Assembly (NCBI GenBank): GCA_944383955.1
Contig: CALWRP010000093.1
Location: 1 to 41,929, forward strand
From: an uncultured Clostridia bacterium
GTDB lineage: Bacteria; Bacillota; Clostridia; Oscillospirales; Acutalibacteraceae
Length of the DNA: 41,929 bases
Reading direction: 5' to 3'
In this document: positions 1 through 41,929 of the stretch, piece by piece
Position numbering within the stretch: the first letter of the stretch is position 1
Layout of the letters: every line of letters begins with the position of its first letter
Notes under the pieces: model-generated
Databases searched by the model: none
Told to the model about the DNA's origin: nothing
Seen by the model: the letters and a program-made list of their open reading frames with translations, nothing else
Made by a program: the position numbers and the translations under genes

Positions 1-36
1 GGCCCGCAAGGCGCAGCAGGAACCGAGAAAGCGCTC

Positions 37-1034
37 TCAGTAGGCCGCGCTGCCGTCCTGCGCGAAGGAGAAGGAGGACGCCTCCGCCGCCTCGCGCGTC
101 AGGCGGGAATAGACAGTGTATTCCTCCCTGCCGATCGCGTAAAGCGGGACCAGCTCGGCCTGCGCCCCGTCCGCCGTTTCGCAGACGAAGCAGGCCTCCC
201 CCGCCCGGGCGCGGCGCAGAGCCTTCTCCGGGCCCTCCTCGCGCAGAGCGGGCAGAGCCGCCCTGCCCTTCTGAGCAAGAAGCACGTCGCCGCAGAGCAC
301 GGCGGCGCGGGTCCCGTCGTCCGGCAGAGGCAGAAGGGAGATCGGAGAGGAGAGCGTGAGGGCGAGCACGTCCCCGTCCTTCCATTCGCGCTCCAGAACG
401 GCAAAGCCCTGCACACAGGTCAGGGCAGCCGGCTCCCCGTTCACCAGGGCGGCGGAGACGCGCTCCGCGCGCAGCAGCAGCCGGAGAGAAGCGGGCCGCT
501 CCGTCCGCACGGTGACGCGGGCCGTATCGCCGTCCGGATAGGCAGTCTCCAGCGTCAGCGTGACGCCGCGCTCCCACAGGCAGGCCCGCGAGGGGATGAA
601 GAGGTTCAAAATCAGGCTGGTCTCGCTCTCGTCCGTCAGCCAGAGGTTCTTCTGCAGCTCGCTCATGGCCTCCACGCCGGAGGCAGTGCAGCACCAGAAG
701 GTGTCGTATGCCCCGCTGAAGCGCTTGCGCACGCCCGCAGCCCGGCAACGACGGCCTGCGTCTGCCTGCGCAGGCGCTCGTCTCCGTCTGCGTAAGCGAA
801 GCGGGCGCAGGCCGAGAGGAAATGGCCGGCGAAGTGGCCGCGCACGCCGCAGTCCGGGCTCTCCCAGCCGCCGAGCGGCTCCGCCTCCGAGGGAAGGCCG
901 GCGTTCAGGCGGAACGAATGGAGCAGCCGGTCTGTGTCGAACGAGGCCAGATACTCCCGCACGAGCTCCCGGCGCCGGCAAAACTCGCCGCCGAGGAGGG
1001 AAACATCGCGGATGGACAGACTGTGAAACATCAT
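37..1034 (-). pseudogene. GH127 (DUF1680) glycosidase, internally deleted and frameshifted
   Basis: Two pieces of one GH127/DUF1680 (beta-L-arabinofuranosidase-type) protein lie in different frames. The N-terminal piece starts at the ATG ending at 1034, 5 nt after a GGAGG site, with the family-typical opening 'SIRDVSLLGGEF'. It runs about 100 residues through 'GWESPDCGVRGHFAGHFLS' to near 725. There the reading jumps to another frame that begins 'FSGAYDTFWCC' and continues as the C-terminal beta-sandwich part to the stop at 37. Full-length members have roughly 600-650 residues, so about 250-300 residues of the central (alpha/alpha)6 catalytic barrel are missing. In characterised GH127 enzymes a Glu/Cys pair in that lost region and the retained Cys-Cys pair bind the zinc, so the product should be inactive. 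Family assignment is from motif recognition. A sequencing or assembly collapse is a less likely explanation. Confidence 0.8.
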
Positions 1035-1086
1035 ACACTCCTCCAGAGGCCGCCCTCATGGCGGCCTGTTCCTTTCAGCAGATCAG

Positions 1087-1098
1087 CATCGCGTCGCC
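1087..1098. repeat. Left direct repeat (displaced queA 3' end)
   Basis: CATCGCGTCGCC matches 2906-2917 exactly. Read on the minus strand it lies in codons for G-D-A-M-L-I-C followed by TGA, the usual QueA C-terminus. The codons before it (…YPVRL) are unrelated to QueA. Confidence 0.65.
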
Positions 1099-1154
1099 CA
1101 ACCTCACGGGATATAGGATGGACACTTTGCATAAACACGCATTTCGATTCCGTA

Positions 1155-1171
1155 AGCCCTTGATTTCAAGG
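1155..1171. repeat. Left inverted motif of the islet
   Basis: AGCCCTTGATTTCAAGG. Its inner part is almost self-complementary. The reverse complement of 2846-2861 is AGCCCTGATTTCAAGG, the same motif with one base missing. It could be a recombinase binding arm. Confidence 0.5.
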
Positions 1172-1265
1172 CTTTGGGAGAGTTACGATTTGGCCAGCCT
1201 TGATAAGCCTTTATGGGCTCGGGATTTGTTTTTGTGCCTTCATGTGGGAAATGATTGCCAAACTT

Positions 1266-1298
1266 AAAAGCCCGGTAGAAATCATTTACCGGGCTTTT
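1266..1298 (-). terminator. Bidirectional terminator after the islet operon
   Basis: A perfect 12-bp stem (AAAAGCCCGGTA / TACCGGGCTTTT) with a 9-nt loop. The A-rich 5' arm and T-rich 3' arm let it work on both strands. It sits 10 nt downstream of the stop of the XRE-type gene. Confidence 0.85.
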
Positions 1299-1308
1299 AA
1301 GGCCAGTC

Positions 1309-1617
1309 TCATCTGGTGATCAGGCGGGTCACCAGAGAGCTGTCGCTCTCAAGCAGATAGAGCAAACGCTGGGCAGCGCCAGAAGGGATGTTCTTCCCTG
1401 CTTCCCATGCTTCAACGGTCCTGGTGGACACTCCGAGGGCCGAGGCCAGGCCGCGCTGGGACAGGTTGAGGGCCGCTCGAGCCCTGGCGACATCCGTGGC
1501 ACCGTACTCCGGCACCGGGATCTCCTTGACGACGGCCCGACAATGTGAGTGCTCTCCGCTTTTGAACGCAACAGCTTCTTCTGCGCCGCTTTTCCGTTCT
1601 TCAAAAAAGCTGTTCAT
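1309..1617 (-). CDS. XRE-family helix-turn-helix protein (NadS/HigA-like antitoxin or repressor)
   Basis: 102 residues. The C-terminal half holds a Cro/C1-type helix-turn-helix at about residues 52-75 (LSQRGLASALGVSTRTVEAW), followed by the 'G..IPSGAAQRLL' tail typical of HigA/NadS-type antitoxins. The N-terminus (MNSFFEERKSGAEEAVAF) also matches that group. Such proteins usually sit next to a RelE/HigB toxin and repress their own operon. Here no RelE/HigB gene is present; the gene is third in an operon with a Panacea protein and a MazF-like protein. AGGAG lies 7 nt before the ATG, and the gap to the preceding gene is 10 nt. Likely roles are operon repressor or an additional antitoxin (inference). 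Confidence 0.85.
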   Translation of the reverse strand: MNSFFEERKSGAEEAVAFKSGEHSHCRAVVKEIPVPEYGATDVARARAALNLSQRGLASALGVSTRTVEAWEAGKNIPSGAAQRLLYLLESDSSLVTRLITR

Positions 1618-1627
1618 GGCATATCTC

Positions 1628-2062
1628 CTATGTATTCAGCTCCAGGATCTCCTGCTGGTTCATGTAGACGTTCTTCGCCTCGTCGATCTCATGGGTCGCA
1701 TGGTAGTCCCGGTACGCCCGCAACACATCGGCGAGTTTCACGGCACTCAGCTTATCCTTCTGCCGGCGAAAGCGCTCCAGACCAGAAAAATCTTCCACCT
1801 GAAGGGTGTTGTCGAGCTGAACATAGCTATCTTTGTCGATAACTGTCTCCGTTGGGTCCGTGGAGTAAATCACCTTGTTACTCCGGCGGAACGCCTTCCA
1901 CTCCTTGCCCTTCAGGGAGTCAATCTGGGCAATCTCGACTACCTCCAGGTCTTCTTCAAGGTCCACCACCAGATACGGATGGGCTGACCGTGCAACGTCT
2001 CCGTGGTTGTTGAAGCGGACCTTCAGGGCAAGGACCTGCCCGACTTCAATATCACTCTTCAT
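1628..2062 (-). CDS. Putative MazF/PemK-like toxin partner of the Panacea protein
   Basis: 144 residues, starting at an ATG that overlaps the TGA of the Panacea gene (ATGA, 2059-2062), so the two are probably translationally coupled. The first half has the look of the MazF/PemK-type beta-barrel: 'VGQVLALKVRFNN', a stretch like the fold's RP-V/L-VV strand (SAHPYLVVD), and 'IAQIDS'. The second half is charged and helical. I do not recognise a named family and cannot see a certain catalytic residue. Operon position beside a Panacea antitoxin makes it the likely toxin, by analogy with PanAT pairs in which Panacea proteins neutralise unrelated toxins. A longer reading from 2182 would overlap the Panacea gene for 120 nt and is rejected. 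Confidence 0.7.
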   Translation of the reverse strand: MKSDIEVGQVLALKVRFNNHGDVARSAHPYLVVDLEEDLEVVEIAQIDSLKGKEWKAFRRSNKVIYSTDPTETVIDKDSYVQLDNTLQVEDFSGLERFRRQKDKLSAVKLADVLRAYRDYHATHEIDEAKNVYMNQQEILELNT

Positions 2063-2553
2063 CCGCACATCCGCTCCATCAATCGGAGAACATCGCTGTA
2101 CTGCACACGGTACTCCTCCGCATACATCAGAGAGTCCATCCGCTGCTCCCGCTTGGAATACCCAGTGTGCTTCTTCACCCACTCGGGGTCTTCGTGCGAA
2201 ATCTCAATGAGTTCATCAAGCGGAGCATCTTTCAGCATCACATAGAGCTTATCCAGGAAGTCAACAATATCCTCCGGCAACTCCGGCTTCACGGCTTTTG
2301 TGAGCAGGATCGCATACTTCTCCTGCACCTCCGGCGCAACCGCACCGTTGTCATAGGCATACAGGTCTTCAGCGAACAGCTTTTCTCCCGTCTTCGCAAT
2401 ATATACATTCTGCGCCATATGCAAAAACTTGTTGAGCTTCGCATTACCTTCGTAGAAGGTCCTTCCATTCATGGTGACGAGCTTCTTATTGAACAGCTCA
2501 CCATCCTCATCTTTGCTCAAGAAGTATTTTGCAACCTGAATCACATTCAACAT
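2059..2553 (-). CDS. Panacea-domain (DUF4065, SocA-like) protein, probable antitoxin
   Basis: 164 residues covering one Panacea domain. Visible family features are 'VAKYFLS' near the N-terminus, 'KLNKFLHMAQNVYI', the 'LYAYDNGAVAPEVQEKY' segment corresponding to the conserved W.yGPV.p.v motif, and 'EISHEDPEWVKKH', the typical IS.H..p.W signature. Panacea proteins are known as antitoxins for many unrelated toxins (PanAT systems) and include the proteolytic adaptor SocA. It is the first gene of a three-gene operon with its own promoter, and a perfect AGGAGG lies 7 nt before the ATG. The downstream gene overlaps its stop. Its base composition is clearly more AT-rich than the surrounding chromosome, which fits recent acquisition. 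Confidence 0.85.
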   Translation of the reverse strand: MLNVIQVAKYFLSKDEDGELFNKKLVTMNGRTFYEGNAKLNKFLHMAQNVYIAKTGEKLFAEDLYAYDNGAVAPEVQEKYAILLTKAVKPELPEDIVDFLDKLYVMLKDAPLDELIEISHEDPEWVKKHTGYSKREQRMDSLMYAEEYRVQYSDVLRLMERMCG

Positions 2554-2603
2554 CGCAATACCTCCTCATGTTTCGATAAATTCAGTCTTCCTCTTGCACC
2601 TTC

Positions 2604-2632
2604 ATTCTATACTATTCAATCGTAGTTTGCAA
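2604..2632 (-). promoter_or_regulatory. Sigma-A promoter of the Panacea operon
   Basis: On the minus strand TTGCAA (2627-2632), a 17-nt spacer and TAGAAT (2604-2609), about 50 nt before the Panacea start codon. Short GTGCA/TTGCAC words around it could be an operator for the XRE protein, but the symmetry is weak. Confidence 0.65.
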
Positions 2633-2642
2633 GTGCACGGAC

Positions 2643-2674
2643 AAAAAAGCCGGGCCCGCAAACGCAAGGCCCGG
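2643..2674 (-). terminator. Terminator for leftward transcripts from queA
   Basis: A 7-bp CCGGGCC/GGCCCGG stem with an 11-nt loop, followed on the minus strand by six T. It lies inside the islet, between queA and the TA-like promoter. Confidence 0.75.
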
Positions 2675-2845
2675 TCGCTCTTACTGCTCATACTGCTTCC
2701 TCTGCTTTTCTGCTTCCTCCTTTGGGCAATATTCCTGCATAATAAATTGTATTTTTTAATCAATATAGGCTCCAAAGTTTCGGCAAGGATGGGCATTTGG
2801 AGGCCATTCCAGGCCGCCTCCCCCCTGCTTCTGAAGACCGAACCC

Positions 2846-2861
2846 CCTTGAAATCAGGGCT
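2846..2861. repeat. Right inverted motif of the islet
   Basis: CCTTGAAATCAGGGCT, the reverse complement of the left motif at 1155-1171 except for one missing base. Confidence 0.5.
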
Positions 2862-2893
2862 TTTTCGGGCTTTTGCTCCGAAACCGGCCTCCT

Positions 2894-3928
2894 TTAACCA
2901 ATGAACATCGCGTCGCCGAAGCTGAAGAAGCGGTAGCGCTCCTCGACGGCCACGCGGTAGGCGTTCATGGTGTGGTCGTAGCCGGCAAAGGCGGACACCA
3001 GCATGATGAGCGTGCTCTCCGGCAGGTGGAAGTTGGTGATGAGGCCGTCGAGAACCTTGAAGGTGTAGCCGGGATAGAGGAAAATGTCCGTCCAGCCGCT
3101 GCTCTCGCGGACACAGCCCTCGCGCGTGCCGATGGTCTCGAGCGTGCGGCAGCTCGTCGTGCCCACGGCGATGACGCGCTTGCCCTCCGCCTTCGCCGCG
3201 TTGATGAGGGCGGCGTTCTCCGCCGTGAGGGCGTAGTGCTCGGAGTGCATCCGGTGCTCGGCGATATTCTCCACCTTCACGGGGCGGAAGGTGCCCAGGC
3301 CGACGTGCAGCGTCACAAAGGCGATGCGAACGCCCTTTTGGCGGATGCGCTCCAAAAGCTCGGGCGTGAAGTGCAGCCCGGCTGTGGGGGCCGCGGCGGA
3401 GCCCCGCTCCCGCGCGTAGACGTTCTGATAGCGCTCCTGGTCCTTGAGCTCCTCGGTGATATAATGCGGCAGCGGCATGGTGCCGACCCTGTCGAGCAGC
3501 TCATAGAAATTGCCGCCTTCATACGAGAAGCGCAGCAGGCGGTTGCCGCCCTCGAGGACGTCGAGCACCTCGGCCCGCAGCAGGCCTTCGCCGAAGACAA
3601 AGCGGGAGCCGGGCTTCGCGCGGCGGCCCGGCCCGGCCAGCGCCTCCCAGTCGTCGCCCTCGCGGTGCGTGAGCAGAAGGAACTCCACATGCGCCCCCGT
3701 GTCCTCCTTGACGCCGAAGAGACGGGCGGGCAGGACGCGGGAATCGTTGAGCACCAGGCAGTCGCCGGGCTCAAGGTAGTCCGCTATTTCATAAAAATGG
3801 TGATGGGAGAGCGCGCCCGTGCGCCGGTCCATCACCAGAAGACGGGAGGCGTCGCGCGGCTCTATCGGGGTCTGCGCGATCAGCTCCTGGGGCAGATCGT
3901 AGTAGAAATCACTCGTTTTCATTTCCAT
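2894..3928 (-). CDS. queA: S-adenosylmethionine:tRNA ribosyltransferase-isomerase
   Basis: 344 residues, full family length. QueA transfers and isomerises the ribosyl part of SAM onto 7-aminomethyl-7-deazaguanine in tRNA to give epoxyqueuosine. Visible signatures are the N-terminal '[25 protein letters not shown]', '[11 protein letters not shown]', '[13 protein letters not shown]', '[10 protein letters not shown]', and the C-terminal '[14 protein letters not shown]'. The first ATG (3928) is chosen because AAGGTGAG lies 11 nt upstream; an ATG two codons later is possible. The last codons coincide with the right direct repeat of the islet, so the present 3' end may be element-derived. No tgt or other queuosine gene is adjacent; the divergent neighbour is the lysine operon. 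Confidence 0.95.
2906..2917. repeat. Right direct repeat within the queA 3' end
   Basis: CATCGCGTCGCC, identical to 1087-1098. It encodes part of the conserved GDAM of the QueA C-terminus, with the stop four codons on. Confidence 0.65.
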
Positions 3929-3961
3929 TTTTAATCAATCTCACCTTATCGCAAATTTCGT

Positions 3962-3990
3962 TTGACACCTATGGCTTTCCATGATATGAT
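3962..3990 (+). promoter_or_regulatory. Sigma-A promoter of the lysine operon
   Basis: TTGACA (3962-3967), 17-nt spacer, TATGAT (3985-3990): one mismatch from consensus. It lies about 50 nt upstream of the lysine aptamer. Confidence 0.85.
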
Positions 3991-4039
3991 TATGGCAGCA
4001 TCGCGGACGTTTGGGCGCGGTGCCGCTTGATGCGCTTGA

Positions 4040-4225
4040 ATTGAATATGGAAAGGGTAGAGGTGCGGTTTTCATCAGTACGGTTCCACAGGCCTGCCAAG
4101 GCTGCCGAAGGGGACCGGAAAGGGAACGCCGCCGAAGGCGCCGTCCGGCAAACGGCCCTGGTTGTCCGTGTGAACAATGCGGCAACTGTCATCATTTTAG
4201 TATGATGGAGCGCTATCCAGACAGC
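4040..4225 (+). promoter_or_regulatory. Lysine riboswitch (L box)
   Basis: The hallmark L-box words occur in order: GGGTAGAGGTGCG at 4054-4066 followed by TCATCAGTA (4071-4079), GCCGAAGGGGACC (4105-4117), AAGGGAACGCCGCCGAAGGCGCC (as split words in 4120-4142), GGCAACTGTCATCAT near 4182-4196, and GATGGAGCGCTATCC closing the basal helix (GGGTAG 4054-4059 with CTATCC 4213-4218). This is the lysC-type aptamer of Firmicutes. With the terminator at 4273-4298 it should switch off asd-dapA-dapB-ACT transcription when lysine is plentiful. The rest of the 3929-4466 gap is promoter, leader and ribosome binding site. Confidence 0.95.
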
Positions 4226-4272
4226 TTCGTTCCACGGAGGGCCTGAATAGTATTTATTATAGTAAATTGATG

Positions 4273-4298
4273 ACCGGTTTTCAACCGGTTTTTTTATT
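4273..4298 (+). terminator. Lysine riboswitch terminator
   Basis: ACCGGTT TTC AACCGGT stem-loop followed by seven T, about 50 nt after the aptamer and about 170 nt before asd. It is the expression platform. Confidence 0.85.
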
Positions 4299-4466
4299 TC
4301 CTCTTCGGTTCAAACCGAAAGCGGCTTGCGGGCAGGCCTCCTCTCCGCGCGGAGAGCGGGAGTTTGCCCCGAGACTTGCAGGCCCGCGGGAACGCGGGCT
4401 CTTCCCGGCACAAGAAAAAATCCGTCTGAATATTCTGGAAAAGCAGACAACTGGAGGCATGTACAA

Positions 4467-5546
4467 ATGAAATCGTATCGTGTAGGCATCATCGGCGCGA
4501 CCGGCATGGTCGGCCAGCGCTTCGCCACCCTGCTCGAAAATCACCCCTGGTTCCATGTGGCGGCCCTGGCCGCCAGCGCGCGCTCCGCGGGCAAGACGTA
4601 CCGCGAGGCGGTGGGCGACCATTGGCTGATGAGCACCCCCATGCCGGCTTCGATGGCCGACATGGTCGTCTTCAATGCGTCCGAGGACGTGGAGAAGGTC
4701 GCCTCCCTGTGCGACTTCGTCTTCTGCGCCGTCAACATGAAGAAGGATGAGATCAAGGCCCTCGAGGAGGCCTATGCCAAGGCCGAGTGCCCCGTGATGA
4801 GCAACAACAGCGCGCACCGCGGCACCCCGGATGTGCCGATGATCATTCCGGAGATCAACGCCGACCACGCCGCCGTCATCGAGAGCCAGCGCAAGCGTCT
4901 CGGCACGAAGCGCGGCTTCATCTCCGTCAAGTCCAACTGCTCGCTGCAGAGCTACGTTCCCGCCATCCATCCGCTGCTCGACCTCAACGTGACGAAGGTG
5001 CTCGCCTGCACGTATCAGGCCATCTCCGGCGCGGGCAAGACGTTCGCGACCTGGCCGGAGAGCGTGGACAACGTGATTCCCTTCATCGGCGGCGAGGAGG
5101 AGAAGTCTGAGAACGAGCCGATGAAGATCTGGGGCCACGTGGAGAACGGCGTGATTGTGAACGCCTCCTCCCCCGCCGTCACCGCCCAGTGCCTGCGCGT
5201 GCCCGTCTCCGACGGCCACACGGCCGCCGTCTTCGCCTCCTTCGAGAAGAAGGCCGCCATGGAGGAGATCATCGAGCGCTGGGAGAGCTTCAAGGGCGCT
5301 CCTCAGGAGCTGGGCCTGCCCAGCGCGCCCAAGCAGTTCCTGCACTACTTCCGCGAGGATGACCGCCCGCAGAGCCGCCTCGACCGCAACCTCGAAAACG
5401 GCATGGCCGTCTCCATCGGCCGCCTGCGCCCCGACACCCAGTACGACATCAAATTCGTCTGCCTGTCCCACAACACGCTGCGCGGCGCGGCCGGCGGCGC
5501 CGTCCTCATGGCGGAGCTGCTCTGCGCCAAGGGATATCTGGACTAA
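4467..5546 (+). CDS. asd: Aspartate-semialdehyde dehydrogenase
   Basis: 359 residues. Reduces aspartyl phosphate with NADPH to aspartate semialdehyde, the branch point to lysine/diaminopimelate, methionine and threonine. The N-terminal nucleotide site is GATGMVG (10-16), the catalytic cysteine is C158 in 'SVKSNCSL', and the catalytic histidine is H251 in 'VSDGHTA'. These motifs and the length match the archaeal/fungal-type Asd branch rather than the shorter enterobacterial type. The ATG at 4467 is chosen because CTGGAGG lies 9 nt upstream; the frame is open further upstream but into the leader. First gene of the lysine-riboswitch operon, followed by dapA after 21 nt. Confidence 0.95.
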   Translation: MKSYRVGIIGATGMVGQRFATLLENHPWFHVAALAASARSAGKTYREAVGDHWLMSTPMPASMADMVVFNASEDVEKVASLCDFVFCAVNMKKDEIKALEEAYAKAECPVMSNNSAHRGTPDVPMIIPEINADHAAVIESQRKRLGTKRGFISVKSNCSLQSYVPAIHPLLDLNVTKVLACTYQAISGAGKTFATWPESVDNVIPFIGGEEEKSENEPMKIWGHVENGVIVNASSPAVTAQCLRVPVSDGHTAAVFASFEKKAAMEEIIERWESFKGAPQELGLPSAPKQFLHYFREDDRPQSRLDRNLENGMAVSIGRLRPDTQYDIKFVCLSHNTLRGAAGGAVLMAELLCAKGYLD

Positions 5547-5567
5547 TTTTTATGGGGGTTTAAGCTC

Positions 5568-6455
5568 ATGAAACAGCCTTTGTTCACCGGTTCCGGCACG
5601 GCGCTCGTGACGCCGTTTCACGCCGACGGATCTGTCAATTACGAGGCGTTTGACCGCCAGCTCGACTTCCAGCTGCAAAACGGCGCCGACGCCCTCTTCG
5701 TCTGCGTGACGACGAGCGAGACGCCGACGCTCTCACAGGAGGAATACGAGGCGCTTGTGCGCATGGCGGTCGAAAAGGGCAAGGGCCGCGTTCCCGTTGT
5801 GGCGGGAGCGGGCAGCAACAGCACCGCCCATTCCCTCGAGCTGGCCCTGTGCGCGCAGGAGCTCGGCGCTGATGCGGTGCTGCTCGTCACGCCCTACTAC
5901 AACAAGGCCTCGCAGGCCGGCCTGGTGCAGCACTTCACCTATGTCGTTGACCGCACCGAGGTGCCCGCCCTGCTCTACAATGTGCCGTCGCGCACCGGCT
6001 GCACCATCAAGCCCGAAACCTACCGTGAGCTGGCAAACCACCCGAAGATCATCGGCACCAAGGAGGCCGGCGGCGACATCTCCGCCATCGCGGAGACCAT
6101 CGCCCTGTGCGGCGACGATCTGCCCGTCTTCTCCGGCAACGACAACCAGGTCGTGCCGATCCTCTCCCTCGGCGGCAAGGGCGTCGTCTCCGTCTTCGCC
6201 AACATTCTGCCGCAGCAGATGCACGATATCGTGCTCGGCTACCTGGAGGGCGACCAGGAGAAGAGCCGCAGACAGTTCCTCGAGTGGCTCGACCTGATGA
6301 ACGCGCTCTTCTTCGACGTCAACCCGATCCCCGTCAAGGAGGCCATGAACCTGATGGGAATGGAAGCCGGCCCCTGCCGCCTGCCGCTGACCGCGATGGG
6401 CGCGGGCCCGAAGGAGAAGATGGTCGCCGTCATGAAAAAGCACGGCCTGATCTGA
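5568..6455 (+). CDS. dapA: 4-hydroxy-tetrahydrodipicolinate synthase
   Basis: 295 residues, full TIM-barrel length. Condenses pyruvate with aspartate semialdehyde. The Schiff-base lysine is K165 in 'IIGTKEAGGD', the catalytic tyrosine is Y137 in 'LLYNVPSRTG', and the threonine pair is T48-T49. The usual GTTGE box reads VTTSE here, a change of two glycines that leaves the threonines and the glutamate in place. Second gene of the operon. Its product is reduced by DapB next door and is also the substrate for spore dipicolinate made by DpaA/DpaB encoded at 25.5-26.9 kb. Confidence 0.95.
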   Translation: MKQPLFTGSGTALVTPFHADGSVNYEAFDRQLDFQLQNGADALFVCVTTSETPTLSQEEYEALVRMAVEKGKGRVPVVAGAGSNSTAHSLELALCAQELGADAVLLVTPYYNKASQAGLVQHFTYVVDRTEVPALLYNVPSRTGCTIKPETYRELANHPKIIGTKEAGGDISAIAETIALCGDDLPVFSGNDNQVVPILSLGGKGVVSVFANILPQQMHDIVLGYLEGDQEKSRRQFLEWLDLMNALFFDVNPIPVKEAMNLMGMEAGPCRLPLTAMGAGPKEKMVAVMKKHGLI

Positions 6456-6485
6456 CAATTTTCCCAAACCGGGAGGATGTATCAA

Positions 6486-7241
6486 ATGAAAACGAAAATC
6501 ATTCTGAGCGGCTGCGGCGGCAAGATGGGGCACGCCATCGCCGCCCTCGCCGCGGAGCGCACAGACTGCGAAATTGTGGCGGGCGTTGATCTCGTCTCCA
6601 CCGGCCGCGAGGGCTTTCCCGTCTTCTCCCACATTTCCGGGTTTACGGGCGAGGCCGACGTGCTGATCGACTTCTCTCACCCCTCCGCCCTCGCCTCCCT
6701 GCTCGCCTACGGCAGAGAGCGCCGCCTTCCCCTCGTGCTGTGCACCACCGGCTACAGCAAGGAGCAGCAGGAAGCGGTGCGCGCGGCCAGCGCGGAGATC
6801 CCCGTCTTCTCCTCCGGCAACATGTCCCTCGGCATCAACCTGCTGATCGAGCTCTCGAAGAAGGCCGCGCAGGTGCTCGGGGAGGGCTTCGACATCGAGA
6901 TTGTGGAAATGCACCACAACCAGAAGATCGACGCTCCCAGCGGCACCGCCCTGATGCTGGCCGACGCCATCAGCGAGGTGGAGCCCGGGGAGATGCGCTA
7001 CATGTACGACCGCCACTCCCAGCGCAAAAAGCGCGAGAAGAACGAGATCGGCATCCACTCCGTGCGCGGCGGCACCATCGTCGGCGAGCACGAGGTGATC
7101 TTCGCCGGTCACCACGAGGTCATCAGGCTCTCCCACTCCGCCCAGTCGAAGGAGGTCTTTGCCGCGGGAGCGCTGAACGCTGCCGTCTTCCTCAGCGGGA
7201 AGGAACCGGGAATGTACCAGATGTCCGATCTTTTGAAATGA
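6486..7241 (+). CDS. dapB: 4-hydroxy-tetrahydrodipicolinate reductase
   Basis: 251 residues. NAD(P)H-dependent reduction of the DapA product to tetrahydrodipicolinate. Visible are the GCGGKMG nucleotide loop (9-15), the central 'EMHHNQKIDAPSGTA' with catalytic H143-H144 and K147, and 'RGGTIVGEHEV' near the C-terminus. An upstream in-frame ATG at 6477 directly abuts the GGGAGG site, so the ATG at 6486, 9 nt after that site, is the better start. Third gene of the lysine operon, 30 nt after dapA. Confidence 0.95.
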   Translation: MKTKIILSGCGGKMGHAIAALAAERTDCEIVAGVDLVSTGREGFPVFSHISGFTGEADVLIDFSHPSALASLLAYGRERRLPLVLCTTGYSKEQQEAVRAASAEIPVFSSGNMSLGINLLIELSKKAAQVLGEGFDIEIVEMHHNQKIDAPSGTALMLADAISEVEPGEMRYMYDRHSQRKKREKNEIGIHSVRGGTIVGEHEVIFAGHHEVIRLSHSAQSKEVFAAGALNAAVFLSGKEPGMYQMSDLLK

Positions 7242-7257
7242 AAAGGAGGCTTTTCTC

Positions 7258-7707
7258 ATGACGAAGGTTACCTCTGCAACCGGCATCACGCTCGTTACCC
7301 TGCAGAACTGTCCGCCCGATATCGCCTTCTGCGGCAGGGTCTTCACCAAAATCTCCAACCTCGGCGTGGTGGTCGACATGATCTCCCTCGCGCCGAACCA
7401 CGGCTCGAAGATGGACGTCTCCTTCACCATCAACGACGACGACCTCGGCGAGATTCTCGAGTTCCTCGCCTCCCTGAAGGAAAAGGAGATCAAGCCCATC
7501 ATCAGCGGCGGCAACTGCAAGATCAACGTCTACGACGAGAAGATGAAGGATACTCCCGGCATGGCGGCCAAGGTCTTCACCGCGGCTTCCTCCACCAGCA
7601 CGGATATCCGCATCATCACCACCTCCGACGTGGACATTTCCATCCTCGTGACGGAGGCCGACTTCCACGAGGCCTTCACCGCCATCGAGAACGCTTGCCG
7701 GGAGTAA
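7258..7707 (+). CDS. Stand-alone ACT-domain protein, aspartokinase regulatory-type
   Basis: 149 residues made of two ACT-like units, about residues 9-72 and 100-148. The second unit, 'MAAKVFTAASSTSTDIRIITTSDVDISILV', closely resembles the lysine/threonine-binding ACT tail of aspartokinases, but there is no kinase domain. AAAGGAGG lies 7 nt before the ATG. It is the last gene of the riboswitch operon, 16 nt after dapB, and is followed by a strong terminator. It may sense an amino acid and regulate aspartokinase or another pathway enzyme in trans, much as the small beta subunit of B. subtilis LysC does. That role is inference. Confidence 0.85.
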   Translation: MTKVTSATGITLVTLQNCPPDIAFCGRVFTKISNLGVVVDMISLAPNHGSKMDVSFTINDDDLGEILEFLASLKEKEIKPIISGGNCKINVYDEKMKDTPGMAAKVFTAASSTSTDIRIITTSDVDISILVTEADFHEAFTAIENACRE

Positions 7708-7746
7708 CCGCTCCCCTTCCCCGCATATTCTGTAAATCAGGAAAGA

Positions 7747-7794
7747 AAAGTGCCTGCCGGGCTTCCCAAAACGGAAGCCGGCAGGCACTTTTTT
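7747..7794. terminator. Bidirectional terminator between the lysine operon and yfhO
   Basis: A long stem (AAAAGTGCCTGCCGG… / CCGGCAGGCACTTTT) with A and T tracts on both sides. It can end both the rightward lysine operon and the leftward membrane protein gene. Confidence 0.9.
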
Positions 7795-7816
7795 GCGCTG
7801 CGCGCCGTCAAAGCGC

Positions 7817-10525
7817 TTATCTTGTGCAGTAGACCACGATCGGGAACACATAGACGCCGAGGAAGACAACGGCCCACAGGACGGCAAAGACAGCCTTCGC
7901 CGGAAGCTCGAGGACGCTGAACCACGCGGGGGTCCCCCGGCGCAGCAGAAGCAGGAGCAGAACCAGCACGGCGGCCCCGGCCAGGCAGAGCGCCAGCCCC
8001 GTCTTCAGGCCGGGCGGGAAGGCGGTCACCGTCACCGTGTTCTCGCCCTCCGTGAGCCTGACGGCGAGGAAGCAGTCGAAGACCGTCTCCGTCTCCGGCT
8101 CCGCCGCCGCGCCGTTCACGGTCACCGTGAGGTTGCCGTCGTCCGGGACGGGGATGAAGAGATAATCTCCCTCCTGCGCCGTGAACGTGCCGGTCAGGCT
8201 GCCGTTCTCCTCGCGCAGGCCGTCTCCCGAGACCGTGGACAGAGCGTCGGAGAGCACGCTGAGATCCATCCCGTAGACGCCGAACGAACGGGCGGAGCAG
8301 TCGCGCAGAAGCTCAACCTGCACAATCACCGTCTCGTCTGTGAAGGTGCCGAGATCCACCAGCCCGTTGCTGCTCTGGGAGGGATAGTCCTGCTCGACCA
8401 GCTCCCCGTTGACAAAGACGTGGAAGGAATCGTTGATAGCCTCGTAGAGATAGCTGTGCAGCTCGTCGAAGCAGTCGAAGTAGAGCGTCTGCGTGCCCTG
8501 CACGGGGATCTCATAGTGGAAATAGGCGCGGCCGTCCTCAAGGTGCGGCGTCAGCACCCACTTTTCCCCGCGCTCCGCGGTGAGGTTGACCTCCCGCTGC
8601 GGCCGGTACTCGGTGACAAGCTGCGCGTCCGTGTCGAAGACGGACGCGAACAGCCACTGCTGCAGCTCCATGCGGGAGAGCTCCTCCGAAAGGCTCCCGA
8701 GCTCCCCCACATCCTGCGGACGGAAGACAAAGCCGAACGGCAGCGCATACGGCTCCTCCGCTATCACATAGGTATCGTTCCAGTAGACGACCTTTGCGTC
8801 CTGCGGTGCGTCGCTGTGGCGGAAGACGGTGTAGCGGTTGGCGAGCAGGGCGTCTGTGAGGGCGGTGCCGCCGTTAGAGTTTAGCTCCATCCAATAGGAG
8901 GAGTAGCCGAGCTTTTTCAGGGCAAACATGGTGTCCTGCGAGGTGAGCGAGGTGTAGTGGTTGAGCGTCGGATAGCCGAGCCCGCCGAGGAGGTTGGCGT
9001 CGAAGTATTTCTTCTCGTTCTTCACGCGGTACAGCGTGTCGTCCGGGATGCGGTCCGCCAGATCGATCTCCTCCTCATAGCCGTCTGCGGGAGAGGCGGC
9101 GGAGCCGAGATAGACGCTGAGCTGGAACGGCGCCTCGATGCACAGAAGCAGGCAGAAAAGGATGTTGAACACACGGCGGCTGAGCAGCCGCTCGCGCAGG
9201 AAGAGGACGAGCATCCCGCAGGCCAGGGCCGCCGTGAGGAAAAAGCCGAGCAGCTGGGACAGCGACTCATCCGTGCCCCACAGCGTCCGCGTATAGACGG
9301 TGATGGAGTCGAACTTGAGATAGAGCAGAATGCAGGAGGCCACAAACGGCAGGGCCACCGCCACCAGGGCCAGAAAGAGCGGCACCGGGGAATTCTGCAG
9401 CCGGCTTTCCTCCTGCGGAATCCCCTGCGTCAGCAGGAAGGCCAGGAGAATCAGGCCGAGGAAGGTGGCCATGTAGCCGTAGCGGACAGGAAACGCCTGA
9501 TAGCTGCCGGTGTGCCACATCTTGTTGATCGGCTCGAGGAGGACGGGAATCACCAGCAGGAGAAAGAGCGCGTAGCAGACGCGGATGCGCGCGCCCGCCC
9601 TGCGCCAGTAAAACGGGGTGAACAGCAGCGACACGCCGAGGGCCGCCGTGCTGAACAGGACGGGAAGCGTCGTATTCAGGCGCGTGAACAGGTTTCCAAT
9701 CCGCAGATTGTCCAGCAGGCTTCCCGTGCGCGCCGAGACGGCGTACTGCAGCAGGGACGGCAGCCAGATGGGGGCGGTGAGCAGGGCTGCCGCGGCGGTG
9801 GAGAGGCCGAGGAGGACGAGAGCCCTCCCCCGCTGTTCCTTCGGCATCGTGAAGAGCCACACGCCGCTGGCGAGGACGAGGAAGATCGCCACCATATAGC
9901 TCAGATAAAAATGAACCGTGAGCATGGCGCAGAGGGCCAGCACATAGCACAGCGGCTTTCCGCGCTCCGCGAGGCGGAGCAGAGCCAGCAGGAACAGCGG
10001 GAACAGCGCCATCACGTCGAGCCAGACGACGTTCTGATAGTAGAACAGCGCGTAGCCGGAGCAGGCATAGAGGACGCCGAGCACCGTGCCGGCCGCGAGG
10101 TCAAGGGCGGGGAATCTGCGGCGGAAGAAGGCGAAGGCCGTCACGGAGCAGACCGCCATCTTCAGGGCGACCAGCACGTTGGCCAGGCGGAAAAAGTCCG
10201 CCTTGTCCACCACCGCCACGAGGAAGGAGAAGGGGCTCGAGAGGAAAAAGAGGAAGACGCCCCAGAAATTCATGCCGCCCGCGTTCTGCAGGTTCAGAAA
10301 GAGCGAGCTCTTCCCCTCCAGAATATCCTTGAGATCCATCAGAAGCGGAAGCACCTGCTGATCCATGTCGCACCAGGACAGCGTGTTGTCTCCGAACGGG
10401 AACAGGCCGTAGCTCGCAAAGACAACCGAGAGCAGGGCCAGCACCACCGCGGGCGGCAGCAGATACAGAAGCGCCCTTCCCCCGATTTGCGCCAGCCGGT
10501 TTTCCTTTTCCACGGCAGACCTCAT
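7817..10525 (-). CDS. YfhO-family multi-spanning membrane protein
   Basis: About 902 residues. The N-terminal half carries many hydrophobic helices (the first at 'LYLLPPAVVLALLSVVFASYG'), with the family's 'DMDQQVLPLL' loop, 'GMNFWG' and 'YALFYYQNVVWLDVMALFPL'. A large extracytoplasmic beta-rich region follows, then one final membrane segment near the C-terminus (LALCLAGAAVLVLLLLLL). YfhO proteins are GT-C-like; in Bacillus and Listeria relatives they take part in glycosylation of wall or lipoteichoic acids. The exact substrate cannot be told from sequence. The ATG at 10525 has GGAAGGGAG immediately upstream; an upstream TTG at 10564 lacks a site. Transcribed alone. Confidence 0.85.
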   Translation of the reverse strand: MRSAVEKENRLAQIGGRALLYLLPPAVVLALLSVVFASYGLFPFGDNTLSWCDMDQQVLPLLMDLKDILEGKSSLFLNLQNAGGMNFWGVFLFFLSSPFSFLVAVVDKADFFRLANVLVALKMAVCSVTAFAFFRRRFPALDLAAGTVLGVLYACSGYALFYYQNVVWLDVMALFPLFLLALLRLAERGKPLCYVLALCAMLTVHFYLSYMVAIFLVLASGVWLFTMPKEQRGRALVLLGLSTAAAALLTAPIWLPSLLQYAVSARTGSLLDNLRIGNLFTRLNTTLPVLFSTAALGVSLLFTPFYWRRAGARIRVCYALFLLLVIPVLLEPINKMWHTGSYQAFPVRYGYMATFLGLILLAFLLTQGIPQEESRLQNSPVPLFLALVAVALPFVASCILLYLKFDSITVYTRTLWGTDESLSQLLGFFLTAALACGMLVLFLRERLLSRRVFNILFCLLLCIEAPFQLSVYLGSAASPADGYEEEIDLADRIPDDTLYRVKNEKKYFDANLLGGLGYPTLNHYTSLTSQDTMFALKKLGYSSYWMELNSNGGTALTDALLANRYTVFRHSDAPQDAKVVYWNDTYVIAEEPYALPFGFVFRPQDVGELGSLSEELSRMELQQWLFASVFDTDAQLVTEYRPQREVNLTAERGEKWVLTPHLEDGRAYFHYEIPVQGTQTLYFDCFDELHSYLYEAINDSFHVFVNGELVEQDYPSQSSNGLVDLGTFTDETVIVQVELLRDCSARSFGVYGMDLSVLSDALSTVSGDGLREENGSLTGTFTAQEGDYLFIPVPDDGNLTVTVNGAAAEPETETVFDCFLAVRLTEGENTVTVTAFPPGLKTGLALCLAGAAVLVLLLLLLRRGTPAWFSVLELPAKAVFAVLWAVVFLGVYVFPIVVYCTR

Positions 10526-10572
10526 CTCCCTTCCTGCAGGCTTGCCCTGCCGCTCCGGCGGCAAAGCAATTT

Positions 10573-10581
10573 ATTATAGCA
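10573..10581 (-). promoter_or_regulatory. Extended -10 promoter of the yfhO-type gene
   Basis: On the minus strand TGCTATAAT, a perfect extended -10, about 48 nt upstream of the ATG. No good -35. Confidence 0.6.
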
Positions 10582-10654
10582 TATTTCCGTGCGCATTTGA
10601 TAAAATCCATGTAAACAAAATGAAAAACAGGCCGCGCCGGGCATGGACACAGAA

Positions 10655-10691
10655 GGGCGGCGGCTTCCGCGCATCCCGGAAGCCGCCGCCC
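10655..10691 (-). terminator. Strong hairpin after tyrS
   Basis: A perfect 14-bp stem GGGCGGCGGCTTCC / GGAAGCCGCCGCCC with a 9-nt loop, 14 nt past the tyrS stop. It lacks a clean U tract, so termination is likely but not certain. Confidence 0.55.
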
Positions 10692-10705
10692 GCAGAAAAT
10701 GCCTG

Positions 10706-11935
10706 TTATTCGCCGATGGTAATTTTCAGATGAACCTTCTTGCCCTTCTTGACGTGGATGTAGCCCTTCTCAAAGGCGCTGCGATCCACGCGCTCAGCGG
10801 CGCTCTCCACCTTGCGGTCGTCGACCATCAGGCCGCCCTGCTCCGCCAGACGGCGTCCCTCGCTCTTGGAGGGAATCAGCTTCGCGGCCAGCAGCACGTC
10901 GAGCAGGCCGGCGTCGCCGCCCTCGAAGAGGGAAGCGGGAACAGAGGCCGTGGGCATGTCGTCTGCGCTGACGCCTGCGCCGAAGAGAGCGCGGGCCGCG
11001 TTCTGGGCCTTCACGGCCTCGTCCTGGCCGTGGATGAGCTTCGTCACCTCGAAGGCCAGAACCTCCTTGGCGCGGTTGAGCTCGCCGCCCTCCAGCTTCG
11101 CGTACTGCTCGATCTCCTCGAGCGGCAGGAAGGTCAGGATCTTCATGCAGCGGATGACGTCGGCGTCGTCGACGTTTCTCCAGTACTGGTAAAACTCGAA
11201 GGGGGACGTCTTCTCGGGATCGAGCCACACGGCGCCCTTCTCCGTCTTGCCCATCTTCTTGCCCTCGCTCGTCGTCAGGAGCGTGAAGGTCATGCCGTAG
11301 ACCTCCTTGCCCTCCTTCTTGCGCAGCAGCTCCACGCCGCCGATGATGTTGCTCCACTGATCGTCGCCGCCGAGCTCCATCGTGCAGCCGAAGCGGCGGT
11401 TGAGCTCGAGGAAGTCGTAGCTCTGCATGAGCATGTAGTTGAGCTCGAAGAAAGACAGGCCGCGCTCGAGGCGCTGCTTGTAGCACTCAAACGTCAGCAT
11501 GCGGTTGACGGAGAAATGCACGCCCACCTCGCGCAGGAAGTCGATGTAATTGAGGTTGAGCAGCCAGTCTCCGTTGTTCGCCATGATGGCCTTGCCGTCC
11601 GAGAAGTCGATGAGGCGCGCCATCTGCTTCTGGAAGCACTCGATGTTGTGGGCGATCGTCTCGCGGGTGAGCATCTTGCGCATATCGGTCTTGCCGGAGG
11701 GGTCGCCGATCATGCCGGTGCCGCCGCCGAAGAGGGCGATCGGCAGGTGGCCGGCGCGCTGCATGTGCGCCATCACCATGATCTGCACAAAGTGGCCCAC
11801 ATGCAGGCTGTCGGCCGTCGGGTCGAAGCCGATGTAGAAGGTCACCTTCTCGTTGTTGAGAAGATCGCGGATCTTCTCCTCGTTCGTGAGCTGGGCAATC
11901 AGGCCTCTGGCCTTGAGCTCGTCATACACTCCCAT
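10706..11935 (-). CDS. tyrS: Tyrosyl-tRNA synthetase
   Basis: 409 residues. Charges tRNA-Tyr. The class I HIGH-type motif is HVGHF in '[15 protein letters not shown]'; the KMSKS-type loop is KMGKT in '[14 protein letters not shown]'; an S4-like RNA-binding domain ends the protein ([20 protein letters not shown]). The start '[12 protein letters not shown]' has GGAGG 10 nt upstream; earlier codons lie inside the T-box terminator region and are unlikely to be used. The long upstream leader is a T-box riboswitch, so expression should rise when uncharged tRNA-Tyr accumulates. Confidence 0.96.
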
Positions 11936-11972
11936 TGTCTTTCTGCCTCCATCTGTTTTTTCTTGCGGGGGC

Positions 11973-12241
11973 AAAAGAAAACGCCCCCTGCCTTGTGCTG
12001 CAGAGGGCGGAAATTCCGCGGTACCACCTCAGTTCACCGCAGCCTCACGGCGGCGGCCTCACGGGTACGTTCATACCCTTGCGCTGTAACGGGCGCACAC
12101 GGCCGAATCTACTGACAATCGCGTTCCATCCGGCGGCTCCGGGAGGTATTTCGTCCGGCTCCCCTGCCCGCTTGCACCAACCGCGGGCTCTCTGCAAGGA
12201 GAGGATCGGAGTACTTCATCCCTTCTCAGCCATTGAAAATT
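11973..12241 (-). promoter_or_regulatory. T-box riboswitch of tyrS
   Basis: On the minus strand the T-box sequence AACTGAGGTGGTACCGCGG occupies 12016-12034. It is followed by a terminator stem CGCCCTCTGC / GCAGGGGGCG and TTTTCTTTT (11973-12009). Stem I starts near 12235, with an AGTA motif in 'GATGAAGTACTCC' on its 5' side and a candidate Tyr specifier TAC at 12146-12148 on its 3' side. The specifier assignment is inference. The gap 11936-12336 is filled by this leader and its promoter. Confidence 0.93.
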
Positions 12242-12269
12242 ATTATACCCGAGATTTTGAAAAAGTCAA
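12242..12269 (-). promoter_or_regulatory. Sigma-A promoter of tyrS
   Basis: TTGACT (12264-12269), 16-nt spacer, TATAAT (12242-12247) on the minus strand, immediately before T-box stem I. Confidence 0.85.
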
Positions 12270-12289
12270 GAGCCGCGGAAATAATTTTC

Positions 12290-12332
12290 TCCGCCTGCGC
12301 GCCTGCCGGAGAGCGCCCCCAGCCGGCGCGCA
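12290..12332 (-). terminator. Hairpin ending the yfmF-to-recN operon
   Basis: GCCTGCGCGCC pairs with GGCGCGCAGGC over 11 bp directly after the recN stop. The downstream tract (GAGAAAATTATTTCC) is only loosely T-rich. Confidence 0.5.
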
Positions 12333-12336
12333 GGCG

Positions 12337-14010
12337 CTAGGCGTTCTCCCTCGCCAGGCGCAGCATCTCGCCCGCGTTCTGCAGCGTCAGCTCCGTCACG
12401 TCCGCGCCGCCGATCATGCGCGCCACCTCCTCGCGCCGCTCGTCCATCGAGAGCGGGCGCACCTCGGTGAAGGTTCTGCCGCCGGAAACGCTCTTCTCAA
12501 TCCTGAAATGCGTTCCCGCCATAGCCGCGATCTGCGCCGAATGCGTGACGCAGAGCACCTGGCGGCTGCGGGACACCTCCAGCAGCTTTCTGCCAACCTT
12601 GCCCGCCGCGCTGCCGCCGATGCCCGCGTCGACCTCGTCGAAGATCATGGTGCCCACCACGTCCTGGCCGGCCAGCACGGTTTTCAGGGCCAGCATGATG
12701 CGAGAGAGCTCGCCGCCGGAGGCAATCTTGGCCATCGGCTTCGGCGGCTCGCCGGGGTTGGTGGAGACAAGGAACTGCAGCTTGTCCGCGCCCGTGGGGC
12801 CGAGCTCGCACGGCGTCTGCTCCGCCTCGAAGCGCACGTTCGGCATATCGAGGAAGCGAAGCTCCTCCTGCACGCGGACGGAAAGCTGCGCCGCCGCCCT
12901 CTGCCGCTTTTCCGTGAGCGCTGCCGCGTATTCCCCGGCGCGCTTCTTTGCCGCCTTGTAGCCGGCGGCAAAGCGGGCGGCGTTCTCCTCGGAGAGGCTG
13001 ATGGTTTCCAGCTCGGCGCGGCACTCCTCAAGGTAAGCCAGCATGCGCTCCTCCGTGCCGCCGTATTTCAGGCCCAGCCGGTAGAGCTGATCGAGGCGCT
13101 CCTCAATCTGCTCGAGCTGCTCCGGGTCATAATCGAGCTGAGCGGCGGCGTCGCGCAGCGTCTCGCGGCAGTCCTGCAGCTCATAGGAGATGGAGCTCAG
13201 GCGCTCCGCCGTCTCCTGCAGGGCGGGCAAAAAGCGCGCCGCCTCCAGCAGGGCCGCGGCGGCGGTCTGCACCCCGGAGAGGGCGCCTCCGCTCTCATCC
13301 CCGCCCTCCAGGCAGGCGCGCGCCTCGCCCAGGGCGGCCGACACCTTCTCGCTGTTGCTGAAAAGGGTGCGCTGGGCCGCGAGCTCCTCCTGCTCGCCGG
13401 GACGGATGGCCGCGCTCTCGAGCTCCTGAATCTGATATTCGAGCAGATCGATGCGGCGGGCCTTGTTCGTCTCGTCGAGCTGCAGCTTTTCCCACTCGCG
13501 GCGGCAGCGCTCCATCTCGCGGTATTCCGCGCGGTAGCGCTCGAGAAGCCCCTCTGCTCCCGCCATCCGATCGACATAGGCCAGATGCAGCTCCGGAGAG
13601 AGCAGCTCATACGTGTCGTGCTGGCCGTGGATCGAGAGCAGCAGCCGCCCCAGCTCGCGCAGGGCGGAAACGGAGGCCGGACGGCCGTTGACGCGGCAGG
13701 CGTTCTTGCCCTCCGCGGAGATGGTTCTCTGCAGGAGCAGCGCGCCCTCCTCCGGCTCAAAGCCGAGCTCCTGCGCCTTTTCGAGCACAGCCTCAGGCAG
13801 CGCGTCGAAGGAAGCGCTCACAAAGGCGGATTTCGCCCCGGTGCGCACGAGCTCGCGCGAGGTGCGCTCGCCGAGGACGGCGTGGATCGAATCGATGACG
13901 ATCGATTTGCCCGCGCCCGTCTCGCCGGTGAGGACGTTGAGCCCCTCCCCGAAGCGGATGTTCGCCTTCTCTATGACGGCGATGTTCTCAATGTAAAGCT
14001 CAGAAAGCAT
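12337..14010 (-). CDS. recN: DNA repair protein RecN
   Basis: 557 residues. SMC-like ATPase acting early in double-strand break repair. Walker A is GETGAGKS (29-36). The long middle section (about 150-380) is charged, leucine-rich coiled coil. The C-terminal head has the signature 'SGGELSRIMLALK' and Walker B 'MIFDEVDAGIGG'. The ATG is 6 nt after the argR stop, and GGTGAG lies 5 nt before it. Last gene of a conserved clostridial cluster. Confidence 0.96.
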   Translation of the reverse strand: MLSELYIENIAVIEKANIRFGEGLNVLTGETGAGKSIVIDSIHAVLGERTSRELVRTGAKSAFVSASFDALPEAVLEKAQELGFEPEEGALLLQRTISAEGKNACRVNGRPASVSALRELGRLLLSIHGQHDTYELLSPELHLAYVDRMAGAEGLLERYRAEYREMERCRREWEKLQLDETNKARRIDLLEYQIQELESAAIRPGEQEELAAQRTLFSNSEKVSAALGEARACLEGGDESGGALSGVQTAAAALLEAARFLPALQETAERLSSISYELQDCRETLRDAAAQLDYDPEQLEQIEERLDQLYRLGLKYGGTEERMLAYLEECRAELETISLSEENAARFAAGYKAAKKRAGEYAAALTEKRQRAAAQLSVRVQEELRFLDMPNVRFEAEQTPCELGPTGADKLQFLVSTNPGEPPKPMAKIASGGELSRIMLALKTVLAGQDVVGTMIFDEVDAGIGGSAAGKVGRKLLEVSRSRQVLCVTHSAQIAAMAGTHFRIEKSVSGGRTFTEVRPLSMDERREEVARMIGGADVTELTLQNAGEMLRLARENA

Positions 14011-14016
14011 GAACGC

Positions 14017-14466
14017 TCACCCCATCATCCGGCGCAGCTCCTCGGTGAAGCGGCGCGCGCAGTCCTCGTCCTTCGTCACCACAAAGATGGTGTCGTCTCC
14101 CGCCAGGGTGCCGACGATGCCGTCCCAGTGCAGGGAATCCATCGCGGCGCACACCGCCTGGGCCATTCCCGTCAGGCTCTTGATCACCACCATGTTGCAG
14201 GCGCTCTGCACGGAGACGGTGTTTTCCGAGAAGAGGGAGAAAAAGCGGGAAGAGATGTCGCGGACGCCCTCCTTGGGCGCGGTGTACCGGTATTTCCCGG
14301 TTCCCGTCTGCGTCTTGACAAGGCGCAGCTCCTTGATATCGCGGGAGACGGTGGCCTGCGTCACATCGAAGCCCTCCTCGCGCAGCAGGCGAAGAAGCTC
14401 CTCCTGCGTATCGACGGTATTGCTGCTGATAATCTGCAGGATTGTTTCATGACGTCTTTTCTTCAT
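14017..14466 (-). CDS. argR: Arginine repressor
   Basis: 149 residues. Hexameric arginine-responsive regulator. The N-terminal winged helix contains 'TQATVSRDIKELRLV' with the DNA-contacting S41-R42. The C-terminal arginine-binding domain has 'VGTLAGDDTIFVVTKDEDCARRF'. Its ATG directly abuts the nadK stop. No arginine genes are in the window. The dxs-tlyA-nadK-argR-recN order is a known Firmicutes arrangement, so the position is normal and not a clue to its targets. Confidence 0.95.
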   Translation of the reverse strand: MKKRRHETILQIISSNTVDTQEELLRLLREEGFDVTQATVSRDIKELRLVKTQTGTGKYRYTAPKEGVRDISSRFFSLFSENTVSVQSACNMVVIKSLTGMAQAVCAAMDSLHWDGIVGTLAGDDTIFVVTKDEDCARRFTEELRRMMG

Positions 14467-15327
14467 TCAGCTTCTCCTTTCCGCCAGTTTATGGTTGACC
14501 ACCTCATAAAAATTGATATCCTTGAGCTTGATGAGCTTCGCCGTGCGCGACGCCGCCCGGCAGCGGACGGGCTCGTCATTTTTCAGGGGGACGGAGATCT
14601 GACCGTCCACCGTGAGGTAGCAGTTGACGCCCTGCTCGCTCGAGCCTGCCTGGATCTGCAGAAGCGAGTCCTCGCCGAAGACGACGGGGCGCGTAAACAG
14701 CGAATGCGGACAGATCGGCGAGAGCAGCAGGCAGCGCAGCGCCGGATCGATCACCGGGCCGCCGGCGGAGAGCGAGTACGCCGTCGAGCCGGTGGGCGTG
14801 GAGACGATCAGCCCGTCCGCGCGGTAGTCGCCGACATTGCTCTCGTTGAGCAGCACGCGGAAATCGAGAATTTTCGAGAGCGCGCCGCGCGCGAGCACCG
14901 CGTCGTTGAGCGCGTAGTAGGACAGCTCCCTGCCCTCCCGGCACAGCGTGACCTCGAGCATCATGCGCTCGTCGACGAGATAATCCCCGGCGATCAGACG
15001 CCCGAGCCGGTCGAGCTCGTCCGTCTCCAGGCCGGCCACAAAGCCGAGCCGCCCGACGTTGACGCCGAGCACCGGCTTGCCGAAGGCCGCCGCCTCCTTG
15101 GCCGAGTGGATGATGGTGCCGTCTCCGCCCACGGCGATCACCATGTCGCAGGCGGCCAGCCCGTCCTCCGGCCGGCGGCAGAAGGAGACGGGCAGCGCCC
15201 CGCAGGCGGAGCGGTACTGCTCCTCGAGCACACAGGGGACGCCGAGCTCCGCAAGACGGCGCACGACGCGCTCTGTGTGCAGCAGGGCATCGCGCTTTGT
15301 GAGATTGGGGACAACGAGCACCCTCAT
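14467..15327 (-). CDS. nadK: NAD kinase
   Basis: 286 residues. Phosphorylates NAD to NADP. The diagnostic GGDGT motif is at 67-71, followed by 'GVNVGRLGFVA', 'ALNDAVLARG' and 'STPTGSTAYSLSAGGPVI'. The start ATG overlaps the tlyA stop by 4 nt (ATGA). Supplies NADPH for the anabolic enzymes around it, including Asd, DapB and the isoprenoid pathway begun by Dxs. Confidence 0.95.
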   Translation of the reverse strand: MRVLVVPNLTKRDALLHTERVVRRLAELGVPCVLEEQYRSACGALPVSFCRRPEDGLAACDMVIAVGGDGTIIHSAKEAAAFGKPVLGVNVGRLGFVAGLETDELDRLGRLIAGDYLVDERMMLEVTLCREGRELSYYALNDAVLARGALSKILDFRVLLNESNVGDYRADGLIVSTPTGSTAYSLSAGGPVIDPALRCLLLSPICPHSLFTRPVVFGEDSLLQIQAGSSEQGVNCYLTVDGQISVPLKNDEPVRCRAASRTAKLIKLKDINFYEVVNHKLAERRS

Positions 15328-16145
15328 GCGCCTTCACCGCCGTTCAGCACCCGGTGGGACTCCTCCACCAGCGCGGCAATATCGGGCAGCTCGCCCATCT
15401 GCGGCGTTTCCTCGCGGCGCAGATAGAGCAGATATTCGATGTTGCCCTCCGGCCCCTTGACGGGCGAATACGTGAGCCCCAGCGGCGAGTAGCCTCCGGA
15501 AAAGGCCAGGGCCACCACCTTCTCAATCACCTCGCGGTGCACGGCCTTGTCGCGCACCACGCCCTTTTTGCCCACCTTCTCACGCCCCGCCTCGAACTGC
15601 GGCTTGATAAGGCAGACCGCCTCGCCGCCCTCCCGCAGGAAGGGACGCGCCGCGGGCAAAACAAGCGCGAGGGAGATGAAGGAGACGTCCACGCTGAAGA
15701 AATCCACCGGCTCGGGCACCTGCTCCGCCGTGAGATAGCGCACATTCGTGCGCTCGAGGTTGACGACCCGTTCGTCGCTGCGCAGCTTCCACGCCAGCTG
15801 GCCGTAGCCGACGTCGACGGCGTAGACCTTCACGGCTCCGTTTTGCAGCATACAGTCGGTAAAGCCGCCCGTCGAGGCGCCGATGTCCATCGTCACCCTG
15901 CCCTCGAGCGTGATGGGGAACCGGCGCATCGCCTTCTCGAGCTTGAGGCCGCCGCGGCTGACATAGGCCAGCCCCTTCCCCCGCACCTCAATCGGCGCGT
16001 CCGCCGGAACGGTCTCGCCCGGCTTGTCGGACTTCTGATTGTTCACATAGACAAGGCCCTCCATGATGAGCGCCTTGGCGCGCTCCCGGCTCTGGGCCAG
16101 GCCCTTCTCAAAGAGCAGCGTGTCTAATCGTTTTTTCTCTGCCAC
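15324..16145 (-). CDS. tlyA: TlyA-family rRNA (cytidine-2'-O)-methyltransferase
   Basis: About 273 residues. An N-terminal S4 domain (KKRLDTLLFEKGLAQSRERA) is followed by an FtsJ/RrmJ-type methyltransferase with the SAM loop 'DIGASTGGFTDCML'. TlyA proteins methylate ribosomal RNA; some members are also described as haemolysins. The GTG at 16145 is preferred because CGGAG lies 8 nt before it. A GTG at 16154 abuts that site. The gene overlaps the end of dxs by about 22 nt and the start of nadK by 4 nt, which suggests coupled translation. Confidence 0.93.
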   Translation of the reverse strand: MAEKKRLDTLLFEKGLAQSRERAKALIMEGLVYVNNQKSDKPGETVPADAPIEVRGKGLAYVSRGGLKLEKAMRRFPITLEGRVTMDIGASTGGFTDCMLQNGAVKVYAVDVGYGQLAWKLRSDERVVNLERTNVRYLTAEQVPEPVDFFSVDVSFISLALVLPAARPFLREGGEAVCLIKPQFEAGREKVGKKGVVRDKAVHREVIEKVVALAFSGGYSPLGLTYSPVKGPEGNIEYLLYLRREETPQMGELPDIAALVEESHRVLNGGEGA

Positions 16146-18022
16146 AGCTTGCACTCCGATCCAACAAATTCAGCCATCCCATACTCGTCGAGGCCGAGCT
16201 TCTGCAGCGTCTTGAGCATGGGGGCGTGCTTGACAAAGCCGGTGATTCCCTTCAAATGGAAATTCCCGTGCCATCCGGAGCGGTACAGCAGCGTGGCGAA
16301 GTGCTCGCCCACGCCGCCCTGTTCCGTTCCCTCCTCGAAGAAGAAAATATCCTTTGCAAAGGAAATAGCCTTTACAGCTTCCGCAGTGATGGGAAGAACC
16401 GGATCGAGCCGCAGCACCGACGCCGGGATCCCGCGCTCCCGCAAAAGCTCGCACGCTCTGCGTGTAAAGGAAAACAGCCTGCCATAGGTGACGAGTACCG
16501 TCCCGGCGGCCTTTCCCTCGCCGCCCCAGTGGTAAAGGCTCTGCGAGGGCAGGTAGTCGTGCGGGCGGAAGAGCTGCCGCCCTCTCGGATAGCGCACCAC
16601 CGCCACCCCGTCGCACTCATAGATGGCCTTTTTCAGGTCGGCGCGCAGATCGTCGTAGTAGACCGGGGAAAAGACGGTCACGTTGGGGATGGTGTTGAGG
16701 AAGGCGGCGTCGAAGATGCCCTGATGCGTCTCACCGTCCTCGCCCACGATGCCCGCCCGGTCCACAGCCAGCACGAGATGGGTGTTCTGCAGCACGGCGT
16801 CGTGCAGGATCTGATCGTAGCTGCGCTGCAAAAACGTGGAATAGACGGCGCAGACGGGCCTCTGGCCGCTGATCGCCAGCCCCGCGGAGAAGGTGACGGC
16901 GTGCTCCTCGGCGATTCCCACATCGAAAAAGCGATCGGGGAATTTCTGCGCGAAGCCGGACAGGCCCGTCCCGAGCTCCATGGCCGCCGTCACCGCGCAG
17001 ATGCGCGAATCCTTCTCGGCCAGCTCGCAGAGGCAGCTGCCGAACACGGAGGAAAAGCTGTCGGCGGCCGCCGGCGTCTCCCCCGTCTCCACATCGAAGG
17101 GAGAGACGCCGTGGAAGGCGTCGGGGCTCTGCTCGGCAAACGAGTAGCCCTTGCCCTTTTCGGTCATGACGTGGATCAGAATGGGATGGGGAATGCTCCT
17201 GGTGTTCTCGAAGACCTCGATCAGCTTGTCGATGTTGTGGCCGTCGAAGGGGCCGTAGTAGAAAAAGCCCATGTCTTCGAAGAGCGTGCCCTTGTACATC
17301 ATGTGCTTAACCATCGACTTTGCCCGGGAAATACCGCGGTGCAGCGGTTCGCCCACAACGGGCAGATGGTCGAGCGTGCGCTCGACATGGCTCTTGGCGC
17401 GCAGATAGCCCGGCTTCGTGCGGATGCTCGCCAGATATCCGGCGATGGAGCCCACGTTCTCGGAGATCGACATCGTATTGTCGTTGAGCACCACGATGAG
17501 ATTTCCCGGGAAACGGCCCGCGTTGTTCAGGCCCTCATAGGCCATGCCGCCCGTCAGCGCGCCGTCGCCGATCACCGCCACCACGTTGCCCGGCTCCCCG
17601 GCCAGCCGCTTGCCCTGGGCAAGACCCAGGGCCGCGGAGATCGAGGTGCTGGCATGGCCGACAGTGAAGGGATCGTAGGGGCTCTCCGCGCGGTTCGGGA
17701 AGCCGGAGAGGCCTCCCTCCCGGCGGATGGTCGAGATGCTCTCCCGGCGCCCTGTGAGGATCTTGTGCGTGTAGGACTGGTGGCCCACATCCCAGACGAT
17801 CCTGTCGCTCAGGGAGGGAAAAACATAGTGCAGCGCTATAGTCAGCTCCACCGCGCCGAGATTGGAGGCCAGATGCCCGCCGTTCTCCGAGACGGTCTGA
17901 ATGAGGAGAGAGCGGATTTCCGCGCTGAGCTGCCTGAGCTCCGTCCGGCTGAGTTCCCTCAGGTCCTTCGGGCTGCGAATCTTTTGCAATACCTTGCTCA
18001 ATCTTCCTTCATCCTCTTGCAA
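16124..18022 (-). CDS. dxs: 1-deoxy-D-xylulose-5-phosphate synthase
   Basis: Up to 632 residues. Thiamine-diphosphate enzyme that starts the methylerythritol phosphate route to isoprenoids. Visible are 'GGHLASNLGAVELTIALH', 'WDVGHQSYTHKILTG', 'GHASTSISAALG', the ThDP/metal motif 'GDGALTGGMAYEGLNNAG', and the transketolase middle domain with 'DVGIAEEHAVTFSAGLA'. The start is uncertain. The TTG at 18022 has no clear ribosome binding site; a TTG at 18001, just after GAAGGA, is equally plausible. There is no ATG in the right place. xseA, xseB and ispA, often found just upstream in relatives, are absent here; folD precedes instead. Confidence 0.94.
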   Translation of the reverse strand: MQEDEGRLSKVLQKIRSPKDLRELSRTELRQLSAEIRSLLIQTVSENGGHLASNLGAVELTIALHYVFPSLSDRIVWDVGHQSYTHKILTGRRESISTIRREGGLSGFPNRAESPYDPFTVGHASTSISAALGLAQGKRLAGEPGNVVAVIGDGALTGGMAYEGLNNAGRFPGNLIVVLNDNTMSISENVGSIAGYLASIRTKPGYLRAKSHVERTLDHLPVVGEPLHRGISRAKSMVKHMMYKGTLFEDMGFFYYGPFDGHNIDKLIEVFENTRSIPHPILIHVMTEKGKGYSFAEQSPDAFHGVSPFDVETGETPAAADSFSSVFGSCLCELAEKDSRICAVTAAMELGTGLSGFAQKFPDRFFDVGIAEEHAVTFSAGLAISGQRPVCAVYSTFLQRSYDQILHDAVLQNTHLVLAVDRAGIVGEDGETHQGIFDAAFLNTIPNVTVFSPVYYDDLRADLKKAIYECDGVAVVRYPRGRQLFRPHDYLPSQSLYHWGGEGKAAGTVLVTYGRLFSFTRRACELLRERGIPASVLRLDPVLPITAEAVKAISFAKDIFFFEEGTEQGGVGEHFATLLYRSGWHGNFHLKGITGFVKHAPMLKTLQKLGLDEYGMAEFVGSECKLWQRKND

Positions 18023-18038
18023 AGCGCCGCGCGCGAAG

Positions 18039-18896
18039 TCAGCCCTCCAAACCGGCCTGCAGCTTCGCGGCGGTGATGGTATTTTTCAGCAGCATCGCAA
18101 TCGTCATCGGGCCCACGCCGCCGGGCACCGGGGTGATGTAGCCCGCCTTCGGCTCCACGTGGGCGAAATCAACGTCGCCGCAGAGCTTGCCGTTCTCGTC
18201 GCGGTCCATGCCGACGTCGATCACAACCGCTCCGGGCTTGACCATGTCCTCGGCGACAAACTTCGGCTTGCCGACGGCCGCCACCAGGATATCGGCCTCA
18301 CGGCAGATTTCCGCGAGATTTTTCGTCCTGCTGTGGCAGATGGTCACCGTGCCGTTGTTGTGCAGAAGCAGCATCGCCATCGGCTTGCCGACGATGTTGC
18401 TGCGGCCGATGACCACGCAGCGTTTCCCCGCGATCTCAATGCCCTGCGAGCGAATAAGCTCGATGACGCCCGCGGGCGTGCAGGGCAGGAAGTGGAAATT
18501 GCCGATCATGATGCGGCCCACATTCTGCGGGTGGAAGGCGTCGACGTCCTTTTTCGGATTGATGGCCTCAATCACGGCCTCCTCGTCGAGGCCGTCCGGC
18601 AGCGGGGACTGCACAAGAATGCCGTGGATGTCCGGCTTTTCGTTGAGCGTCCTCACCAGGTCGAGCAGCTCCTCCTGCGTTGTGGAAGCGGGCAGAGCGT
18701 ACTCCTCGGAGTAGATGCCCGTCTCCGCGCAGGCCTTCTTCTTGTTGTTCACATACGTGCGGGAGGCCGGATCGTCTCCCACAATCACCACCGCCAGGCC
18801 GGGGCAGACGCCCTTTTTCTTGAGGCTGCTCACCTCCCCGGCCACCTGGGCGCGCACAGAGGCGGAAACCGCCTTGCCGTCAATCAGCTTTGCCAT
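18039..18896 (-). CDS. folD: Bifunctional methylenetetrahydrofolate dehydrogenase / cyclohydrolase
   Basis: 285 residues. Interconverts methylene-, methenyl- and formyl-tetrahydrofolate. The catalytic lysine lies in '[14 protein letters not shown]', the substrate region in '[11 protein letters not shown]' and '[12 protein letters not shown]', and the nucleotide-binding part in '[11 protein letters not shown]' and '[15 protein letters not shown]'. AGGAGG lies 9 nt before the ATG at 18896. The gene overlaps the 3' end of lgt by 17 nt. The ribosome binding site therefore sits in the low-complexity tail codons of lgt. Confidence 0.96.
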
Positions 18897-20004
18897 TGTT
18901 CTGTTCCTCCTTCTCCTCTTTCTCTTTTTCGTCCTCCTGCGCATCGTCCTGCGCGGCGGGTTCCGGTTCGCCGTCCTGTGCCGGCTTCTCCGCCTGGGCG
19001 GGGGCCGTCTCGTCCGCAGCCTTGCCGGAGGCGCTCGTGTCGGTGATCAGCTCCTCAAACTGGAGATCGCCGAAGATGGTGCTCTTTCCGTCCTCCTCGT
19101 CCTCCTTCTTCTCCTGGTCGGGAATGTCGTCGACAACCGCGTTGAGCGCCATGACGTCCTTCGCGCCGCAGCCGGAGAGAGAGGTTCTCTCACGGAAGAC
19201 AATCAGCAGGACGACGGCCGCGAGCACGGAGACGAGGGCCACCACCTGCGACACGCGCAGAGCCGTGCCGGGGATGATCAGGCTGTCCTGGCGCAGGCCC
19301 TCGATGAAGAAGCGGCCCAGGCCGTACCACACGACATAGAGCAGGAAGGTCTGGCCGTCGTAGCGGCGCAGCTTCCGCGTGAAGAGGTGCAGCAGCACAA
19401 AGCCGAGAAGGCACCAGAGCGACTCATAGAGGAAGCACGGATGAACCGGGCTGTTCGGGACGACGGCCTGCGTGGCGGAGCTCACCATGCCCCAGGGCAG
19501 GTCGGTCGCGCCGCCGAAGGCCTCCTGGTTGATGAAGTTGCCCCAGCGGCCGATGCCCTGGCCGATCAAAAAGCCAATCGAGGCCACGTCGAGCACGGCG
19601 CCCACCTTCATCTTGCAGATCTTCGCCGTGATGGCGCCGGCAGCCAGAGCGGCGATGATGCCGCCGTAGATGCCGAGACCGCCCTCGTGAATGTTAAAAA
19701 TCTCCAGGGGATTGTTGATGTACTTATCGCCGGGATAGAAGATCACATAGTACAGGCGCGCGCCGATCATGCCGAAGATCACGCCGGCAATCACGCAGTT
19801 GATAAGCTTGTCCTCGTTGATGCGCATCTTCTTGCAGCTCAGGCTCGCATAGAGGAAGGCGAGGATCAGGCCGGCCGCGATGATGATACCGTACCAGTAG
19901 ACCGTGCCGAAGGTAAAGGGACCGATCTGGATGGGCCCGAACTGGAAGGCGACAGGGTTCACCGTAAACTCCAGCCCGAGGCCGGGGAATTGAACGTCAT
20001 ACAT
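18880..20004 (-). CDS. lgt: Prolipoprotein diacylglyceryl transferase with a long acidic tail
   Basis: About 374 residues. Membrane enzyme that attaches diacylglycerol to the lipobox cysteine. About seven membrane segments are visible, with the signature '[13 protein letters not shown]', plus '[13 protein letters not shown]' and '[11 protein letters not shown]'. The enzyme proper ends near residue 280 ('[16 protein letters not shown]'). About 90 further residues are hydrophilic, rich in Glu, Asp, Lys, Ala and Gln, and look disordered and cytoplasmic. The ATG at 20004 is preferred because GGTGGAG lies 6 nt upstream; an ATG at 20010 and a GTG at 20016 are alternatives. Followed with a 17-nt overlap by folD. 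Confidence 0.94.
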
Positions 20005-20049
20005 GAGCATCTCCACCGTTTCTCCGCAGAAGGTGATGGATAAAGGGCG

Positions 20050-20082
20050 AGCCGCCCGCCTGCGGCGCAGGCGGCCCTCCCG
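20050..20082 (-). other. Hairpin between yfmH and lgt
   Basis: CCGCCTGC gcc GCAGGCGG-type stem on both strands, in the 80-nt gap. There is no T run. It may be an RNA-processing or partial-terminator element within the operon. Confidence 0.4.
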
Positions 20083-20086
20083 CTGG

Positions 20087-21367
20087 TTACTGGGGAAGGA
20101 TGACGGAAAGGGCGCTGTACTCCGGGCGGAGCTGCACGCTGAGCCGCCCGAGCACGTCCTCCTTCGTCAGCTGCGCCACGCAGTCGAGATAGGCAAACAG
20201 ATCCCGGCCGCTGAAGGCCATCGAGGCCATCCCGTTCGCGATGTTCTCCACGCTGTTGAGGGAGGCCACGCTGCGCCCGTAGATCGATTTGCGCGCGCGC
20301 TCGAAGGCCTCGTCGGAGAGACCGTTTTCACGCACCTGCGCGATCTCCTTCCGGATCTCCTCCGCCACGCGGTCCGGGTCGCGCGAATCGCCGGAGAAGA
20401 TGACGGAGGCATAGCCGGTTCCCTCGAAGTACTCGAAGCCGAAGGTCGTCTCGTTGACGAGGCCCTCGTCGAGCAGGCGGCGGAAGAGGGGCGAAGCGTC
20501 GGAGGCGATGGCCTCGAGCAGGACGTCGCTGGCGGCGGCATCCCTGTCCGAAAGGCGCTCCGGCCCGGCGGGCTCCTTGAAGCCGAGCTGGAACAGCGGC
20601 ATGGCCACCGAGAGCTTCTGCTCCACACGGGGCCGCACCACGTCGAGCGGCTCCTCCTCGAAGATGCGCTCGATCTTCTGGGGCTTACTGGGAATCAGCA
20701 GCCTGTCGCAGACGGCGAGCACCCGGTCCACGTCCATCCTGCCCGCCACGCACAGCACCATGTTGTGCAGATTATAGAAGGTGCGGTAGCAGCGGTACAG
20801 ATAGTCCGGGGTAATTTCAGCGATGCTCTCCACCGTGCCGGCGATGTCGATGCGCACGGGGTGGCGGTGGTAGAGCGCGGTCAGCAGGTTGAACATCACG
20901 CGCCACTGCGGGTCGTCGTCATACATGCGGATCTCCTGGCCGATGATCCCCTGCTCCTTGCGCACCGTCTCCTCCGTGAAGTACGGCTTCTGCACAAAGT
21001 CGAGCAGAATTTCCAGCGACTCGTAGAAATGGTCGGCGCAGGAGAACAGGTAGCACGTGCTGTCAAAGGAGGTGTAGGCGTTCGCCGCGGCCCCCGTCTT
21101 CGCGTAGCGCGAGAAGGCGTCCCCGTCCTCGCTCTCGAACAGCTTGTGCTCAAGATAGTGGGCGATGCCCTCCGGAACGGTGCAGGCCTCCTCCCCGTCC
21201 ACGCGGAAGGTTGTGTCCACCGAGCCGTAGCGCGTGCCGAACACGGCATACGTGGAATTGTTCTCGTTCTTGGGATACAGCAGGATCCGCAGGCCGGAGG
21301 GATGCCGCACCTCGTAATAGCGGTCGCCGGCGCGCTCGCTGTAAACCTCTCTCATCTGAGCGCTCAT
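20087..21367 (-). CDS. yfmH: M16-family peptidase-like protein YfmH
   Basis: 426 residues. Insulinase-type fold. It keeps the inverted zinc motif HYLEH in 'GIAHYLEHKLFE', with the downstream glutamate in 'RKEQGIIGQEIRMYDDDP'. It therefore looks catalytically competent, unlike its partner YfmF. In Bacillus subtilis the homologues (written ymfF/ymfH) are associated with 5-aminopentanol modification of elongation factor P. The start overlaps the yfmF stop by 4 nt (ATGA). The heterodimer idea follows the pattern of one active and one inactive M16 subunit, as in processing peptidases, and is inference here. Confidence 0.9.
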   Translation of the reverse strand: MSAQMREVYSERAGDRYYEVRHPSGLRILLYPKNENNSTYAVFGTRYGSVDTTFRVDGEEACTVPEGIAHYLEHKLFESEDGDAFSRYAKTGAAANAYTSFDSTCYLFSCADHFYESLEILLDFVQKPYFTEETVRKEQGIIGQEIRMYDDDPQWRVMFNLLTALYHRHPVRIDIAGTVESIAEITPDYLYRCYRTFYNLHNMVLCVAGRMDVDRVLAVCDRLLIPSKPQKIERIFEEEPLDVVRPRVEQKLSVAMPLFQLGFKEPAGPERLSDRDAAASDVLLEAIASDASPLFRRLLDEGLVNETTFGFEYFEGTGYASVIFSGDSRDPDRVAEEIRKEIAQVRENGLSDEAFERARKSIYGRSVASLNSVENIANGMASMAFSGRDLFAYLDCVAQLTKEDVLGRLSVQLRPEYSALSVILPQ

Positions 21368-22644
21368 GCCTTCTCCTCCCTTCCCGTCAGGCTGTAGACC
21401 GTGTCGAGCGTGATGCGGTTCGCCGCCTGCACCAGCTCCTCGCGCGTGACGGCGGCGATCGCCGCGGCGGCCTCCTCCAGCGTCTGCGGGCGGCCCGTGA
21501 TCGCCTGGGAGAGATACCAGCCGGAGAGCGCGCCGAGCGAATCGGAGGTGGAGCGGTAGGAGTTGAGGATGCTCAGCCGGGCGGCCTCGATCTCCTCCTG
21601 CGTAAAGTCGCCGCGCTTCATGGCCTCAAGCTGCACGAGGATCTCGGCGCGGGCCTTTTCCAGATTCTGCTCCTCCACCCCGCTCTGGATCAGCATGATA
21701 CCCTTCATGCTGTTATAGGAGGCGCTGCAGTAATAGCAGAGGCTCTGCTTTTCCCGCACGTTGAGGAAGAGCTTCGAGCTCGGCGTGCCGCCGAGCATGG
21801 CCACCGCCAGGCGCATGGCCGGCACCTCGTCCTGCGGCTGGCAGACGGCGGTGCGGAAGCCCATCACCAGCTTTGCCTGCGCCACGTCGAGCGTCTCGCG
21901 CACCTCGCGCACCGAGGCGGCGCTCTCCACATTTTTCGTCTCGCAGGCAAACAGTTCGCCGCGCTCGAGGGCGGCGAAGGAGCTGCGAAAGCGCTCGTAG
22001 AGGGGGGCGAGCTCGCAGTTGCCGAGCACCAGCACCTGCACGCGGCTGTGGCGCAGCACGCGGCGCCACGTCTCGGTCAGCTGCGGGCGCTCCAGAGCGG
22101 CCACCGCCTCGCAGGTGCCGTAGCGGCCCAGACCGTAGGGCTCCCCTGCGCACATGGCGGCTTCACAGCGCTGCCTGGCATACACGCGCTTGTCGTTGAG
22201 CTCCGTCTCAATCAGCTCGATGGTCTGGCGCTTCTCCTGCTCGAAGCCGTCCGCCGGGAACATGCCGTCCTCGAACGGCGGATCGAAGAGAACGCCGCAC
22301 AGCAGCTCCGCCAGGCTCTCCGAAATCTTCTCGCCCGCGAGGGCATACCGATCGGCAAGGCCGGACGCCGCCACGGAGAGCACCTGCAGATCGCCGATCT
22401 TGTCGACGTCCGCGTTGAGGCTCGCCCCGTAGAGCTCCGCCAAACGCTGGCCGAGCTTTGTGTAGTCCGGGTAAGCGCGGCTCGCCCTGCTCAGCAGAAA
22501 CGGCAGCAGCGCATTGGCCGAGGCCTCCTCCTCCCGCATGGGCAGAAGAAAGTGGACGGACATGCGCGCCGTCTTGAATTTCGGATCCTGAACGCCAAGA
22601 AACTCCACGCCCTCGCAGATGCTTCGACATTCTATCCCTGTCAT
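21364..22644 (-). CDS. yfmF: M16-family non-catalytic partner YfmF
   Basis: 426 residues, the same M16 fold as YfmH. The place of the zinc motif reads 'SRASRAYPDYTKLGQRLAELYG' with no HxxEH. Recognisable M16 features remain: 'LNVREKQSLCYYCSASYNS' and 'VGFRT'-like 'VMGFRTAV'. First gene of the long leftward operon that runs through yfmH, lgt, folD, dxs, tlyA, nadK and argR to recN. Neither efp nor the reductase gene of the EF-P modification path is in the window. Confidence 0.9.
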   Translation of the reverse strand: MTGIECRSICEGVEFLGVQDPKFKTARMSVHFLLPMREEEASANALLPFLLSRASRAYPDYTKLGQRLAELYGASLNADVDKIGDLQVLSVAASGLADRYALAGEKISESLAELLCGVLFDPPFEDGMFPADGFEQEKRQTIELIETELNDKRVYARQRCEAAMCAGEPYGLGRYGTCEAVAALERPQLTETWRRVLRHSRVQVLVLGNCELAPLYERFRSSFAALERGELFACETKNVESAASVREVRETLDVAQAKLVMGFRTAVCQPQDEVPAMRLAVAMLGGTPSSKLFLNVREKQSLCYYCSASYNSMKGIMLIQSGVEEQNLEKARAEILVQLEAMKRGDFTQEEIEAARLSILNSYRSTSDSLGALSGWYLSQAITGRPQTLEEAAAAIAAVTREELVQAANRITLDTVYSLTGREEKA

Positions 22645-22958
22645 GGTTCTTCATCTCCAATATCTGCGAAAATCACGCCGGGCAGCGCTTCGCCCGGCCG
22701 AAAGCCAGAAGGCGGCTCCCGCTTTCTGACATACAGGAGTATTATAGCACATTCTCAAAATGAATAAAAGAATGAATATTCTGAATATTGTATGAACTTG
22801 CAGGAACACTGAAAGCCCGCTCTGCACATTCGGATGAGCGGGACGGAGGAAACGGAAGCGGGAATTGTCATTGCGCACAAAAATCACAAAAAATTTACAA
22901 GATTCAGTCGCACAATTCCATTTCATGATGTATACTGGTTTCAGAAGGAGTGATGCAC
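22645..22958. other. Divergent intergenic region yfmF / esterase
   Basis: AT-rich centre with an extended -10 for yfmF (22741-22749). On the other strand a TATACT (22931-22936) precedes the esterase but has no good -35. CCCGCTC…GAGCGGG (about 22817-22844) forms a small stem without a T run. No coding sequence recognised. Confidence 0.5.
22741..22749 (-). promoter_or_regulatory. Extended -10 promoter of the yfmF operon
   Basis: TGCTATAAT on the minus strand, about 100 nt before the yfmF start. The -35 is poor. Confidence 0.55.
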
Positions 22959-23720
22959 ATGTCTTCCCTGCTGGAAAATCCGCTCTGCCGCCCGTTTTTC
23001 ATCGAGGGCTCGCAGGAGCACGGGATTCTGCTGATCCACGGCTTCACCGCCACCCCCGGCACCATGAACCCGCTGGGGCACGCGCTCGCCGAACGAACGG
23101 GCTACACCGTCTCCGCCCCTCTGCTGCCCGGCCACGGCCGCACGCCGGAGGAGATGGCGAAAACGCGCTGGCACGACTGGCTGCGGGCCGTGCAGCACGA
23201 GTTCGACAAGCTCTCGCGCCGCTGCAGGGACGTGAGCGTGGTGGGCCTCTCGATGGGCGGAACGCTGACGCTGCTTCTGGCGGAATCGAGACCGGTGCGC
23301 CGCGCCGTCCCCATCGCCGCCGCCCTCTCCGTCTATAATGAAAAGATCATCTTCTCCCACGCTCTGTGGCCCTTCATCCCCTTCTTCACCGAGCGGAACA
23401 AGGCCCCGCAGATCATCCCCGATTTTCTCGACGAATACAACGACACCTACAAAAAGACGCCGGTGCACTGCCTCTCCGATCTGAGCCATCTGATGCTGCT
23501 GGCGCGGCGCGGCCTGCCCCGCATCCACTGCCCGATCCTGAATGTGCGCGCCGGGCTCGACCGCACCGTCCACCCGCGCAGCTCAGACTGGATTCTGGCG
23601 GAGGTCTCCTCCCGCAAGAAAATTCAGCTGGAGCTGCCGAGGAGCCCGCACGTCTGCACGCTCGGCCCGGAGCGCGGGCTGCTCTTCGACGAGACGGCGC
23701 GCTTCCTGCTCGAGGAGTAA
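22959..23720 (+). CDS. Alpha/beta hydrolase, carboxylesterase / monoacylglycerol-lipase type
   Basis: 253 residues, no signal peptide, so probably cytoplasmic. The oxyanion loop HGF (27-29) lies in 'ILLIHGFTATPGTM', and the nucleophile S98 in 'VVGLSMGGTL'. The acid is probably the Asp of 'RAGLDRTVHP', and the base the His of 'RSPHVCTLG'. The closest known pattern is the Est30-type carboxylesterase of Bacillus. The ATG at 22959 has AAGGAG 8 nt upstream; two earlier in-frame starts (22950, 22953) are too close to that site. Single gene, ended by a bidirectional terminator. Confidence 0.9.
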   Translation: MSSLLENPLCRPFFIEGSQEHGILLIHGFTATPGTMNPLGHALAERTGYTVSAPLLPGHGRTPEEMAKTRWHDWLRAVQHEFDKLSRRCRDVSVVGLSMGGTLTLLLAESRPVRRAVPIAAALSVYNEKIIFSHALWPFIPFFTERNKAPQIIPDFLDEYNDTYKKTPVHCLSDLSHLMLLARRGLPRIHCPILNVRAGLDRTVHPRSSDWILAEVSSRKKIQLELPRSPHVCTLGPERGLLFDETARFLLEE

Positions 23721-23836
23721 CCGTCCCCCGGCCATCCCCGCGCCGGAGAGAGCGGAGAAGGGCGGTTTCCGTCCTGCGGTCCGCTCCCGCGTCCGAGGCG
23801 CGGGAAACAAACGATTTTGTCCTGATTTCGGGGCGC

Positions 23837-23877
23837 AAAAAAGGATGGTTCCCAACAACGGGAGCCATCCTTTTGTT
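23837..23877. terminator. Bidirectional terminator between the esterase and metY
   Basis: AAAAGGATGGTTCCC / GGGAGCCATCCTTTT with a 6-nt loop and T runs on both sides, placed between two convergent genes. Confidence 0.9.
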
Positions 23878-23914
23878 TATGGAATAACCGGAAACGCCTG
23901 CGGGAGAGCGAGGA

Positions 23915-25189
23915 TTAGACCTTCTCCAGCGCCTGGGCGATATCCTCGATGATATCGGCGACGTTCTCGATGCCGACGGACATGCGGATGAGATCCGAGC
24001 TGATGCCGGCCTCCTGGAGCTGCTCGTCGGACATCTGGCGGTGCGTCGTGCTCGCGGGGTGCAGCACGCAGGTGCGCAGATCCGCCACATGGGTGACGAC
24101 GGAGGCCATCTTCAGGGAATCCATGAAGCGCATGGCCGCCTCTCTGCCACCCTTGACGCCGAAGGAAATGACGCCGCAGGTGCCGTTGGGCATATATTTG
24201 CGCGCGAGCTCATAGTACCGGCTGCCGGCCAGGCCGGGATAGTTGATCCAGCTGATCCGCTCGTCGTTCTGCAGGAATTCCGCCACCTGCAGCGCGTTGG
24301 AGCAGTGGCGCTCCATGCGCAGAGCCAGCGTCTCCAGGCCGAGGTTGAGCAGGAAGGCGTTCATCGGGCTGGCCTGGGCGCCCAGGTCGCGCATGAGGTG
24401 CGTGCGGGCCTTCGTGATGTAGGCGGCCTTGCCGAACTGCTTTGTGTAGGTGATGCCGTGATAGGACTCGTCGGGCTCGGTGAGCATCGGGAACTTGCCG
24501 TTATCCCAGTCGAAGCTGCCGCCGTCGACGATGCAGCCGCCGACCTGCACGGCGTGGCCGTCCATGTACTTTGTCGTGGAATGCGTGACGATATCGGCGC
24601 CGAACTGCAGCGGACGGCAGTTGATCGGCGTCGGGAAGGTGTTGTCAACGATCAGCGGCACGCCGTGGGCGTGGGCAGCCTTCGCGAACAGCTCGAGATC
24701 CGTCACCACCAGAGAGGGGTTCGCGAGCGTCTCGGCGAAGACGCAGCGGGTGTTCTCGCGGAACGCGGCGTTGAGCTCCTCCTCCGAGCAGTCCGGATTG
24801 ACGAAGGTACAATCGATGCCCATCTCGTGCAGCGTCTTATAGAACAGGTTGAAGGTGCCGCCGTAAATGGCGCTGGAGCTGACGACATGGCCGCCGGCAT
24901 GGCAGATATTGAGCACGGCGATCATCGAGGCCGCCTGGCCGGAGGAGGTCAGCATCGCGCCGACGCCGCCCTCGAGGGCCGCAATCTTCTGCTCGACGGC
25001 GTCGAGCGTCGGATTCCCCAGGCGGGTATAGAAAAAGCCGGGATCCTCGAGGTCGAACAGACGGCCCATCGCCTCCGAGGTTTCATACCGGAACGTGGTG
25101 CTCTGGACAATCGGCACGACGCGCGGCTCTCCGTTGCCCGGATGATACCCCGCGTGAATGCACTGTGTATCAATACGATACTCGCTCAT
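23915..25189 (-). CDS. metY: O-acetylhomoserine sulfhydrylase (Cys/Met PLP enzyme)
   Basis: 424 residues. Pyridoxal-phosphate enzyme that makes homocysteine from O-acetylhomoserine and sulfide. The PLP lysine is K207 in 'THSTTKYMDGHA'. Also visible are 'YTRLGNPTLDAVEQKIAALE', 'SSGQAASM', 'VDNTFPTP' and 'TCVLHPASTTHRQM'. The length exceeds the roughly 380-400 residues of cystathionine-type relatives, and the order of motifs fits MetY. The ATG has AAGGGAG 8 nt upstream. A 230-nt leader with its own promoter precedes it. Feeds homocysteine to methionine and thus to MetK. Confidence 0.92.
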   Translation of the reverse strand: MSEYRIDTQCIHAGYHPGNGEPRVVPIVQSTTFRYETSEAMGRLFDLEDPGFFYTRLGNPTLDAVEQKIAALEGGVGAMLTSSGQAASMIAVLNICHAGGHVVSSSAIYGGTFNLFYKTLHEMGIDCTFVNPDCSEEELNAAFRENTRCVFAETLANPSLVVTDLELFAKAAHAHGVPLIVDNTFPTPINCRPLQFGADIVTHSTTKYMDGHAVQVGGCIVDGGSFDWDNGKFPMLTEPDESYHGITYTKQFGKAAYITKARTHLMRDLGAQASPMNAFLLNLGLETLALRMERHCSNALQVAEFLQNDERISWINYPGLAGSRYYELARKYMPNGTCGVISFGVKGGREAAMRFMDSLKMASVVTHVADLRTCVLHPASTTHRQMSDEQLQEAGISSDLIRMSVGIENVADIIEDIAQALEKV

Positions 25190-25427
25190 TTTCAACACTC
25201 CCTTGTATTTCGCAGCCGGCTCCTCCCCGCGGGAAGGCCGGTCTTGAGCGGCGCCGCACCGCCCGGATAGGCAAAAGCGTGCCGGGATTCCGGCGCGAGA
25301 GACTCCGAAGGACGCGGACAATCCTTTGCCGGATTGACGCGCGTGACGGAAAACTCCCGGAAAATCTCGGCGCGATATGCCTCCTGAGCCGTCAGGCCCG
25401 GATGGCGGGAAGCCGCCCTTGTTTTTT
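25190..25427 (-). promoter_or_regulatory. Long structured leader of metY, no known riboswitch recognised
   Basis: Between the promoter and the metY start the RNA can form several short hairpins: CCTGA/TCAGG near 25381-25396, CAATCC/GGATTG around 25319-25334, and CCGGC…GCCGG near 25215-25240. The S-box core words (AGAGG, GGCAACC), the T-box word and cobalamin motifs are not seen. The function is unknown. Confidence 0.45.
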
Positions 25428-25456
25428 ATCATACCATTTTCCCGCCCCAGTGACAA
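25428..25456 (-). promoter_or_regulatory. Sigma-A promoter of metY
   Basis: TTGTCA (25451-25456), 17-nt spacer, TATGAT (25428-25433) on the minus strand. Confidence 0.75.
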
Positions 25457-25491
25457 GAGCCGCGCGCAGAAAACTGCAGATCAGCCCGCAA

Positions 25492-26073
25492 TTAAGCCCC
25501 TGCGCACAGCACGGGCTGCAGCTGGCGGCCCTTGAGGGCGGCCTCCACGGCCGGAAGCAGAAGCTCGAAGTCGGAGACGGCGGAGGTGGGCTTTTGCTCG
25601 GGATCGTCCTGGCGCAGCGGCACGAAGTAGACGTTCTTCGTGTTCATCAGCCTGCCGATGTTCTGCGCCGAGGCCGCGAGCGCGTCGTTTGTCGCCGCGC
25701 AGAGCACCACGGGCAGGCCGATCCGCAGGCAGGACTTCGCCGCCATGGTGACCGGCGTGTCGGTGATGCCGTGGGCGAGCTTGGCAAGCGTATTGCCCGT
25801 GCAGGGAGCGATGACGAGCGCGTCGATCATCCGCTTGGGGCCGAGCGGCTCCGCCCCGGCGATGGTGTGGATCACCTTTCTGCCGCAGATGTCCTCCGCC
25901 TCCCAGATGAAATCGCTCGCCCGGCCGAAGCGCGTGTCCGTTCCGTAGGCATTGTCCGACATGATGGGCACGAGCTGATACCCTGCCGCGGCGGTGCGGC
26001 GCAGCTGCTCAAACGCCTTCTCAAAGGTGCAGAACGAGCCGCACATGGCAAAGCCCAACGTCAATTCTCTCAT
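25492..26073 (-). CDS. dpaB: Dipicolinate synthase subunit B
   Basis: 193 residues of flavoprotein (UbiX/Pad-like) fold: 'LGFAMCGSFCTFEKAFEQL', 'PIMSDNAYGTDTRFG', 'LVIAPCTGNTLAKLAHGITDTPVTMAAKS'. With DpaA it oxidises dihydrodipicolinate to dipicolinic acid, the calcium-chelating spore core solute. The ATG at 26073 is chosen because GGAGGAG lies 8 nt upstream; a GTG at 26082 overlaps the dpaA stop. Second gene of the dpaAB pair. Expected mother-cell (sigma-K) expression could not be confirmed from the upstream sequence. Confidence 0.94.
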   Translation of the reverse strand: MRELTLGFAMCGSFCTFEKAFEQLRRTAAAGYQLVPIMSDNAYGTDTRFGRASDFIWEAEDICGRKVIHTIAGAEPLGPKRMIDALVIAPCTGNTLAKLAHGITDTPVTMAAKSCLRIGLPVVLCAATNDALAASAQNIGRLMNTKNVYFVPLRQDDPEQKPTSAVSDFELLLPAVEAALKGRQLQPVLCAGA

Positions 26074-26078
26074 ACCTC

Positions 26079-26942
26079 TCACTCCTCCATCATATTGTAA
26101 ATGGTATTCTTGATGATCTCCGCCGCGGCGCGGGGCGCCGTCTTGCCCGGCAGCGACAGGGCCTGCACGGCGTGGACGCCGAGCTCTCTTGCGGCCTCAA
26201 AGTCGACGCCTCCCGGCTTCGACGCCAGATCGATCAGCACGCAGCCGGGCTTGAGCTGAGCGAGCACGCGGCGCGGAAAGATCAGGGCCGGCACCGTGTT
26301 GAAGATGACGTCGTAGTGCTCCCGGCTGTGACCGATGGAGTCTGTGGGCACGGCATGGCAGCCGCCGAGCTCGATCCAGGCGAAGTCGCGCGGGCGGCGG
26401 GCGCTCACCGTCACCTGCGCCCCCATGCCGCGCAGCAGGTGCGCGAGCGCCCGGCCGATCCTACCGTAGCCCACGACAAGGCAGCGGCTGCCGAGCAGAG
26501 AGCCCTCGAACTCCTTGACGGCCACGGCGACCGCCCCCTCCGCCGTGACGCCGGCGTTGCGCACGGCAAACTCCTCGCGCGTGTAGTAGTCGTAGGCGTC
26601 GATCTGCTCCCATTTGTCGCTCGTGGCGAGCACGGGGGCCATCCTGCCGCCGTAGACCTCCTTGTGCAGCATATGGGAGGCGAACTCGTCGTCAAGGGCG
26701 ATGGCGCGGTCGGCGTAGGGAGCGTTCACCGTGCGACCGTCCGCCGTGGCGGGCAGCGGGAGAATCACCGCCGCGCACGTTTCGTAGATCTCCTCCGGCG
26801 TGCAGCGGCGCACCTTCGGATCGAGCGGCAGTCCGTCGAGACCCCAGACGCAGACGGCGCAGCCGTCGCGCGCCAGCGCGTCGGCGAGAGCGGCCTGCCG
26901 CCTGTCTCCCCCCAGAAGACCAAAGCTGTTTATGTCAATCAT
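26079..26942 (-). CDS. dpaA: Dipicolinate synthase subunit A
   Basis: 287 residues. A dehydrogenase-like subunit with the nucleotide-binding loop 'VVGYGRIGRALAHLL' and a C-terminal 'DLASKPGGVDFEAARELGV', both typical of SpoVFA/DpaA. Works with DpaB next door (5-nt gap) on the product of DapA, whose gene is in the lysine operon of this window. The ATG at 26942 is chosen; a TTG two codons upstream at 26948 sits closer to AAGGG and is an alternative. Its presence indicates that the organism sporulates. Confidence 0.94.
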   Translation of the reverse strand: MIDINSFGLLGGDRRQAALADALARDGCAVCVWGLDGLPLDPKVRRCTPEEIYETCAAVILPLPATADGRTVNAPYADRAIALDDEFASHMLHKEVYGGRMAPVLATSDKWEQIDAYDYYTREEFAVRNAGVTAEGAVAVAVKEFEGSLLGSRCLVVGYGRIGRALAHLLRGMGAQVTVSARRPRDFAWIELGGCHAVPTDSIGHSREHYDVIFNTVPALIFPRRVLAQLKPGCVLIDLASKPGGVDFEAARELGVHAVQALSLPGKTAPRAAAEIIKNTIYNMMEE

Positions 26943-27115
26943 TCTCAATCAAACCCTTCTTCTGCCGCAAAACGCGGGACGGCGGGAACGGGCCCTTTCC
27001 CCTCTCCCGCCAATCCCGCAGCGCCTTGCAGCGATCATTCTTTTATGCCATAGTATGGAAAACGGAAAAGACTTGTGCGGGAGCGGGCGGATTTTCTCTT
27101 TGCGGGAATTCCGCC

Positions 27116-27144
27116 TTGCAAAATGCGGAAAGAATGGGTATGAT
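27116..27144 (+). promoter_or_regulatory. Sigma-A promoter of murC
   Basis: TTGCAA (27116-27121), 17-nt spacer, TATGAT (27139-27144), about 75 nt before the murC ATG. The rest of the 26943-27219 divergent gap shows no gene. Confidence 0.75.
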
Positions 27145-27219
27145 AGAGGGTAGACCGGAGCGCTCCCCGCGCGGCGCGGAGCCTCCCTCATCTGTAATTA
27201 TGGAAAGGGCGCGTCATCT

Positions 27220-28599
27220 ATGGAACAGACGGAACTTCTCTCCCGTGTCAAAAGAATTCATTTTGTGGGCATCGGCGGCTCGGGCATGTGCCCGATTGCG
27301 GAGATCCTGTTTCACGAGGGCTATGAGCTGACCGGCTCCGACCGCAGCGAGTCCGATACTCTCGATCGCATCAAGGGATACGGCATCCCTGTTTTTATGG
27401 AGCACAGAGCGGAAAACGTGGAGGGCGCGGAGCTCGTCGTCTACAGCGCCGCCGTGCCGAAGGAGAACCCGGAGCTCGTGGCGGCCCGGGAGAAGGGCAT
27501 CCCCACCGTGGAGCGCTCCGTGATGCTCGGCATGGTCACCAGGCGCTATCCGCGCTCCATGGCCGTCTCCGGCACGCACGGCAAGACGACGACCACGGCC
27601 CTGCTCACTCAGATCCTGATCATGGGCGGCGCCGATCCGTCGGCCATCATCGGCGGCAAGCTGCCCTACATCGGCGGCAACGGCCGCGTCGGCAAGTCGG
27701 ACGCCATCGTCTGCGAGGCGTGCGAGTATGTCGACACCTTCCTGCAGCTCACCCCCTATCTCTCCGTGATCCTCAACATCGACGCCGACCACCTCGACTA
27801 CTTCGGCACGCTCGACAATATCATTCGCTCCTTCCACCAGTTCGCCCTGCAGACAAGCGGCGTCATTGTGGCAAACGGAGACGACCCTAACGTGCGCAAG
27901 GCCCTCGAAGGCGTCACGAACGCGGAGATCATCACCTTCGGTCTCGGCGCGGAGAACGACTATGCCGCCGCCGACGTGCGCGACGAGCAGAAGGCCTGCG
28001 AGGACTTCACCGTCCTGCGCCGCGGCGTGCCGCTGTGCGAGGCGAGGCTGAGCATTCCCGGGCGGCACAACATCCTCAACGCCCTGGCCGCCGCCGCCGT
28101 GGCCGACCGCATGGGCATTGCCCCCGACGCGATCGCCGCCGGCCTGCACGAGTTCCGCGGCGTCCACCGCCGGTTTGAGGTGCTCGGCCAGTTCGAGGGC
28201 GTGACGGTGGCCGACGACTTCGCCCACCACCCCACCGAGCTGACAGCCACCCTCTCGGCCGCCATGCGCATGGGCTACCGCGAGGTGTGGGCTCTCTTCC
28301 AGCCGCACACCTACTCGCGCACCTACCTGCTGCTCGACGACTTCGCCAAGGCCCTCTCCATCCCCGACCACGCCGTGCTCTCGGAGATTCTGGCCGTGCG
28401 CGAGACAAACACCTACAACATCTACGCCAAGGACCTGGCGGAAAAGATTCCCGGCAGCGTGTGGTTCCCCACCTTCGAGGAGATGGCGGACTACACCATG
28501 GCCCGCGTCCAGCCAGGCGACCTGATCCTCACGCTCGGCGGCGGCGACGTCTACAAGTGCGCCAATCTGATTGTGGAGAAATACCGCAAGCGGCAGTGA
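27220..28599 (+). CDS. murC: UDP-N-acetylmuramate-L-alanine ligase
   Basis: 459 residues. Adds L-alanine to UDP-MurNAc in peptidoglycan synthesis. The N-terminal Rossmann part reads 'IHFVGIGGSGMCPIAEIL'; the ATP loop is SGTHGKTTT (117-125). Others are 'EACEYVDTFLQL', 'NIDADHLDYFGT', 'FRGVHRRFEVLG' and 'DDFAHHPTELTATL'. Transcribed alone from its own promoter and ended by a very strong terminator. Other mur genes are not in the window. Confidence 0.96.
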   Translation: MEQTELLSRVKRIHFVGIGGSGMCPIAEILFHEGYELTGSDRSESDTLDRIKGYGIPVFMEHRAENVEGAELVVYSAAVPKENPELVAAREKGIPTVERSVMLGMVTRRYPRSMAVSGTHGKTTTTALLTQILIMGGADPSAIIGGKLPYIGGNGRVGKSDAIVCEACEYVDTFLQLTPYLSVILNIDADHLDYFGTLDNIIRSFHQFALQTSGVIVANGDDPNVRKALEGVTNAEIITFGLGAENDYAAADVRDEQKACEDFTVLRRGVPLCEARLSIPGRHNILNALAAAAVADRMGIAPDAIAAGLHEFRGVHRRFEVLGQFEGVTVADDFAHHPTELTATLSAAMRMGYREVWALFQPHTYSRTYLLLDDFAKALSIPDHAVLSEILAVRETNTYNIYAKDLAEKIPGSVWFPTFEEMADYTMARVQPGDLILTLGGGDVYKCANLIVEKYRKRQ

Positions 28600-28668
28600 G
28601 CGCAGGCCCGCCTCCCTCCCCCGCGCCTGCCCTAAAGCCGGGTTTTCCGGCGGCGAATAAGCAGAAAG

Positions 28669-28723
28669 AAACGCCCCTCTGCGCTCTGCAGGGATGGTCC
28701 GTACGGAGCGCAGAGGGGCGTTT
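28669..28723. terminator. Bidirectional terminator between murC and the DUF1848 gene
   Basis: A perfect 18-bp stem (AAACGCCCCTCTGCGCTC / GAGCGCAGAGGGGCGTTT) with a 19-nt loop. T-rich tails follow on both strands, between convergent genes. Confidence 0.9.
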
Positions 28724-28744
28724 TATGTTCCGGCGAGGGCAGCG

Positions 28745-29671
28745 TCAAAAGAGAGAGGTCTGGTCCACGCGGTCGCTGGCATATGTTTTCTCCGTGACGG
28801 CGTCCGTGGGCAGCAGCTCGTCGCAGAGAAGAGGGCTTTCCGGCCGGTAGCGCGCGAGGCTCCGGCGCAGCAGGTCGGGGCTGTAATCCGCGTAGCAGTA
28901 GACGCAGCCGTTCGGGCAGGTGTTGTAGGCGCCGAGGTCGACGCTTTTGCAGCAGCCGCAGCGCTCCCGCTGGCCTGCGTCCCGCGTCAGGCGCAGCGGC
29001 GCGCCGGCGATCTCCTGCAGCCGCTCCGCGTCGATGCAGGCGGCGGGCAGGATGCCGAAGCGGGAGTAATCCCCCTGCTCGCTGCAGGCGCGGATTTGCA
29101 GGCCGGCCGCGGCAGCCGTCTTCCCCGCAAAGGCCGCGAAGCGCTCCGCCTCCTGCGCCGTGGGGGCGCGCAGGCCGCTTCGCCGCATGCCGCGGTATTC
29201 GTCGAGAAAGCTGATCGTCACCTGGTCGGTGAGCGGCGCCATCTCGCGGCACAGAGAGGAAAAGGCGCGCTCGTGCCAGGCGGGCGTGTACGCCGGGGTG
29301 AAGAAAACGGGGTCGTAGCGCCACACGAGGCCGCGCCGGCCCACCCGCTCTCCAAGGCGGCGGACGTCCGCGAGGATCTCCCGCTTGCCGCGCAGGCCGG
29401 GCTCGATCTCCCGCCCGTAGGGCGTCAGCGTGAGCTGAAAACAGAAGCGAAAGCCGCGCGCTTCGAGCTCATCGAGGTACGGCAGAAGCGGGCCCGGATC
29501 CTTTGTCCAGAAGACGATGGCGTCCACGCAGCCGGGCGTGAGGGGAATCCGGCTCACCTGCGAGGGGCGGCGCGGGTTGCGGCAGAGCGCAAACCCCTCG
29601 CGCACGCGCCCGATGAACCATTCCGCGTAGCGGCACGGGATATCGGTGCGGCGGGAGACGGACAGGATCAT
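28745..29671 (-). CDS. DUF1848 protein with C-terminal cysteine cluster
   Basis: 308 residues, function unknown. The opening 'ILSVSRRTDIPCRYAEWF' and internal 'VDAIVFWTKDPGPLLPYL' mark DUF1848. The middle looks like a TIM-barrel of the radical-SAM or endonuclease-like kind ('FQLTLTPYGREIEPGL', 'WRYDPVFFTPAYTP', 'ISFLDEYRGM'). The C-terminal part has C238, C240 and C241, and then 'CPNGCVYCYA' with a CX3CX2C spacing at C252, C256 and C259, the same spacing radical-SAM enzymes use for their 4Fe-4S cluster. AGGAGGG lies 8 nt before the ATG. Transcribed leftward after the mreB-type gene, from which a terminator separates it. Confidence 0.85.
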   Translation of the reverse strand: MILSVSRRTDIPCRYAEWFIGRVREGFALCRNPRRPSQVSRIPLTPGCVDAIVFWTKDPGPLLPYLDELEARGFRFCFQLTLTPYGREIEPGLRGKREILADVRRLGERVGRRGLVWRYDPVFFTPAYTPAWHERAFSSLCREMAPLTDQVTISFLDEYRGMRRSGLRAPTAQEAERFAAFAGKTAAAAGLQIRACSEQGDYSRFGILPAACIDAERLQEIAGAPLRLTRDAGQRERCGCCKSVDLGAYNTCPNGCVYCYADYSPDLLRRSLARYRPESPLLCDELLPTDAVTEKTYASDRVDQTSLF

Positions 29672-29684
29672 ACGATTCCCTCCT

Positions 29685-29716
29685 CATAAAACAGGCGTCC
29701 CCGCGGGGGACGCCTG
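29685..29716 (-). terminator. Terminator after the MreB-type gene
   Basis: A perfect 11-bp stem CAGGCGTCCCC / GGGGACGCCTG with a 3-nt loop, followed on the minus strand by TTTTATG. It ends where the DUF1848 ribosome binding site begins, so it could also modulate that gene. Confidence 0.75.
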
Positions 29717-29753
29717 CAGGACACGATGATTGCGGACCACGCCGCGGAAAAAC

Positions 29754-30779
29754 TCAGTAGGCGGCGCTCAGCGGGTTGAGCGTGCCGTACTCCTTCTTGT
29801 CAATATCGTCGATGAAGCGGATCGCCTTTCCCGCGCCGAGGGCCACGCAGTCCTCCGGCGACTCGGCCAGGCGGATCGGCATCTTGGCCTTGCGGCTGAG
29901 CAGCTGCGGGAAGCCGAAGATGTGCGAGGAGCCGCCCGTGAGAACGCCGCCGTCCTCATAGACGTCGCCGACGAGCTCCGGGGGCGTGCGCTCAAGCAGG
30001 TCCTGCAGGGCGCGCACAATCTGCATGGCGGGCTCAATCATCGCCTCGAGCATCTCGTCGCTCGTGATATCGGCCCACTGGGGCAGGCCGGTCATCGCGT
30101 TGCGGCCCTTGACGCGGTGGGTGAGCAGCTCGCGGCGCGGATAAACGCAGCCGATGGCGATTTTGGCCTCCTCCGCCATGCGCTTGCCGATGATGAGATT
30201 ATATTTGCGGCGGATATACTTGATGATGCAGTCGTCGAACAGATTGCCCGCCGTCTTGATCGAGGTCGAGATGGAGATACCGCTCAGCGAGAGGACGGCC
30301 ATATCCGTGGTGCCGCCGCCCACGTCGATGACAAGCGAGCCATGCGGGGCGGAGATGTCGATCCCGGCTCCCAGGGCGGCCGCGACCGGCTCCTCAATCA
30401 AGCAGATCTTGCGCACGCTCGAGGAGCTGATGGAATCGACGACGGCGCGCTTCTCCACCTCTGTGATTTCACACGGGACGCTGACGACCACGCGCGGCAT
30501 GAACACCTTGCTGCCGCTGATCTCGCGCAGGTAGTGCGTCACCAGATGGCGGGCCAAATCGAAATCGGAAATGACGCCGTTGAAGAGCGGATACACCACG
30601 CTGATCCGCTCGGAGGTGCGGCCAATCATCTCATACGCTTCGCGGCCCACGGCCACCACGGTCTCTGTATCCTGATTGACGGCGACGACGGACGGCTCCC
30701 GCAGGACAATCCCCTTCCCGTCAAGATAAATTTTGATAAATGAAGTTCCCAGATCGATCGCGATATCTGTTCCCAGCAA
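29754..30779 (-). CDS. mreB: MreB/Mbl-family actin-like cell-shape protein
   Basis: 341 residues, the usual MreB length. Actin-fold ATPase that organises the wall elongation machinery under the membrane. Phosphate loop 1 is 'AIDLGTSFIKIY', phosphate loop 2 'VIDVGGGTTDMAVLSLSG', and the adenosine site 'DGGVLTGGSSHIFG'; 'NGVISDFDLARHL' is also typical. It starts at TTG (30779) with AAGGA 9 nt upstream. It is alone, without mreC or mreD, so it could be a paralogue such as Mbl or MreBH; sequence alone does not decide this. The C-terminus has an unusual 'KKEYGTLNPLSAAY' extension. Confidence 0.9.
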   Translation of the reverse strand: MLGTDIAIDLGTSFIKIYLDGKGIVLREPSVVAVNQDTETVVAVGREAYEMIGRTSERISVVYPLFNGVISDFDLARHLVTHYLREISGSKVFMPRVVVSVPCEITEVEKRAVVDSISSSSVRKICLIEEPVAAALGAGIDISAPHGSLVIDVGGGTTDMAVLSLSGISISTSIKTAGNLFDDCIIKYIRRKYNLIIGKRMAEEAKIAIGCVYPRRELLTHRVKGRNAMTGLPQWADITSDEMLEAMIEPAMQIVRALQDLLERTPPELVGDVYEDGGVLTGGSSHIFGFPQLLSRKAKMPIRLAESPEDCVALGAGKAIRFIDDIDKKEYGTLNPLSAAY

Positions 30780-30814
30780 TTCCTCACATCCTTCTTCCTT
30801 CTCATCCTTCGATT

Positions 30815-30820
30815 ATTATA
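30815..30820 (-). promoter_or_regulatory. -10 element before the MreB-type gene
   Basis: TATAAT on the minus strand 35 nt before the TTG start; the -35 is weak. It lies in the 74-nt gap after comF. Confidence 0.45.
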
Positions 30821-30853
30821 CAGGACTTCCCGCCGCTCTTCATGAAGAAAATG

Positions 30854-31540
30854 TTACGGATTTCCACTTTCTTCGCCTGTCTTTTCCCTTCTGTGGGGAT
30901 TCGCCGCCAGCGCCGCACAGCAGCGGACGCGCAGGCCCGCTTGCTCGAGGGCGGAGACGCACGCCGCGAGCGTGAAGCCGGTGGTGACGATGTCGTCGAG
31001 CAAAATGATCTCCTTCTGCATAGCCTTCCCCTTTTTCACGCGATAAACATGCCGCACGTTCCTCTCGCGCTGCGAGCGGGAAAGGGTGTGCTGCGTCTCG
31101 TTTTCGGCATATTTTTCGAGCAGATCGACGCAGGGCAGGCCGAGCTCCTCCGCCGCGGCGCGGGCAAGCAGCAGAGACTGGTTATACCCGCGCTCCCGCA
31201 GGCGGCGGCGCGAGATGGGGACGGGCGCAAGCACCGCTCCGGCGGGATCGATTCGCCCCCGCAGCTCGCGGGCAATCTGCCGCCCGAACCACGGCGCATA
31301 GTCGCGCCTGCCGCGGAACTTGAAGCGAAGCACAGCCCGGCGCACTGCTCCCGCGTAGCGAAACGGCGCATAGCACAGGCAGCCTCCGGAGCCCGGCAGG
31401 ACCCGCGGCTCCCCGGGCTCGAGATTCCGATCGGCGCACTGCCCGCACAGCCCGCCGCCGGGCGTGAGAGCGTCGCAGAGAGGGCAATGCTCGGGAAAAA
31501 CAAGGGCCAGCAGGAAGCGTCCCCAGTCGCACAGGCTCAT
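30854..31540 (-). CDS. comF: ComF-family phosphoribosyltransferase-like protein
   Basis: 228 residues. An N-terminal four-cysteine zinc site (C19, C22, C32, C35) is followed by a phosphoribosyltransferase fold with the PRPP loop 'ILLDDIVTTGFTL' (about 179-191). 'VPISRRRLRERGYNQSLLLA' is the typical ComF stretch. ComF proteins take part in DNA uptake during transformation and possibly in repair. The ATG at 31540 overlaps the recD2 stop (ATGA); a longer reading from 31573 is unnecessary. Co-transcription with recD2 ties it to DNA processing. Confidence 0.92.
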   Translation of the reverse strand: MSLCDWGRFLLALVFPEHCPLCDALTPGGGLCGQCADRNLEPGEPRVLPGSGGCLCYAPFRYAGAVRRAVLRFKFRGRRDYAPWFGRQIARELRGRIDPAGAVLAPVPISRRRLRERGYNQSLLLARAAAEELGLPCVDLLEKYAENETQHTLSRSQRERNVRHVYRVKKGKAMQKEIILLDDIVTTGFTLAACVSALEQAGLRVRCCAALAANPHRREKTGEESGNP

Positions 31541-33750
31541 GCCTCGACGCCCTCCCCGAGCAGCAGCCGGCACAGCGCGGAATAGCGCCTGGTGCGGCGG
31601 TTGTTCTCCACCATAGCGGCAAGCGCCTGCCGCGTGCCGGCCAGGATCAGCAGCTCCCTGGCGCGGGTGACGGCGGTGTAGAGCAGATTGCGGTACATCA
31701 GCTGTGAGGGACCGGGATAAACGGGCATCACCACAGCGGGGAACTCGTTGCCCTGGCTCTTGTGCACCGTCATCGCGTAGGCCAGCTCGAGCTCAGCCGC
31801 CGTCTCGAGCTCATAGAGCACGAGACGATCGTCCATCTGCACGGTGAGCGTCGAGGCCTTGCGGTCGATCTCGCAGAGAATGCCGAGATCGCCGTTGAAG
31901 ACGCCCTCTCCCGTCGTGCCGTCGAACTTCGTCCAGCCGAGATGATAATCGTTCTTCACCTGCATCACCTTGTCCCCCTCGCGGAAGAGGACGCCGCGCA
32001 CCGTGATCTCCTTCTTCCCCTTCTCCGGCGGGTTGAGGGCCTCCTGCAGGCGGCGGTTGAGCTCCCCCGTGCCGAGCTCGCCCTTGCGGCCCGGCGTGAG
32101 CACCTGGATATCCGTCATCGCGGAGTAGCCATAGCTGTTCGGAAGACGGCGGCGGCACAGATCGGCCACCAGCTCGGAGAGCTCCTGCGGATCGCCGCAG
32201 GGCAGGAAGAAAAAGTCGCTCGAGTGATTCCTGAGCTCCGGCATTTCGCCCGCCACAATGCGGTGCGCGCTCGTCACAATCAAGCTTTGCATCGACTGGC
32301 GGAAGATCTCGTTGAGCTGGACAACCGGCACCTTGCCGGAGGCGATCAGGTCGCCGAGCACGTTGCCGGGGCCGACGCTCGGCAGCTGGTCGCAGTCTCC
32401 CACCATAATCAGGCGGCAGCCCAGCGGCAGAGCCCGCAGCAGGGCGTCGAAGAGGAGGACGTCGACCATCGAGAGCTCGTCCAGAATCAGGGCGTCGCAG
32501 TCGAGCAGATTTTTCTCGTTCTTCGCGAAGCTCTGGCGATCGTTCTCATCCCACTCCACCTGCAGCAGGCGGTGGATGGTCTTGGCCTCCTCGCCCGTGA
32601 GCTCGCTCATCCGCTTGGCCGCGCGGCCCGTCGGCGCGCCGAGCAGCACCTTCTCCCCGCTTGCCTTGAGCAGGCGGATGATGGCGTTGAGCGTCGTCGT
32701 CTTGCCGGTGCCGGGGCCGCCCGTCAGAATCAGAAGGCCCTTGTCGAGCGCCTCGCGGATCGCCTCCTTCTGGCGGTCCGCATACTGCATGCCCGTCTCC
32801 TCCTCGATGCGGGCGATCGACTGCGCCGCCCCAGGGATAGGCTGGGCCGGGAAGCGCAGCATGGTGAGAATGCGGCTGGCGGCGTAGACCTCCGCGCGGA
32901 ACAAGCGCGGCAGAAAAACGAAGCTTCTGCCGTCGATCTCCCGCTGCACCAGGGTGTCGTCGCCCACCAGTTCTTCGAGCGACGCCTGCGCAAGATCCAG
33001 CGGCACGCCGAGCATCCCGGCCGCGGCGGCGGCAAGCTTGTCGGCGGGAATGCAGGTGTGGCCGTTGTTCAGGTTGTGGCGCAGCACATACTCCACCCCG
33101 GCGCGCACCCTCCATGCGTCGTCCTGCGGGCGCTCCAGCGAGGCGGCAATGCCATCCGCCTTTTCAAACGGGATGCCGGTGCCCTCCTCGCACATGCAGT
33201 ACGGGTTCTCGCGGATCAGATCGATGCAGGAGGGGCCGATCACCCGCCACACCCGCAGCGCCTCCTCCGGCGTGAGGCCGTAGCCGCACAGCGACTCCAT
33301 CGCGTCCCGCACGCCGTGCGTCTGGCGGAACTCCTCGCCGATTTTGCGGGCCTTCTCCTTCGTGATGCCCTTGAGAACGCTCAGCCGCTCCGGCTCCTCC
33401 TCGAGCACGCGCAGCGTGTTGTCCCCGAAGGCCTCGACAATCTTCGCCGCCGTGCTCGGGCCGATGCCCTTCACCGCGCCCGAGGAGAGATATTTGAGCA
33501 TCGCGGAGGCCGTCTCCGGCTTGCGGCGCTCGAAGGCCTCCGCCTTGAACTGCACGCCGAACGTCGGGTGCTTCGTCCACCTGCCCACCACGCGCAGCAC
33601 CTCGCCGACGCTGACCCACGGCAGGCTCCCGACGACGGTGACAAGCTCCTCCCCGTTGTTCATCTCCAGAATCGTATATCCGTTTTTATCGTTGCGGAAA
33701 ACGACTTCCTCGACGCTTCCCGACATTTCCAGCATCTGTTCCTCGTCCAT
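31537..33750 (-). CDS. recD2: RecD2-type ATP-dependent DNA helicase
   Basis: 737 residues. Superfamily 1B 5'-3' helicase. The long N-terminal extension typical of RecD2 (OB-like start, then helix-hairpin-helix repeats around 'VKGIGPSTAAKIVEAFG') precedes the motor. Walker A is GGPGTGKT (344-351), Walker B 'LILDELSMVDVLL', and motif VI lies in 'NLLYTAVTRARELLILAG'. There is no RecBC association, as usual for this group; roles are in mismatch repair and replication stress. The ATG at 33750 has GGGGAG 4 nt upstream. Its leader contains a terminator-like hairpin just after the promoter. Confidence 0.94.
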   Translation of the reverse strand: MDEEQMLEMSGSVEEVVFRNDKNGYTILEMNNGEELVTVVGSLPWVSVGEVLRVVGRWTKHPTFGVQFKAEAFERRKPETASAMLKYLSSGAVKGIGPSTAAKIVEAFGDNTLRVLEEEPERLSVLKGITKEKARKIGEEFRQTHGVRDAMESLCGYGLTPEEALRVWRVIGPSCIDLIRENPYCMCEEGTGIPFEKADGIAASLERPQDDAWRVRAGVEYVLRHNLNNGHTCIPADKLAAAAAGMLGVPLDLAQASLEELVGDDTLVQREIDGRSFVFLPRLFRAEVYAASRILTMLRFPAQPIPGAAQSIARIEEETGMQYADRQKEAIREALDKGLLILTGGPGTGKTTTLNAIIRLLKASGEKVLLGAPTGRAAKRMSELTGEEAKTIHRLLQVEWDENDRQSFAKNEKNLLDCDALILDELSMVDVLLFDALLRALPLGCRLIMVGDCDQLPSVGPGNVLGDLIASGKVPVVQLNEIFRQSMQSLIVTSAHRIVAGEMPELRNHSSDFFFLPCGDPQELSELVADLCRRRLPNSYGYSAMTDIQVLTPGRKGELGTGELNRRLQEALNPPEKGKKEITVRGVLFREGDKVMQVKNDYHLGWTKFDGTTGEGVFNGDLGILCEIDRKASTLTVQMDDRLVLYELETAAELELAYAMTVHKSQGNEFPAVVMPVYPGPSQLMYRNLLYTAVTRARELLILAGTRQALAAMVENNRRTRRYSALCRLLLGEGVEA

Positions 33751-33925
33751 ACTTCTCCCCGTTTCAAGCCGGAAGCCCGGCCTTCCTTCTCTCTTCACGC
33801 AACGGTTTCCAGGCGGCGCCGCACAATTTCAGGAGGGCGCCGCGCGCCAAAAATGGCCCGTGAGGCTCTCCAAAAGGCGCAGGCGAGCCTTGCCGGATCG
33901 GCGATCGCTTTGGGAGCAGCCACGG

Positions 33926-33958
33926 AAAAATGAGGCGCGGCCCACGTGGCGCGCCTCA
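33926..33958 (-). terminator. Terminator in the recD2 leader
   Basis: GAGGCGCG / CGCGCCTC 8-bp stem with a 10-nt loop, followed on the minus strand by ATTTTTC. It lies about 40 nt past the promoter -10 and about 175 nt before recD2. It may end read-through from metK and the small gene, or attenuate recD2. Confidence 0.65.
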
Positions 33959-33999
33959 CCGTCTGAGCCGTCCGGCGTGCATTGCGCGGTGATGTTTTT

Positions 34000-34028
34000 A
34001 GTATAATACAATCCTCAGGGATTTGCAA
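34000..34028 (-). promoter_or_regulatory. Sigma-A promoter for recD2-comF
   Basis: TTGCAA (34023-34028), 17-nt spacer, TATACT (34000-34005) on the minus strand. The -35 overlaps the last codons of the small upstream gene. Confidence 0.65.
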
Positions 34029-34359
34029 ACCGCACTTCCCCGTTTTTCGCGGCGTCGCGAATCTCGATGATGCCGTATTGCTCCGCCATGCGCTCGCAGA
34101 CCTCGCGCGTCTCCTCGTCCATGCCGCAGTCGAGGCAGAGAATCTGCTTTTCCTCCCGCCCGCCGAGCCATTTGAGCTTCTGCACGGCGTCCCGCAGGGC
34201 GAGCTCCGCCTCCTCGTCGTGGCCGCGGAAGGTGAGCAGCAGATAAATCTTCCCCGCCCTCTTCGTGCGCAGCAGCGCCCGGAGCAGCATGCGGATCGCC
34301 TCGACCGCGCCGAGAATCAGAAGCAGAGACAGGCACAGCTTTTCCAGAAACACCAGCAT
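34015..34359 (-). CDS. Small membrane-anchored protein of unknown function
   Basis: 114 residues, no family recognised. One hydrophobic segment at about residues 4-26 (FLEKLCLSLLLILGAVEAI) is followed by basic residues (LLRTKRAGK), which suggests an anchor with a cytoplasmic C-terminal domain of about 85 residues. That domain contains two cysteines ('ILCLDCGMDEET') and a predicted alpha/beta pattern ('KIYLLLTFRG…', 'KQILCLDCG', 'YGIIEIRDA'). The ribosome binding site GAGGTG lies 7 nt before the ATG, inside the 3' arm of the metK terminator. Translation therefore depends on read-through and on opening that stem. Confidence 0.7.
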   Translation of the reverse strand: MLVFLEKLCLSLLLILGAVEAIRMLLRALLRTKRAGKIYLLLTFRGHDEEAELALRDAVQKLKWLGGREEKQILCLDCGMDEETREVCERMAEQYGIIEIRDAAKNGEVRFANP

Positions 34360-34401
34360 AAAAAATCACCTCACTGTCAGGGTATGACAGCGAGGTGATT
34401 T
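34360..34401 (-). terminator. metK terminator that contains the next gene's ribosome binding site
   Basis: AAATCACCTCGCTGTCA / TGACAGTGAGGTGATTT, 17 bp with a single G-T pair and a 5-nt loop, ending in six T that run straight into the ATG of the small gene at 34359. Confidence 0.85.
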
Positions 34402-34419
34402 CTGTTCAGAAAAGAAGCG

Positions 34420-35601
34420 TCAGGCGAGAGCCGCCAGCAAAGCGTCGGCGCGGTCCGTGCGCTCCCAGGAGACGTTCAGATCCTCGCGGCCCATGTGGCC
34501 GTAGGCGGCCAGGCGGCGGTAGATCGGGCGGCGCAGGTCGAGCTCGCGGATGATGGCGGCCGGACGCAGATCAAACACCTTCTGCACGGCGGCGGCAAGC
34601 TGCTCGTTCGTGTAGCGGGAGGTGCCGAAGGCGTCCACCATCACGGACACGGGGTGCGCCACGCCGATGGCGTAGGCCAGCTGCACCTCGCATTTTTTCG
34701 CCAGGCCCGCCGCCACGATGTTCTTCGCCACATAGCGGGCGGCGTAAGCGGCGGAGCGATCCACCTTCGTCGGATCCTTGCCGGAGAAGGCGCCGCCGCC
34801 GTGGCGTCCGTAGCCGCCGTAGGTGTCCACGATGATCTTGCGGCCCGTCAGGCCGGAGTCACCCACCGGCCCGCCGATGACGAAGCGGCCGGTCGGGTTA
34901 ACGAAATACTTCGTGTTCTCGTCGAGCCACTTGGCCGGAATCACCGGGCGAATGACATATTTGAGCATGTCCTCGCGGATCTGCTCGAGGGATACCTCCG
35001 GGTCGTGCTGCGTGGAGACGACCACGGTGTCGACCCTCGAGGGCACGCCGTCGACATACTCCACCGTCACCTGGGTCTTGCCGTCGGGACGCAGATAGTA
35101 GAGCTCGCCTGTCTTGCGAACCTCCGCGAGCTTGCGGGACAGCTTGTGGGCCAGGGAGATGGCAAGCGGCATGAGCTCGGGCGTCTCGTCGCAGGCATAG
35201 CCGAACATCATGCCCTGGTCGCCTGCTCCGGTGCGGTCGTCCTCATCCTCGGCGCCGTTCTGCGCCTCGTAGGACTCGTTGACGCCCATCGCGATATCGG
35301 GAGACTGCATGTCGATGGAGGTCAGCACGCCGCAGGTCTGGCCGTTGAAGCCGAAGGCCGGGTTGTTGTAACCGATGCCGCAGACGACGTCGCGCACGAT
35401 AGCGGGAATATCGACATAGCACTCGGTGGAGATTTCGCCCATCACATGCACAACGCCCGTGGTGGCCGTCACCTCGCACGCCACGTGAGCCTGCGGGTCC
35501 TTCTCGAGAATCGCGTCGAGCACGGCGTCGGAGATCTGGTCGCAGATTTTGTCCGGATGACCTTCCGTTACGGACTCTGAGGTGAATAAGAATTTTTCCA
35601 T
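34420..35601 (-). CDS. metK: S-adenosylmethionine synthase
   Basis: 393 residues. Makes SAM from methionine and ATP. Signatures are '[22 protein letters not shown]', the ATP motif '[13 protein letters not shown]', and the phosphate-binding loop '[19 protein letters not shown]'. The ATG at 35601 has AAAGGCAGG about 7 nt upstream. Controlled by an S-box riboswitch in its leader, so high SAM should end transcription early. SAM made here is the substrate of QueA and TlyA in this window. Confidence 0.97.
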
Positions 35602-35687
35602 TTTAATACCTGCCTTTCTGCATACAGGCGGGTTTCCCCGCCGCATCCAGCCCCTTCGCCGTCTGGCGTCAATGCGGAAACATCGGA

Positions 35688-35826
35688 AAATAGAGAAAGC
35701 CGCTCGGGCAGTCCGAACGGCTTTCTGAAAACCTCATCTTTCGGTTACCCGCAGGAATTAGCACCTTGCAAATGCAGGTTGCCGGACATCACAGGGCCTG
35801 TTCCCTCCGTCACTCTTGATAAGGGG
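35688..35826 (-). promoter_or_regulatory. SAM-I riboswitch (S-box) with terminator, upstream of metK
   Basis: On the minus strand: CTTATCAAGAGTGACGGAGG, GGGAACAGGCCCTGTGATG, CCGGCAACCTGCA, AAGGTGCTAATTCC, TGCGGGTAACC and GAAAGATGAGG, the full order of S-box blocks (about 35727-35826). The terminator stem GAAAGCCGTTCGG / CCGAGCGGCTTTC at 35695-35725 is followed by CTCTATTTT. The 35602-35980 gap is this leader, its promoter and the downstream end of ribU. Confidence 0.97.
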
Positions 35827-35849
35827 CTATTCATTTTTCAACGGGAATC

Positions 35850-35858
35850 AGTATAGCA
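35850..35858 (-). promoter_or_regulatory. Extended -10 promoter of metK
   Basis: TGCTATACT on the minus strand about 25 nt before the S-box. No good -35. Confidence 0.6.
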
Positions 35859-35904
35859 CAGGTGCGCCGGGAAATATGTGAACAATCTGTAAATTATTTT
35901 CCCG

Positions 35905-35928
35905 AGCCTGCCCGGCGTTCCGCAGGCT
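35905..35928 (-). terminator. Hairpin after ribU
   Basis: AGCCTGC / GCAGGCT with a GC-rich loop, then CGGGAAAATAATTT on the minus strand; only loosely like an intrinsic terminator. Confidence 0.4.
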
Positions 35929-35980
35929 TCCTTCTCCTGCGCGCACGGGACATTCGGCGCACACTCCGCGCGGTCGCGGC

Positions 35981-36604
35981 TTACGCCCTCGCCTTGCCCT
36001 TGAGAATCGGAGAGAGATGCTTGTAGAGCAGGAAGGTGAGAACGGAATCGAGAATGCCCTTGCCCAGCGTCAGCGGCACGTTGAAGACGAGGATGCCCTT
36101 CCAGATCTCGTCGGCCCACGGCACGAGGATAGAATACATGTCGACGATCGCCTGCTCGGGCATGATCAGCATGTAGGCCGGATAGACGATGAAGAGGTTG
36201 ACGAAGAAGCTGCAGAAGGCCATCACCAGCGTGCCGGCAACCATGCCGATCAGCGCAGTTTTTCTGGTCTGCTTTCTGCGGTAGAGAATGCCGGCCGGCA
36301 GCACAAACAGGGCGCCGAGCAGGAAGTTGCACAGCTCGCCGACGCCGCCGGTGGTGGTGGCGGGCAGATTAAAGAGATTCTTGATCAGGCAGACCGCGAC
36401 GCCGTAGGCGGGCCCGAGGGCGAAGGAGGCCAGCAGGGCCGGCAGCTCAGAAAAATCGACCTTCAGATAGGACGGCAGGATCGGCAGGCCAAAGCTGATG
36501 AACATCAGAATGGTCGCCATCGCGCTCATCAGGGCGCAGACGGCGATCTTGCGCACGCTGATTCTGCGCGCCTCGGCAGGACTGGATACGGATGTGTTTG
36601 TCAT
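35981..36604 (-). CDS. ribU: Riboflavin ECF transporter S component
   Basis: 207 residues with about six membrane helices, starting 'ISVRKIAVCALMSAMATILMFISFGLPILP'. The family pattern 'LKVDFSELPALLASFALGPAYGVAVCLIKNLFNL' and 'GGVGELCNFLLGALFVLPAGILYRR' fit RibU. S components bind the vitamin and couple to a shared energising module (EcfA/A'/T), which is not in this window. The identification as the riboflavin type rests on sequence and on the FMN riboswitch in its leader. Confidence 0.94.
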   Translation of the reverse strand: MTNTSVSSPAEARRISVRKIAVCALMSAMATILMFISFGLPILPSYLKVDFSELPALLASFALGPAYGVAVCLIKNLFNLPATTTGGVGELCNFLLGALFVLPAGILYRRKQTRKTALIGMVAGTLVMAFCSFFVNLFIVYPAYMLIMPEQAIVDMYSILVPWADEIWKGILVFNVPLTLGKGILDSVLTFLLYKHLSPILKGKARA

Positions 36605-36660
36605 GTGTCATTCCTCCAATGTGTTATTTTGCAGTCTTTCACCGCGTGCGGTTCAGGAGG

Positions 36661-36848
36661 AAGAAAAAGCGCCCCTTCATCGCAGTGAAGCGATAAAGGG
36701 GCGCGCAAAAATACCTTCTGATACCCGCTTCTTTCATCCGGACTGTACCGTTGGCTCTGGATTCACACCAGGATCAGCTTGCGCTCGCGGGCTTATCGGC
36801 AAACGCCGCATCACCGCCAGTGGGGAATTGCACCCCGCCCCGAAGACA
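36661..36848 (-). promoter_or_regulatory. FMN riboswitch (RFN element) with terminator, upstream of ribU
   Basis: On the minus strand: CTTCGGGGCGGGGTGCAATT, CCCCACTGGCGGTGATGCGG, GCCCGCGAGCGCAAGCTGAT, CCTGGTGTGAATCCAGAGCC, then AACGGTACAGTCCGGATGAA and AGAAGCGGG (about 36725-36845). This is the complete RFN consensus. A terminator GCGCCCCTTTATCGC / GCGATGAAGGGGCGC with TTTTTCTTCC occupies 36661-36704. Confidence 0.97.
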
Positions 36849-36868
36849 GCTATTTAAATGACGGTATT

Positions 36869-36897
36869 AGCATAGCACTCTGTGAAGGTTTTGTCAA
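36869..36897 (-). promoter_or_regulatory. Sigma-A promoter of ribU
   Basis: TTGACA (36892-36897), 17-nt spacer, TATGCT (36869-36874) with a TG extension, on the minus strand. The -35 contains the TGA stop codon of the preceding phosphoesterase gene. Confidence 0.85.
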
Positions 36898-37778
36898 CCT
36901 ATATTTCCAGTTTGAGACGCTTTCCCTCTGTCCTCCAGCGGGACAGGAAGCAGATCGACAAGGACAAGCTCCGGCGGATTGCAGACGCGCGGCAGGCTGT
37001 TTCGCGCGAGACCGCGGCTGACCACCATCGCAGTGCCCGCCTTTCGGTAAAAGCCGCCCGCATAACGCGGCAGAAAACCCTGATTCGGCGCATAGAGCCC
37101 GTTCACGAGGCCGGGAATGCGCACCTGTCCGCCGTGGGCATGGCCGCACAATGCCAAATCAAAGCCGCAGGAGGCATAGAGAGGCAGCTTCTCCGGCCTG
37201 TGGCTGAGCAGCACGCTGAAAACGCCCTCCTCCCGATCCCGTTCGCAGCGATAGAGCTGGCCCATCCACCCCTCTCTGCGGGAATAAAAATCTGCCTGCG
37301 GGTCGTCCACGCCGCCAATGGAGATTTTTTCCTCTCCCTTGTGCAGAAGGATGGTGGTTCCCTCGAGCACAAAGACGCCAAAGGCGCGCATGAGTTCCTT
37401 CACAGCCTCCTCCCGGCCATAGCGCAGCTCATGATTCCCGCTGACATAGAAGAGGGGCCACCGGCCGCACAGAGAGAGCAGAAGCTCCTGCAGGCCGTCG
37501 AGCGGATCTCTGTCCGGCGCCATGTCGCCCGCCATCAGCACGGCATCCGGCCTGGCGGCAGCAAGCTTGCGCAGCAGCTCCGACTGCCCGCAGCCATAGC
37601 TGGCGCTGTGCAGATCGCTGAGCAGAGCAAGACGGAAAGGAACCGTCGTCTTCCGCGTCAGGACACGATAGCGGCGAACCCGCAGCCCGGACCACAGCAG
37701 CGCCGCGCCTGCCACGGCGACTGCCAGTCCTCTCTTCATCAGGCCAAAACGGCCGGTTCTCTTGTACATATCACGCAT
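36894..37778 (-). CDS. Membrane-anchored metallophosphoesterase (YkuE-like)
   Basis: About 294 residues. An N-terminal basic stretch and membrane segment (LMKRGLAVAVAGAALLWSGLRV) are followed by a calcineurin-type phosphoesterase with all metal motifs: 'LLSDLHSASYG' (DxH), 'MAGDMAPDRD' (GD), 'YVSGNHELRYG' (GNHE), 'LLSHRPE' and 'ALCGHAHGGQ' (GHxH). The YkuE/YaeI group is the best match; substrates may be lipid-linked phosphates, but this is not certain. Several ATGs cluster at 37769-37781 after CAGGA; 37778 is used. Its stop lies within the ribU promoter -35, so transcription of the two may be linked. Confidence 0.88.
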   Translation of the reverse strand: MRDMYKRTGRFGLMKRGLAVAVAGAALLWSGLRVRRYRVLTRKTTVPFRLALLSDLHSASYGCGQSELLRKLAAARPDAVLMAGDMAPDRDPLDGLQELLLSLCGRWPLFYVSGNHELRYGREEAVKELMRAFGVFVLEGTTILLHKGEEKISIGGVDDPQADFYSRREGWMGQLYRCERDREEGVFSVLLSHRPEKLPLYASCGFDLALCGHAHGGQVRIPGLVNGLYAPNQGFLPRYAGGFYRKAGTAMVVSRGLARNSLPRVCNPPELVLVDLLPVPLEDRGKASQTGNIG

Positions 37779-38113
37779 CATTCCTGTTCCAGCAGTAATG
37801 AAAAGCGTCCCTCTCCTCCGGGATAAGAATAAGCAGAACGGCAAAAGGACACTTTTTCTAATGGTATCACACTCCACGCAAAAAGAAAAGACCCATCATA
37901 CGGCGGTATGGTTCCCAAAAAGAAAGCGGCCAAACTGTCCCCCTGAAAAAAGAATGAAATCATAAAAAACAGCGTCCAGTAAAAATGGATTTGCCGGATA
38001 GGTTTTCACAGAGAAGAAGCATGAAAACCGTGCGGGAAAGAAGCGGCAGAGCGCTCCCGGAAGACAAAAGAAAAGACCCCGCCCTTTCGGACGAGGTCTT
38101 CTGAAAGACGAAA
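37779..38113. other. Gap between the phosphoesterase and tuf
   Basis: Contains the tuf terminator (38065-38100) and a small symmetrical CATACGGCGGTATG (37899-37912). Otherwise A-rich on the plus strand. No coding sequence or known RNA recognised. Confidence 0.5.
38065..38100 (-). terminator. tuf terminator
   Basis: AAGACCTCGTCC / GGGCGGGGTCTT (12 bp with G-T pairs), GAAA loop, then TTCTTTTG on the minus strand. Confidence 0.85.
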
Positions 38114-39316
38114 TTACTCGTTGATGCCGATAACAACACCGGAACCGACGGTACGGCCGCCCTCACGGATAGCGAAGCGGAGGCCCTCCTCGATAGCGAT
38201 GGGGGTGATCAGCTCGACGTCCATCTCGACGTTATCGCCAGGCATGCACATCTCGGTGCCCTCGGGCAGGGAGATGACGCCGGTCACGTCGGTGGTTCTG
38301 AAATAGAACTGAGGACGATAGTTGTTGAAGAAGGGGGTATGACGGCCGCCCTCGTCCTTGGTCAGGACGTAAACCTGGCCGCGGAACTTGGTGTGCGGAT
38401 GAATCGTGCCGGGCTTGCAGAGAACCTGGCCGCGCTCGATCTCGTTTCTCTGAACGCCGCGGAGCAGAACGCCGACGTTGTCGCCAGCCTCGGCGAAGTC
38501 CAGCGTCTTGCGGAACATCTCAAGGCCCGTGATAACGGACTTTCTGCGCTCGTCGGTGAGGCCGATGATCTCGACTTCCTCGCCAACCTTCGCCATGCCG
38601 CGCTCCACACGACCGGTGGCAACGGTGCCGCGGCCGGTGATCGTGAAGACGTCCTCAACAGGCATCAGGAAGGGCAGGTCGGACTTGCGCTCCGGGGTCG
38701 GGATATAGCTGTCGACAGCGTCCATGAGCTCATGGATGCAGGCATACTCGGGAGCGTTCGGGTCGGTGGAGGTGGACTCCAGGACCTTCAGGCCGGAACC
38801 GCGGATGATGGGGGTGTCGTCGCCCGGGAACTCGTACTCGCTCAGCAGGTCGCGAATCTCCATCTCGACGAGATCGAGGAGCTCCTCGTCGTCGACCTGG
38901 TCGACCTTATTCATGAACACGACGATGTACGGCACGCCGACCTGACGGGCGAGCAGGATGTGCTCACGGGTCTGGGGCATCGGGCCGTCCGCAGCGGAAA
39001 CAACCAGGATAGCGCCGTCCATCTGAGCAGCACCGGTGATCATGTTCTTGACATAGTCAGCATGGCCGGGGCAGTCAACGTGGGCATAGTGGCGGGTCTT
39101 GGTGTGATACTCAACGTGAGCGGTGTTGATGGTAATGCCGCGCTCTCTCTCCTCAGGAGCCTTATCAATGTTGGCGTAGTCCATATACTCGGCCTCGCCG
39201 TCCAGAGCCAGCACCTTCGTGATAGCAGCGGTCAGAGTGGTCTTGCCATGGTCAACGTGACCAATGGTACCAATGTTTACGTGGGGAAGGGATCTGTCAA
39301 ACTTTTCCTTGGCCAT
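38114..39316 (-). CDS. tuf: Translation elongation factor Tu
   Basis: 400 residues, full length. GTPase that brings aminoacyl-tRNA to the ribosome. G1 is GHVDHGKTT near residue 18, followed by '[15 protein letters not shown]', '[12 protein letters not shown]' and 'NKVDQVDD'; the C-terminal barrels end '…[15 protein letters not shown]'. AAGGAGG precedes the ATG. A promoter in the fusA-tuf gap allows expression apart from the rest of the str operon. Confidence 0.98.
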
Positions 39317-39375
39317 TGGAATTTCCTCCTTTTTATGGTGAAACCTTAATGAAATGCAGCCCGACTATACTCATC

Positions 39376-39404
39376 ATTCTAGCAAAAACATGCGTAAAAA
39401 TCAA
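39376..39404 (-). promoter_or_regulatory. Internal promoter of tuf
   Basis: TTGATT (39399-39404), 17-nt spacer, TAGAAT (39376-39381) with a TGC extension, on the minus strand. It lies within the 113-nt fusA-tuf gap. Confidence 0.75.
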
Positions 39405-39429
39405 GCATAATCCCGCATTATTTTGGAAG

Positions 39430-41532
39430 TTATTCGCTCTTCTTTCCGCGCTCGGAAATGATGTTGTCAGAGACGAATTTCGGAACCTCAGCATAGTGAT
39501 CGGGCTCCATGGTATACTGGCCGCGGCCCTGCGTCTTGGAACGCATGTCGGTGGCATAACCGAACATCTCGGACAGCGGAACCATGGCGTTGATCTGCTG
39601 GGCGCCGGAGACAGCCTCCATGCCGGAGATCAGGCCGCGGCGGGAGTTCAGGTCGCCGATAACGTCGCCCATATACTCCTCGGGAACCGTGACGACAACC
39701 TTCATGATAGGCTCAAGAATGACCGGATCCGCCTTGCGCGCGGCCTCCTTGAAGGCCATCGAGCCGGCGATCTTAAACGCCATTTCGGAGGAGTCAACCT
39801 CATGATAGGAGCCGTCGTAGAGGGTAACCTTCACGTCAACCACGTTGTAGCCGGCCAGGACGCCGGAGAGCATGGCTCCCTGGATACCCTGATCAACCGC
39901 AGGAATATACTCCTTCGGGATCGCGCCGCCGACAACGGCGTTGACAAACTCGTAGCCCTTCTCGGGGTTGGGCTCGATCTTAATCTTAACGTGACCATAC
40001 TGGCCTTTACCGCCGGACTGTCTGGCGTACTTGGTATCGACGTCAGCCATCTTGCGGATGGTCTCCTTGTACGCAACCTGGGGCTTACCGACGTTCGCCT
40101 CCACCTTGAACTCACGGAGCAGACGGTCGACGATAATCTCCAGATGCAGCTCGCCCATGCCGGCGATGATGGTCTGGCCGGTTTCCTGATCCGTGTAGGC
40201 CTTGAAGGTCGGGTCCTCCTCCGCCAGCTTGGCGAGAGCGATGCCCATCTTCTCCTGGCCGGCCTTCGTCTTGGGCTCGATGGCGACGCGGATAACAGGC
40301 TCCGGGAACTCCATGGACTCGAGGATAATCGGATGCTTCTCATCGCAGAAGGTGTCGCCGGTGGTGGTGTTCTTCACACCGATGGCGGCGGCGATATCGC
40401 CCGCGTACACGATGTCCAGATCCTGGCGGTGGTTCGCGTGCATCTGCAGAATGCGGCCGATGCGCTCGTTGGCGTCCTTGGTGGAGTTGTAAACGGTGGC
40501 GCCGGCAGAAAGGGTGCCGGAGTACACACGGAAATAGCAAAGCTTGCCGACAAAGGGATCCGCCGCAATCTTGAACGCGAGCGCGGAGAACGGCTCGCTG
40601 TCGGAAGCATGGCGGTCCTCTTCCTCACCGGTCTCGGGGTTGGTGCCCTTGATGGCGGGAATATCGGTCGGGGCGGGCATGAAGGCGACAATGGCGTCGA
40701 GAAGCTTCTGAACGCCCTTGTTGCGGTAGGAGGTGCCGCAGACAACCGGAACCATCTTGTTGGCGATGGTGGCCTTGCGGATGGTGGCGATGATCTCCTC
40801 CTTGGTGATCTCCTCGCCGCCGAGATACTTCTCCATAAGGTCGTCATCCTGCTCGGCGACAGCCTCGATCAGAGCGGTATGGTACTCGTCCGCCTTGTCC
40901 TTCATCTCCTCGGGGATGTCCTCCACGCGCATGTCCTTGCCCATGTCGTCGTAGTAGACGTCCGCCTTCATCTCCACCAGGTCGATGATACCGCGGAAGG
41001 TATCCTCGCTGCCGATGGGGAGCTGAATCGGCACGGCATTGCAGTGCAGGCGATCCTTCATCATCTGCACAACATGGTAGAAGTCGGCGCCCATGATGTC
41101 CATCTTATTGATGTACGCCATGCGCGGAACGCCGTACTCCTCCGCCTGACGCCACACGGTCTCGGACTGAGGCTCAACGCCGCCCTTGGCGCAGAAGACG
41201 GTCACGGAGCCGTCGAGCACACGCAGGGAGCGCTCAACCTCAACCGTGAAGTCCACGTGGCCGGGGGTGTCGATGATGTTGATGCGATGGGGCTCATACT
41301 GCTTGTTGGAACCGCTCCAGAAGCAGGTGGTAGCAGCGGAGGTGATGGTGATGCCTCTCTCCTGCTCCTGCGCCATCCAGTCCATCGTCGCAGCGCCGTC
41401 ATGCGTCTCGCCGATCTTGTGATTGACGCCCGTGTAGTAAAGAATACGCTCGGTCGTCGTCGTCTTACCGGCATCGATGTGAGCCATGATGCCGATGTTG
41501 CGGGTCATTTCAAGTGATACCTGCCTAGGCAT
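39430..41532 (-). CDS. fusA: Translation elongation factor G
   Basis: 700 residues. GTPase driving ribosomal translocation. G1 is '[19 protein letters not shown]', then '[15 protein letters not shown]', '[21 protein letters not shown]' and '[10 protein letters not shown]'. The later domains carry the usual EF-G signatures such as '[18 protein letters not shown]' and '[11 protein letters not shown]'. AAAGGAGG lies just before the ATG. Follows rpsG by 38 nt in the standard str order. Confidence 0.98.
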
Positions 41533-41570
41533 AGTTTCCTCCTTTTACTCTGAAAACGGTTCTGTGGGCA

Positions 41571-41929
41571 TTACCAGCGGTAATGCGCGAACGCCTTGTT
41601 GGCCTCTGCCATCTTGTGCGTATCGTCACGCTTCTTGGCAGCGCCACCGGCACCGTTAACAGCATCCAGGATCTCGCCGGCAAGTCTCTCCTTCATGGTC
41701 TTCTCGGAACGGGCTCTGGAATACGTCGTGATCCAGCGCAGGCCCAGCGTCTCGCGGCGCTCGGGGCGAACCTCCATCGGGACCTGGTAGGTGGCGCCGC
41801 CCACACGGCGGGCCTTAACCTCCAGAGAAGGCATCACGTTCTCCATCGCCTGCTCGAAAACCTCAAGGGGATTCTTTCCCGTCTTCTCGCTGATAATATC
41901 AAAAGCACCGTAAACGATCTTCTGGGCGA
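41571..41929 (-). CDS. rpsG: 30S ribosomal protein S7, 5' end outside the window
   Basis: The C-terminal 119 or so codons are present, beginning within '…[15 protein letters not shown]' and including '[20 protein letters not shown]', '[14 protein letters not shown]', 'LRWITTYSR' and the end '[10 protein letters not shown]'. S7 is a primary 16S rRNA-binding protein at the head of the 30S subunit. The window edge truncates the gene; rpsL is expected further upstream. Confidence 0.97.

Follow-up and report, generated by a model that had tools for sequence, protein, structure and literature searches.

A 1.8-kb toxin-antitoxin islet at the queA 3' end of a Clostridia bacterium, very probably the remnant of a large serine recombinase element

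An islet of about 1.8 kb adjoining the 3' end of the tRNA-modification gene queA was analysed in a 41,929-nt stretch of DNA from an uncultured Clostridia bacterium (Acutalibacteraceae; GCA_944383955.1, contig CALWRP010000093.1), here called the window. The islet is bounded by a duplication of the queA end. The intact gene (2894-3928, minus strand; PF02547, 5.4e-145; NCBIfam PRK00147 and TIGR00113) closes with the residues GDAMFIG-stop, and a detached copy of its end (1075-1098, minus strand) reads GDAMLIC-stop, with nothing QueA-like upstream. Both copies have the same orientation and an identical core of 12 bp (1087-1098 and 2906-2917), and they match at 19 of 23 bases when 1082-1104 is compared with 2901-2923. 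GC content within the islet is 0.47-0.57, against 0.66-0.71 in the flanking genes. Beyond the remnant lies a GH127 gene (37-1034, minus strand; PF07944, PF20736) split over two frames (663-1034 and about 38-745), whose ORF 663-1034 (PF07944) begins about 40 bp past the remnant. The sequence-only reading had described the doubled last codons, the more AT-rich DNA between them, a GH127 gene within about 50 bp of the remnant, and a small recombinase-less segment that uses the duplicated queA end as its bounds and rebuilds the gene; all of this was upheld, the duplication being confirmed and queA intact. It had also taken the GH127 gene for the ancestral neighbour and predicted an empty-site form in relatives. 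Neither claim was borne out: in five congeners no GH127 match was present within 2.9-11.4 kb downstream of queA, and no empty site (queA with a single end joined to the post-remnant DNA) was found, GH127 being absent beside queA in these five.

Three genes, all on the minus strand, were recognised in the islet. The first (2059-2553, 164 aa) encodes a Panacea/SocA-type antitoxin (PF13274, 1.2e-8; phrog_1281, 1.7e-16), and a partner gene (1628-2062, 144 aa; phrog_13386, 4e-11) overlaps it by 4 bp, so that, as in PanAT systems, one member of a two-gene operon has the PF13274 domain. The partner, which we infer to be the toxin, had no match in Pfam, PADLOC or NCBIfam; its structure model is poor (mean pLDDT 51.8), and comparison with solved structures gave no convincing relative (best E 0.008 over 30 positions). 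The Panacea gene was found in 4 of 200 family genomes, the window's own included and one of them weak. The pair also occurs at loci L038, L039 and L042-L046, and the Panacea gene alone, within the stretch examined, at L041 and L040. The partner gene was found at five loci in genome contigs and at none in viral contigs. The third gene (1309-1617), which adjoins the remnant, encodes an HTH antitoxin (NF041265, 2.5e-14; phrog_2104) and has no toxin gene of its own; its NF041265 score of 53.3 bits is below the cut-off of 60, and it is therefore called NadS-like only.

Taken alone, the queA-end repeat is unexceptional (rank 8 among 32 direct-repeat families in 5 kb), and it stands above chance because of its position, frame and recurrence. 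The pattern GGNGAYGCNATGNTNATNNNNTRA has two matches in the window's genome, both at the islet bounds, and its reversed control had none in 280 family and 137 order genomes. Among 408 distinct genomes, 202 matched the queA-end pattern and 8 had at least two copies in tandem, with no match for the reversed pattern.

The same pattern was found in 60 viral stretches, where 22 matches are real queA ends. Each of these 22 is followed, 53-948 bp on, by a convergent match to a large serine recombinase (LSR); eight further sites without QueA have an LSR match within 480 bp, and 30 have none that near. Since every real viral queA end is followed by a convergent LSR, the queA 3' end is, judged by this arrangement, the attB of an LSR. 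Contigs L231 and L200 appear to hold one element, with a queA-type versus a non-queA left half, and contig L199 holds attL, LSR, a RelE/NadS-like pair and attR within 5.1 kb. The window's NadS-like protein shares 36% identity with the HTH proteins encoded next to attR in L199 and in the relative G376. Larger elements with a tyrosine recombinase had been predicted at this site; larger recombinase-bearing elements do exist, and the enzymes found there with LSR queries are LSRs (PF00239, PF07508, PF13408), not the tyrosine type. The window islet itself holds no LSR or LSR relic (best tblastn E 0.08), and it is therefore filed as a derivative rather than an autonomous element. No LSR of the queA-site type was detected in 117 relatives at E<=1e-60, in a search run without a positive control, and the three PF07508 matches of the window's genome are only 22-28% identical to the queA-site LSR.

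Attachment halves of the kind expected from such an element were recognised at both bounds. The putative attL (2894-2923, minus strand) comprises the queA body, the core at 2906-2917, in common with 1087-1098, and an element-type right half. A model of 10 LSR junctions gave this right half a score of 12.4, compared with 10.4 and 6.8 for the best and next of 25 relatives. The model was built from 10 of 26 viral sites chosen after inspection, and the islets of G107, G036, G376 and G401 score below 0 on it, so that it backs the window's case without being generally valid. Alignment of the 80 bp after the queA stop with LSR junctions gave z values as high as 11.0, against no more than 2.9 for relatives; all 300 shuffles are exceeded with 8 of 26 junctions and not with the other 18. 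The last codons of queA, GDAMFIG-stop, were apparently brought in by the element.

The putative attR (1075-1116, minus strand) consists of an attP-type left half (1099-1116, TATCCCGTGAGGTTG), the core at 1087-1098 and the old queA 3' end, GDAMLIC-stop. Its left half ranked 4 of 83,824 positions on a model of eight other islet copies, 3 when viral sites were added and 29 with viral sites alone. The pattern TCCCGTN7GGNGAYGCNATG occurs once in the window and in none of 100 shuffles. An element at the queA 3' end with both attL and attR is therefore present, although the half-site motif is not universal: its CCCGT is missing or altered in G107, G145, G100, G376, G036 and several viral sites. In addition, 29 relatives (loci L003-L031) were scanned for a second core downstream of queA, to 1.5 kb for most and to 2.9-11.4 kb for five; four were dropped because the expected SF/SL residues were missing, and in the remaining 25, with a recognised queA end, no second core had a half-site score above 2.

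These half-sites bear on whether the bounds could have arisen by ordinary duplication or homologous recombination, where the queA end would have been duplicated in tandem and unrelated DNA then inserted. A short repeat with only 19 of 23 matching bases would in itself allow this. However, the DNA directly upstream of the core resembles QueA in none of the remnants, and in several a common half-site motif begins there; the same site is occupied by LSR elements, and the arrangement recurs in eight genomes. We consider this explanation very improbable.

Islets at this position in three relatives hold different toxin-antitoxin genes. G036 has a 5.4-kb islet with LSR fragments and HicB-like, ParE-like and Imm11 genes, the G107 islet holds RelB/DinJ and YafQ, and the G376 islet keeps only a RelE and NadS-like pair. 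Other units, 119-183 bp long, have no recognised gene; G401 has three of them in a row. Four gene-bearing islets without an intact recombinase still have two queA ends, which, together with the gene-less units, would also fit a cassette mobilised in trans, that is, a minimal unit of attP and toxin-antitoxin cargo for whose integration a different queA-targeting element supplied the LSR. Loss in place is nevertheless the better fit to the LSR fragments of G036 and to the LSR with similar attR-side cargo in L199, DNA resembling an LSR-element end persists after queA, and the repeats of G401 may be plain tandem duplication. The islet ends, used as DNA queries in 300 family genomes, matched only 25-37 bases besides themselves, with no second copy. 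Mobilisation in trans is accordingly held to be unlikely for this islet.

The inverted motif that had been noticed about 50 bp inside each end is present (1158-1171 and 2846-2859; 13/14, or 93%, complementary), and its proposed role as a recombination end is improbable. The 5 kb examined for repeats contain 24 inverted pairs, of which this is one. The queA-side copy lies in a hairpin (2838-2872) in which CTTTTT comes after 2846-2859 on the plus strand; this orientation would suit a terminator of a gene running towards queA, putatively the lost recombinase. The terminator scan called this hairpin, but its two terminator-like sites are no more than the 2.1 expected from shuffles, and the fold has a z of only -1.3. 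In some LSR elements the stretch from LSR to queA includes a hairpin at the place where the queA-side motif stands in the window; this hairpin lies 34 nt after the queA stop in the window and 32-33 nt after it in the viral LSR elements L204, L222 and L232. Because these three have a similar hairpin there, the queA-side motif is probably not an end-recognition motif. The left copy (1154-1171, plus strand), a motif that in other genomes stands near tRNA 3' ends, is not accounted for by the LSR-element reading and counts against it.

The near-complementary motifs close to each end could suggest insertion by a tyrosine recombinase or a transposon, for which they would be the recognition ends. Several observations speak against such an insertion: other genomes carry the motif next to tRNA genes, three viral LSR elements have it close to their queA end, the pair is only one of 24, and the recombinases beside the site are LSRs (LSR queries only were used). 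We regard it as extremely improbable. As AAGCCN{1,3}TGATTTCAAGG, the motif matched 4 of 300 family genomes (control, 0); a slightly changed form matched 49 stretches in viral contigs, a number roughly guessed, not computed, to be near chance. Matches outside the window are mostly hairpins after tRNA genes, with one within a gene. The tRNA-adjacent copies were considered as mobile-element ends and dropped, since the neighbouring ORFs look chromosomal by eye. A 139-bp sequence examined in this connection matches 46 of 300 genomes and is only partly understood. Two further hairpins were noted. A GC-rich hairpin with a T run after it (2638-2680, minus strand; -20.2 kcal/mol, z -1.9), not among the terminator-scan sites, may keep queA transcription from reaching the cargo, and a perfect 15-bp hairpin (1263-1301; z -5.0), also not called by the scan, is possibly a terminator.

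Recombinase-less islands bounded by attachment sites are known as CIME-type. The islet is like them in having both attachment halves, no recombinase and retained cargo, and unlike them in that such islets measure only 0.7-1.8 kb, carry hardly anything but toxin-antitoxin genes and recur at a single site in three genomes. Islands at trmE and dusA are reportedly large and use tyrosine recombinases, unlike the present case of an LSR and queA. Genomic islands at dusA and at the tRNA-modification gene trmE, with the trmE 3' end as integration site, are reported in PMC8409611, and the queA islet likewise lies at the 3' end of a tRNA-modification gene. LSR prophages and integrative elements, as presented in PMC10083194, have a site-specific attB in a gene, a short identical core and an LSR beside one end; the islet agrees in the in-gene attB and the short core, and differs in that the LSR is gone and the target is the queA 3' end, queA having no occurrence in the main text of that paper. 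PanAT pairs, as outlined in PMC8832971, combine a Panacea-domain antitoxin with a variable partner in a two-gene operon; the islet likewise has a Panacea-domain gene with a putative toxin partner, and differs in that the partner lacks a Pfam match and a NadS-like gene follows. Searches of open-access papers for queA as an integration or attachment site brought up none that reports it by its title or the opening of its abstract.

We conclude that the islet is very probably the remnant of an LSR integrative element, phage or phage-like, that collapsed to its toxin-antitoxin cargo at the queA 3' end. An LSR would have driven insertion into the end of queA, splitting the site inside GGCGACGCGATG; queA would have gained a new last stretch from the element (attL), and its old one would have ended up downstream, beyond the second half-site of the element (attR). 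Most genes would later have been lost, among them the recombinase gene, which in intact elements is adjacent to attL and directed towards queA, leaving the Panacea antitoxin and partner cassette and the NadS-like antitoxin beside attR. At the sequence level this mechanism draws on the duplication, the half-sites, the LSR elements at the same site, the similarity of the ends and the islet with a broken recombinase in a relative. On balance a decayed element is favoured; the direction of change would be collapse, and addiction would be the reason for the survival of the cargo.

More speculatively, and rather doubtfully as a whole, the queA 3' end may be a common docking site at which LSR elements time and again lose all but their toxin-antitoxin genes because the pair punishes complete loss; the islets that remain would leave queA functional and fill attB, excluding the next queA-targeting phage, and some may still move in trans as recombinase-less cassettes. 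The queA 3' end defines an attB/attP set for a group of LSRs. The LSR element, the islet with LSR fragments, the islet of toxin-antitoxin genes only and the gene-less scar form an apparent natural decay series at one fixed site, on which the idea that addiction modules hinder the loss of a mobile element's last remnants could be tested.

In the window, queA (2894–3928, minus strand) ends in 24 bases encoding GDAMFIG-stop, and a detached copy of this end at 1075–1098 encodes GDAMLIC-stop. The doubled end described in the sequence-only reading was confirmed, with a 12-bp core identical at 2906–2917 and 1087–1098 set in a 23-base stretch of which 19 positions agree, as was the more AT-rich composition of the islet between them (GC 0.47–0.57 inside vs 0.66–0.71 in the flanking genes). 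The detached copy is probably the old queA end, since beyond the core it closely resembles the end of queA in the congener G005 (CTGATTCTCTGAAA vs CTGATCTGCTGAAA). The GH127 gene beyond the remnant had been taken as the ancestral neighbour, which was not supported. This gene (37–1034, minus strand) lies in two reading frames with a break around 740, a frameshift or an assembly error.

The queA-end pattern GGNGAYGCNATGNTNATNNNNTRA was run against two genome sets, one of 280 from the family (131 matching) and one of 137 from the order (78 matching). Nine genomes, seven of them matching, belong to both sets, giving 408 distinct genomes with 202 matching; the reversed pattern had no match in any of the 408. 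At least two same-strand copies were present in eight genomes, a lower bound because the pattern is strict, with a spacing of 1819 bp in the window genome (G000), 713 bp in G107, 119 bp in G145, 174 bp in G100, 5355 bp in G036, 1009 bp in G376, 154 bp in G384 and 183 bp, three times, in G401. QueA precedes the first copy in all eight, and later copies have no preceding QueA. The four consecutive ends in G401 (locus L245, 1493–2065) enclose three similar units with no recognised gene.

In viral contigs, 60 stretches match the pattern, of which 22 are genuine queA ends, and all 22 have a convergent large serine recombinase (LSR) match 53–948 bp beyond the queA end. The reference was a 572-aa protein with Resolvase, Recombinase and zinc-ribbon domains, as in LSRs, and identity was 41–67% in the 22 stretches, which include near-identical pairs (L204/L239, L222/L230). 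Eight further viral sites without QueA have an LSR within 480 bp (L238 and L241 being near-identical); no LSR lies within such distance at the remaining 30, which were taken as mostly chance matches. The viral loci L231 and L200 have the same right half and equal LSR scores, the left half being queA-type in one and non-queA in the other, and look like a single element in two settings. In another viral contig, L184, a ParE/RelE-like gene (PF05016, 2.9e-10) lies between queA end and LSR, 242–484 from the queA core.

No LSR relic is left in the window islet, where one was looked for. A search of 117 relatives for LSRs of the queA-site type at E<=1e-60, run without a positive control, had no hit, and the window genome's own PF07508 matches, in an assembly 92.7% complete, are only 22–28% identical to the queA-site LSR. 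A literature search for queA with a serine recombinase and attB, or with a serine integrase, found no paper; a passage of PMC2647930, found under queA with a prophage or integrase site, places tRNA-Leu beside tgt and queA, and the main text of PMC10083194 and PMC6907783 does not mention queA.

In the detached copies, the bases upstream of the core have no resemblance to QueA. In several, a motif recurs at a fixed register: G000 and G401 have ATATCCCGT, and G384 and the viral L200 and L227 have TCCCGT; it is missing or altered in G107, G145, G100, G376, G036 and several viral sites. On an 18-position weight matrix from eight islet copies other than the window's, the window remnant ranked 4th among 83,824 window positions (3rd with viral sites added, 29th with viral sites alone), and the queA body scored below zero. 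The pattern TCCCGTN7GGNGAYGCNATG occurred once in the window, in 0 of 100 shuffles and in 36 viral stretches. Among these 36, GDAM and an LSR match occur together in L199 (3.2 kb from the half-site, at the opposite end of the element), L200, L257 and L277 (only partial); L227 and L281 combine GDAM with an early stop and show no LSR in the stretch examined, L269 has a distant recombinase match only, and the rest were taken as chance.

Alignment of the 80 bp beyond the window queA stop to LSR junctions gave z up to 11.0 against mononucleotide shuffles, with 8 of 26 junctions exceeding all 300 shuffles and 18 falling short; the best z in 25 relatives was 2.9. A CCCT..TTTCAAGG hairpin stands 34 nt past the stop in the window and 32–33 nt past it in the viral L204, L222 and L232; the 25 relatives all lack it. 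Read in the direction of the missing recombinase gene, the hairpin leads into CTTTTT; the region has 2 terminator-like sites vs 2.1 from shuffles, and the hairpin fold is weak (z −1.3). We read the queA-side copy of the previously noted inverted motif (2846–2859) as the putative LSR terminator region. After the single-copy queA of L028 (genome G009), the bases TATAAAGGATG resemble an LSR-type right half (score 10.4), possibly a scar.

Hairpins were also observed at tRNA genes. A double hairpin immediately follows a tRNA-Ser gene on another contig of the window genome (L102, G000:C192, 3490–3628), and similar sequences, mostly of 30–130 bp, were matched in 46 of 300 family genomes, many after various tRNA genes; AATTTTGATAC is conserved in them, and a second hairpin resembling TTGATTTCAAGG is frequent. 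In L157 (G105:C12, 5957–19351), a tRNA-Ala gene and a copy of the TCCACCA hairpin flank ~13 kb that ends in a putative serine recombinase gene, and this segment may be a further element sited at the 3' end of a tRNA.

The window islet carries a Panacea/SocA-type antitoxin gene (2059–2553), an overlapping partner of no curated family (1628–2062) and a NadS-like HTH protein gene (1309–1617). The Panacea-type pair is kept in seven further loci, and the partner is probably a toxin by analogy with the PanAT pairs described in PMC8832971; its structure model was too poor for further inference. Toxin-antitoxin-type genes occur in all four of the eight islets with recognised genes, the others being G107 (RelB/DinJ and YafQ), G376 (RelE and NadS-like) and G036 (HicB-like, ParE-like and Imm11 genes alongside a fragmented recombinase and two ORFs that matched nothing); no gene was recognised on inspection in the G145, G100, G384 and G401 units.

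The viral contig L199 (5435 bp) holds a queA end, an LSR ORF of 587 aa, putative repressor-like ORFs and two genes called RelE-like and NadS-like after their resemblance to those of G376; an attR bearing a CCCGT half-site follows ~5.1 kb beyond the queA end. Identity between L199 and G376 is 49% for RelE, and the L199 NadS-like protein shares 36–37% with its counterparts in G376 and the window; in each of these three, no recognised gene lies between the NadS-like gene and attR (distances of 210 bp in the window, 61 bp in G376 and 154 bp in L199). The RelE/NadS-like genes had no match in the other viral loci searched (E<=1e-4). This makes plausible a series from LSR element through islet with LSR fragments and toxin-antitoxin islet to scar, whose stages, pieced together across several lineages, would have followed in that order. 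We hypothesise that such islets may persist through addiction, may occupy the site against phages and may be mobile in trans.
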